A stretch of 40,337 nt of DNA, taken from positions 1-40,337 of the forward strand of contig QQVD01000055.1 of the NCBI GenBank assembly GCA_003388555.1, written 5' to 3'. Below, in pieces: positions 1 through 40,337 of the stretch (its first letter is position 1; every line of letters begins with the position of its first letter). The notes beneath the pieces were generated by a model. That model was not told where the DNA came from, made no database searches, and saw only the letters and a list, made by a program, of their open reading frames with translations. This DNA is from Acidobacteriota bacterium. GTDB lineage: Bacteria; Acidobacteriota; Thermoanaerobaculia; Multivoradales; Multivoraceae. Made by a program: the position numbers and the translations under genes.

Positions 1-23
1 GCGATTCTGGAGTTCGTGGTCAC
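1..23 (-). CDS. 5' tip of a leftward gene running off the window (partial)
   Basis: A GTG codon on the minus strand (bases 23-21) is preceded, 8 nt upstream, by a strong Shine-Dalgarno match (GGAGGAA, complement of about 31-38). The seven complete codons read M-T-T-N-S-R-I and the frame stays open to the window edge. Nothing about function can be said from so little sequence. The call rests only on the ribosome binding site and spacing, so it may be coincidental. Confidence 0.35.
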
Positions 24-100
24 GGCGTCTTCCTCCGTCGAGTGGCGCCAGGGTCGGCGCCTTCGGAGGGGACCACGTGGAAGGCCGGAAAGGCGGCCAT

Positions 101-330
101 GGGAGGGAGGGGAGAGGGGTCAGGGGTTGGGGGTTGGGGGAGAAGGGAAGAGGGACAAGGGAAAAGGGAAAAGGGAAAAGGGAAGAGGGGAAGAGGGGAA
201 GAGGGATTAAGGGAAGCGGAGAGGGGTCAGGGGTCAGGGGTCAGGGGTTGGGGAGAAGGGAGAAGGGAGAAGGGAGGAGGGAAGCAGAGGGGAGAAGGGA
301 AGCGGAGAGGGGAGAAGGGGTCGAAGGGGG
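101..330 (+). repeat. Low-complexity purine (G/A) tract
   Basis: About 230 bases are almost entirely G and A on the plus strand. They are made of short degenerate units such as GGGAAAAGG, GGGGAAGA, GGGGTCA (repeated three times near 225-245) and GGGAGAA. Many runs of three or more G occur close together, so the strand could in principle form G-quadruplex or, as a purine/pyrimidine mirror-like tract, triplex structures. Reading frames through it give only Gly/Lys/Arg/Glu strings and are not genes. With the rest of 24-637, this interval holds no gene I can support. Confidence 0.75.
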
Positions 331-394
331 CAGAGGCCCGGGGCCAGAAGTCAGAAGGAGATCCACCAGCGGTGGAGTTGGTCTCGAATTGGGA

Positions 395-433
395 GGCACC
401 CCCACCCGGCCTCCCCCTGCAGGGGGAGGTGCC
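395..433. repeat. REP-like palindromic element, copy 1
   Basis: A perfect 20-bp palindrome lies at 410-429 (CCTCCCCCTG and its reverse complement). It is flanked by GGCACC at 395-400 and GGTGCC at 428-433, which gives a nested hairpin, with a CCCCCACCCGG arm between. A second copy in the opposite orientation lies at 17838-17873. Intergenic, dispersed and hairpin-forming is the signature of REP/BIME-type elements. It has no U-tract, so it is not a classical terminator. Confidence 0.6.
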
Positions 434-637
434 AGAGTCGGGGTTGGCCGAGTCTCTGAGCGCCGGAGAGTGGAGGGCGATAGCGGGTTCTCGGTGGGGA
501 TGCGAACAAATGGCACGGTCGCGCGTTGTTCCGGTAGCTGGTGTCGGCCACGGCCAGTACGAGCGGCGTGCTGCGCCGCGGTCGGCACCGTTCATCACCT
601 CGAACCGCGGCGGATGCCGGTATCGACGGAGGGTCTC

Positions 638-1984
638 ATGCGTCTACGAACTGCCTCGCTGCGGCACCTCGTGCCCGTTGTCGTCGTCGTCACGATCCTG
701 TTGCTGACTTCGATGCCGTCGGCGGCGCAGGTGCCTCCGCCTTCGGTCGACGCCGCGGCGCGCGCCGCGATCGTCGACGAGATCGTCTCGGCGTTGGAGG
801 AGGCCTACATCTTCCTCGAGACGGCGGAGGCGATGGGCGCCCACGTCCGTGAGCGACTCGCTGCCGGGGCCTACGACGACGCTGGCGACCTGGTGGCGTT
901 CACCGATCGGCTGACGCGTGACCTGCAGGAGGTCAGCAAGGACCTTCACCTGCGCGTCTCGTGGGACCCGAGGCGTCCGGAGGACGGGGCCGGCGGGCCG
1001 TCCGACGAGGAGCGCCGGGCGATGCAGCTCGAGCAGATGCGTAGCCAGAACTTCTGCTTCGATCGTCTCGAGCGGATGGCGGGCAACGTCGGCTACCTGA
1101 AGCTCGACTGCTTCGCGCCGGCCGAGGTCGCCGGTCCGACGGCGATCGCGGCGATGAACTTCCTCGCCAACAGCGACGCCCTGATCATCGACCTGCGAGC
1201 CAACGGCGGCGGCTCGCCGAGCATGATCCAGCTCCTCACCAGCTACCTGCTCGAGGAGCCGACGCACCTCAACAGCTTCTACGTGCGGCAGTCGGACAGC
1301 ACGCAGCAGTTCTGGACCCAGGCGTGGGTGCAGGGGCCGAAGCTGAGCGACGTCCCGGTGTGGGTGCTCACCAGTGGCCGCACCTTCTCGGCCGCCGAGG
1401 AGTTCTCGTACAACCTGCGCAACCTCGAGCGCGCCAATCTCGTCGGCGAGACCACCGGTGGCGGCGCCCACCCGGTGCAGGGATACCGCCTCGACGAGCA
1501 CCCGGTCTCGGTGTCATTGCCCTACGGGCGGGCGATCAACCCGATCAGCGGCACCAACTGGGAGGGCACCGGGGTCGAGCCGCACGTCGCGGTGCCTGCG
1601 GGCGAGGCTCTTGCCACCGCCCACCGGCAGGCGCTCGAGCGCCTGGCGGCAGAGGAGGGCGATCCGCAGCGCAGGGCGCGCCTCGAGTTCGCGGTGCAGA
1701 CCGTGGAGCTACGTCAGCGCGCGCCGGTGGCGCTGAGCCCGTCGCAGCTCGATCAGTACGTCGGCACCTTCGGGCCACGGCGTATCACGCGCGACGGCGC
1801 CGATCTCGTGTACCAGCGCGGCGAGGGCGCCAGAGTCGTCCTGGTGCCAGCGGGCGACGACGTGTTCCTGTTCGGCGCAGACGACCAGTTCCGCATCCGC
1901 TTCGAGCGCGTCGCAGGCGGCGAGGTGGCGCGCCTGGTCGGCCTCTACGCCGACGGCCGCGAGGAGGCTCACTCACGCGAGTGA
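638..1984 (+). CDS. Exported S41-family (C-terminal processing/IRBP-like) peptidase
   Basis: A 448-residue protein beginning at ATG 638, chosen because GACGGAGGG lies 5 nt upstream and a signal peptide follows at once (basic MRLRTASLRH, hydrophobic VPVVVVVTILLL, cleavage after SAA near residue 30). The frame is open further upstream only because it crosses the purine tract. The S41 fold shows as GYLKLDCF, DALIIDLRANGGG (substrate-binding/oxyanion region), then TSGRTFSAAEE with the predicted nucleophile Ser251, then VGETTGGGAHP. There is no PDZ domain, so it resembles the interphotoreceptor retinoid-binding-protein type rather than CtpA/Prc. A short C-terminal beta domain (about 355-448) follows, like the tails on many secreted hydrolases. 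Likely a periplasmic or secreted serine peptidase; substrate unknown. It converges with the BNR gene on the other strand. Confidence 0.85.
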   Translation: MRLRTASLRHLVPVVVVVTILLLTSMPSAAQVPPPSVDAAARAAIVDEIVSALEEAYIFLETAEAMGAHVRERLAAGAYDDAGDLVAFTDRLTRDLQEVSKDLHLRVSWDPRRPEDGAGGPSDEERRAMQLEQMRSQNFCFDRLERMAGNVGYLKLDCFAPAEVAGPTAIAAMNFLANSDALIIDLRANGGGSPSMIQLLTSYLLEEPTHLNSFYVRQSDSTQQFWTQAWVQGPKLSDVPVWVLTSGRTFSAAEEFSYNLRNLERANLVGETTGGGAHPVQGYRLDEHPVSVSLPYGRAINPISGTNWEGTGVEPHVAVPAGEALATAHRQALERLAAEEGDPQRRARLEFAVQTVELRQRAPVALSPSQLDQYVGTFGPRRITRDGADLVYQRGEGARVVLVPAGDDVFLFGADDQFRIRFERVAGGEVARLVGLYADGREEAHSRE

Positions 1985-2056
1985 CCCGAGCGTCGGCGGT
2001 GCGTTCACTGTCGTCGAGCCCCCGGGCCGCGGGCCTCGAATGCGTTCGCTGAGCCC

Positions 2057-4909
2057 TCACTGCAGCGAATCGCAGACGTCGAAGGCGCTGGTGTCGAGCA
2101 CGCTCTCGAACAGCCCTCCCGGATCCTTCTGCAGCGTGCGGCGCTGTCCCGTCACCGTGTCCTCGACCTCGAAGACGACGCCGACGTCGGTGAGCCCGCC
2201 GGCGAACACCCACACCCGGTCGTTGATGTCGCAGCCGTCGAGCACCTTGATCAGCAGCTCGACGTTGTCGGGCCCGAAGAACCAGAAGTAGCCGGTGTTG
2301 GAGGTGACCGGCACGCCGACCGCGGCTCCCGAGTCGGTCGCGGTCGTCCACTGGCCGGTGACGCGGAAGCGGTCGCCGAGCAGCAGCAGGTCGGTCGACT
2401 GCGGTGATACCGCCGCGATCGCGTGGCCGGGCGCCAGGGGAGCGTGGCGGCTGGACGCGGGGTCTCCGGGCGGTTCCGCGGTGGGCAGCTCGGTGGAGCA
2501 GCCGTCGAAGGCGTCGACCTCGGCGAGCGGCGGGAACGGCACGCCGCCCTCGCGCTCGAAGGTGCGCACCGTGTCTGTCCAGGTGTCGGTGACGGTGATC
2601 GTCACCGCGACGTCAGTGAGCCCGCCGCTGAAGACCCACTGGCGGTCGTTGACGCCGCAGCCGTCGAGCACCTTGACCACCAGCTCGAGATTGGTGGGGT
2701 CGAAGAACCAGAAGCTGCCGGTGTCGGCGGTCAGCGGCACCGCCTCTCCGCTGCCGCTGACGCCGAGAGGAGTGGTGAAGTCGGCCTCGACGCGGAAGCG
2801 GCCGCCCTCGAGGCACAGCGCGGTGGCGGTCGGCACGCACTCGACGACGCCCTCGTAGAGCCCTCCGTCGGTTCCCAGCAGGAGCCGGCGGGGGAACGAG
2901 GGCAGCACCGCGATCGAGCGCACCTCGAACGTAGGCTCCGGCAGGCCCTGGAGCTCGAGTCGCCGCCAGCTGTCGCCACCGTCCTCGCTGGCGTAGACGC
3001 CGGCGCCGGCGAAGCTCACGAACAGCGCCTCGGATCCAAAATCCGCGGCGAGGAAGAGCGGGATCAGCCCCTCCGGCAGGCTGCCCTCGCCGACCCGCTG
3101 CCAGGTGTCGCCGCCATCGGAGCTGCGCCACATCCCCTGCCGACGGCTGGTGGAGCTGCCGATCGTCACAAGGCGGCCGGCGGCGGTGCGGGCCAGCTCG
3201 GGGAAGGACATCTCGTCGATCACCTCGGTGAACGACGCCCCACGGTCGGTACTGCGGAAGATGCCGCCGTCGGTGAAGCCGGCCGAACCGCCGTCGCGGT
3301 AGTGCACCGCGAAGTAGACGTGGTCCGGCTCGTCGGGATGCGACAGTGCCGCCTCGGGTTGGAAGACGAGGAAGTCGCTCGGCACCTCGAAGACCCGCTG
3401 CCAGGTCGCGCCGCCGTCGTCGGTGCGCCACAGGCCCTCGTAGGGGTCGAAGAAGGAGGTGGAGCCGCCGAACTGGCCGACGACGGCGCGCTCGGCGTCC
3501 TGCGGATCGGCCGCGATGACCCGCGACAGCTGGAGCCCGGCGTCGTCGACCATGATCGACTGCCAGGTCGAGCCGCTGTCGAGGCTCTTCAACACGTCCC
3601 GCAGGCCGTTCGTCGCCCACACCACCTCGGGATCCGACGCAGACGGAGCGATCGAGAAGAAGGAGCGGTCGACCAGGCCGCCGCCGACGTCGTTCCAGGT
3701 CTCGCCGAAGTCGGCGCTGCGGTGGAGCGTCGCGTTGGACGGGTACAGCCACGTCTCGCGGTCTCCGAGCGCCACCGGTGCGTCCTGAGGCAGGGCGGCG
3801 CGCAGGCCCGCCACCCGGCGCTGCCAGGTGGCGCCGCGATCGCTGCTCCAGAAGAACCCGCGCGACGAGGCGAGCGCGATCTCGGTGCTCGATCCGGGCC
3901 GCAGGGCCAGGCGGTTGAGGAAGCCGAAGGGTTCGAAGGCGCCGGGAGCGGGGCTCGGCTCGGGCCAGGTGACGCCGCCGTCGGTGCTGCGGGCGAGACC
4001 GCGTGCCCCGTTTGGCTCGGCGAAGACCGCGAGCACCTCGTGCTGGCCGCCCGGCCCCAGTGGCGGCAGCACCAGCAGCTCCTCGACCTGAGGGAATTCC
4101 TCGAACCAGTCGAGCTCCTGCCAGCTGTCGCCGTCATCGCTGCTGGCGAAGAGCCTGCTGCCGCCGGCGGCGAGCAATACCCCGCCGGGCACCTCCGCGA
4201 GCACGTCGAAGCGGCTGCCGTTGAAGTCGAGCACACGCGTCCACGTCTGGGCGGTCTCGCTCCAACGGTAGACGCCGAGCTGCGCCGCGACGAAGAGCCG
4301 GCCGCGCATCCAGGCCAGGCGGTTGGTCCTCGGGTTGTTCGGGTCGAGGCCGCCGCTGGCGTCCTGCCACGAGGCGCCGCGGTCGAAGGAGCGGAAGACG
4401 CCGCGCGCAGTCGCTAGCCACAGCTCGGCCGGAGCCTGCGGATCGGCGAGCAGGTCGCTCGCAGCCGGGAGGATGCCCTGCGGATCGGCCAGCCCCTCGA
4501 CGATCGGGGCCCAGGTCGCTCCGCCGTCGTCGCTGCGGTAGACGCCGTAGAGACCTCCGAACCTGCCCTGGAAGGCGTAGAGTCTCTGGGGATCGGAAGG
4601 ATCGGCGGTGACGCCGGAGACCCTGGCCTGGCTCGCTGCGGCGGTGGAAAGGCCCTGGTTCGCGGGCTGCCAGGTGGCGCCGTCGTCGGTCGAGGCGAAG
4701 ACACCGGACAGGCCCGAGGCCGCGTACACGCTGTCTCCGTCCGCATCGAACGTGACGCCGTAGAGCGAGCCCCCGTCGGGCCCGATGTAGCGGAAGCGTG
4801 CGGCGTGGGCTTCACCCGAGGGGCCGACGAGCGCCGCGCTCAGCGCGAGAGCGAGGGCGCAGGGCAGGGGGCGACGGTGCGGCGTCCTGGCGACGGGGTT
4901 CGAGGTCAT
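2057..4909 (-). CDS. Exported Asp-box (BNR/sortilin-like) beta-propeller protein with tandem C-terminal domains
   Basis: 950 residues from ATG 4909, with GGAGA about 8 nt upstream and a signal peptide (basic start, ALALALSAALVG core, cleavage near AHA-A at about residue 36). About twelve Asp-box motifs of the form S-x-D-x-G-x-T-W recur through residues 60-680 (for example STDDGATW, SSDRGATW, SEDGGDSW), as in sialidase, sortilin/Vps10 and photosystem-assembly-like propellers. The C-terminal 250 residues carry two copies of a roughly 110-residue domain. Both contain GxFWFF or GYFWFF, ELxxKVLDGC, NDRxWVFxGGLTDV, and a TDTxT or EDTVTG strand; only the second ends the protein. Asp boxes are structural, so enzymatic activity cannot be inferred. 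Probably a secreted or surface binding protein. Confidence 0.8.
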   Translation of the reverse strand: MTSNPVARTPHRRPLPCALALALSAALVGPSGEAHAARFRYIGPDGGSLYGVTFDADGDSVYAASGLSGVFASTDDGATWQPANQGLSTAAASQARVSGVTADPSDPQRLYAFQGRFGGLYGVYRSDDGGATWAPIVEGLADPQGILPAASDLLADPQAPAELWLATARGVFRSFDRGASWQDASGGLDPNNPRTNRLAWMRGRLFVAAQLGVYRWSETAQTWTRVLDFNGSRFDVLAEVPGGVLLAAGGSRLFASSDDGDSWQELDWFEEFPQVEELLVLPPLGPGGQHEVLAVFAEPNGARGLARSTDGGVTWPEPSPAPGAFEPFGFLNRLALRPGSSTEIALASSRGFFWSSDRGATWQRRVAGLRAALPQDAPVALGDRETWLYPSNATLHRSADFGETWNDVGGGLVDRSFFSIAPSASDPEVVWATNGLRDVLKSLDSGSTWQSIMVDDAGLQLSRVIAADPQDAERAVVGQFGGSTSFFDPYEGLWRTDDGGATWQRVFEVPSDFLVFQPEAALSHPDEPDHVYFAVHYRDGGSAGFTDGGIFRSTDRGASFTEVIDEMSFPELARTAAGRLVTIGSSTSRRQGMWRSSDGGDTWQRVGEGSLPEGLIPLFLAADFGSEALFVSFAGAGVYASEDGGDSWRRLELQGLPEPTFEVRSIAVLPSFPRRLLLGTDGGLYEGVVECVPTATALCLEGGRFRVEADFTTPLGVSGSGEAVPLTADTGSFWFFDPTNLELVVKVLDGCGVNDRQWVFSGGLTDVAVTITVTDTWTDTVRTFEREGGVPFPPLAEVDAFDGCSTELPTAEPPGDPASSRHAPLAPGHAIAAVSPQSTDLLLLGDRFRVTGQWTTATDSGAAVGVPVTSNTGYFWFFGPDNVELLIKVLDGCDINDRVWVFAGGLTDVGVVFEVEDTVTGQRRTLQKDPGGLFESVLDTSAFDVCDSLQ

Positions 4910-5041
4910 GGCGACGTCTCCGGAAGAGGCGCCACGTACCGGGCGTGATGCACGCCGTGGGGCGTGGACGATCGCCCCGACCGGGCCGATGCGACCACTG
5001 GGTCGGTGGGAATCCGGCGGGGCTGAGGGATTGGCCGGAGC

Positions 5042-5428
5042 CTAGCAGCCCGTGGTGAAACCCTCGCGGGCTGAGTTGGAGCGCCGTTGGTCTCGGATGT
5101 CGTGGCGTCTCGAGCGACTGCGATGCGGTGCCATCGTGGAGCGAGAGCAACACGCCAGACGGGCCAACGCCGCCCAACCGCCTGCGGCGCAGGGGTTTGC
5201 GGCCCCTGGCTTCGTTGCGCCGACTCCACGATCGGTGCCATCGTGGAGCGAGAGCAACACGTCAGACGGGCCAACGCCGCCCAACCGCCTGCGGCGCAGG
5301 GGTTTGCGGCCCCTGGCTTCGTTGCGCCGACTCCACGATGTCCCAGCATCGCCTTCGTCGGCGACGCCTGGCCAGGGGCCGCAGATCCCTGCGCTCAGCT
5401 CCACGGGGGTTTCGCCACGGGCTGCTAG
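5042..5428. repeat. Composite intergenic repeat element with imperfect terminal inverted repeats
   Basis: The ends form an imperfect inverted repeat of about 34 bp. The left end (5042-5075) starts CTAGCAGCCCGTGG and continues TGAAACCC. The right end (5394-5428) is, on the complement, CTAGCAGCCCGTGG then CGAAACCC. Inside are two 107-bp direct copies (5127-5339) and, at 5371-5399, a partial inverted third copy of their core (GCCAGGGGCCGCA...CCCTGCGC). No transposase is encoded. It fills the space between the BNR gene and the first beta-helix gene, and open frames across it are artefacts of the repeat. It looks like a MITE- or BIME-type intergenic element. Confidence 0.65.
5127..5339. repeat. 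Two tandem 107-bp direct repeats
   Basis: Copy one is 5127-5233 and copy two 5234-5339. They are nearly identical; one visible difference is CACGCCAGAC versus CACGTCAGAC. Each unit is bounded by CATCGTGGAG at its left and the inverted CTCCACGAT at its right, so each can fold as a long hairpin. Each also holds an internal GCCTGCGGCGCAGGGG / GCGGCCCCTGG core with self-complementary arms. Confidence 0.8.
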
Positions 5429-5528
5429 CAGCGCGGCCGGGCCAGGGGCTCTGTACGCAGTTCGGTGCCTTGACTAGAGTCCGCCCGTCCAGGGTGCGGC
5501 TCGGTGGCCAGATCTGCGGAGGTGGATC

Positions 5529-7057
5529 ATGGGGATCGGGTGGAATCGACTCAGGCTCGCTCGCCTCGGAGCGCTGGGAGCCCTGGTGCTCACCGGGTCG
5601 TCCAGCGCTCTGGCAGCCGATCTGACGATCGTCGTGACGTCGATCGCGGACGAGGCTTCCGACGTGAACGATCTCTGCACATTGCGCGAGGCGCTCTCGA
5701 CGGTCAACAGCCTCGTCCAGGTGGACAGCTGCGGCCCCGGCGCCGCGGGATCGCCGCTGCCGGTGGGTCCGCTCGACGGGCTGACGATCCAGATCCCCGC
5801 CGGGACCTACGTGCTCGGCGTGCCGGGCACGAGCGAGGACTTGAACGCCTCGGGCGACCTCGACGTGCGCCGGACCGTCACGATCTCGGGCGCAGGCATC
5901 GACCAGACGGTGATCGACGGGGCGCAGAACGACCGGGTGCTCGAGGTGCACTCCGTCACCTCGCTGCTAGGCCGGCCCGTGGTGTTGCGCGGCCTGACGT
6001 TGCGCAGTGGGCGCCCGCCCATCGAGCAGAACGGCGGTTGCCTCCGCAGCAAGAGCAGCCTGCTACTGCTCGAGAGGACGAGGATCGCCGAGTGCGACAC
6101 GCCCGAACCTGTGTTCGGCGGTTTCGGCGGCCTCGGTGGCGGTATCTCGATCGAGGGCGGTGCGGTGACGATCCGCCGTAGCGAGATCGTCGACAACACC
6201 GCCTTCCAGGGCAGCGGCGGCGGCATCTTGGTGGCGGAGTCCGCCGCGGTCGACATCGTCGACTCGACGATCGCCCGCAACAGGGCGCTGATCCAGAACG
6301 GCTTCGTGTCGGGAGGAGGCCTCAGCAACTTCGACGGCACCGTCAACATCCTCGGCTCCGCCGTGATCGACAACGAGGTCACCGGTTCGGGAGGGGGTCT
6401 CGCCAACGGCGGCATCTTGGCGCGGACGATGAACGTGATGAACAGCACCATCGCGCGCAACAGCGCCACCGGCGGTGGCGGCGGCATCAACAACACCCGC
6501 GATCTCTCGCTGACCAACGTGACGATCACCGAGAACGTCGCCGACTCGAACGGAGACGACGACGGAGACGGCGGTGGCCTCCGGGTGTCGGCGAGCGGGT
6601 TCGCCAGCGCCGTCCTCAAGGCCAACGTGATCGCCTGGAACCAGGACGATTCACCCGTCGGTTCGACCTCGATCCGACCCGATGTCTCGGGCACGGTGAA
6701 CTCGGCGGGTTTCAACATCGTGCTCGATGGCGAGGGCCTGAGCGGCATCGTCGACGGCGTGCTGAGTGACCGCGTCGGCGTCGATCCGCTGCTCGACCTG
6801 CCGACCGGCTCGCCCGAGCACTACCCATTGCTCCCCGGCAGCGTCGCCATCGACCAGATTCCCCGCCCCGTCTGCGTCGCGGTCAGCACCGGCGCCAACA
6901 CGCTGTGGAGGCCGGTACCGGCGTCCAGACCGATCAGCGCGGAGTCGGCCGCGGCACCTTCTGCGAGATCGGCGCCTTCGAGGATCGCACGCCCGAAATC
7001 CTCGTCGACGGCTGGGAGTCGGGCGACAACTCGGCCTGGTCACAGACCGTCCCCTGA
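5529..7057 (+). CDS. Exported CSLREA-domain right-handed beta-helix protein, frameshifted near its 3' end
   Basis: Start ATG 5529 has GGAGGTG 7 nt upstream and a signal peptide ending near ALA-AD (about residue 28). Residues 29-60 carry the CSLREA-type motif (VNDLCTLREAL). Then come parallel beta-helix coils rich in GGG and Asn: TVTISGAGID, VVLRGLTLRSG, GGGISIEGG, DSTIARN, NVTITENVADS. Compared with its downstream paralogue, one base is missing after 6910 (TGGAG-GCC here, TGGAGC-GCC there). Uncorrected, the frame drifts into Arg/Pro/Ser-rich sequence and stops at 7238. With the base restored it continues WSAGTGVQ, RGTFCEIGAFEDRTPEI and ends ILVDGWESGD-NSAWSQTVP at 7057, matching the paralogue. 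So this is either a recent inactivating or tail-removing mutation or a sequencing error. Function: surface or secreted beta-helix protein, ligand unknown. Confidence 0.8.
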
Positions 7058-7289
7058 CTCTCCGGCCTGGCTGCTGCAGTCCCGACCCTGCTCCGTCCAA
7101 GCCGACAAGCGGCCCTGGCCCCCGGGAGCGTCTGACCGGGTCGAGCGGCTCCGTGCGTGCTGCGCTCCCGTAGCGGCGTGGGCCGGGTGCGTTGCGCGTG
7201 ACGGCTGGAGGCCCCCTGCCGCGTCTGTCGGGAGTTAGGGGCAGCGTGGCTTGCGCCGCCGCGGTTTCCGAACAGCTCGGAGGTCAGGG

Positions 7290-8819
7290 ATGGGAACGGT
7301 CGATCGAAGGGCGCTGGGCTTCGACAGACGGGGCCTCTTGCCCTGGTTGGTGGCGGGACTCCTGGCGGCGGGCGCCGCTGATGCCGCCGACCTGACGATC
7401 GCCGTCACCTGGACCGGCGACGTGGGCATGTTCGGCGACGGGCTCTGCTCCCTGCGCGAGGCGATCGAGTCGGCGAACGACCTGGTGCAGGAGGACTCGT
7501 GCGGTCCGGGCGAGCACGGCGATCCGCTGCCCGTCGTCGGAGACGACCGGATCACGATCGACGTCCCGGCCGGGATCTACGAGCTCGAGCTGGCGGGAGC
7601 CGACGAGGACCTCAACGTCACCGGGGATCTCGACCTGCACCGCATCGTCACGCTCCAGGGGGCCGGTCTCGGCGTCACGGTGATCGACGGGATGCAGCTC
7701 GACCGCGTGCTCGAGCTGCACGGTCTCTTCTCGTTCTCCGATCGGGCTGTGATTCGCGACCTCTCTCTGCGCGGTGGGCGCCCGCCCGCTGAGCAGGACG
7801 GGGGTTGCCTGCGCAGCCTGAACAGTCAGCTCCTGCTCGACCGGGTCGAGGTCGCGGAGTGCGAGACGCCCGATCCGGGCGTCGGCGGCCTGTTCGGGGG
7901 CAGTGGTGGCGGGCTCGCGATCGAAGGCGGTGCGGTCGAGATCCGTCGTTCCGAGATCGTCGACAACACCACGTTCAAAGCCAGCGGTGGTGGTATCTGG
8001 GTCGTCGATGCGACGGTGGACGTCGTCCGGACGACGATCGCGCGCAACCTCGCGACGATCCCGAACGGCACCGTCTCCGGGGGCGGGCTGGCGAACCTGA
8101 GCGGCACCGTGAACGTGCACGCCAGCGCCGTGCTCGACAACGAGGTGACCGGGCAGGGTGGCGGCCTGTTCAACTTCACGTTCGGCGAGAAGACCCTGAA
8201 CGTGATGAACACCACGGTCGCGCGCAATCGGGCGACCGGCAGCGGCGGCGGCATCCGCTCGTACGGCGACCTGTCGCTCACCCACGTGACGATCACCGAG
8301 AACGTCGCCGATTCCGACGGGGAGGGCAACGGTCAGGGTGGCGGCGTGAGGCTCGGTGGTCAGTCCAACACCGTAATCAAGGGTTCGATCGTGGCCTGGA
8401 ACGAGGACCACTCACCGCCGCCGTCGACGACGATCTTCCCCGACATCTCGGGCACGGTGACCTCGGCCGGCTTCAACATCGTGCTCGACGGGGCGGGTCT
8501 CGTCGGCATCGTCGACGGAGTGCTCGGCGACAGCGTCGGCGTCGATCCGCTGCTCGATCTGCCCACCGGCACGCCGGAGTACTTTCCCCTCTTGCCGGCG
8601 AGCACGGCCATCGATCAGATCCCGAGGCTGGCCTGCGTCGCCGTGAGCTATGGCGCCAATACGTTGTGGAGCGCCGGCACCGGGGTCCAGCTGGACCAGC
8701 GCGGCGTCGGTCGCGGCACCCTGTGCGAGATCGGAGCGTTCGAGGATCGCACGCCGGAGATCTTCGAGGACGACTGGGAGGCCGGCGATCTGTCTGCCTG
8801 GTCCCTGGCCGTTCCCTGA
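7290..8819 (+). CDS. Exported CSLREA-domain right-handed beta-helix protein (intact paralogue)
   Basis: 509 residues from ATG 7290, which has GGAGGT 6 nt upstream; the frame is open back to a TTG at 7251, but that start has no RBS and would add a basic extension before the signal peptide. Signal peptide: WLVAGLLAAGAADA with cleavage before ADLTIAVTW. CSLREA motif at residues 48-55 (GLCSLREAI). The beta-helix coils closely parallel the upstream gene: VIDGMQLDRVLEL, GGGLAIEGGAVEIRRSEIVDN, TTIARN, HVTITENVADSDG, SGTVTSAGFNIVLDG. It ends IFEDDWEAGD-LSAWSLAVP, one of four proteins here with this tail. The two genes are clearly a tandem duplication with about 230 bp between them. Family members are commonly large cell-surface proteins; no catalytic residues can be assigned. 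Confidence 0.85.
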   Translation: MGTVDRRALGFDRRGLLPWLVAGLLAAGAADAADLTIAVTWTGDVGMFGDGLCSLREAIESANDLVQEDSCGPGEHGDPLPVVGDDRITIDVPAGIYELELAGADEDLNVTGDLDLHRIVTLQGAGLGVTVIDGMQLDRVLELHGLFSFSDRAVIRDLSLRGGRPPAEQDGGCLRSLNSQLLLDRVEVAECETPDPGVGGLFGGSGGGLAIEGGAVEIRRSEIVDNTTFKASGGGIWVVDATVDVVRTTIARNLATIPNGTVSGGGLANLSGTVNVHASAVLDNEVTGQGGGLFNFTFGEKTLNVMNTTVARNRATGSGGGIRSYGDLSLTHVTITENVADSDGEGNGQGGGVRLGGQSNTVIKGSIVAWNEDHSPPPSTTIFPDISGTVTSAGFNIVLDGAGLVGIVDGVLGDSVGVDPLLDLPTGTPEYFPLLPASTAIDQIPRLACVAVSYGANTLWSAGTGVQLDQRGVGRGTLCEIGAFEDRTPEIFEDDWEAGDLSAWSLAVP

Positions 8820-9070
8820 GCCTCGTGACGCGAGCTTCGGGAGGCGTAGGGCTCCAGCACTTCCGGATCCGCGACGGACCAGGACGGAGTCGTCGCCATG
8901 GGTGAGGATCGATAGGGACTCGAGGGCGTCCCGGCCGTCGGTCGTTGCGACGAGTCGGCGCTCTGCAGCGGCGCGTCTCGTGTCCTGCTCGGTCGGTTGG
9001 CGTCCGCTCGATCCTGCTAGTTTCGGCTGCCGCCCGTCGGGCGCTCTTTGATGGCAGGAAGAGGAGAGCC

Positions 9071-11563
9071 GTGATCAGCCGAGAGACCCCCCGTGCGGCC
9101 AGTGCGGCCCGCTTCTCGTTCCTAGCCGCTGCGATCCTCGTCGGCGTCTTCTCGTCCACAGGTGAGGCGCATCCCAGCGGCAATCACGACTGGATCGGCT
9201 TCCTCGGGCCCGAGGGCGACGGAAGCGTCGCCAGTGGCCACGAAGAGCCGGCCGCCGGTCTCTCGCCGCGATGGCAGATGGCGATCGGCAGCGGCTACTC
9301 GGGCATCGTGGTGGCCGATGGCACGCTGGTGACCTGCGCGTCCGAGGGCGAGCACGACGTCGTCCTGGCGCTCGACACCGCCGACGGCAGCCGCCGTTGG
9401 GCCGTCGAGCTCGGCGAGGCGATGATCGGCCACGGCGGCTCGCTCGACGGAGCCATCGCGACGCCGGCTCTGGCCGACGGCACCGTCTACGTCTTCGGGC
9501 CCTACGGCGACTTCGTGGCGATCGAGGTGGCGAGCGGCAGGGAGATCTGGCGCCGCGATCTCGCCACCGAGGACGCCGTGGTGCCCTACTACGGTTTCGG
9601 CTCGTCGCCGCTGGTGGTCGGCGAGCTGGTGGTGGTGCAGGTCGGCGGCGAAGCCGGTGCGGTGGTTGCTCTCGAGCGCTCCACCGGCGAGGTCGCCTGG
9701 CGATCGTTCGCCGGCGTCATCGAGGCGCAGTCGCCGAAGCTGATCGAAGTCGACGGCAGGTCGCAGCTCGTCGTCGCCACCAACGAGGTGGTGGCGGGCC
9801 TCGACCCTGAGGAGGGAACGCTGCTCTGGCGCTGGCCGTTCACCGCCCAGGACGCGCAGACCCTGACCACGTCCCCGCTGGGCGTCGGCGGCGGCAGGAT
9901 CTTCTTCACCGCGGCGCCGAACCGTGGCGTCCTGCTCGATCCCACGGCCGGCGCCTCACGCCAGGTGGACGGAGTCTCCGAGCCAGCGGTTCTCTGGGAG
10001 GCCAACGTGCTCACCCGCACCTACAGCCCCGCCGTGGTGGTCGGAGATCAGCTCGTCGGCTACACCTCGCGGTTCCTCGGCGGGTACTCGGTGGCCACCG
10101 GCGAGATGCTGTGGCGCTCGCGCGAGCCCGGTGACGGCTTCCTCATCGCCGTCGACGAGCAGCTCGTGGTGATCACCAAGGAGGGCTCGCTGCACCTGGC
10201 CGATCTCGCGGGCCCTGGCGGCGGCTGGCGGGAGATCGCCAGCGAGCAGCTCTTCGACGACATCGTCTGGACCGTGCCGAGCTACCACGACGACGCTCTC
10301 TACGTGCGCAGCATGACCGAGATCGCGCGCGTCGATCTCGTGCGCGCCGACGCGGGCGCGGCGCCGGCCGCGGCGGACGAGATCCGCGTCACCGAAGCGG
10401 CGACGGACGTCGAGCTGCCGGGTCGCTTGCGCACCCTGCTCGAAGGTGATCCTGCGCAACTCGGAAGCCGAGTCGACGAGCTCCTGGCGGAGGTCGAGAC
10501 GCCGATCCTCGATGGCGAACGGGCGCTCTTCCTCTGGCGCGGCGAGGCCCGCGACGTCGGCATCGCCGGCGACTTCCTCGGCATGCGCGTCGAGGGCGCC
10601 TTCCGTCGCCTCGACGGCACCGACCTCTGGTGGTACCAGACCGAGGTGGCACCGCGGCTGCAGTACACCTACATCCTCTACGTCGACTACGAGCCGACGC
10701 TCGACCCGCTGAATCCCAGGGTCGAGCTGAGCTCGGTGATGGGCCGGGACGCCAACTGGGTCCGCGGTGAGCCGGTCGAGATGTCCTACTTCGCGATGCC
10801 CGACTGGCCCGGACCGCCAGCTCACCTGCGCTCTGACGCACCGGTGCCGGAGCGTCGTGGTCGTCTCGCCCAGCTCGCCGTCGAGATCCCGGAAGAGATG
10901 CTCGAGGAAGCTCCGGAATTCCTCCGCGAGGAGCTGCGCAGGCCTTTCGACGTCTGGCTGCCGCCGAGCTACGACGAAACCGATCGCCGCTATCCGACGC
11001 TCTACGTCTACGAATGGACCGGCGCGCGACATCCTGGGGCCGGGCGTTGGATCGAGACGCTCGATGCCACGGCCGGCAGGGCGTACCGCGAGCCGATCGT
11101 GGTCTTCATGAAGCGGCTGCCGCGGGAGTTCCTGATGGCGGAGCTCGTCGCCGCGGTGGATCGCCAGTTCCGCACCGTCGCCGACCGCGAGGCTCGCGCC
11201 ACGATCGGCTGGGCCTTCGCCGGTCTCGAAGCAGTCTCGGTCGCTGGTCGTCACGCCGATCTCTTCGCCAGGCTGGGGGTGCAGAGCCAGCACGGATTCT
11301 CGGACGACATCGTCGCCCTCACCGAGTCGGTGCCGGCTGCTTCCGCTGAGCGTCCCTTCACCGCCTACCTCGACTGGGGCAGCCTCGACACCCGCAGCCC
11401 CAGCGAGGGGTGGGACATGGCGGATGTGGCGCGCGGCGTCTACGAGGGGCTGGCGGCCAAGGGCGTTCGCGTCTCGGGTGGCGAGGTCGAAGCGACCAGC
11501 GACTGGAAGAGCTGGCGCAACCGCACCCATCTGATGCTCGCCGCGCTGTTCCCGCTCGAGTAG
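9071..11563 (+). CDS. Exported PQQ-type beta-propeller fused to an inactive esterase-like alpha/beta-hydrolase domain
   Basis: Start GTG 9071, with GAGGAG just upstream and a signal peptide immediately after (AARFSFLAAAILVGVFSSTGEA); 830 residues. Residues 35-450 are a PrQQC/PQQ-like propeller (ALDTADGSRRWAVEL, ATPALADGTVYVFG, ALERSTGEVAWRS). Residues about 480-590 look like an early-set/CBM48-type beta-sandwich (VGIAGDFLGM, WWYQTEVAPRLQYTYILYVD) as found before Fes-like esterases. Residues 620-830 match the putative-esterase alpha/beta-hydrolase fold (FDVWLPPSYDETDRRYPTLYVY, MAELVAAVDRQFRTV). The nucleophile elbow, usually G-x-S-x-G, reads G-W-A-F-A-G (Ala715 in place of Ser). The usual catalytic His before D-W-x-x-W is Ser810 (TSDWKSW). 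I infer a non-catalytic, probably binding, protein of the periplasm or cell surface. It converges with the DinB-like gene 28 bp downstream. Confidence 0.8.
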   Translation: MISRETPRAASAARFSFLAAAILVGVFSSTGEAHPSGNHDWIGFLGPEGDGSVASGHEEPAAGLSPRWQMAIGSGYSGIVVADGTLVTCASEGEHDVVLALDTADGSRRWAVELGEAMIGHGGSLDGAIATPALADGTVYVFGPYGDFVAIEVASGREIWRRDLATEDAVVPYYGFGSSPLVVGELVVVQVGGEAGAVVALERSTGEVAWRSFAGVIEAQSPKLIEVDGRSQLVVATNEVVAGLDPEEGTLLWRWPFTAQDAQTLTTSPLGVGGGRIFFTAAPNRGVLLDPTAGASRQVDGVSEPAVLWEANVLTRTYSPAVVVGDQLVGYTSRFLGGYSVATGEMLWRSREPGDGFLIAVDEQLVVITKEGSLHLADLAGPGGGWREIASEQLFDDIVWTVPSYHDDALYVRSMTEIARVDLVRADAGAAPAAADEIRVTEAATDVELPGRLRTLLEGDPAQLGSRVDELLAEVETPILDGERALFLWRGEARDVGIAGDFLGMRVEGAFRRLDGTDLWWYQTEVAPRLQYTYILYVDYEPTLDPLNPRVELSSVMGRDANWVRGEPVEMSYFAMPDWPGPPAHLRSDAPVPERRGRLAQLAVEIPEEMLEEAPEFLREELRRPFDVWLPPSYDETDRRYPTLYVYEWTGARHPGAGRWIETLDATAGRAYREPIVVFMKRLPREFLMAELVAAVDRQFRTVADREARATIGWAFAGLEAVSVAGRHADLFARLGVQSQHGFSDDIVALTESVPAASAERPFTAYLDWGSLDTRSPSEGWDMADVARGVYEGLAAKGVRVSGGEVEATSDWKSWRNRTHLMLAALFPLE

Positions 11564-11591
11564 CCGAGGCGCCGTCTCCCCGGGCTTCGGC

Positions 11592-12089
11592 TCAACCTCG
11601 CCGCTGCCGCCACACCTTCCAGGTCAGCGGCCCGGCGACGGAGTCGGGGATGGCGAGGCCGCCGGCCTTCAGCGCCAGCTTGATCTGGCCGTGGTGGTAG
11701 GCCTCGTGGAAGATCAGCAGCTGGATCAGCAGGATCGGGTGGTCGTAGTCGAGGTCGAACGGCTCGCCGCGCTCGCAGCGGCCGCGTACCGCGTCGGCGA
11801 CGCGTCGGGCGCTCTCCTCGAGCTGCGCTGCGATCTGCTCCCGGTCGGCCAGCGCCGCCCACTCCTCGGCCGGCGTCTCGCCGGCGTGCTCGGGCGCGTT
11901 CTCCGCCACCGACACCATGCGTTCGTGGTGCATGTGGGCGAACATCTGACCGACGCTCGGGCTGCTCGGCATCGCCCGTGCCTCGAGGCCGCCCTCCGGC
12001 AGCAGACGTAGCAGGTTGATCAGGACCTGGTTGTTGCGGCGCCAGGAGTCGAGGATCACCTCGAGCAGCTCGGGCGAGTCGGTCGGCAT
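11592..12089 (-). CDS. DinB-family putative metal-dependent protein
   Basis: 165 residues from ATG 12089, chosen because GGAGGA lies 8 nt upstream; the open frame beyond it is Arg/Pro-rich noise. The DinB/YfiT four-helix fold shows in the N-terminal helix (ELLEVILDSWRRNNQVLINLLRLLPE), the MFAHMHHERM segment (His52, His54, His55) and the C-terminal FHEAYHHGQIKLALK (His128, His132, His133). Together these supply the three-histidine metal site of the superfamily. Such proteins include thiol-dependent S-transferases and many uncharacterised enzymes; this is not the polymerase DinB. Last of three leftward genes and probably cytoplasmic. Confidence 0.85.
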   Translation of the reverse strand: MPTDSPELLEVILDSWRRNNQVLINLLRLLPEGGLEARAMPSSPSVGQMFAHMHHERMVSVAENAPEHAGETPAEEWAALADREQIAAQLEESARRVADAVRGRCERGEPFDLDYDHPILLIQLLIFHEAYHHGQIKLALKAGGLAIPDSVAGPLTWKVWRQRRG

Positions 12090-12258
12090 GGTGGAGATCC
12101 TCCTGCAACCGGCGCGGCCGGCGCAACTGCGGAGCGAGGGACCGGGTGCCGAGGCAGGCCAAGCCCTGGTTGGATCCTCCGGTCCGCCCGGTCGCCAGCG
12201 AGGGGCGGAGCCGTCGTGCCCACCTGCCTGTTCGCCCAGCGGCCGGTCGCGCGGCGTC

Positions 12259-12660
12259 TCAGCTCTCGGCGAGCCTCCACACGATGCCGCTGACCAGCAG
12301 CACACCGCCGCGCACCCCGTCGAGCACCAGCACCTGCGCCGACCCGCCGAGACCGTAGGCGCACGCCGCGACGAAGAGCAGCGACAGCGCCGCGAGCAGA
12401 CCGAGGTTGCGGCCGGCGTCGCGCCTCTGCCAGGACCACGCGGCGGCCGCCAGGGTGAATCCGGCGAGCGAGACGATCACCGAGCCGAGCACCGCGACCA
12501 GCAGCTTGACGTCGTCCAGGGTGCCCAGCGCGACACCGAAGCTGGTCATCATCCCTTCGGGATCGACCAGGGTGCGCACGCCGAGCAGACCGGTGAGAGC
12601 GCCGGAGAGGGCGAGGAGGACGGCGAAGACGCGGGCGGCGATCGTGGGGCTGACTGCCAT
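12259..12660 (-). CDS. Small four-helix integral membrane protein, unknown function
   Basis: 133 residues from ATG 12660 with GGGAGA about 10 nt upstream. Four hydrophobic segments cover nearly the whole chain: about 8-30 (VFAVLLALSGALTGLLG), 50-73 (KLLVAVLGSVIVSLAGFTLAAAA), 84-102 (LGLLAALSLLFVAACAYGL) and 108-128. The WSWQRRD loop between helices 2 and 3 is basic. The composition resembles DUF4345-type proteins, but I do not see a diagnostic motif. It lies between the SEC-C gene and the DinB-like gene, 170 bp from the latter, so co-transcription is possible. Confidence 0.7.
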   Translation of the reverse strand: MAVSPTIAARVFAVLLALSGALTGLLGVRTLVDPEGMMTSFGVALGTLDDVKLLVAVLGSVIVSLAGFTLAAAAWSWQRRDAGRNLGLLAALSLLFVAACAYGLGGSAQVLVLDGVRGGVLLVSGIVWRLAES

Positions 12661-12777
12661 CTGGGGCGATCTCCCTTGGTACCCGCTGCGGCTCGAGAAC
12701 GAGGTGACTCGGATCCCGCCGCTGCGGAGGCTCGACTCGTTGCACGGATCGATGCGGCAGCGTAGCAGCCGCTCGAG

Positions 12778-14229
12778 CTAGGTGCCGAGCTCGGCGATCC
12801 GCCTCTCCATCTCCCGGTACAGGAAGGAGAGATCTGCCGCCGGTCGCCGGTCGAGCGCCGCCATGCGCTCCTCGTCGCGTTGGTGCGCACCGATCAACAG
12901 CACGACGTCGCGTCGCAGCTCGCGCAGCTCGAGGGCCTCGCCCGGCGAGACGTCGCAGAGCTCGGGCAGCCGTCGGTCGAAGAAGTCGTGATGCAGGTCG
13001 CGGTAGGCGGACTCCGCGAGATGGGTACGTTGCTCGGGAGTGAGGTGCTCTGCAGCCTCGATGCCGGCCTGCGCGGCGGCGCGGGCGATCCGGTCGGGGT
13101 CCAGGATCGGGTATGCGAGACAGCCGGAGGTCGGATCGGTGATCTCGGCTGCCAGGAATCCGGCGGCCCCGCCGCAGGACCGCTCGAACCACGCCCTGGC
13201 GACCTCGGCCTTGGCGCGCGTGTCGGAGGCGAGGAGCAGCCGATCGGGGTGCCGCGGGTCGGACCTGCAACGGGCCAGGACACGGCGCCGACCGCTGGTG
13301 GAGCTCGGTTCTGCGGTCCACTGCCATCCATGCTCGCGCGACCCCTGCCATCCGACTGCGGCGTCGAACGCCTGTTCGACGCCCCTCCAGTCGGCGATCC
13401 GAAAATGGTGGGTCACGAACTCCATCTCGTCGATCGTGCGCTGGTCGACGAAGGTCGGGAACGGCAGCACGACACTCTCGATCCACGCCTCCCTGGCGAG
13501 GTCGTCGACGAGGCGGAGGGGGTCTTCCGCGCCCACGGAGGCGGCCAGCGCCAGGTAGCCGGAGCGGGAGAGCCCGGCTCGAGTGATCGGCCACATCGCG
13601 GTCGCCCGCCGCTCGCCCTCCGGTCCGCTGGCGATGCGCGTGACCACCAGCTCCTCCACTTCGGGTGCACGACGGATGTCCGGTTCCAGGATCCGCGTGC
13701 TCTCCCCGGTCGACAGGTCCTGCAGCGTGACCGCGACACCTCGTTCGGTCGCAACCACCTCGTAGACCCGCAGCGGAGCGGCGAGCCAGCCGTCGAGCCA
13801 CACCCGCTCTTCCTCGCCGAGCCCGCCGATTCCTATGCTCGGTCCTTGGCTCGAGCGGTCGAGGAGCAGCTCGCGGGCCTTGGCCCTGCCGCGTGGATCG
13901 CCGGTCGGCAGATCCCCCTCGAAGAGGAGACGATCGGCCGCGAGATCCCAGAGCTGCTCACGGTAGGCGGGCTGCTGGTCCAGTCTCTCGTGCAACCACT
14001 CGTCGGTCACTCCGGAGAGCTCGACCGCCAGCCATTCGTCGAGGTGCGCGTCGACCAGATCCTGCTCGACGAGCCACCGTTCGACTCTGTTCTGCAGCCG
14101 CGTGAAGATGCGCCCTCGCTCCTCGATGGCACGAATCCGGGCCGCCTCCTCGCGATCACCAGGGAGGCAGCACTGCTTGTACTTCCTGGCCGATCCGCAG
14201 GGGCAGGGTGCATTGCGCTGGATCTTCAA
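12778..14229 (-). CDS. SEC-C zinc-motif protein with a long unknown extension
   Basis: 483 residues. The N-terminus is a SEC-C/YecA-type zinc motif (CPCGSARKYKQCC at residues 9-21), which in SecA and related proteins binds one Zn ion through Cys-x-Cys and Cys-Cys. The remaining 460 residues are rich in charged helices (RVERWLVEQDLVDAHLDEWLAVELSG, FLAAEITDPTSGCLAYPILDP, AEHLTPEQRTHLAESAYRDLHHDFFDRRL) and match no family I know. The start is TTG 14229: no ATG or GTG precedes the zinc motif, and GGAG lies 8 nt upstream. No signal peptide or membrane segment, so cytoplasmic. First of three leftward genes; the 271-bp divergent space to the next rightward gene probably holds its promoter. Confidence 0.75.
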   Translation of the reverse strand: MKIQRNAPCPCGSARKYKQCCLPGDREEAARIRAIEERGRIFTRLQNRVERWLVEQDLVDAHLDEWLAVELSGVTDEWLHERLDQQPAYREQLWDLAADRLLFEGDLPTGDPRGRAKARELLLDRSSQGPSIGIGGLGEEERVWLDGWLAAPLRVYEVVATERGVAVTLQDLSTGESTRILEPDIRRAPEVEELVVTRIASGPEGERRATAMWPITRAGLSRSGYLALAASVGAEDPLRLVDDLAREAWIESVVLPFPTFVDQRTIDEMEFVTHHFRIADWRGVEQAFDAAVGWQGSREHGWQWTAEPSSTSGRRRVLARCRSDPRHPDRLLLASDTRAKAEVARAWFERSCGGAAGFLAAEITDPTSGCLAYPILDPDRIARAAAQAGIEAAEHLTPEQRTHLAESAYRDLHHDFFDRRLPELCDVSPGEALELRELRRDVVLLIGAHQRDEERMAALDRRPAADLSFLYREMERRIAELGT

Positions 14230-14500
14230 GGTCTGTCTCCGCTGCGTAGAGGTGTCTCACGTACTGGCGCCTTCCATTGACCAGAACGTCGCCGCGCTCT
14301 TCGTGCTGACACGGGATGTGCGACCAGGGTCGACTCTGATGGTGCTGGTGCCACTTCGCCGCTGCAGCCGAGAGGAGCTCGACTCGGAGTGGTACGGTCG
14401 GAGGCGACCGCGTCGGGGGGCCGGTCGAGCGCAGCGAGTCGTCGACCTCACCTCGAGTCGCGCCCCTTGCCGGTCGTGGTAACACCGGGAAGGAGTTCCC

Positions 14501-15217
14501 ATGCCGCACCTTCCGCTCCGTCTCGCCGTCGTCCTCTGTGCCTCGCTGCTCGGGTTCCTCGTGCTCAGCCCGCCAGCGGCCGGCTCGTTCCACCTGATGC
14601 AGATCGAACAGGCGATCGGAGGCATCTGCGGCGACGTCACCGCCCAGGCGGTGCAGCTGAGGATGCGGGCCGCTGGCCAGAACCTGGTCGACAACCGGGC
14701 GATCGACGCTCTCGACGCCAACAGTCAGAACGCTGTCGCGGTGGTCGACTTCGACGCCGACGTCGCCAACGCGGCGCTTGGGGCGCGCATCCTGGTGGCG
14801 ACGCCCGCCTTCGAGGCCGCGACCGGCCTCACCGCCGACTTCGTGGCGAGTCCGATCCCCGCCTCGTACCTGGCCGCCGGCCAGGTCCTGTTCGTCGACG
14901 GGATCAACATCTACTGGTCGCTGTCGTGGGGCGGCGCGGCGTTCCTCGGGGACACCACGGGCCTCGCCACCAACGACGCCGACGGGGACTTCGGGCCGCC
15001 GTGGGATGGAGTGCTGCCGTCCACCAGCGACCGTGCGTTGCTGTTCACCGGGCCCGCCAACGCACTGAGCACGAGCAACAGCGTCGACTACGCACTCACG
15101 GTCGGCTCGGCGGTGTTCACCAACAACGCCGGAGCCTCGGCCCCGGTGCCCGGTTGCGTGTTCGGAGACGGCTTCGAGTCCGCGGACACCAGCCTCTGGT
15201 CCAGCGCTGTGCCCTGA
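14501..15217 (+). CDS. Secreted protein of unknown function with the DGFESxD C-terminal motif
   Basis: 238 residues from ATG 14501 with AAGGAG 6 nt upstream. Signal peptide: LRLAVVLCASLLGFLVLSPPAAG, cleaved before SFHLM. The mature N-terminus (FHLMQIEQAIGGICGDVTAQ, then QLRMRAAGQN) is strikingly regular and looks conserved. The middle is Ala/Gly/Asp-rich with predicted strands (GARILVATPAF, NIYWSLSWGG, RALLFTGP). It ends VFGDGFESAD-TSLWSSAVP, the same tail as three other proteins in this window. No enzyme motif, membrane anchor or lipobox. Function unknown; extracellular or periplasmic by its signal peptide. Confidence 0.75.
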   Translation: MPHLPLRLAVVLCASLLGFLVLSPPAAGSFHLMQIEQAIGGICGDVTAQAVQLRMRAAGQNLVDNRAIDALDANSQNAVAVVDFDADVANAALGARILVATPAFEAATGLTADFVASPIPASYLAAGQVLFVDGINIYWSLSWGGAAFLGDTTGLATNDADGDFGPPWDGVLPSTSDRALLFTGPANALSTSNSVDYALTVGSAVFTNNAGASAPVPGCVFGDGFESADTSLWSSAVP

Positions 15218-15296
15218 GCGAAGCTACTCGCCGAAACACATTCCCGGCGCCGCCGGCTCCGGTCGGCCCCGCGGACGGCACTGGCCGGATCGGCCG

Positions 15297-15428
15297 TCAC
15301 GCGGGGGCGATCTCGTCGCTCTCGTCTTCATCGATGTCTCCCGCTGCCAGAGCGGCGCCCAACTCCTCCGCGGTCGCCGCAGTCGTGACGTCGAGGAACT
15401 GAGTCGCGACGAGCTCGTGGGCGTGCAT
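15297..15428 (-). CDS. Possible 43-residue acidic small protein
   Basis: The leftward frame from ATG 15428 reads MHAHELVATQFLDVT, then TAEELGAALAAGDIDEDES and DEIAPA, stopping with TGA at 15297. Its composition (Ala, Glu, Asp, with an amphipathic helix and an acidic tail) is unlike the Arg-rich noise of the surrounding frames, which is why I list it. There is no clear Shine-Dalgarno sequence (only GGGTGGTCGG upstream). It could equally be the 3' remnant of a decayed gene. Confidence 0.25.
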   Translation of the reverse strand: MHAHELVATQFLDVTTAATAEELGAALAAGDIDEDESDEIAPA

Positions 15429-15635
15429 CCGACCACCCGTCCGGCGCCGTCCCCCAGACCGCCCAGCATCCCGGAACACTGATCGCAAGCCCCGGGCCGG
15501 GCTCGCCGAAGGGCGATCTCGGGGGCCGCCGGGGAGAGATCCTCACACAGACGCGAAGCAGAGGACGGAGCCGCCATCGGCAGCGAGGATCCAGCTAGTG
15601 ACGCGTGGCGCAGCGCCTCGACCCGTCGTGACACG

Positions 15636-15665
15636 TCGCATGAGATGCGACGACGTCTCATGAGA
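15636..15665. promoter_or_regulatory. Two adjacent palindromes, possible operator
   Basis: TCGCAT-GAG-ATGCGA (15636-15650) is a perfect interrupted palindrome. Five bases on is TCTCATGAGA (15656-15665), a perfect 10-bp palindrome sharing the CATGAGA core. Paired dyads of this size about 310 bp upstream of ATG 15977 could be a repressor-binding site. No matching regulator is known, so this is only a candidate. Confidence 0.3.
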
Positions 15666-15976
15666 TCTCGACGTGGCCAGGGTGGTCCACCGGTGGTCGT
15701 CCCGGCGCCGGCGCGGCAGGGCACGCGAGTCGATCTCTGCCTTCGCGCTGCCAGCGCGCTCTCGCAGTCCTGCGCCCGCGCCGACGGCGAGGCTGGCACG
15801 GTGCATGAAGCCAGAGCTCCTTCGAAGCGCCGGGGCTGCGCTCGTCGGGACGCTCCTCGTCCTCTTCTGGATGTGACACGCGACACGTGAGGAGACTGCG
15901 ACTGGCCGGCAACCGGAGGGAGGACTCACGACTCGTGCGGTCTTCGGCGTACGGGCGATGCCGGGAGGAGAGGACG

Positions 15977-17530
15977 ATGAGCGGAGCAAACTCGAGACGA
16001 GACAGCGCCAGGGGCCCAGGTGTGGGGGACGGGCGAAACGGGTCGATGGAGACGGGAGTGCGCGTCCTGATCACGGCATTCGCCGTCGCGACTGTGGCGA
16101 CTGCGATCGGCGCTTCGCCTGGAGAGCCGAGTTCGCCGCAGGGTGAACGCGGGAGTCCGGGGGCGGCGCTCGTCGCGAAGTTCTTCGGCCTCGTCGATCT
16201 CGCCGAGGAGCAGGCCGAGTTGGCAGAGCAGACACAGGCGGCCTACCAGGCGGGCCTCGCCGCGCTTCCCCCGGTGAGCAGCGTGAGCACGGCGATCTAC
16301 GCCGTCGACTCGGAAGCGACGGGCGGCCGCGGCGGCGAGGGCATCCAGCGCAGGCTCGCGGTGCTGGCCGACGACGACATCGACGACGACGATCCGGCCG
16401 AGTCGCTCTACTTCACCAACCTCGACGGCACGCTGTTCGGGCAGCCCGCCCTCGAGCAGGGTGGCCTGGGAACCCCCGACGCGGTGCGCGGGGTGGTCTA
16501 CGCCGAGGACTTCGTCGCGGTGCGGGGCCCCGGGGCGCCTGCCCGCATCGGAGCGATGTTCTTCGACGGCGATGGCAATCCCCTGGCGCCGGTGTCGATC
16601 GAGGGTCTGCCCAGCTTCCTCGATCTCGGCTTCCGGACGCCCCAGCTGCTGATCGACGAACAGGGTCGGGCGACCATCGTCTATTCGCTGTTGCCCGAGG
16701 ATCCCAACCTGCCGCCGCAGGTGCTCGCGCAGCGGGTCGATCCGGTGAGCGGGTCGTTGATCGGCGACGTGATCGTCGTCGCGGAGCCTGCCTACTTCCC
16801 GAGCGCGTCGCTGCTCTCCGACGATGGTGACGCCGCCGTGGTGACCTTCATCTCGCCGCCCAACGTGATCCGTGGGGTGGTGCTCGACCTCAGCGACCCG
16901 GTGCGCGGCGTCGTCGGTGTGAGCTTCCCGGTGAGCACCACCGCCTCGCCGTTCACCCACTACGCGCCGTCGGTCTCCGCCGATCGCGAGTCGGGGCGCT
17001 TCATGGTGGCCTGGGAGAATCTGACCGGAGCTCAGTTCAATCCTGTCGATGTGCTCGGTCGTCGCTTCGGTCCCGATGGCACCCCGCTGGACGCCACCGA
17101 TTTCGTGGTCAACACCGGCACCGACAACGCGCAGAGCCAGGCGACGGTGGCCGCCATCGACGGCCTCGACGCCTTCGCCGTCGCCTGGACGAGCGACGGT
17201 GACAGCAGCAACGATCTGGACCTGTTCCTGCAGGTGTACGACGAGAGCGGCGCCGCGATCTTCGCCGTCGATCAGCCGCTGACCGACCGCGACGACATCC
17301 AGGACCGTCCGTCTCTGCGTTCGATGGGTCAGTTCGACTCCGAGAACCGACCTCTGCTTTCGCTGACCTACCGCGACGTCGCCAACGCCGGCGGCACGCC
17401 GAGGCCCGGGGAGACGGGACTGTCGTACCTGGGATTTGCGATCGAGGGGCTGACCGAGGGCATACCGCCGATCTTCGTGGACGGGTTCGAGTCTGGAGAC
17501 ACCTCGGCGTGGACGGCGTCCACGCCTTAG
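15977..17530 (+). CDS. Secreted protein of unknown function with the DGFESGD C-terminal motif
   Basis: 517 residues from ATG 15977, preceded by GGGAGGAG 8 nt upstream; another in-frame ATG at 16047 lies directly before the hydrophobic stretch and is the alternative start. The signal sequence is METGVRVLITAFAVATVATAIGA. The body has recurring strands reminiscent of a propeller of long repeats: GQPALEQGGLGTPDAVRGVV, ARIGAMFFDGDGNPLAPVSI, VDVLGRRFGPDGTPLDATDF, ATVAAIDGLDAFAVAWTSDGD. The 'W-x-S-DGD ... GRRF-x-DGTP' pattern occurs in secreted proteins from several phyla, but I cannot assign an activity. It ends IFVDGFESGD-TSAWTASTP. The 161-bp repeat downstream begins inside its last codons. Confidence 0.75.
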   Translation: MSGANSRRDSARGPGVGDGRNGSMETGVRVLITAFAVATVATAIGASPGEPSSPQGERGSPGAALVAKFFGLVDLAEEQAELAEQTQAAYQAGLAALPPVSSVSTAIYAVDSEATGGRGGEGIQRRLAVLADDDIDDDDPAESLYFTNLDGTLFGQPALEQGGLGTPDAVRGVVYAEDFVAVRGPGAPARIGAMFFDGDGNPLAPVSIEGLPSFLDLGFRTPQLLIDEQGRATIVYSLLPEDPNLPPQVLAQRVDPVSGSLIGDVIVVAEPAYFPSASLLSDDGDAAVVTFISPPNVIRGVVLDLSDPVRGVVGVSFPVSTTASPFTHYAPSVSADRESGRFMVAWENLTGAQFNPVDVLGRRFGPDGTPLDATDFVVNTGTDNAQSQATVAAIDGLDAFAVAWTSDGDSSNDLDLFLQVYDESGAAIFAVDQPLTDRDDIQDRPSLRSMGQFDSENRPLLSLTYRDVANAGGTPRPGETGLSYLGFAIEGLTEGIPPIFVDGFESGDTSAWTASTP

Positions 17531-17818
17531 GTGACTCCAGACGATCGGCGGTAGCGAGCCCGGTCCCCTGGAGGTGACCGTGCTCGTGCGTCTCGGCTCA
17601 CGTCGTTCGCCTCGGCGTCGCCTTCGGCTGAGAGCTCGGCGTCGCGTCTGTTGCCAGGAGGCCTCCGGCGTGGACGGCGTGCACGACTCAGGTGTCTGCA
17701 GACGATCGGCGGTAGCGAGCCCGGTCCCTCCGGAGGTGACCGTGCTCGTGCGTCTCGGCTCGCGCGTGGCGCTCGCCTCGGCGTCGCGTGTCGGCTGAGA
17801 GGTCAGCGCCGCGTCTGA
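17505..17818. repeat. 161-bp direct duplication covering the gene 3' end and downstream space
   Basis: The segment starting CGGCGTGGACGGCGT at 17505 (the last codons of the preceding gene) recurs from 17666. Long shared blocks follow, including AGACGATCGGCGGTAGCGAG, GGAGGTGACCGTGCTCGTG and CGTCTCGGCTC, then TCGGCTGAGAG. The second copy has small indels, so the offset drifts from 161 to about 167. Shifted by one base, the second copy can still encode a W-T-A segment like the gene's tail, so it is a decayed duplicate of the 3' end. The 17531-17978 interval contains no gene. Confidence 0.7.
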
Positions 17819-17837
17819 CGACAAGCCGTCTGGACCG

Positions 17838-17873
17838 ACCTCTCCCCCTTCAGGGGGAGGCCGGGTAGGGGGC
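17838..17873. repeat. REP-like palindromic element, copy 2
   Basis: TCTCCCCCTTCAGGGGGAGG, then CCGGGTAGGGGGC. On the complement it reads GCCCCCTACCCGG, then CCTCCCCCTGAAGGGGGAG, matching the element at 395-433 in reverse orientation. The hairpin has a two-base centre change (GC to TC) and one inserted base in the outer arm. Confidence 0.6.
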
Positions 17874-17978
17874 TTCCAGTCATCCGGATCGCTGCGGGCA
17901 GTGCTGCGTGCCGTGCTCCGAGCAGAGGAGTGAGCAACGACTTGACGCTGATGGCTCGGCGGCATAGGAAGCGAGGCC

Positions 17979-20900
17979 ATGCTGGTCAGTCGGGAATCGG
18001 TGCTCTCCGCCGCGGGTGTCGGCCGCAGACAGGAGCGGGTGCAGGACCCGGCGACGCCTCGCCGGGTGCTCGTCGTCACCCTGGCCGTGGCGCTGTTCCT
18101 GCTCGCTGGGACTTCCGTCGCCATCGAAGTCGAGCCGCTCGATCTGAGGCTGCTCGGGGCACCGGCCTTCGAGAGCTTCACCTCGCGCGACGGTCTGCCC
18201 GACGGAGTGATCACGACGATCGGTGTCGATGCCGAGGGGTTCGCCTGGGCCACCTCGCAGGAGGGGCTGCACCGCTTCGTCGGGCATCGTTGGCAGGGTG
18301 TCGAGGGAGACGGTTTCGGCCGGGTGCACCGGAGGATGACCCTCGATCCCCGGGGCACCCTGTGGCTGCCGACGCTCGACGCGGGTCTTCTCCGCAACGA
18401 CGCTGGCGTCTGGACGCGGGTCGAGCAGGACACCCCGCCCGGGCCTCTCTACAAGCTGTGGGAGCAGTACCCGGTCGACAGCGGCGATGGAGATGAAGGT
18501 GACGGTGACGCTGGCGGAGGGACGGTGCGCCAGTGGCTGCTGACCTGGGAGAGTGGCCTCTTCTTCCGCGACGGCCGCAGCGGGCCGTGGACACAGGACG
18601 CGGACAATCGCACGCTGCCGGCAGGCCCCCTGCTCTCGATCGCCGCCAGCGAGGAGCTGTTCGGCGAGCCGAGGCTGTGGATCGGCACCGGCGACCACGG
18701 TCTCTTCTTCCGGCCGCTTGGCGGTACCGAGTGGCGCCGCCACGACGTGCCGGGTCTTCCCACCGGCCAGATCGAGGACGTGCAGGTGGGACGCGGGGAG
18801 CGGGGCGAGGAGCTCTGGGTCTCGGTGTTCGGGGCCGGTCTCTGGCGCTGGGACGGCGAACGACTACGCGGCTGGACCCGGGCGCGAGGAGAGCTTCCCT
18901 CCGACGAGCTCTACGCCATCACCCTGGTCGAGGTCTCCGATGACTCGGACTCTGTATCGACCGCCTGGGTGGCTTCGCGCGGCGGACTGGTGCGGGTGCG
19001 TGGCGATCGCGCCGAGAGCTTCGACCGTCGCCATGGTCTGCCGTCCGACCAGATCCGCAACAGCTGGCTGTGGCGTGGACCGGATGGGCAGGAGGTGCTC
19101 TGGGTGGCGACCGAGGGCGGCGTGGCGCGCGCCGTGCTGACTGGAGAACAGTGGCGCACGGTGACCCTCATGGGCAGCGGCGCCCTCGGAGTCTTCGGTC
19201 TGCACGTCGAGCCGGACGGGTTCGGCGGGGAGCGACTCTGGGTGGCCTCGACACGCGACGGTCTCGGCCTCTGGCAGGACGGCGAGTGGCGTACCTTCGG
19301 CCAGGAGTCGGGCGATCTGCCGAGCCCGAGCCTGCGCATGGTGGAGCGGATCGCGGACCACGATGGCCGGGCGGCGCTCTTCGCCGGTCCGCTCGGTGGT
19401 GAGCTGGTGAGGATCGAGGACGGGCCCGTCTTTCGAGTGGTTCCGACGCCGTGGCCCAAGACGTCGGTGCAGGTGGTGATGGACGTGCTGTCGAGGCCGA
19501 TCGACCCGGCGAGCGAGCCCGACGGCGAGCGCGAGCTCTGGTTCGCCACCCAGTACTCCGGCATCCATCGCTGGCGCAAGGACGGCTGGACCGCGTTCCC
19601 CGTCGGCGAGGAGGGTGCGAACGAGCGCACGGTCGAGCTGCTCGAGCAGGTCGACGGCGAAGGCGTCTCTTGGCTGTGGGCTGCGACGACGGTCGGCCTG
19701 TGGCGCTTCGACGGGTCGAGGTGGACGGCACTGCACGGGATCGACGGACTGCCGGAACGCACGCTGCTGGGACTGAATCTGCGCGCCGCGTCCGGCGGAC
19801 GTCAGGTGCTGTGGATCGGCAGCAGCTTCGACGGCCTGGTGCGACTGGACGTCACCGATCCACGGACGCCCTTCGTGCTGCCGAGCGACGGTCTCCCGCG
19901 TGCGATCGACTCGACCGTGTACAGCGCCGAGCACGACTCCAAGGGGCGCGTCTATCTGTGCACGAACGTCGGCGTGCAGCAGCTCACTCCGGTTTCTGGC
20001 GGAGGATGGACCGAACGTGTCTTCGACCGCCGCGACGGCATGGTGCACGAGGAGTGCAACACCAACGGTCAGCTCGTCGACGAGCACGACCGCTTCTGGA
20101 CCGGCACGTTGGGCGGCCTGACGGTCTTCGATCCGGCGGAGACGACTCGCCAGACGTCGAAACGCCTCCACCTCATCGAGGTCCGCGCCGACGGCGTGGA
20201 GGTCGATCCCGGAGCCGTCGTGCTGCGCCCTGGGCAGCGCGAGCTACGTATCGAGTCGATGCTCCAGACCCACCAGCGAGAAGGAGAGACCCTCTACCGC
20301 AGCCAGCTCCTGGGCGTCGAGGAGCGTGCCGTCCAGTGGTCGAGCGAGCCCGTGCGCACCCTGGCTGGTCTGCCCCCGGGCAGCCACGTCCTCCGCATCG
20401 AGGCGCGAGACTTCGCCGGCGTGGATGCCGAGCCGCTCGAGCTGCCGTTCCGCGTCGTGCCTGCCTGGTGGCAGCGTCGCTGGGTACAGGCGGCCCTGGT
20501 CCTGGGTGCGCTGGTGCTCCTGTTGCTCGCTTTCGACTTCCAGCTGCGCCGACTACGGCGCCAGAAGTTGCGGCTCGAGCAGATGGTCAGCGAGAGGACG
20601 CGTGAGCTGCACGACGCCAACCGTGCGTTGCGCGAGCTCTCCTACACGGACTCGCTGACCGGCTTGGCGAACCGCCGCCGTCTGCTCGAGCGTCTGCATG
20701 CCCTGGCCGCAGAGACTCCGGTGGGCGGCGGTTCCGGCAGCTGCGCTCTGGTGTTCATCGACGTCGACCTCTTCAAGGCCTACAACGACCGCCTCGGTCA
20801 TCCAGCCGGCGACGAGGCCCTGCGCGTCGTCGCCCGCGGCTTGGTCTCCCACGCTCCGGAGTCGGCGCTGGTGGCGCGCTACGGCGGTGAGGAGTTCGCC

Positions 20901-21140
20901 TGTCTGCTCCCGGACCACGAGCTCGAAGCGGCGGTGGAGTTGGCGGAACGGATGCGCGCCACCGTCGACGCGAGCACTGTCGAAGTGCCGGGATCGGACC
21001 AGACCGAGCGGGTCACGATCAGCGCCGGTGTCGCCTCGGTGGCGTTGCGCGGCGAGTCGGATGTGCACCGACTCCTGCGCGAAGCGGACCAGGCCCTCTA
21101 CCGGGCCAAGCGGGCCGGTCGCAACCGGGTCGAGACCTGA
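17979..21140 (+). CDS. Membrane-anchored propeller sensor diguanylate cyclase (Reg_prop / Y_Y_Y / GGDEF)
   Basis: 1053 residues from ATG 17979 (GGAAGCGAGG upstream). An N-terminal signal or anchor helix (about 29-48) leads to a large periplasmic double propeller built from two-component-regulator (Reg_prop) repeats: GLPDGVITTIGVDAEGFAWATSQEGLHRF, GLPSDQIRNSWLW, GLPERTLLGLNLR, FWTGTLGGLTVFDP. A Y_Y_Y domain follows (about 745-830: RELRIESMLQT, YRSQLLG), then a membrane helix (about 835-855), a short coiled coil and a GGDEF domain from about 888 (YTDSLTGLANRR, FIDVDLFKAYND, ARYGGEEF, ADQALYRAKRAGRN). GGEEF is a catalytically competent form. The inhibitory RxxD site five residues before it is PESA, so product inhibition is probably absent. 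It should make cyclic di-GMP in response to an external ligand. Histidine-kinase parts usual for this sensor are replaced by GGDEF. Confidence 0.88.
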   Translation: MLVSRESVLSAAGVGRRQERVQDPATPRRVLVVTLAVALFLLAGTSVAIEVEPLDLRLLGAPAFESFTSRDGLPDGVITTIGVDAEGFAWATSQEGLHRFVGHRWQGVEGDGFGRVHRRMTLDPRGTLWLPTLDAGLLRNDAGVWTRVEQDTPPGPLYKLWEQYPVDSGDGDEGDGDAGGGTVRQWLLTWESGLFFRDGRSGPWTQDADNRTLPAGPLLSIAASEELFGEPRLWIGTGDHGLFFRPLGGTEWRRHDVPGLPTGQIEDVQVGRGERGEELWVSVFGAGLWRWDGERLRGWTRARGELPSDELYAITLVEVSDDSDSVSTAWVASRGGLVRVRGDRAESFDRRHGLPSDQIRNSWLWRGPDGQEVLWVATEGGVARAVLTGEQWRTVTLMGSGALGVFGLHVEPDGFGGERLWVASTRDGLGLWQDGEWRTFGQESGDLPSPSLRMVERIADHDGRAALFAGPLGGELVRIEDGPVFRVVPTPWPKTSVQVVMDVLSRPIDPASEPDGERELWFATQYSGIHRWRKDGWTAFPVGEEGANERTVELLEQVDGEGVSWLWAATTVGLWRFDGSRWTALHGIDGLPERTLLGLNLRAASGGRQVLWIGSSFDGLVRLDVTDPRTPFVLPSDGLPRAIDSTVYSAEHDSKGRVYLCTNVGVQQLTPVSGGGWTERVFDRRDGMVHEECNTNGQLVDEHDRFWTGTLGGLTVFDPAETTRQTSKRLHLIEVRADGVEVDPGAVVLRPGQRELRIESMLQTHQREGETLYRSQLLGVEERAVQWSSEPVRTLAGLPPGSHVLRIEARDFAGVDAEPLELPFRVVPAWWQRRWVQAALVLGALVLLLLAFDFQLRRLRRQKLRLEQMVSERTRELHDANRALRELSYTDSLTGLANRRRLLERLHALAAETPVGGGSGSCALVFIDVDLFKAYNDRLGHPAGDEALRVVARGLVSHAPESALVARYGGEEFACLLPDHELEAAVELAERMRATVDASTVEVPGSDQTERVTISAGVASVALRGESDVHRLLREADQALYRAKRAGRNRVET

Positions 21141-21180
21141 CGCGGCCCGGAGTGCGGTCGCGGCCGACCTGGCCGCCGCC

Positions 21181-21741
21181 TCATGCGGCTTCGGTGGACG
21201 CCTCGGCCTGGTCGTCGTCGGGCTGCAGCAGCGGATGGTCGCCGGCGCCGTAGCCCAGAACCACGATTGCGGCGTCGATCGCCTGGTACAGCATGGTCAC
21301 GATGGTGACGACCAGGCCGGCGAGCAGGCACGAGATGCCGATCGTCACGTAGTAGACGATGTCGTACCAGCCGGTGGGTACGTTGTCGCCTTCGACCAGC
21401 GGAATCGAGATCAGCAGCAGGAAGAGCACCGCGCCGACGAAGGCCACGGTGTCGAGTCGGGCGATGCGGCGGATGCTGCGGTAGAAGCCGCGGTTCAGCT
21501 TCACCTCGGAGCCGGCGCCGAGGCTGAGGATGGTCAGCATCAGGGCGAGGATGGTCGCCGACGAGGTGATCAGGGCGGCACAGAGGAAGCGGGTCGTCGG
21601 CAGTGTCGCCTCGAGCAGCGCCAGCCCCTTCCAGTCGCTGATGCCGCCCAGGGCGACCAGGGCCCCGACGCCGATGACGGCGGCAGTCGATCCGGTGATC
21701 GCCGGGAGGGTGAAGTCAGGCCTCCATTCACTTCTCGACAT
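21181..21741 (-). CDS. Four-helix inner-membrane protein, unknown function
   Basis: 186 residues from ATG 21741, chosen because AAGGAG sits 9 nt upstream; the longer open frame above it is Arg/Pro-rich noise. Four membrane segments: about 15-33 (TGSTAAVIGVGALVALGG), 53-75 (CAALITSSATILALMLTILSLG), 95-117 (DTVAFVGAVLFLLLISIPLV) and 124-152. Short basic loops such as FYRSIRRIARL suggest cytoplasmic sides. The tail is acidic and polar. No family motif recognised. It converges with the diguanylate cyclase (40 bp apart) and diverges from the PhzF-like gene. Confidence 0.75.
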   Translation of the reverse strand: MSRSEWRPDFTLPAITGSTAAVIGVGALVALGGISDWKGLALLEATLPTTRFLCAALITSSATILALMLTILSLGAGSEVKLNRGFYRSIRRIARLDTVAFVGAVLFLLLISIPLVEGDNVPTGWYDIVYYVTIGISCLLAGLVVTIVTMLYQAIDAAIVVLGYGAGDHPLLQPDDDQAEASTEAA

Positions 21742-22071
21742 CGCAGTCTGCTCCTTCACCGATGGTTCTCTTCCGTGGTCCGACGAGGTCGGTCGACGCG
21801 GTCGCGAGGGACGGTCCGACGCGAAGCGGCGGATCCCGATCCCAAGGCGTAGCAACGGCCATGCCTGCGTCCGGCACGGCTCTGCTGCAGGCATGAGGGT
21901 GAGGACGCCGAGGTCAGCGGCGGGGATGACGACGCGGGGATCTGGCGACATGGGCCACCGCCATCCCAGGTCGCTCTCGACAGGATCGAGCTCGACGTTC
22001 CAGGATCCGAGCGTGCCGCGGTCGGGTGACTCCGGCCGCCCCCCGTCCACTCCCTCGCACCAGGTGAACCG
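21742..22071. other. Divergent intergenic region without a gene
   Basis: 330 bp between two divergent starts. It must carry both promoters, but in this GC-rich sequence I cannot place -35/-10 boxes with confidence. No repeat or small gene seen. Confidence 0.5.
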
Positions 22072-22923
22072 ATGTCAGCGATCCTGCGCCGCCTCAGCGC
22101 CTTCACGCGCGACCCTGCTGCCGGGAATCCGGCCGGTGTGTGGATCGGCGACGAGCTGCCCGACCGCCAGGAGATGCAGCGCATCGCGGCCGAGGTCGGC
22201 TACTCCGAGACCGCCTTCCTGGCGCCGATGCAGGGTCTCCGTCGTACCGTGCGCTACTACTCGCCGTTGGCGGAGGTCACATTCTGCGGGCACGCCACCA
22301 TCGCCAGCGGGGTGGTTCTCGGCGAGCGTGACGGTGAAGGCACCTACGTGCTGGAGACTGCCGCCGGCGAGGTCCCGGTGCGGGTTACCCGCGACGAGGA
22401 TGGAATGCTGCTGGCAGCCCTCACCTCGGTGGCGCCTCGTCACGAGCCGGTGCCGGAGGCGGTGCTGTCGGAGGCTCTCGCGGCGATGGAGCTGGAGCGC
22501 GACGAGCTCGACGAGGGCATCGGTCCGGCGCGTATCTTCGCCGGCGCCTGGCACCTCCTGGTGCCGCTGCGCTCGCGCCAGCGCCTGGCGCGGCTCCGGT
22601 ACGACTTCCCGCGATTGCAGAAAGCGATGCTGGACGACGACCTGACCACGGTGCAGGTGGTGTGGTTCGAGGCCGGGGCCTTCGAGGTGGCGCACTCGCG
22701 CAACCCCTTCCCGGTCGGCGGCGTGGTCGAGGATCCGGCGACGGGGGCGTCGGCGGCTGCGCTCGGCGGCTACCTGCGCGACACCGGGCGCATCCAGACC
22801 CCGGCGCGCTTCCAGATCCGCCAGGGCGAGGACATGGGTCGCCCCAGCCTGCTGCGGGTCGAGGTTCCCGCCGAGGGCGGCGTCACGGTGGCGGGCACCG
22901 CGGTGGAGATCCCAGCCGGTTGA
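22072..22923 (+). CDS. PhzF-family isomerase/epimerase-like enzyme
   Basis: 283 residues from ATG 22072 with AGGTGA upstream. The family signature is complete: RDPAAGNPAGVWIGD near the start, GYSETAFL with the catalytic Glu46, FCGHATIASGVVL at about 73, and the second-half mirror EDPATGASAAALGGYL, then FQIRQGEDMGRPSLLRV. PhzF is a two-domain diaminopimelate-epimerase-fold protein acting without cofactor in phenazine synthesis. Most homologues, including YddE-like proteins, have unknown substrates, and no other phenazine gene lies nearby, so a phenazine role should not be assumed. Length is normal. Cytoplasmic. Confidence 0.9.
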   Translation: MSAILRRLSAFTRDPAAGNPAGVWIGDELPDRQEMQRIAAEVGYSETAFLAPMQGLRRTVRYYSPLAEVTFCGHATIASGVVLGERDGEGTYVLETAAGEVPVRVTRDEDGMLLAALTSVAPRHEPVPEAVLSEALAAMELERDELDEGIGPARIFAGAWHLLVPLRSRQRLARLRYDFPRLQKAMLDDDLTTVQVVWFEAGAFEVAHSRNPFPVGGVVEDPATGASAAALGGYLRDTGRIQTPARFQIRQGEDMGRPSLLRVEVPAEGGVTVAGTAVEIPAG

Positions 22924-23044
22924 GCCGCTCTCTTCCCACACTGTGGCGGATGACGGCAGCGGCTCGGCGGCGTCGGCGGATCGCAGGGCCTGCGTCCCGG
23001 CGAAGATCCGGCGCGTCGGCGCCGCCTCCCCTGGCCGCGGATCG

Positions 23045-24154
23045 CTACTCGACCGAGAAGCTCTGCAACTCCACCGGGTAGGGCGGCAGCAGCGACGAGT
23101 TCTCGCTGACGCCGTGCGTGTTGTCGAGCGGCTCGAGGAACTCGCCCGTCATCGTGGCGCCGACCTCGACCTGGAAGACGTCGTTCTGCACGAACATGTC
23201 ACGTAGATTGGCCGGCGGATCCTCGGTTCCGGTGTTGCTGACGATCGTTCCGCCCCGGTCCCCGCCGGCGAGCACTGCGCGGCTGTTGCGGGTCCAGATC
23301 GGCGGTCCGTGGCTGCGCTGCCCCGGGAAGATGCTGAACACGTTGAGGATGCCGAAGCCGAAGGCGTTGCCGCTCAGCCCCCTGTTGCCGAACGAGCCGA
23401 TGGGGTTGCCGCTCTGGTCGAGCAGGAAGAAGTTGAACGACAGCAGCTCGAGCTCGCTCATCGTCGACTCGAGGTCGAGCATCTCGACGACGAAGCCGTC
23501 GAGCACGTTGTCGAGCTCACCGGTCGGCGTGCCGTCGATCGCGTTGTCGATGCTCTCGACGTTGCCGATCGTCGGAGCGGGCGAGGTGCAGCCGGGCACA
23601 AGAGCACAGGCCGAGGCGGCGTCGCCGGCGCCCAGCAGGTCGCGTGGTGGAATCGGGTTGTTGGTGGTGCTGAAGACCACCCGGGTCGGCGTCGTGACCG
23701 TCGCGGTCCAGTCGTTCGCCCGGCCCACCTTGGGGGGATCTCCGGTGCCGTCGGCGGGCGGGAAGTTGGCGTCGTCCCCCATGAAGTCGCCGAGCGGACG
23801 GCCTCCGCTCTCGATCTGAGCCAGCCCGAAGCAGGCGGCCGGCCCCTCGCAGTTGAAGCCGCCGCTGTCGCCGGTGACACCGGTGGCGACGTTGAGCACC
23901 AGCTCGACACCGTACGCCGGCGTGTCGGTCCAGTTCATCACCTCGAACATGATCGCGTTGGGCAGCGGTCCGCGCTGCGGGATCGGTCCGACGTCGGTGA
24001 TCCGCAGCACGTGCACGTCGGGGATCGGGAACGGGGAAGGCGGCGGCGGATTGCCGAGGGCCGTGCCGGTCAGGGCCAGCGCGGCGACGAAGGATAGCCC
24101 GGTGAGCGCACCGGGTCGGGTCACGATGGCGGCGGCGGGCTGGCTTCGGCTCAT
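23045..24154 (-). CDS. Secreted protein of unknown function
   Basis: 369 residues from ATG 24154, preceded by GGGAGAAG 5 nt upstream; the frame continues upstream without an RBS. Signal peptide: ALTGLSFVAALALTGTALG, cleaved before NPPPPSP. The mature protein has strands typical of a beta-sandwich (DVHVLRITDVGP, AIMFEVMNWTDTPAYGVELVLNVATGVTG) and two cysteine pairs (FNCEGPAACFG, SACALVPGC). The segments WTATVTTPTRVVFSTTNNPIPP and ELLSFNFFLLDQSGNPIGSFG look like an exported domain with fixed strand lengths. It ends ELQSFSVE with no membrane anchor, lipobox or DGFESGD-type tail. No function assigned. Confidence 0.7.
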   Translation of the reverse strand: MSRSQPAAAIVTRPGALTGLSFVAALALTGTALGNPPPPSPFPIPDVHVLRITDVGPIPQRGPLPNAIMFEVMNWTDTPAYGVELVLNVATGVTGDSGGFNCEGPAACFGLAQIESGGRPLGDFMGDDANFPPADGTGDPPKVGRANDWTATVTTPTRVVFSTTNNPIPPRDLLGAGDAASACALVPGCTSPAPTIGNVESIDNAIDGTPTGELDNVLDGFVVEMLDLESTMSELELLSFNFFLLDQSGNPIGSFGNRGLSGNAFGFGILNVFSIFPGQRSHGPPIWTRNSRAVLAGGDRGGTIVSNTGTEDPPANLRDMFVQNDVFQVEVGATMTGEFLEPLDNTHGVSENSSLLPPYPVELQSFSVE

Positions 24155-24443
24155 GATGCTTCTCCCGATCGGTGACCTCGACGCGCGTAGCGGAGTCGTG
24201 CCTCGCGGAGCGCTGCCGGCAGCGCGGTTGCGCCGGAACGCCGAGTCCGAGGCTCGGACTCCGGGTCGGACCGGGCGAGTGACCAGGGAACCGCGCGTCG
24301 ACGACTCCGTAGAATCTAGCACCTGGAGCCCGACGGCCTCCGGGTCCGACCGCCTTCACGACCGCCGGGTGTGGCCGCGGACGCGACGCGCCTGACGTCG
24401 ACGCGACGCAGCGCCACCTCACTCCTCGGCGCGGAGCACACGC

Positions 24444-26816
24444 TTGTCCCTGATCGGCACCAAGATCCAGCGCATCACGATCACCGGGGTGCTCGGCGAG
24501 GGCGGCATGGGCGAGGTGTACGTCGGTCACGACGCCAAGCTCGATCGTGAGGTGGCGCTGAAGCGCATCCGCGGCGAGCAGGCGCTCGACCCCGAGTACA
24601 AGGCCCGCTTCCTGCGCGAGGCGCGCATCCTGTCGCAGCTGCGCCATCCCGGGATCTGCAGCATCTACGACTTCATCGAGCACGAGGGCGACGAGTTCCT
24701 GGTGCTCGAGCTGGTCAAGGGCTCGACGCTCACCGACGTGATCGCCAAGGGCGGTCACCTGCGCCAGCGCATGCGCATCGCCGAGAGCATCGTCGAGGTG
24801 CTGCAGGCGGCCCACGCCGAGGGGATCGTGCACCGCGACCTCAAGCCGGACAACGTGATGATCAGCGACGACGGGGTCGTCAAGGTGCTCGACTTCGGGG
24901 TCGCCCGGGTGGTCGACGGCGAGGAGGGCCTTCGTCGCGAGAAGAAGCCGCGGCGCGCGACGCCGGGAACCGACCAGCTGCGCCTCGATCAGGCCAAGAC
25001 CCAGGCCGGCATGGTGGTTGGCACCCTGCGCTACATGAGCCCGGAGCAGGCGCGCGGCGAGGCAGTCACCACCGCCAGCGACATGTACTCCTTCGGGCTG
25101 ATCCTCGAGGAGCTCTTCGCGCCGGCCGCGCCGACGCGGCCCGCCGCCGCGGCCTCGGCGGACGAACCCGACGCCGACTCCGAGGACACCGTTCTGCTGC
25201 AGGACGATCGGGTCCCCGTGGTGCCGGTGCATCGGCGCCCGGAGCCGACCCTGGTGGGCGCTGCACGCGGCGACCGGCCTACCGTCGCGGGCATCGACAA
25301 GGACCTGGCGAGGATCATCGAGCGACTCAAGGCCTTCGCCCCCGCGGCGCGGCCGACGGCGGTGGAGACCGCGGACCGCCTGCGCTGGGTCGCCGAGCGA
25401 CCGAAGCGGCGACTGCGCAACGCGCTGATCGCGGCAGCGGTGCTGGCGGCGGTCGGCAGCGGCGTGCTCTACACCATAGGTCTCGGGCGCGAACGGCGCG
25501 CCGCCATCGACGCCCGCAACCAGGCCGAGGACCTGGTCAGCTTCATGCTCGAGGACCTCTCGGACGGACTCGAGCCGATCGGTCGACTCGAGCTCCTCGA
25601 CCAGGTGGCGGACCAGGCGCTCGCCTACTACGAGGCGGTGCCGGCCGAGGACCTGGTCGGCGACACCCTGTTCCGGCGTGGGCTGGCCTTCTGGCGCGTC
25701 GCCGAGGTGCAGCGCTACCAGAACGATCTGCCGGCGGCGCTGACCGCGATGGAGCGTGCTCTGGCGATCCACCGCGCGCTGGTCGAAGAGGACCCGGAGA
25801 ACCCGAGGTGGCGAGATCAGCTCGCCTCGGACCACCGCAATCTGGCGCGCATCCACCTGCAGCGCGGCGAGATGGACGCGGCGGAGACGGCGCTCGATCG
25901 GGCGATCGAGCTGCATCGGGCGCTGGTCGAGGCGGACTCCGGCGAGGCGGAGTGGCAGCTCGGCCTGGCCAGCGACCACCGGGTGCGAGGCGATCTCTTC
26001 CGCGATCGACGCGACGCCGATGAGGCGCTCGCCGCGTACGGCGAGTCGAAGGCGATCCACGAGCGCCTGGTGACGCTGGCCAGTTCCCGGGGCGCTGCCG
26101 AGGATCCCGAGCTGCTCGGCAGGCTGGCGCAGGATCACGCCGACATCGGCTACATCCACTACGCGACGCGCGAGCTGCCCGCGGCGCTCGAGTCGTTCGA
26201 GCAGGCGCGCGCGCTGACCAGGCGGGCACTGGCCGAGGACCCGACCAACGCCTACAGCCGCAACACCCTGGTCAACGTGGTATCGCTGATCGGCAAGGTC
26301 CACCAGGACCAGGGCGATCTCGACCGGGCCCTGGAGTCCTTCGAGCAGGCGTTGGAGCTGCACACCCGGCTCGCCGGTGAGGATCCCACCGACGTGCGCT
26401 GGCAGGGGGCGATGGCCTGGGACTGGGGCTCCCTCGGCGAGGTGCACGCTCTGCGGGGAGACTCAGCCGCCGCCCGGGCTGCCCGCGCGCAGGCGCAGGG
26501 CATCCTGCGCCAGCTGGTCGAGAACGATCCGACCAACAGCGAGTGGCGCAGCGAGCTCAGCTGGGAGTCGTTCCAGCTCGGGCGCCTGGCTGCCGAGTCC
26601 GGAGATCGCGAGGCGGCGCGGGCGGCCTGGACCGAGGCTGCCGCCGCGGTGGAGCGGATCGGCGTCGAAGCGCGGCCCGACGCGCAGGCGATCCGCGTCA
26701 TGGCGCTCCTCGAGCTCGGCCGCTACGACGAGGCGCGGCCGCTGGTGGAGACTCTGCGGGCCCAGGGTTGGGACGAGCCCGACTTCCTCGAGGCGGTCGA
26801 GCGGGCCGGGCTGTAG
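24444..26816 (+). CDS. Membrane-anchored Ser/Thr protein kinase with C-terminal TPRs
   Basis: 790 residues from TTG 24444 (CGGAG about 9 nt upstream; no ATG or GTG lies before the glycine loop). Kinase domain 10-315: glycine loop LGEGGMGEVY, VALKRI lysine, HRDLKPDN catalytic loop at about 130, DFGVAR at about 149, YMSPEQARGE. The segment between DFG and SPE is long and basic (LRREKKPRRATPGTDQLRL). An acidic, Ala/Pro-rich insertion (about 225-280) lies within the C-lobe. One membrane helix (about 322-345, IAAAVLAAVGSGVLYTIGL) follows, then tetratricopeptide-like repeats to the end (ALTAMERALAIHRALVEEDPENP, AALESFEQARALTRRALAEDPTN). The kinase should be cytoplasmic and the TPR part periplasmic; substrates unknown. 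Kinase-TPR fusions are common in Acidobacteriota and Myxococcota. Confidence 0.92.
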   Translation: MSLIGTKIQRITITGVLGEGGMGEVYVGHDAKLDREVALKRIRGEQALDPEYKARFLREARILSQLRHPGICSIYDFIEHEGDEFLVLELVKGSTLTDVIAKGGHLRQRMRIAESIVEVLQAAHAEGIVHRDLKPDNVMISDDGVVKVLDFGVARVVDGEEGLRREKKPRRATPGTDQLRLDQAKTQAGMVVGTLRYMSPEQARGEAVTTASDMYSFGLILEELFAPAAPTRPAAAASADEPDADSEDTVLLQDDRVPVVPVHRRPEPTLVGAARGDRPTVAGIDKDLARIIERLKAFAPAARPTAVETADRLRWVAERPKRRLRNALIAAAVLAAVGSGVLYTIGLGRERRAAIDARNQAEDLVSFMLEDLSDGLEPIGRLELLDQVADQALAYYEAVPAEDLVGDTLFRRGLAFWRVAEVQRYQNDLPAALTAMERALAIHRALVEEDPENPRWRDQLASDHRNLARIHLQRGEMDAAETALDRAIELHRALVEADSGEAEWQLGLASDHRVRGDLFRDRRDADEALAAYGESKAIHERLVTLASSRGAAEDPELLGRLAQDHADIGYIHYATRELPAALESFEQARALTRRALAEDPTNAYSRNTLVNVVSLIGKVHQDQGDLDRALESFEQALELHTRLAGEDPTDVRWQGAMAWDWGSLGEVHALRGDSAAARAARAQAQGILRQLVENDPTNSEWRSELSWESFQLGRLAAESGDREAARAAWTEAAAAVERIGVEARPDAQAIRVMALLELGRYDEARPLVETLRAQGWDEPDFLEAVERAGL

Positions 26817-26883
26817 GACGGGCGACGTCCTGACGTGGACGACACAGCGGGAGATGGTCCGCCCCCTAAAGGGTTCATTCCGC

Positions 26884-26918
26884 AAAAAAGAAGGGCGGAC
26901 GGCCGACGCCATCCGCCC
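26884..26918 (-). terminator. Intrinsic terminator of the TonB-dependent receptor gene
   Basis: On the minus strand an 11-bp stem (GGGCGGATGGC with GCCGTCCGCCC, one G-T pair) and a GTCG loop are followed by TTCTTTTTT. It lies 27 bp after the receptor stop codon, so it terminates that leftward gene. Read rightwards the hairpin has no U-tract and would serve the kinase gene only weakly. Confidence 0.9.
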
Positions 26919-26944
26919 TCAGAGGGGATCTTCCCTTTCCTACG

Positions 26945-29875
26945 TCAGAACCGGATGCCGAGCGACAGCCGCAGCTCGCGTCCCTGCACGTAGTGGTTCA
27001 CCTGGGTGCCGCGACCGAAGTTCGGGCCCTCGATGAACTGCAGCGGCAGGCCGAGCGAGTCGGTGGGCCCGTTCGTGTCGGCGCTGACGTTGGTGTCCCA
27101 GACGATCAGCTTGTCCTCGTCCAGGACGTTGAACACCTCGACCTTCACCCAGGGCTCGACGCCGCCGAAGACCTCCAGGCCGTAGCGCACCGCGAGATCG
27201 ATGGTGGTGAAGTCCTCGAAGCTCTGTGACCCGCGCTCGCCGAAGAAGACGTTCGCGGTGGTCGGCGGCCCGGCGTAGCCGGGGTCGTTCGCCAGCTGCT
27301 GGGCGGTCACCGGGAAGTTGGTGTCGACCAGGCTGTAGCTGGTGCCGCTGTCGTAGTTCAGCAGACCCCCGAACGTCAGGTTGCCGAGCTCACCGAGAGG
27401 CAGCACGTAGCTGGTCCAGGCGCGCAGCTTGTGACGCTGGAAGCCGGGCAGACGGCCGAACGGGAAGTTGCGCTGCGGATCCAGGATCTCCGGGTAGGTG
27501 CCGATCGACGACTGGATCGCCGGCTGGTTCGTCGCCTCGCCGACGTAGTTGCCCTCGTTCTCGAGCTGGTGGGTGTAGTTGCCCGCCAGGTCCCAGCGGT
27601 CGCTCAAGCGGTAGCTGGCGCTCAACTGCAGCGCACGGTAGGTGCGGTCCGCGAGGTCGGTGTTGCGCAGCTCCTGGTTGTCGACCTGGAGGGTGATCGG
27701 GTCCGTGATCGTGGTGCGGCCGAGATCGAAGGTGATGAAGTTCTCGATCAGATCGTCGGTGTCGCGATCGACGTAGTTGATCTCGGCGAAGCCGCGGTTG
27801 CCGAGGCGAGCGCCGAAGCCGAGCGTGATCTCCTGGGTCACCGGCGACTTGAGATCGCCGTCGAAGAAGACGTTCGCCGACGGGAAGCGCGCGAACACCG
27901 GCACGTAGTTCGCCAGATCGAAGCCGGGATCGAAATCCCTGCCCGAGCCCGGAGGACCGACGTACAGGTACTGGATCAACGACGGGTTGCCGACGTTGCT
28001 GTTCGACGAGACGATGTTCGGGTTGTAGCCGCCCGAGTACTCCGCGTAGCCGGCGTCGAAGACGTAGCGGCCGTCGGCGAACAGGTCGTAGGTGGCGCCG
28101 AGTCTCGGTACGACACGATCCGTGTCGACCGCGACGATGTCGCCGGTTGCTTCCGAATCGACGGTCTCGTAGCGCACTCCGAGATTGAACGCCCAATGCT
28201 CGTTGAGCTGCCAGCGGTCGTTGACGAATGCCGTCACGGTGCGGGTCTCGAGACGGGAGCCCCGCGCCGGGAGCCACTGGTTGAGGAAGCCGAGCTCGAA
28301 GACGGGCACCAGCCGACCCTGTGCGTCGAACACCGGGGCGCCCTGCGCGTCGATCTCGTAGTCGAAGAGGAACACCAGCCCGGTTGGCGACTGGCTGTTG
28401 CCGCCGACGTTGATGTTGGTGAAGTCCTCGACTCCGAACTTGAGGTCGTGACTACCGAAAGTGTCGCTCGAGTGGAAGAGCGAGTAGCTCGCGGCGAGCT
28501 GCTCGTTGTCCCGGTTCTCCGGATCGTTGGCGTCGAAGTAGGTGCCGTTGTAGTGCTGGGTCGCCACCGGCCGCACGAAACCGAAGCTGAGGAAGGGGGA
28601 GTCTCGGATGTCGGTGGAAGCCCCGCCACGTGTCGTGCGCTGCTCCTTCTCCGAGTAGTGGGCCTCGATGAGACCGTTGCGACCGATGGTGCCGTGGTAG
28701 CGCAGCACCGCGAGATCGTTGGGGCTCGTCTGGGTGAAGACCGTCTCCGGATCGATGGTGAAGGCGAAGTTCTTGCGCAGCACCTCCGAGTCGTTCTCCA
28801 TGTAGGCGAGGCTGATGCTGTGCCCGGTCGCCGGGGTCGCGGTCAGCTTGCCTTCGAAGCGATCGTTCTCGGTCACCTGATCGAAGCCGATCCCGGTGAT
28901 GTCGAAGTTGTCCTCGTCGGCGGTCTCGCGCAGGCGGGCGGCGGCGAAGAACCAGAGCCGGTCCCGCACGATGCGGCCGCCCAGGGTGCCCTGCCAGATG
29001 TCGTTGGTCTTGTCCGTTCGCTCGATCTCGTTCTCGACCTCGAACGGGTTGCGCTCCTGCCAGTCGTTGTTCGTCAGATCGACCCTCAGGCTGCCTGCGA
29101 ACTCGTTGCCACCACTCTTGGTGATGACGTTGACGACGCCGCCACTGAAGCGACCGTACTCGGCCGAGATGCCGGAGGTCAGGACCTGCGTCTCGAGGAT
29201 GGCGTCCTCGATGAAGAGGTTGTCGAACGAGCCGAAGATGTTGTCGTTGATCTCCACTCCCTCCATCAACCAGACGTTGTCGTAGGCGAAGCTGCCGTTG
29301 ACGGTGATCTGGTTGGTGTTCGGGGTGTTCAACGTCAGGCCCGGCGCCAGGTCGGCGATCGAATCGAGGTCGCGGGTCACCGCCTGTTCGTCGACGTCTT
29401 CCTGGGTGATGTTGTAGGTGATCTCCGAGGTGTCGAGAGGCGAAGCCGCAGCCTGCACCACGATCGTCTCCGAGACGGAGAGGCCCAGCGTCGCGTCGAG
29501 GTCGGTGAAGGCGCCGACGGCGACCTGAACCGTTCTCTCGAGTGCGTCCATGCCTTCGAGCTCGAAGCGCACGGTGTACAGCCCCGGCGGCAGGGCGCGC
29601 AGGATGTAGTCACCCGCAGAAGTGCTGAAGGCGGTGCGGGCGCCCTGCAGCGCAGCGGACTCGGCCGTGATCGACACGCCCGGCAGGGGTGCGCCGTTCT
29701 CGTCCTGGACCACGCCGCGGAGCTGGCCCGTCTGTACGCCCTGTGCGCCGACGGCCGCGGTGATGGTCAGTAGGGCGAGTGTAGACAGCGCCAGATGCGC
29801 CGCCAGCCCGAGCGGCTGGCGCCAGGCCGGGCGCTCGCCGTGAATGCGGTCTCGATTCCACGAGAGTCGTTTCAT
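26945..29875 (-). CDS. TonB-dependent outer-membrane receptor with N-terminal carboxypeptidase-regulatory-like domain
   Basis: 976 residues from ATG 29875, chosen for GGAGA upstream and the signal peptide that follows (LGLAAHLALSTLALLTITAAVGA-QG); the frame is open 29 codons further up. Residues about 45-125 are a CarboxypepD_reg-like beta-sandwich (GQLRGVVQDENGAPLPGVSITA, YTVRFELEGMDALERTVQV). Then come a plug domain (DSIADLAPGLTLNTPN, NVWLMEGVEINDNIFGS, ISAEYGRFSGGVVNVITKSGGNEFAG) and a 22-strand-type barrel ending LRLSLGIRF with the C-terminal Phe typical of outer-membrane proteins. This architecture is the Acidobacteriota/Bacteroidota 'Oar-like' type. The substrate is unknown; nothing nearby indicates glycan or siderophore use. 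A LytTR regulator gene lies 290 bp upstream in the same direction. Confidence 0.9.
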   Translation of the reverse strand: MKRLSWNRDRIHGERPAWRQPLGLAAHLALSTLALLTITAAVGAQGVQTGQLRGVVQDENGAPLPGVSITAESAALQGARTAFSTSAGDYILRALPPGLYTVRFELEGMDALERTVQVAVGAFTDLDATLGLSVSETIVVQAAASPLDTSEITYNITQEDVDEQAVTRDLDSIADLAPGLTLNTPNTNQITVNGSFAYDNVWLMEGVEINDNIFGSFDNLFIEDAILETQVLTSGISAEYGRFSGGVVNVITKSGGNEFAGSLRVDLTNNDWQERNPFEVENEIERTDKTNDIWQGTLGGRIVRDRLWFFAAARLRETADEDNFDITGIGFDQVTENDRFEGKLTATPATGHSISLAYMENDSEVLRKNFAFTIDPETVFTQTSPNDLAVLRYHGTIGRNGLIEAHYSEKEQRTTRGGASTDIRDSPFLSFGFVRPVATQHYNGTYFDANDPENRDNEQLAASYSLFHSSDTFGSHDLKFGVEDFTNINVGGNSQSPTGLVFLFDYEIDAQGAPVFDAQGRLVPVFELGFLNQWLPARGSRLETRTVTAFVNDRWQLNEHWAFNLGVRYETVDSEATGDIVAVDTDRVVPRLGATYDLFADGRYVFDAGYAEYSGGYNPNIVSSNSNVGNPSLIQYLYVGPPGSGRDFDPGFDLANYVPVFARFPSANVFFDGDLKSPVTQEITLGFGARLGNRGFAEINYVDRDTDDLIENFITFDLGRTTITDPITLQVDNQELRNTDLADRTYRALQLSASYRLSDRWDLAGNYTHQLENEGNYVGEATNQPAIQSSIGTYPEILDPQRNFPFGRLPGFQRHKLRAWTSYVLPLGELGNLTFGGLLNYDSGTSYSLVDTNFPVTAQQLANDPGYAGPPTTANVFFGERGSQSFEDFTTIDLAVRYGLEVFGGVEPWVKVEVFNVLDEDKLIVWDTNVSADTNGPTDSLGLPLQFIEGPNFGRGTQVNHYVQGRELRLSLGIRF

Positions 29876-30094
29876 CGCTTTCTCCTTCGCTCGATTCCAG
29901 ATGGATGTCTGGTCGTCCGATCGATGGCATGGCGGCCAACGATCAGGCGATCGGAGGAGCAAGCGGACTGCCCGGTCGTGGGCAGCAGGGAGGAAGCGCC
30001 GCGTCGATGTGACGGGACGCTCGCAACGAGCCGCCGGGAGTCGGTGGAAAGATCAGCGCCGTTGCTTTACAGAAAGGTTCAGCGAACGCACCTG

Positions 30095-30148
30095 TCTCCA
30101 ACCCTCCGATCTCCTTCGGAAGGTTGGAGATCCGGTTCAGAAAACCGG
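30095..30148 (-). terminator. Two hairpins after the LytTR gene, terminator or leader structure
   Basis: 30095-30130 forms a 15-bp stem with one mismatch and a 6-base loop (TCTCCAACC pairs with GGTTGGAGA, inner TCCGA with TCGGA). 30132-30148 forms a second hairpin (CCGGTT with AACCGG). They lie 17-70 bp past the LytTR stop and about 220 bp upstream of the receptor start. No U-run follows on the minus strand, so they may be a weak or Rho-assisted terminator, an mRNA stabiliser, or part of the receptor's leader. Confidence 0.5.
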
Positions 30149-30164
30149 ATGCCGGCGCGCCGTC

Positions 30165-30668
30165 TCAGTCGCCGAGGAACTCCTCGAGCTGATCCCGGTA
30201 GGTGCGGCTCCAGCGCTTCACGACGCCGCTCTTCAGAGTGACTTCGTGATCTCCGGACGACGTCGCCCGGATCTCGGCCACCTCGCTGCAGCGCACGATG
30301 GTCGAGCGGTGGATGCGAACGAAACCACGCTCTGACAGACGCTTCTCCAGCGCCTTCATGGTGGCGCGCAGGAGGTGGCTCTCGCCGTCGAGGTGCAGGC
30401 GGGCGTAGTTGCCCTCGGCCTCGACGAAGATCACGTCGCGCACCGGAACCAGGACCATGCGACGACCGAGGCGGATCACGAAGCGGTCCTCTCCCGCGGT
30501 CGCGCGCCCGTTCGAGGTGGCGGCGCCGTTCGTCGGCGCGTTGGAGGTGGCGAGCTCCTCGCTGCGGTTGCCAGCGCCCGGCTGCATCCGTCGTGGCCTG
30601 TCGGTGGTCTCCCGTCGCCAGGCGGAAGGCAGGTGGCCGTAGAGCTGAGGATCGAGTGTCATCGACAT
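30165..30668 (-). CDS. Stand-alone LytTR-family DNA-binding regulator
   Basis: 167 residues from ATG 30668. A second ATG at 30662 is better spaced from the upstream GGAG, so the true start may be two codons later. Residues 1-60 are polar and probably disordered (RRETTDRPRR, TSNAPTNGAATSNG). Residues 62-165 are a LytTR domain: DRFVIRLGRRMVLVPVRDVIFVEAEGNYARLHLDGESHLLRATMKALEKRL, then FVRIHRSTIVRCSEVAEI and the typical GDHEVTLKSG end strand. There is no receiver or membrane segment, so it is not a standard response regulator. The domain usually binds direct-repeat promoter sites as a dimer. Its position next to the receptor gene suggests, but does not show, that it regulates it. Confidence 0.85.
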   Translation of the reverse strand: MSMTLDPQLYGHLPSAWRRETTDRPRRMQPGAGNRSEELATSNAPTNGAATSNGRATAGEDRFVIRLGRRMVLVPVRDVIFVEAEGNYARLHLDGESHLLRATMKALEKRLSERGFVRIHRSTIVRCSEVAEIRATSSGDHEVTLKSGVVKRWSRTYRDQLEEFLGD

Positions 30669-31037
30669 CTCCGAGTGGGAGGAATCCCCGAGCGGATCCC
30701 TCGCTTCCCCGATGTCTACGCAACCGCCGTGCCGGGGATGCATGCAAGTGCAGTCATGGGACGAGTTGCGCCGCGGTGGGGATGAGTCGCGAAGATCCCT
30801 TCGCTGCTGCCTCCAACGCCTGCGCGCCTCATCGGTTCCCGGAGCTCCGGGGCGTGATCCTGTCGCGCCGGTCTGGCAGCGGATCCACGGCCGAGACACG
30901 CACGGGGGCGCGGGGCGCGAGGTCTCGAGAGGGCCTCTCGGGTTTCGGCGGCGGCGCCCGGCAGCGGGCGGAGGGCCTGCTTGCGGGTCGTCCCGGAGCG
31001 CCGGTGCGGTCCTTCGTCGGCATCTCGCGGCTGTGGG
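30669..31037. other. Divergent intergenic region without a gene
   Basis: 369 bp between the leftward LytTR start and the rightward fxsA start. Frames are Arg/Ser/Gly-rich with no RBS. No repeat or hairpin of note, and promoters cannot be placed reliably. Confidence 0.5.
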
Positions 31038-31517
31038 ATGATGGCGCGAATGGCCTGGCTGCTTCTCCTCTTCGTCGCGCTGCCGCTCGTCGAGCTGGCG
31101 CTGCTCCTCCAGATCGGCAAGGTGGTCGGAGCGCTGCCGACGGTGGCACTGGTGGTCTTCACCGGAGCCCTCGGCGCCTTCCTGGCTCGGCGCCAGGGGC
31201 TCGGGGTGCTGCGGCAGATCCGGGAGCAGACCGCTGAGGGCAGGGTCCCGGCGAGCCCGATCGTCGACGGAGTGCTCATCCTGATCGCCGCCGCGGTCCT
31301 GGTGACGCCCGGCGTGATCACCGATCTGTTCGGCTTCTTCTGCCTGGTGCCGGCGGGTCGACGCCTGGTGAAGCGACTGGTGGCGGAGCGCTTCCGCAGA
31401 GCGATGCAGAGCGGCCGGGTGATCGTGGTCACTCCGTCCGAGGATCCGGTCGGCCACGGCCGCGGTGAGCGCAACGTGACGCCTGGGGGACCGGTGCGTC
31501 CACCCGACCAGCGTTAG
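31038..31517 (+). CDS. fxsA: FxsA-family inner-membrane protein
   Basis: 159 residues if begun at ATG 31038; in-frame ATGs at 31041 and 31050 are equally possible, the last giving the usual FxsA start (MAWLLLLFVALPLVELALLL). There is no strong Shine-Dalgarno sequence to decide. The family pattern is complete: first helix, QIGKVVGALPTVALVVFTGALGAFLARRQGL, then LRQIREQTAEGRVPASPIVDGVLILIAAAVLVTPGVITDLFGFF and a basic cytoplasmic tail (RLVKRLVAERFRRAM). In E. coli, FxsA overproduction relieves exclusion of phage T7 by the F plasmid; its normal role is unknown. The following membrane-protein gene starts 110 bp on. Confidence 0.88.
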   Translation: MMARMAWLLLLFVALPLVELALLLQIGKVVGALPTVALVVFTGALGAFLARRQGLGVLRQIREQTAEGRVPASPIVDGVLILIAAAVLVTPGVITDLFGFFCLVPAGRRLVKRLVAERFRRAMQSGRVIVVTPSEDPVGHGRGERNVTPGGPVRPPDQR

Positions 31518-31626
31518 GATCGAAGAGTTCACCTTCGCCATCCGACGCGACGTCCCGGCCCGAGATCATCCGCCGCATCGACGTCGCCGGTCTCTCTTCG
31601 CCGGCGGTCCGGAGGACGCAGTCGTC

Positions 31627-32313
31627 GTGCTGCACCGCATCACCTACCTGCTCTCGTCGCTGCCGCTGTTCTGGATCTCGTGGCGGTTGTTCGAGCTCTG
31701 GATCCGTCCCGAGGCAGTGCCCGACGCGGAGAGCTGGATCCGCTTCGGGGTCGCTCTGCTGCTGCTCGAGTTCGTGCTGCTGCACTCCGGGGTCTTCGTG
31801 GTCTTCGGCTTTGCGGCCGCCTCGACGCTGCTGCAGAAGATCGGCGTCGGCGTCGGGCTCACCCTCTTCTACGGTCTCTTCGTCATCGGCTTCGCGCTGG
31901 GGACGGAGAGTCGGGCAGTGCTCGAGATCTACGGCCTCGTGATGGTCGGCCGCTTCGCCACCCTGGTGGTCGATCGCGAGAAGGGAACCGCTGCGATCCT
32001 CGGGCGCTCGGTGCTCGGAGTGCTCTTCTACATCCCGCTGATGTTCCTGACGGTGCTCTTTCCGATCCCCAGGCTCGGCATCGTCGGCGACTTCGCGAAC
32101 GCGGCACGCACGAGTGGTGCGAGCGGGGTCTGGGTCGACGACCCGCACCGGCCGATCGCGGCCGGCGCGCTCTACTTCCTGGCCATGGCCCTGTGCGAGG
32201 CCGCCGCGGCCTTCGCCAAGCAGGGTCAGTCGACCGGATCGACCGGATCGACCGGATCGGCAGGATCGACCGGGTCGACAGGACCGACGGGCGTGACCGC
32301 GATGTCCGATTGA
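31627..32313 (+). CDS. Polytopic membrane protein with an STG-repeat tail
   Basis: 228 residues from GTG 31627 (GGAGGA about 10 nt upstream). Five or six membrane segments cover residues 4-200: ITYLLSSLPLFWISWRLFEL, IRFGVALLLLEFVLLHSGVFVVFGFAAAS, IGVGVGLTLFYGLFVIGFALG, ILGRSVLGVLFYIPLMFLTVLFPI, AAGALYFLAMALCEAAAAFA. The last 25 residues are an STGSTGSTGSAGSTGST run encoded by tandem 9-bp repeats, probably a flexible cytoplasmic or periplasmic tail. No family recognised. It may be co-transcribed with the downstream lipoprotein gene (65-bp gap). Confidence 0.75.
   Translation: MLHRITYLLSSLPLFWISWRLFELWIRPEAVPDAESWIRFGVALLLLEFVLLHSGVFVVFGFAAASTLLQKIGVGVGLTLFYGLFVIGFALGTESRAVLEIYGLVMVGRFATLVVDREKGTAAILGRSVLGVLFYIPLMFLTVLFPIPRLGIVGDFANAARTSGASGVWVDDPHRPIAAGALYFLAMALCEAAAAFAKQGQSTGSTGSTGSAGSTGSTGPTGVTAMSD
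32230..32292 (+). repeat. Tandem 9-bp repeat (TCGACCGGA) within a coding region
   Basis: Three exact copies of TCGACCGGA (32230-32256) are followed by four diverged copies to 32292, all in frame and encoding Ser-Thr-Gly triplets. The 9-bp period keeps the frame whatever the copy number, so the tail can vary in length by slippage. Confidence 0.85.
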
Positions 32314-32378
32314 GGCCTGGACCGCGCCTGTCCGATCGCTTCGCCCACGACACTCAGACCACTCCGAGGAGCCACCGC

Positions 32379-33296
32379 ATGACCCCGACGATCGTCCCCG
32401 GCTCACAGCCGACGTCGCCGTCTCGCCGCCACCACCGAGGCCCCCTCCTCGCCGTTCTCGCGGTCCTCTCGACGATGCTCGTCGCCTGCGCCGAGCGCCC
32501 GCAGGGGCTTCCGGAGGAGCCGCCGGCCGAGCCGGCGCCGCTGCGGCTCTCGATCCTGCACTGCGGCGAGCTGGTGCTCGCCGACCCGGCGCCCTTCAAC
32601 ATCACGACGGAAGAGGCGGGCCGCCTCGACATGGTGGTTCCCTGCTACCTGATCGAGCATCCCGACGGCACGCTGCTCTGGGACCTCGGTCTGCCCTTCG
32701 GCGTGCAGACCGGCGAGTACAAGATGCAGGGTGCCGAGCTGCGGCTCGAGCGCACGGTCGAAGAGCAGCTCGCCGAGCGCGGGCTCACACCCGCCGACAT
32801 CGACTACGTCGCCATGTCGCACCTGCACTTCGACCACTGCGGCCAGGCCAACGCATTCGCTGGCTCTCACCACCTGATCCAGCGCGCCGAGCACTCCGCC
32901 GGCTTCGGCGAGGACGGCGCGGCGGTCGCCTTCTTCGAGCGCCAGCACTACGAGGCTCTCGCCGACTCCGAGACCACTCTGCTCGACGGACGGCACGACG
33001 TCTTCGGCGACGGACGGGTGGTCATCCACCCGGCGCCGGGGCACACGCCGGGCCACCAGGTCCTCTTCGTCGATCTCGAGGAGACCGGCCCGGTGGTGCT
33101 CTCGGGCGACCTCTACCATTTCGCCGCCAACCGTGAGCTGCAACGGGCCCCCGTCTTCAACTTCGATCAGGAGCAGACCATCGCCTCGATGCAGGCGGTC
33201 GAGCAGCTCCTCGCCGACACCGGCGCCGAGCTCTGGATCCAACACGACGCGGGGCAGGCCGAGGAGCGGAGATGGTTCCCCGACAGCTACCGTTGA
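32379..33296 (+). CDS. Metallo-beta-lactamase-fold lipoprotein, N-acyl-homoserine-lactonase-like
   Basis: 305 residues from ATG 32379 with GAGGAG 8 nt upstream; the frame is open far upstream, but only as a shadow of the preceding gene. Lipoprotein signal: LLAVLAVLSTMLVAC, Cys at about residue 37. The MBL dinuclear metal site is complete: SHLHFDHCGQ (H-x-H-x-D-H, about 147-153), PGHTPGHQ, VVLSGD and IQHD. The MVVPCYLIEHPDGTLLWDLGLP start and the ANAFAGSHHLIQRAEHSA segment are typical of the AiiA/AttM type that hydrolyses acyl-homoserine lactones. Members of the group also cleave other lactones and esters, so substrate is unproven. Its lipid anchor places it in the periplasm or at the outer membrane. 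Confidence 0.85.
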   Translation: MTPTIVPGSQPTSPSRRHHRGPLLAVLAVLSTMLVACAERPQGLPEEPPAEPAPLRLSILHCGELVLADPAPFNITTEEAGRLDMVVPCYLIEHPDGTLLWDLGLPFGVQTGEYKMQGAELRLERTVEEQLAERGLTPADIDYVAMSHLHFDHCGQANAFAGSHHLIQRAEHSAGFGEDGAAVAFFERQHYEALADSETTLLDGRHDVFGDGRVVIHPAPGHTPGHQVLFVDLEETGPVVLSGDLYHFAANRELQRAPVFNFDQEQTIASMQAVEQLLADTGAELWIQHDAGQAEERRWFPDSYR

Positions 33297-33642
33297 TGAC
33301 ATCGGCGGCCCACCGCTTCCGGATCTGGTGAGCGTCGGGCTCTCGACCGGTCGGTGAGCGCGCGAGCTCTGCGGCGGGACGAGACCATTCCGGGTGGCGA
33401 CCCGGCGGGTGCGGGCTGGGCCGGCCGGGTGCCCCGGGGCGGTCCGGCGTCGCCCGAGATCGCCGGACACTCGTCGGCGGGTGAAAGGTCTGGCGCGGCC
33501 TGAGGACTACCGAGGTGATGCGGCTCGCGCCGGGCGGCGCGCCGATCCGCTCGCGAGCCGCGAGCTCCTCGCCGCGAGAGCGGCGCTCCAACGGAACACC
33601 AAGCGGACTGGCGAAACACGCCAGCGGAAGGAGAGTCCTCCC
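33297..33642. other. Intergenic region without a gene
   Basis: 346 bp between the lipoprotein stop and the amidohydrolase start. Frames are Arg/Pro/Gly-rich without RBS. The end holds the AAGGAG ribosome binding site of the next gene. No repeat seen. Confidence 0.5.
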
Positions 33643-35277
33643 ATGTTCGATCGACAGCTCACCGACCTCCTACAGCGGCCCGGCGCACGGCACTGGCTGG
33701 TACGACTGGCTCGTGCAGTCGTCGAGGCGTGGATCGTGGCGCTGGTCTTCGCGGCGCTGGCGTTCGCCGGCGCCTTCGGCGGCGGCCGGGTGCACGCGCA
33801 GGACGAATCGACCCTCGGATCCGCACTGCTGGGCCCGGGTCCCCTGCTGCTGCGTGGCGCGACGGTGATCGACGGCGTGGAGCGTGGCGACGGCTCGGGC
33901 TGGTCACCGCGTCCGGCCGATCTGCTGATCGAGGACGGCCGGATCGCCGTCGTCGCGACTCCGGGCGAGATCACCGCTCCGGAGGGGACACGCAGCCTCG
34001 ACCTGACTGGCCGGTTCGTGGTCCCGGGCTTCGTCGACAGCCACGCCCACGTGGCGCTCGGCCCGGTCCGCGTCGAGCAGCAGGAGGGCGGCATTCCGAC
34101 AATGACGATGCAGGTCGACGCCGAGGTCGGTCCACGGTCCCTGCGCTCGCTGCTCGCCTCCGGGGTGACCTCGGCGCGCGATCCAGGGGGCTCGACGGCG
34201 CGCAACATCGCCCTGCGCGAGGCGGTCGCCACGGGGGCGGTACCCGGCCCCGTGCTGACCGTCGCCGGTGAGGTCATCGACACGACGGCGTTCGACGGCC
34301 TCACCGTGCAGGTGACCTCGCTCGAGGCCGTGCGCGCCGAGGTGCGGCGTCAGGCGGAGCTCGGCGTCGACCTGATCAAGCTGTACGCCGGCCTGGCGCC
34401 GGAGATGCTGCGCGCCGGCGTCGACGAGGCGTCGCGTCATGGGCTGCCGGCGGTCGCTCACCTGTTGATGAGCACCTGGCGCGAGGGCGCTGAGGCGGGG
34501 CTGCACTCGATCCTGCACGCCGTTCCCGGCTCGCCGAAGATGCTGCCCGCCGAGCAGCGCGCCGCCTACATGAAGGATCTGCACTCCACCCTGTTCCTGC
34601 TCACCTGGTTCGAGTTCGTCGACTTCGAGTCGCCGGAGATCGCCGCCACGATCGAGGCTCTGGTCCGCCTCGACACCTGGGTCGACCCGACCCTGGTGGT
34701 GTTCGAGGCGGCGGCCTTCGGCGATCGCCCCGAGTACACCGTCGATCGTCCCGAGCTGGCACTGGCTGCCGAATCCCTGGTCGAGAACTGGAGGACCTCC
34801 TTCCGCTTCGATCAGGGATGGGACGAGGACGCCTACCGGCGCGCGCAGGCGGCCTGGCCGCGAGCGCTGGAGTGGGTGCGGCGACTGCACGAGGCGGGTG
34901 TGCGACTCACCGCCGGGACCGACGCCAACAATCCCTGGACCGTTCCCGGGCCGAGCTTCCACCGCGAGCTCGAGCTGCTCGTCGAGGCAGGGATCCCGAC
35001 GGTCGACGTGCTGCGCATCGCCACCCGGAATGGTGCCGAGGCACTGGGCCGGCTCGCCGAGACCGGGACCCTCGAGGCGGGCAAGCGTGCCGATCTGGTG
35101 GTGCTGCGCTCCTCGCCACTCGAGCGGATCTCGGCGACCCGCGAGATCGAGCTGGTGGTGCAGGGCGGTCGCTTATGGTGTCCCAGCGACCTGGTAGCCG
35201 CGGTGCCGGTCGGCGCGCAGTCGGCTGCGGCCTCGCGGTTCTGTGGGGGGCCGGGCTCGCGGACGGCGTCGCCCTGA
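33643..35277 (+). CDS. Exported amidohydrolase-superfamily enzyme
   Basis: 544 residues from ATG 33643 with AAGGAG about 9 nt upstream. Signal peptide: ARAVVEAWIVALVFAALAFAGAFGGGRVHA, cleaved before QD. An imidazolonepropionase/dipeptidase-like TIM barrel follows: LLLRGATVIDGVERG, DLTGRFVVPGFVDSHAHV with His134-x-His136, VDLIKLYAGL with the probable metal-bridging Lys, LPAVAHLLMSTW and LHSILHAV with His ligands, and TAGTDANNPW with catalytic Asp427. The C-terminal EAGKRADLVVLRSSPLE strand region closes the composite beta-sandwich. All expected metal ligands are present, so an active hydrolase of a cyclic amide, dipeptide or similar compound is likely, acting outside the cytoplasm. The 35-bp gap to the sigma-factor gene may mean co-transcription. 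Confidence 0.87.
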   Translation: MFDRQLTDLLQRPGARHWLVRLARAVVEAWIVALVFAALAFAGAFGGGRVHAQDESTLGSALLGPGPLLLRGATVIDGVERGDGSGWSPRPADLLIEDGRIAVVATPGEITAPEGTRSLDLTGRFVVPGFVDSHAHVALGPVRVEQQEGGIPTMTMQVDAEVGPRSLRSLLASGVTSARDPGGSTARNIALREAVATGAVPGPVLTVAGEVIDTTAFDGLTVQVTSLEAVRAEVRRQAELGVDLIKLYAGLAPEMLRAGVDEASRHGLPAVAHLLMSTWREGAEAGLHSILHAVPGSPKMLPAEQRAAYMKDLHSTLFLLTWFEFVDFESPEIAATIEALVRLDTWVDPTLVVFEAAAFGDRPEYTVDRPELALAAESLVENWRTSFRFDQGWDEDAYRRAQAAWPRALEWVRRLHEAGVRLTAGTDANNPWTVPGPSFHRELELLVEAGIPTVDVLRIATRNGAEALGRLAETGTLEAGKRADLVVLRSSPLERISATREIELVVQGGRLWCPSDLVAAVPVGAQSAAASRFCGGPGSRTASP

Positions 35278-35311
35278 GCCAGGCGTCAGGGCGTCAGGAC
35301 GACGACCGTGT

Positions 35312-35908
35312 GTGACCGTGGCGCACGACGTGAGTGGAGCATCGACCAGGGAACGGCTGTTCGGCGAGCTGATCGCCTCGGAGGAGGCGTCGCTGCGCCG
35401 TATGCTGCGCTCGTACGAACGCGATCCGGGTCTCTGTGAAGAGCTCTACCAGGAGGTGTGTCTCGCCGTCTGGAGGGCGCTGCCGCGCTACCGCGGCGAC
35501 GCGTCGCCGCGCACCTTCGCCTACCGCATCGCCCACAACCGAGCCGTTTCTCACGTCGTCGGGCAGCGGCGCCGGGCAGCGGTTTCGCAGCCCTGGGAGC
35601 AGGTCGACACGGCGCCGGCGGCGACCGGTCGAGGGCCGCACGGAGAGCTTCTCGGCAAGGAGCGACGACGGACGATCGAGCGTGCCGTGGCCGAGCTGCC
35701 CCTCGGTTTGAAGCAGGCGGTGCTGTTGCGACTGGAGGGCCTGAGCCACGCCGAGATCGCCGAGGTGCTCGGCATCTCGGAGAACGCCTCGGCGATCCGG
35801 TTGAGTCGTGCCGCGAGCCGGATGAGATCGCTGATGGATGCAGGGACCACAGGGCGCGGTCAGACGACAGGCGCCGGGTCCGGGAGTCGACGAGGAGAGC
35901 GGTCGTGA
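35312..35908 (+). CDS. ECF-type RNA polymerase sigma factor
   Basis: 198 residues from GTG 35312 (a second GTG at 35318 is possible; the RBS is weak). Region 2: CEELYQEVCLAVWRALPRYRGDASPRTFAYRIAHNRAVSHV, holding the -10 recognition helix. A short linker follows, then region 4: ELPLGLKQAVLLRLEGLSHAEIAEVLGISENASAIRLSRA, the -35 helix-turn-helix. There are no region 1 or 3 domains, as in the extracytoplasmic-function group. Its stop overlaps the next gene's GTG by four bases (GTGA), which indicates translational coupling and makes that product the candidate partner. Confidence 0.9.
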   Translation: MTVAHDVSGASTRERLFGELIASEEASLRRMLRSYERDPGLCEELYQEVCLAVWRALPRYRGDASPRTFAYRIAHNRAVSHVVGQRRRAAVSQPWEQVDTAPAATGRGPHGELLGKERRRTIERAVAELPLGLKQAVLLRLEGLSHAEIAEVLGISENASAIRLSRAASRMRSLMDAGTTGRGQTTGAGSGSRRGERS

Positions 35909-36555
35909 GTGAAGGCAGAGAGTGGGCGGGAGAGGCGGAGCTCTGGCGCGAGCTCGGCGCCCTGTGGCGGCAGGGGCCCGACGACGGGACCGCGCCCGAG
36001 ACCATGGAATCGCCGCCTTCGCGACCCTCCGCCCAAGCTCTCGGTGCGGAGCTGGCACGGCGCGTCCGCCGCCAGATCCTGCGTGCGGTCGCGGTTCAGG
36101 TGCTCGAGCTGCTGACCGCCGCGGCGGCCCTGTGGCTGGCCCTGGCGCTGCTGCGGGGCGATGGCGGAGCGATGGAGCGGATCACCGCTCTGGTGATCGT
36201 CACGCTGGTCGCCGTCGCGGCGGCGTACGGGGTGTGGAACCGGCGTCACGCGTGGCGGGTGCGGGCACGCACCCCGCATGGGCATCTCGAGGATCTGAGG
36301 AGACGCAACCGTGCGCGTCGCGGCTACCTGCGTTTCTCCTACGCGCTGCTGGTCGCCGAGGTGGCGCTGTTCTCGGTGTGGATCCCCCTGCAACGCCCCG
36401 ACGAGCTGGTCTCCGCCTTCGCCTTCCTGGCGCTCTGGTGCGGCGCCGGCTTCCTCGTGCTGCTGCGGCTGAACGTCGTGGTGCGACGCGAGGCGCAGAC
36501 CCTGGAGCGGCTGGCGGCGGAGCTCGACGTCCCCGACGACGAGGCGGCGCGCTAG
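35905..36555 (+). CDS. Membrane protein coupled to the sigma factor, possible anti-sigma
   Basis: 216 residues from GTG 35905, which overlaps the sigma stop codon and has GAGGAG upstream. Residues 1-60 are soluble and acidic (EWAGEAELWRELGALWRQGPDDG). Then come hydrophobic segments at about 64-92 (LRAVAVQVLELLTAAAALWLALALL), 95-112, 143-158 (FSYALLVAEVALFSVWIPL) and 165-187, and a polar tail. The arrangement of a cytoplasmic N-terminus followed by membrane helices fits an anti-sigma factor. There is no HxxxCxxC zinc motif, and the role is inferred only from the overlapping position. Confidence 0.7.
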   Translation: MSEGREWAGEAELWRELGALWRQGPDDGTAPETMESPPSRPSAQALGAELARRVRRQILRAVAVQVLELLTAAAALWLALALLRGDGGAMERITALVIVTLVAVAAAYGVWNRRHAWRVRARTPHGHLEDLRRRNRARRGYLRFSYALLVAEVALFSVWIPLQRPDELVSAFAFLALWCGAGFLVLLRLNVVVRREAQTLERLAAELDVPDDEAAR

Positions 36556-36731
36556 GCCTCGGGCGCGGCGAGCCCCAAGCCACGTCTGCCCGCGCGCCAG
36601 ATCCGTCGGGCGCCGGGCGGAGACCGTAGGCGATCTCATCGCTCGTTCCTCCACGCCCTCAACGCCTCCGGGGGCAGAGCCTGGGCTCGCCCGCAGCGCA
36701 GGCATGCTCGGTCCCGTTCCCGGTACCGGCT

Positions 36732-37460
36732 TCAGCGCGTCCGCTCGTCGCTCTGGATGCGGCCGTCGCGCATGGTGACGACGCGCCGCGCGTGCTCGGC
36801 GATGTCGTCCTCGTGGGTCACCAGCACCACCGTGTTGCCGGCCCGGTTGAGCTCGTCGAAGAGCTCCATGATCTCCGCCGAGGTGGCGCTGTCGAGGTTG
36901 CCGGTGGGCTCGTCGGCGAGCAGGATCGAGGGTTGGTTGACCAGCGCGCGTGCGATCGCCACACGCTGACGCTGGCCGCCGGAGAGCTCGTTCGAACGGT
37001 GGCTGCGGCGATCCGCCAGGCCGACCCGCTCGAGGGCACGCGCGGCGAGCTCGCGGCGCTCGCCGCGCGACAGGCCGCTGTAGACCAGCGGCAGCTCGAC
37101 GTTGTCGAGCGCGGTGGTGCGCGCCAGCAGATTGAAGGTCTGGAAGACGAAGCCGATCTGCTCGTTGCGGATGGTGGCCAGCTCGTCGTCGTCGAGCTCC
37201 TGCACCGCGACACCACCCAGCGAGTAGCTGCCCGAGGTCGGCGTGTCGAGGCAGCCGAGCAGGTTCATCAGCGTCGACTTGCCGCTGCCCGAGGCGCCCA
37301 TGATGGCGACGTACTCGCCGTGCTCGACATCGAGGTCGACGCCGTCGAGGGCGCGGACCTCCTCGCTTCCGACCTGGTAGATCTTGTGCAGATCGCGCAC
37401 CTGGATCAGCGGCACGGGCGCGGACTGCGGGGCGGAGGGATCGACGGGAGCTGAGGTCAT
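36732..37460 (-). CDS. ABC transporter ATP-binding protein, LolD/MacB type
   Basis: 242 residues from ATG 37460. All nucleotide-binding motifs are intact: Walker [11 protein letters not shown]-loop FVFQTFNLL, signature [15 protein letters not shown], Walker [13 protein letters not shown], and the H-loop in VLVTHEDD. The sequence is typical of the family that powers MacB, LolCDE and FtsE-like type VII exporters. It follows two permease genes on the same strand (160-bp gap from the nearer one), so it almost certainly drives them as a separate subunit. Cytoplasmic. Confidence 0.93.
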
Positions 37461-37620
37461 GATCTGGCCCGGGAATCGCAGGCGCTGCGTCTGCAGCCTG
37501 ACGGCGCCAGGTGGTCGAGCGGCGCGGGTGGCGTGAAGAGCCCGCCGAGGACCGCTCGCCGACGGCCACGCGCGGACCGACGTTCCCTTCGTAGTGCCAA
37601 CACGAATCGGAGACTCGCGC

Positions 37621-38952
37621 TCACGCGGCCTCGTGACGCAGCGCGTCCACAGGGTCGAGGCGCGAGGCTTGCCGTGCCGGCAGGTAGCCGGCGAGCACTC
37701 CGGTGAGGCACGACGAGACGAGGCCGAAGGCGACCGCCCACAGCGGCAGGACGGGGAGGAAACCGGGCAGGACCAGGGTGAGTACGGCGGTGAGCGCGGC
37801 GGCGGCGATCAGGCCCGCCGCTCCTCCCAACAGCGACAGCAGGAGAGACTCGACGAGGAACTGCTGCAACACGTCGCGACGGCGAGCACCCACCGACATG
37901 CGCAGGCCGATCTCACGGGTGCGCTCGGTCACCGCGATGATCATCACGTTGGCCACGCCGATGCCCCCGATCACCAGGGAGACCGCCGCCAATCCGACCG
38001 TCGCGAGGGCGATGCCGGCGCCGACGCGGTCGAAGGTGCCGATGATCTGTTCCGAAGTCGACAGGTTGAAGTCGTTCGCCTCGTCCGGCCCCAGCTTGCG
38101 CAGCTGCCGCAGCGCCGCTTCGATCTCGACCTGTGCCTGCTGCAGCCGATCGGGCGCGGCGCGCAGGTAAAGCAGCGTCGCATCGGCCTCGGGGAAGCGG
38201 CGTGCCGCGGTGCCGGCGGGGATCGTCAGCACGCTGTCCTGACGGTTCTCGCCGAAGAAGCCACCGCGCCGCGCCGCCAGCACCCCGACCACCGAGTAGG
38301 GCTCGCCGAGCAGGAACACCGGCTCGCCGAGCGCCGCCGCGCCGTCGCCGCCGAACAGCGCCGTGGCGAGGCTCGAGCCGAGCACCGCGACGCGCGCCGC
38401 CGAGCGGTCTTCGAGCTCGGTGAACGGGCGGCCGTGCGCGAACTGCGCGCCGACGATGTCGAAGTAGGAGGGGGAGGCACCCTCGAGCAGCACCGTGTCC
38501 GAGACGGCGGCGCCGGCGCGGACGGTGATCGCCCGGCCGTTGATCACCGCCGGGATCAGGATGTTCGCGGCGCCGGCGACCACCAGGTCGGAGCGGCTGG
38601 CGATGATCTCGGCGAAGCCGGGCTCGAGGGCCTCGCGGCGCGCCTCCTCCTCGGAGGCGGGCGAGTAGGGGTCTCCGGAGAGGTGGAAGGCGAAGACGTT
38701 CTCGGTCCCCAGCTCGCGAAAGAGCAGGGCGATCTGGTTGCGCACGTTGACCAGCACGGTGGCGACCAGCGACACGGTGACGATGCCGATGACGATGCCG
38801 AGCACCGCCAGCAGCGAGCGCCCCGGATTGGCGCGCAGCGCGCCGAGGGCCAGGCGCGTCGAGCTGCGCAGCGATTCGCTTCTGGAGCGTCGCCGCCTCC
38901 GGTTCGTAGTGTGGCCGTGCCGGCCGTCGATCTGGTGCTGCGTCTTGCTCAT
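37621..38952 (-). CDS. MacB/FtsX-type ABC transporter permease
   Basis: 443 residues from ATG 38952, 10 bp after the stop of the upstream permease gene. Layout: basic N-terminus, first membrane helix ([23 protein letters not shown] at about 45-70), a large periplasmic domain (about 70-310, with the family's [15 protein letters not shown] and [13 protein letters not shown] segments), then three helices ([63 protein letters not shown]). The cytoplasmic [27 protein letters not shown] coupling helix and the ending [10 protein letters not shown] are typical. No ATPase is fused, unlike classical MacB. Probably pairs with the other permease as a heterodimer. Confidence 0.9.
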
Positions 38953-38962
38953 GCGGCGCCAC

Positions 38963-40276
38963 TCACTCACTGCGCAGGGCGTCGACGATGTCGATGCGCG
39001 TCGCCCGGCGAGCCGGGAACAGGCCGGCGAGCAGGCCGCTGGCGCAGGCCGCCACCAGGCTCGTGGCGACCGTGGCGCCGCGCAGCTCGAGCTCGAGGCC
39101 GCCACCACCCACCGCCGCGACCAGCAGGCGCACCGCCAAGACGCCGGCGAGTCCGCCGAGCAGGGCGATGATCAGCGACTCGGCGAGCACCTCGGCGAGG
39201 ATCTGCCGGCGCGACGCACCGACAGCGCGGCGCACGCCGATCTCGCGGGTGCGCTGGGTGACCGAGACGAGGATGGTGTTGGTGACCACGAGGACGGCGG
39301 CGAGCAGCGCCATGGCGGAGATCGGGCCTGCCGCGGCGCCGACGCGCTGGGTCAGACCGAGCACGAAGCCGCGCGCCGCGTCGGGGGCCAGGATGTCGAA
39401 GTCGTCCTCCTCTCCAGGCCCGAGCTGATGCCGCGCCCGCATCGAGATCCGCGCCTGGCTCTCGGCGAGCTCGGTGCTGCCCGGGACCGCGGGGTCGGGA
39501 GCGCGGGCGAGGATCTGGATCGTCTCGGGAGCGCCGAAAGCACGCTCGAGCGCGGGCAGCGGGATCCACACGTTGCGATCGAGGGAGCTGCCGGCCACCG
39601 TCCCCTGACGTTCCTGCATGCCGATGACCTCGAAGCCGCGGCCGGCGACGCGCAGCGTCCGGCCGAGGGGGTCGACCGCCGGGAAGACCTCGTCGGCGAT
39701 CAGTGCCCCGATCACCGCCACCTGCCGGGCCTGCTCCTCCTCCTGGCGCGAGAAGAAGCGACCCTGCTCGATCGCCAGATCGCGGATGCGGGGCAGCTCG
39801 GCGGTGGCTCCGACCAGCGACGCTCCGTCGTAGCGTCGCGCGCCGGCCGAGACCTGCACCCGGAGATTGACGGTGGCGCCGTAGAGCGCCCGGCCCTCGG
39901 CGTTGCGCTCGAGGAAGCGCAGATCGGCGCGGCGGATGTCGGGGTTGCGCTGCAGCCGCCGCTCGAGCTCCTGGCGCGACAGCTGGCCCGGCGCCGCGAT
40001 CTTCGCCAGCACGAAGGTGTCGCTGCCGAAGGCGCGGGCGGCGTCGGCGCGTGCCGAGCGCTCGACGCCGTCGAGCACGACCTTGACGGTGGCGATGGTC
40101 GCCACCGCCGCGGCGATGGCGACGCCGGCGAGCAGGGCACGCAGCGGATGCGAGCGCGCCGCTGCGGCGCCCTGGCGCAGTGCTTCGCCGAGCGACAGCC
40201 GCCGCTTGCGCGGCCGCGATCCGGCCGGGCCGCTTGCAGCTGGACGAGCCACCGGCGTCCTCCGTGCTTCGCTCAA
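38963..40276 (-). CDS. MacB/FtsX-type ABC transporter permease
   Basis: 437 residues. The start is TTG 40276, overlapping the stop of the preceding adaptor gene by four bases (TTGA), so translation is coupled; no nearby ATG or GTG fits better. One N-terminal helix (LLAGVAIAAAVATIATVKVVLDG), a periplasmic domain (about 70-310, with VAVIGALIADEVFPAVDPLGRTLRV, FEVIGMQERQG, NVWIPLPALERAFG), three C-terminal helices, the VTQRTREIGVRRAVGASRRQILAEVLAES coupling segment and the IDIVDALRSE end. It differs clearly from the downstream permease in the periplasmic region, so the pair is likely a heterodimer rather than a recent duplication. Confidence 0.9.
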   Translation of the reverse strand: MSEARRTPVARPAASGPAGSRPRKRRLSLGEALRQGAAAARSHPLRALLAGVAIAAAVATIATVKVVLDGVERSARADAARAFGSDTFVLAKIAAPGQLSRQELERRLQRNPDIRRADLRFLERNAEGRALYGATVNLRVQVSAGARRYDGASLVGATAELPRIRDLAIEQGRFFSRQEEEQARQVAVIGALIADEVFPAVDPLGRTLRVAGRGFEVIGMQERQGTVAGSSLDRNVWIPLPALERAFGAPETIQILARAPDPAVPGSTELAESQARISMRARHQLGPGEEDDFDILAPDAARGFVLGLTQRVGAAAGPISAMALLAAVLVVTNTILVSVTQRTREIGVRRAVGASRRQILAEVLAESLIIALLGGLAGVLAVRLLVAAVGGGGLELELRGATVATSLVAACASGLLAGLFPARRATRIDIVDALRSE

Positions 40277-40337
40277 CGCGCCGCGACCGCGGCACCGTCC
40301 TCGAGGTCGCGCAGCAACTGGTACGGGCCGATCACGA
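40273..40337 (-). CDS. 3' end of a periplasmic adaptor (MacA/HlyD-like), partial
   Basis: Leftward frame entering from the window edge: VIGPYQLLRDLEDG then AAVAAR and stop (TGA 40275-40273). The GPYQ-L-R-x-L-x-DG ending is characteristic of MacA-type efflux periplasmic adaptor subunits. It lies first in a four-gene operon with MacB-like permeases and ATPase, as expected. Only 21 codons are visible. Confidence 0.6.
   Translation of the reverse strand, partial: VIGPYQLLRDLEDGAAVAAR

Follow-up and report, generated by a model that had tools for sequence, protein, structure and literature searches.

A short acidic C-terminal tail on many exported-looking proteins of an acidobacterial order: a candidate sorting tag

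The window analysed here, a stretch of 40,337 nucleotides from an Acidobacteriota genome, carries four forward-strand genes whose products share a C-terminal tail. The first, a CSLREA-type beta-helix gene (positions 5529 to 7057), is by comparison with a paralog frameshifted, either as a pseudogene or through an assembly error. The shift falls between about 6890 and 6960, as judged by eye against the paralog: the open reading frame (ORF) starting at 5529 reads on, in another frame, as far as 7238. The tail, ILVDGWESGDNSAWSQTVP plus stop (6998 to 7057), sits in a separate frame, where it matches a 21-position tail profile. The second gene (7290 to 8819, within the ORF from 7251) encodes a beta-helix, choice-of-anchor Q-like protein, with choice-of-anchor Q and Beta_helix matches slightly under the curated cut-offs; it ends in IFEDDWEAGDLSAWSLAVP plus stop (8760 to 8819). 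A small, putatively secreted protein (14501 to 15217), without significant match in a family search, ends in VFGDGFESADTSLWSSAVP plus stop (15158 to 15217), and a large one (16046 to 17530, within the ORF from 15887), also without a family match, in IFVDGFESGDTSAWTASTP plus stop (17471 to 17530). The signal-peptide script that calls the small protein secreted also chose the ATG of the second and last genes. Past the last stop, the final part of the tail DNA recurs together with its 3' flank as a degenerate second copy (17666 to 17760; end point by eye). An Rfam search of the window returned nothing above threshold.

A preliminary description of this DNA had placed tails ending at 7057, 8819, 15217, and 17530, and all four are present in the sequence. 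It took the four proteins to be unrelated. The shared tail stands, but the 5529 and 7251–8819 genes are tandem paralogs (73% DNA identity; 62% identity over 456 amino acids), and the independent families in the window therefore number three rather than four. Signal peptides, ascribed to all four, were recognised by script in three and by eye in the 5529 gene; and the tail, said to end eight or nine residues past the second D of the motif, ends nine past it in each of the four, and eight in none.

Searching the 6.8-Mb genome of origin with the tail profile (E of 10 or better) gave at least 148 matches, a lower bound because 150 of 222 candidates were scored. Among these, 126 end 0 to 3 residues from the stop (in frames longer than 60 residues, or in frames that run off the upstream end of the stretch); 4 end 4 to 15 residues ahead of it; 1 crosses a contig end; 2 contain a stop; and 9 lie in frames of at most 60 residues, mostly copies past a stop. 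Another three are internal (two, judged by eye, in Rhs-like proteins), and three more lie 142 to 177 residues into the frame, with at least 350 residues following; one of the latter directly follows a signal-peptide-like stretch. These internal and early matches show that C-terminal position, which had been expected always to hold, is strongly preferred but not absolute. (Two of the 126, C5:105466 and C8:178489, are copies past the stop of another tail gene.) A slightly different filter passes 127 tails, three of them past-stop copies in one gene: 104 end exactly 16 residues past the first D, and 102 end in Pro, so the rule that Pro is always the last residue does not survive. At the DNA level, a loose pattern finds 112 sites against 14 for its reversed control, and a strict one 112 against 0. 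Match counts and reversed patterns together rule out chance similarity: a tail of 16 to 20 residues is common to more than 120 proteins of one genome.

The tail bears the marks of selection on protein. Across 104 tails the conserved Ser is written with both TCN and AGY codons, and Gly and Pro with all four of theirs, while F, D, E, and W are kept despite codon change; conserved residues with varied codons point to the protein as the object of selection. This also argues against the idea that a DNA or RNA element at gene ends, such as a palindromic repeat, terminator, or recombination site, gave rise to the tail as a by-product. Such an element has some footing in the window's genome, where synonymous codon choice favours hairpins (z from -7 to -13), where 15 of 124 tail genes carry a copy of tail DNA past the stop (some over just 14 to 20 bases), and where similarity connects the 3' flanks of 36 tail genes, in part through general intergenic repeats. 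However, 58 tails taken from other genomes show no such hairpin effect (z -0.1, with -2.8 only for the shortest piece), and none of 68 has a downstream copy. The hairpin and tandem-copy signals are thus real in this genome but missing from these sampled tails, and an element as the main cause is very improbable.

Paralogy alone does not account for the shared tail either: compared with the tail removed, 121 tailed proteins form 57 clusters, 41 of them singletons. By a script run on stop-to-stop frames rather than SignalP, signal-peptide-like starts occur in 76 of 115 tailed proteins against 28 of 297 control ORFs with strict settings, and in 97 of 115 against 69 of 297 with relaxed ones; 43 of 85 controls with GC3 above 0.8 pass the relaxed test, which narrows the contrast with likely real genes. 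Most tailed proteins look exported. Among 59 of 64 chosen representatives whose cargo was typed, there are five choice-of-anchor Q proteins, three subtilases, three trypsin-like proteins, two CSLREA proteins, and one ExeM/NucH nuclease; the 'rhombosortase-dependent' and 'myxosortase-dependent' models of M36 peptidases are each matched once, perhaps by the same protein. No NCBIfam model of the tail itself was found among the 25 most shared of 50 families matched by the 59 proteins, the top model covering 5; in 23 proteins with the short form described below, the top shared model covers 2. A search for tail-less homologs among the 297 control ORFs, which come from the sequence stretches retrieved, gave 4 matches, of which one is the frameshifted window gene and another a frame with a stop inside the tail.

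Judged by its sequence, the tail is homologous to the opening segment of a concanavalin A (ConA)-like or LamG-like jelly-roll domain, and yet stands alone. It aligns with about the first 20 residues, and in four ConA-like domains compared, I-F-x-D-G-F-E-x-G and W are invariant. Those domains continue for roughly 180 further residues, whereas in the tailed proteins the segment is the protein end; a complete domain does not follow the 126 of 148 matches that stop within three residues. A predicted structure of an intact domain has moderate confidence over the body (mean pLDDT 67) and below 50 in the tail segment; a fold search with this model returned ConA-like folds at TM about 0.5, and sequence searches of the PDB gave no useful match. 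Reading the segment as a first strand is therefore unsupported by the model, whose pLDDT there is below 50. The preliminary description had named, as grounds for rejecting a tag, a first strand of a known domain without positional bias: the homology to a domain start was indeed found, but the positional bias is overwhelming.

This homology could be taken to mean that a C-terminal ConA-like domain was cut back in many proteins and left the tail as a remnant without function. Remnants would decay, however, and here the end point is identical in 104 of 127 tails, F, D, F, E, and W are conserved under free codon change across 57 clusters, and genus g2, which belongs to the same family, has no match in 21 genomes; we consider a remnant highly unlikely. 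Equally hard to credit is an assembly tag without export role, which by donor-strand exchange would complete the jelly-roll of a second protein at the surface and so build a layer or matrix. The homology to a first jelly-roll segment and the conserved F, F, and W within a soluble acidic tail would suit it; the low pLDDT of the segment speaks against it.

The tail is unlike the tripartite C-terminal signals (LPXTG, PEP-CTERM, GlyGly-CTERM, and MYXO-CTERM) in having neither the helix nor the basic end. As the preliminary description had it, a membrane helix and basic terminus are lacking: a TM-like segment occurs in the last 60 residues of 3 of 122 tailed proteins and K or R in the last 6 of 8 of 122, and the last 20 residues have a mean charge of -3.1. 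As with those signals, many exported families share only the C-terminal region (57 clusters among the 121 proteins). Type IX secretion also uses a soluble C-terminal signal on Sec-exported proteins, but its C-terminal domains are longer and folded. GlyGly-CTERM, whose handler is rhombosortase, is likewise a short C-terminal homology region on signal-peptide proteins of varied families, and differs in its membrane helix and basic end. Its cargo overlaps with the tailed cargo (S8, trypsin-like, metallopeptidase, and nuclease; PMC3237569), and it reaches up to thirteen copies per genome (PMC3237569), against more than 100 tails here. MYXO-CTERM, the myxosortase signal, resembles the tail in its dozens of copies per genome over a large lineage, and the myxosortase-dependent M36 peptidase model matches one tailed protein. 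It differs in its helix, its Arg-rich end, and a Cys that is invariant (PMC11980579), whereas Cys occurs in the last 17 residues of 4 of 122 tailed proteins. The strings 'DGFESGD' and 'FADGFE' were absent from the literature searched, and broader searches listed no description of such a tail.

Within Acidobacteriota, one order has the tail in abundance: the profile is positive in 36 of 60 genomes, the window's own included, 28 of them with at least 20 matches (at most 150 candidates scored per genome). Elsewhere in the phylum the tail is rare. In the order, match numbers in most other tag-positive genomes are comparable to those of the window genome, some genomes have one or none (G028, G035, G042, and G059), and genus g2 has none in 21 genomes. 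The pattern FxDGFE occurs at 32 to 167 sites in ten tag-rich Acidobacteriota against 0 to 3 in 14 g2 genomes. A stop lies within 6 residues in 69 of the best 80 of at least 237 confirmed loci.

A short form, F-x-D-G-F-E, extends to one gammaproteobacterial order, where 129 of 151 genomes are positive, with up to 77 sites against at most 4 for the reversed pattern. At 30 loci there, 24 of 32 sites lie within 7 residues of the stop, and 11 of the 32 terminate in FxDGFE itself; long-form matches in the order are internal in 7 of 26 cases. The cultured Marinicella litoralis has one long-form match and 21 sites of the short pattern, counted irrespective of their place in the protein. We infer that the long and short forms are one signal. 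Tentatively, and with more doubt than confidence, they may constitute a linear, portable C-terminal export signal common to both phyla, which would carry Sec-exported proteins over the outer membrane and be read by an outer-membrane or secretin-linked receptor, without a membrane helix.

What might handle such a signal was sought among known machines. The preliminary description had proposed a sorting, processing, or secretion tag, a reading in keeping with the C-terminal bias, the mostly exported-looking proteins, and the 57 clusters; but the handler gene that it predicted to co-occur with the tag was not found in searches for SprA (PF14349), PF03934, and GspD (TIGR02517). Its suggested closeness to type IX secretion found no backing, SprA being matched in 0 of 60 genomes, though the control genomes gave no match either and a positive control is thus lacking. 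PF03934 proved too unspecific a marker of type II secretion, matching also in Bacillus and Thermotoga. GspD by TIGR02517, above its curated cut-off, is present in 51 of 55 chosen gammaproteobacterial genomes, and in only 1 of 25 chosen Acidobacteriota (G025). The window genome's best match sits after four smaller genes, an order that we take to be pilMNOPQ.

These observations bear on whether the tail is a linear recognition signal of the type II system (or a type IV pilus-like machine in Acidobacteriota), bound by the machine parts that push the protein out. Among gammaproteobacteria chosen as extremes (at least 20 sites, or 0 to 1), two GspD genes above cut-off occur in 27 of 28 tag-rich and 7 of 20 tag-poor genomes (Fisher 4.6e-6, clear calls). 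On the tree, however, the link reduces to five independent contrasts on supported branches (mean 2.1 with, 0.1 against; not significant), the seven tag-poor genomes have two GspD genes without tags, and Acidobacteriota offer the single GspD and the pilMNOPQ-like order just described. By analogy, GlyGly-CTERM proteins of Vibrio are type II cargo, and MYXO-CTERM proteins are predicted to take that route to the surface (PMC11980579, PMC13393428). The association of a second type II system with the tag is suggestive in gammaproteobacteria, not significant after phylogeny, and not seen in Acidobacteriota; direct recognition by the machine seems unlikely.

Taken together, the tail resembles an address label, not described before, that would direct proteins to export or to a place on the surface, and it is probably a lineage-specific C-terminal sorting tag, with some room left for doubt. 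Tailed proteins would cross the inner membrane via their signal peptides and then fold, leaving a free tail that a common receptor, located in the periplasm or at the outer membrane, could recognise, most likely by docking it as a beta-strand, before handing the proteins on to the surface or the outside. In gammaproteobacteria, the receptor would perhaps work together with the second type II secretion system.

If this is true, two phyla would share a very abundant sorting signal at the C-terminus that is not of the membrane-helix type and, as far as tested, shows no link to type IX secretion. Should the tail prove tied to type II secretion, it would be informative on how that system chooses its cargo, itself an open question. 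For the little-studied Acidobacteriota, the tail would mark many exported proteins and serve as a handle for finding an export or anchoring machine, with a clean natural contrast at hand: the tag-free genus g2 beside relatives with about 100 tags.

The four window tails, C-terminal segments of 16–20 residues of the D-G-F/W-E-S-G-D type, are present in the sequence and end at 7057, 8819, 15217, and 17530. Their carriers had been taken for four unrelated proteins; the four tails are real, but they represent only three independent families in the window, because the gene starting at 5529, which contains a frameshift, is a tandem paralog of its neighbor (beta-helix genes, 5529–7057 and 7290–8819). 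A profile built from these tails matched the window's own genome (G000) at 148 sites, a lower bound because 150 of 222 candidates were scored. The sequence around all 148 was fetched, and each was read in frame. A stop codon follows 0–3 residues after the tail in 126 (two of these are copies behind another tail gene), and four further tails end within 15 residues of the stop. The remaining matches are internal (three), lie 142–177 residues into a frame that continues for at least 350 more (three), sit at a contig end (one) or in frames no longer than 60 aa (nine), or contain a stop (two). Tail-like segments lie inside two similar proteins, Rhs-like by eye (L039; G000:C36:46760 and 49177), and far from the protein end at three further loci: L103 (C11:178306), L064 (C7:48893), and L072 (G000:C11:164342), the last directly after a signal-peptide-like stretch.

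A similar filter retained 127 tails (124 after removal of three copies that follow the stop in one gene). The span from the first D to the end is 16 residues long in 104 of the 127, and among the 119 tails long enough to compare, the conserved residues are W (all 119), D(0) (118), F(−2) (117), and E(3) (115). The preliminary description had the tail C-terminal and always ending in Pro. Both hold for the majority: three matches are internal and three far from the end, and Pro is the last residue in 102 of 127 tails but not in the other 25. Selection acts on the protein sequence of the tail: across the 104 fixed-length tails, all four codons are used for Gly and for Pro, and both TCN and AGY codons for Ser at position 4, with the amino acids themselves conserved.

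DNA-level signals were also evaluated. Within the window genome, hairpins formed by tail codons and the 3′ flank exceed those in codon shuffles (z −7 to −13), with synonymous codons favoring pairing both within the tail and with bases after the stop (104 tails). Tail DNA is also duplicated downstream of the stop in 15 of 124 tail genes, in some cases over only 14–20 bases. Among 58 tails of other genomes the hairpin excess is absent (z −0.1; −2.8 for the shortest piece), and downstream copies number 0 of 68; both signals are therefore a local feature of the window genome. Some window-genome copies form units of about 100 bp, in which the last 43 bases of the tail gene are joined to about 56 bases of flank; these units recur one to three times and are often identical (L033, L046, L058, L083, L097). 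A degenerate, longer-spaced copy lies within window positions 17531–17760.

The tailed proteins are diverse. Once the last 25 residues are trimmed off, 121 of them group into 57 clusters, 41 of which are singletons (BLASTP, E 1e-5, 60 aa or more). Scanning 59 of 64 chosen representatives identified choice-of-anchor Q (five), subtilases, trypsin-like proteases, PPC, sortilin, and BNR (three each), CSLREA (two), FG-GAP, Calx-beta, and lactonase propellers (two each), one ExeM/NucH nuclease, and M36 models labelled rhombosortase- and myxosortase-dependent (one each, perhaps one protein). No NCBIfam model of the tail itself appeared, and the commonest shared model matches 5 of 59 (top 25 of 50 families). 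Signal peptides had been ascribed to all four carriers; signal-peptide-like starts are enriched by a scripted test (not SignalP) without being universal: 76 of 115 tailed proteins versus 28 of 297 control ORFs under strict settings, and 97 of 115 versus 69 of 297 under relaxed ones, which 43 of 85 control ORFs with GC3 above 0.8 also pass. The reported lack of a membrane helix or basic end is borne out, with TM-like stretches in 3 and basic ends in 8 of 122 tails.

An 89-row tail alignment (E 0.001 or better, up to 150 matches scored per genome) detected the tail in 36 of 60 genomes, the window's own included: 28 with at least 20 matches, 8 with 1–17, and 24 with none. All 21 genomes searched from g2, a genus in the window's own family, are among the tail-free ones. 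Across the phylum at large, 19 of 396 genomes match; nine of the window's order plus G449 (same class) reach 22 scored per genome, and the other nine have one each. An independent pattern, the short form FxDGFE, gives the same contrast: 32–167 sites in these ten tag-rich genomes versus 0–3 in 14 g2 genomes, and at most 12 per genome elsewhere. Among the best 80 of 237 confirmed named matches, most come from Acidobacteriota MAGs, many labelled Thermoanaerobaculia, and 69 have a stop within 6 aa. Outliers are Acanthopleuribacter and Sulfidibacter (two each) and Marinicella, a Kangiella MAG, and an Actinomycetota MAG (one each).

In Marinicella's order, which we take to be Xanthomonadales, the long profile (E 0.01) gives 26 matches in 21 of 151 genomes: 17 within 5 aa of the stop, one 8 aa before it, one with a stop inside, and seven internal. 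FxDGFE is found in 129 of the 151, at up to 77 sites each, against at most four per genome for the reversed pattern. Of 32 such sites at 30 loci, 24 are no more than 7 aa from the stop (11 of the 24 end in FxDGFE itself), four lie 10–17 aa before it, and four further in. Cargo types among 23 of these proteins include subtilase, M28, M64, kelch, LRR, and cadherin.

A Holophagae MAG, Acanthopleuribacter pedis, and an Anaerolineae MAG encode domains of roughly 200 residues that open with the tail segment, and 165–227 residues follow it in five of the seven internal matches of Marinicella's order. The predicted domain body resembles ConA-like folds (the tail segment itself has pLDDT below 50); Pfam gave Laminin_G_3 in one intact-domain protein, below its cut-off. 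In L140 and L143, a similar segment, dockerin-like by eye, ends both proteins after an intact jelly-roll.

What might read the tail? Pfam matches in eight of ten neighboring ORFs scanned (window 1–40337) suggested no candidate: S41 peptidase, sortilin/BNR, SEC-C, GGDEF, kinase with TPR, TonB-type receptor, LytTR regulator, and amidohydrolase. SprA of the T9SS was found in 0 of 60 genomes, in a search without a positive control. For the T2SS, GspD copies over the TIGR02517 cut-off were counted by hand in a chosen set of 80 genomes, comprising 25 Acidobacteriota and 55 gammaproteobacteria (32 tag-rich, 23 tag-poor). Two copies are present in 27 of 28 tag-rich versus 7 of 20 tag-poor gammaproteobacteria (Fisher 4.6e-6; tag-rich G580 has one), but the association is not significant on a tree, with seven tag-state changes and five independent contrasts on supported branches. 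The tree has 49 usable rows, 29 tag-rich (including G610, which lacks a clear count) and 20 tag-poor; outside it are tag-rich G575 (none over cut-off), G585, and G514 (both fragmentary), and tag-poor G463, G564, and G573 (none over cut-off). Genomes of Marinicella's order carry another T2SS-like operon in which D-E-F lie side by side (L292, L293, L295, L298, L300, L301). Only 1 of 25 Acidobacteriota has GspD over cut-off. The window genome's best match sits after four smaller genes, the arrangement of pilMNOPQ. Best matches in four g2 genomes are weaker (1e-40 to 1e-42) than in the other Acidobacteriota of the set (1e-46 or better), yet those of tag-free G035, G042, and G059 are as good as in tag-rich genomes. 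The T2SS is thus a lead confined to the gammaproteobacterial lineage.

No description of such a tail was found in the literature and NCBIfam searches. The tail is a real, abundant C-terminal tag, undescribed as far as the papers and NCBIfam searched extend. Its most likely role is in sorting, by a putative reading machine.
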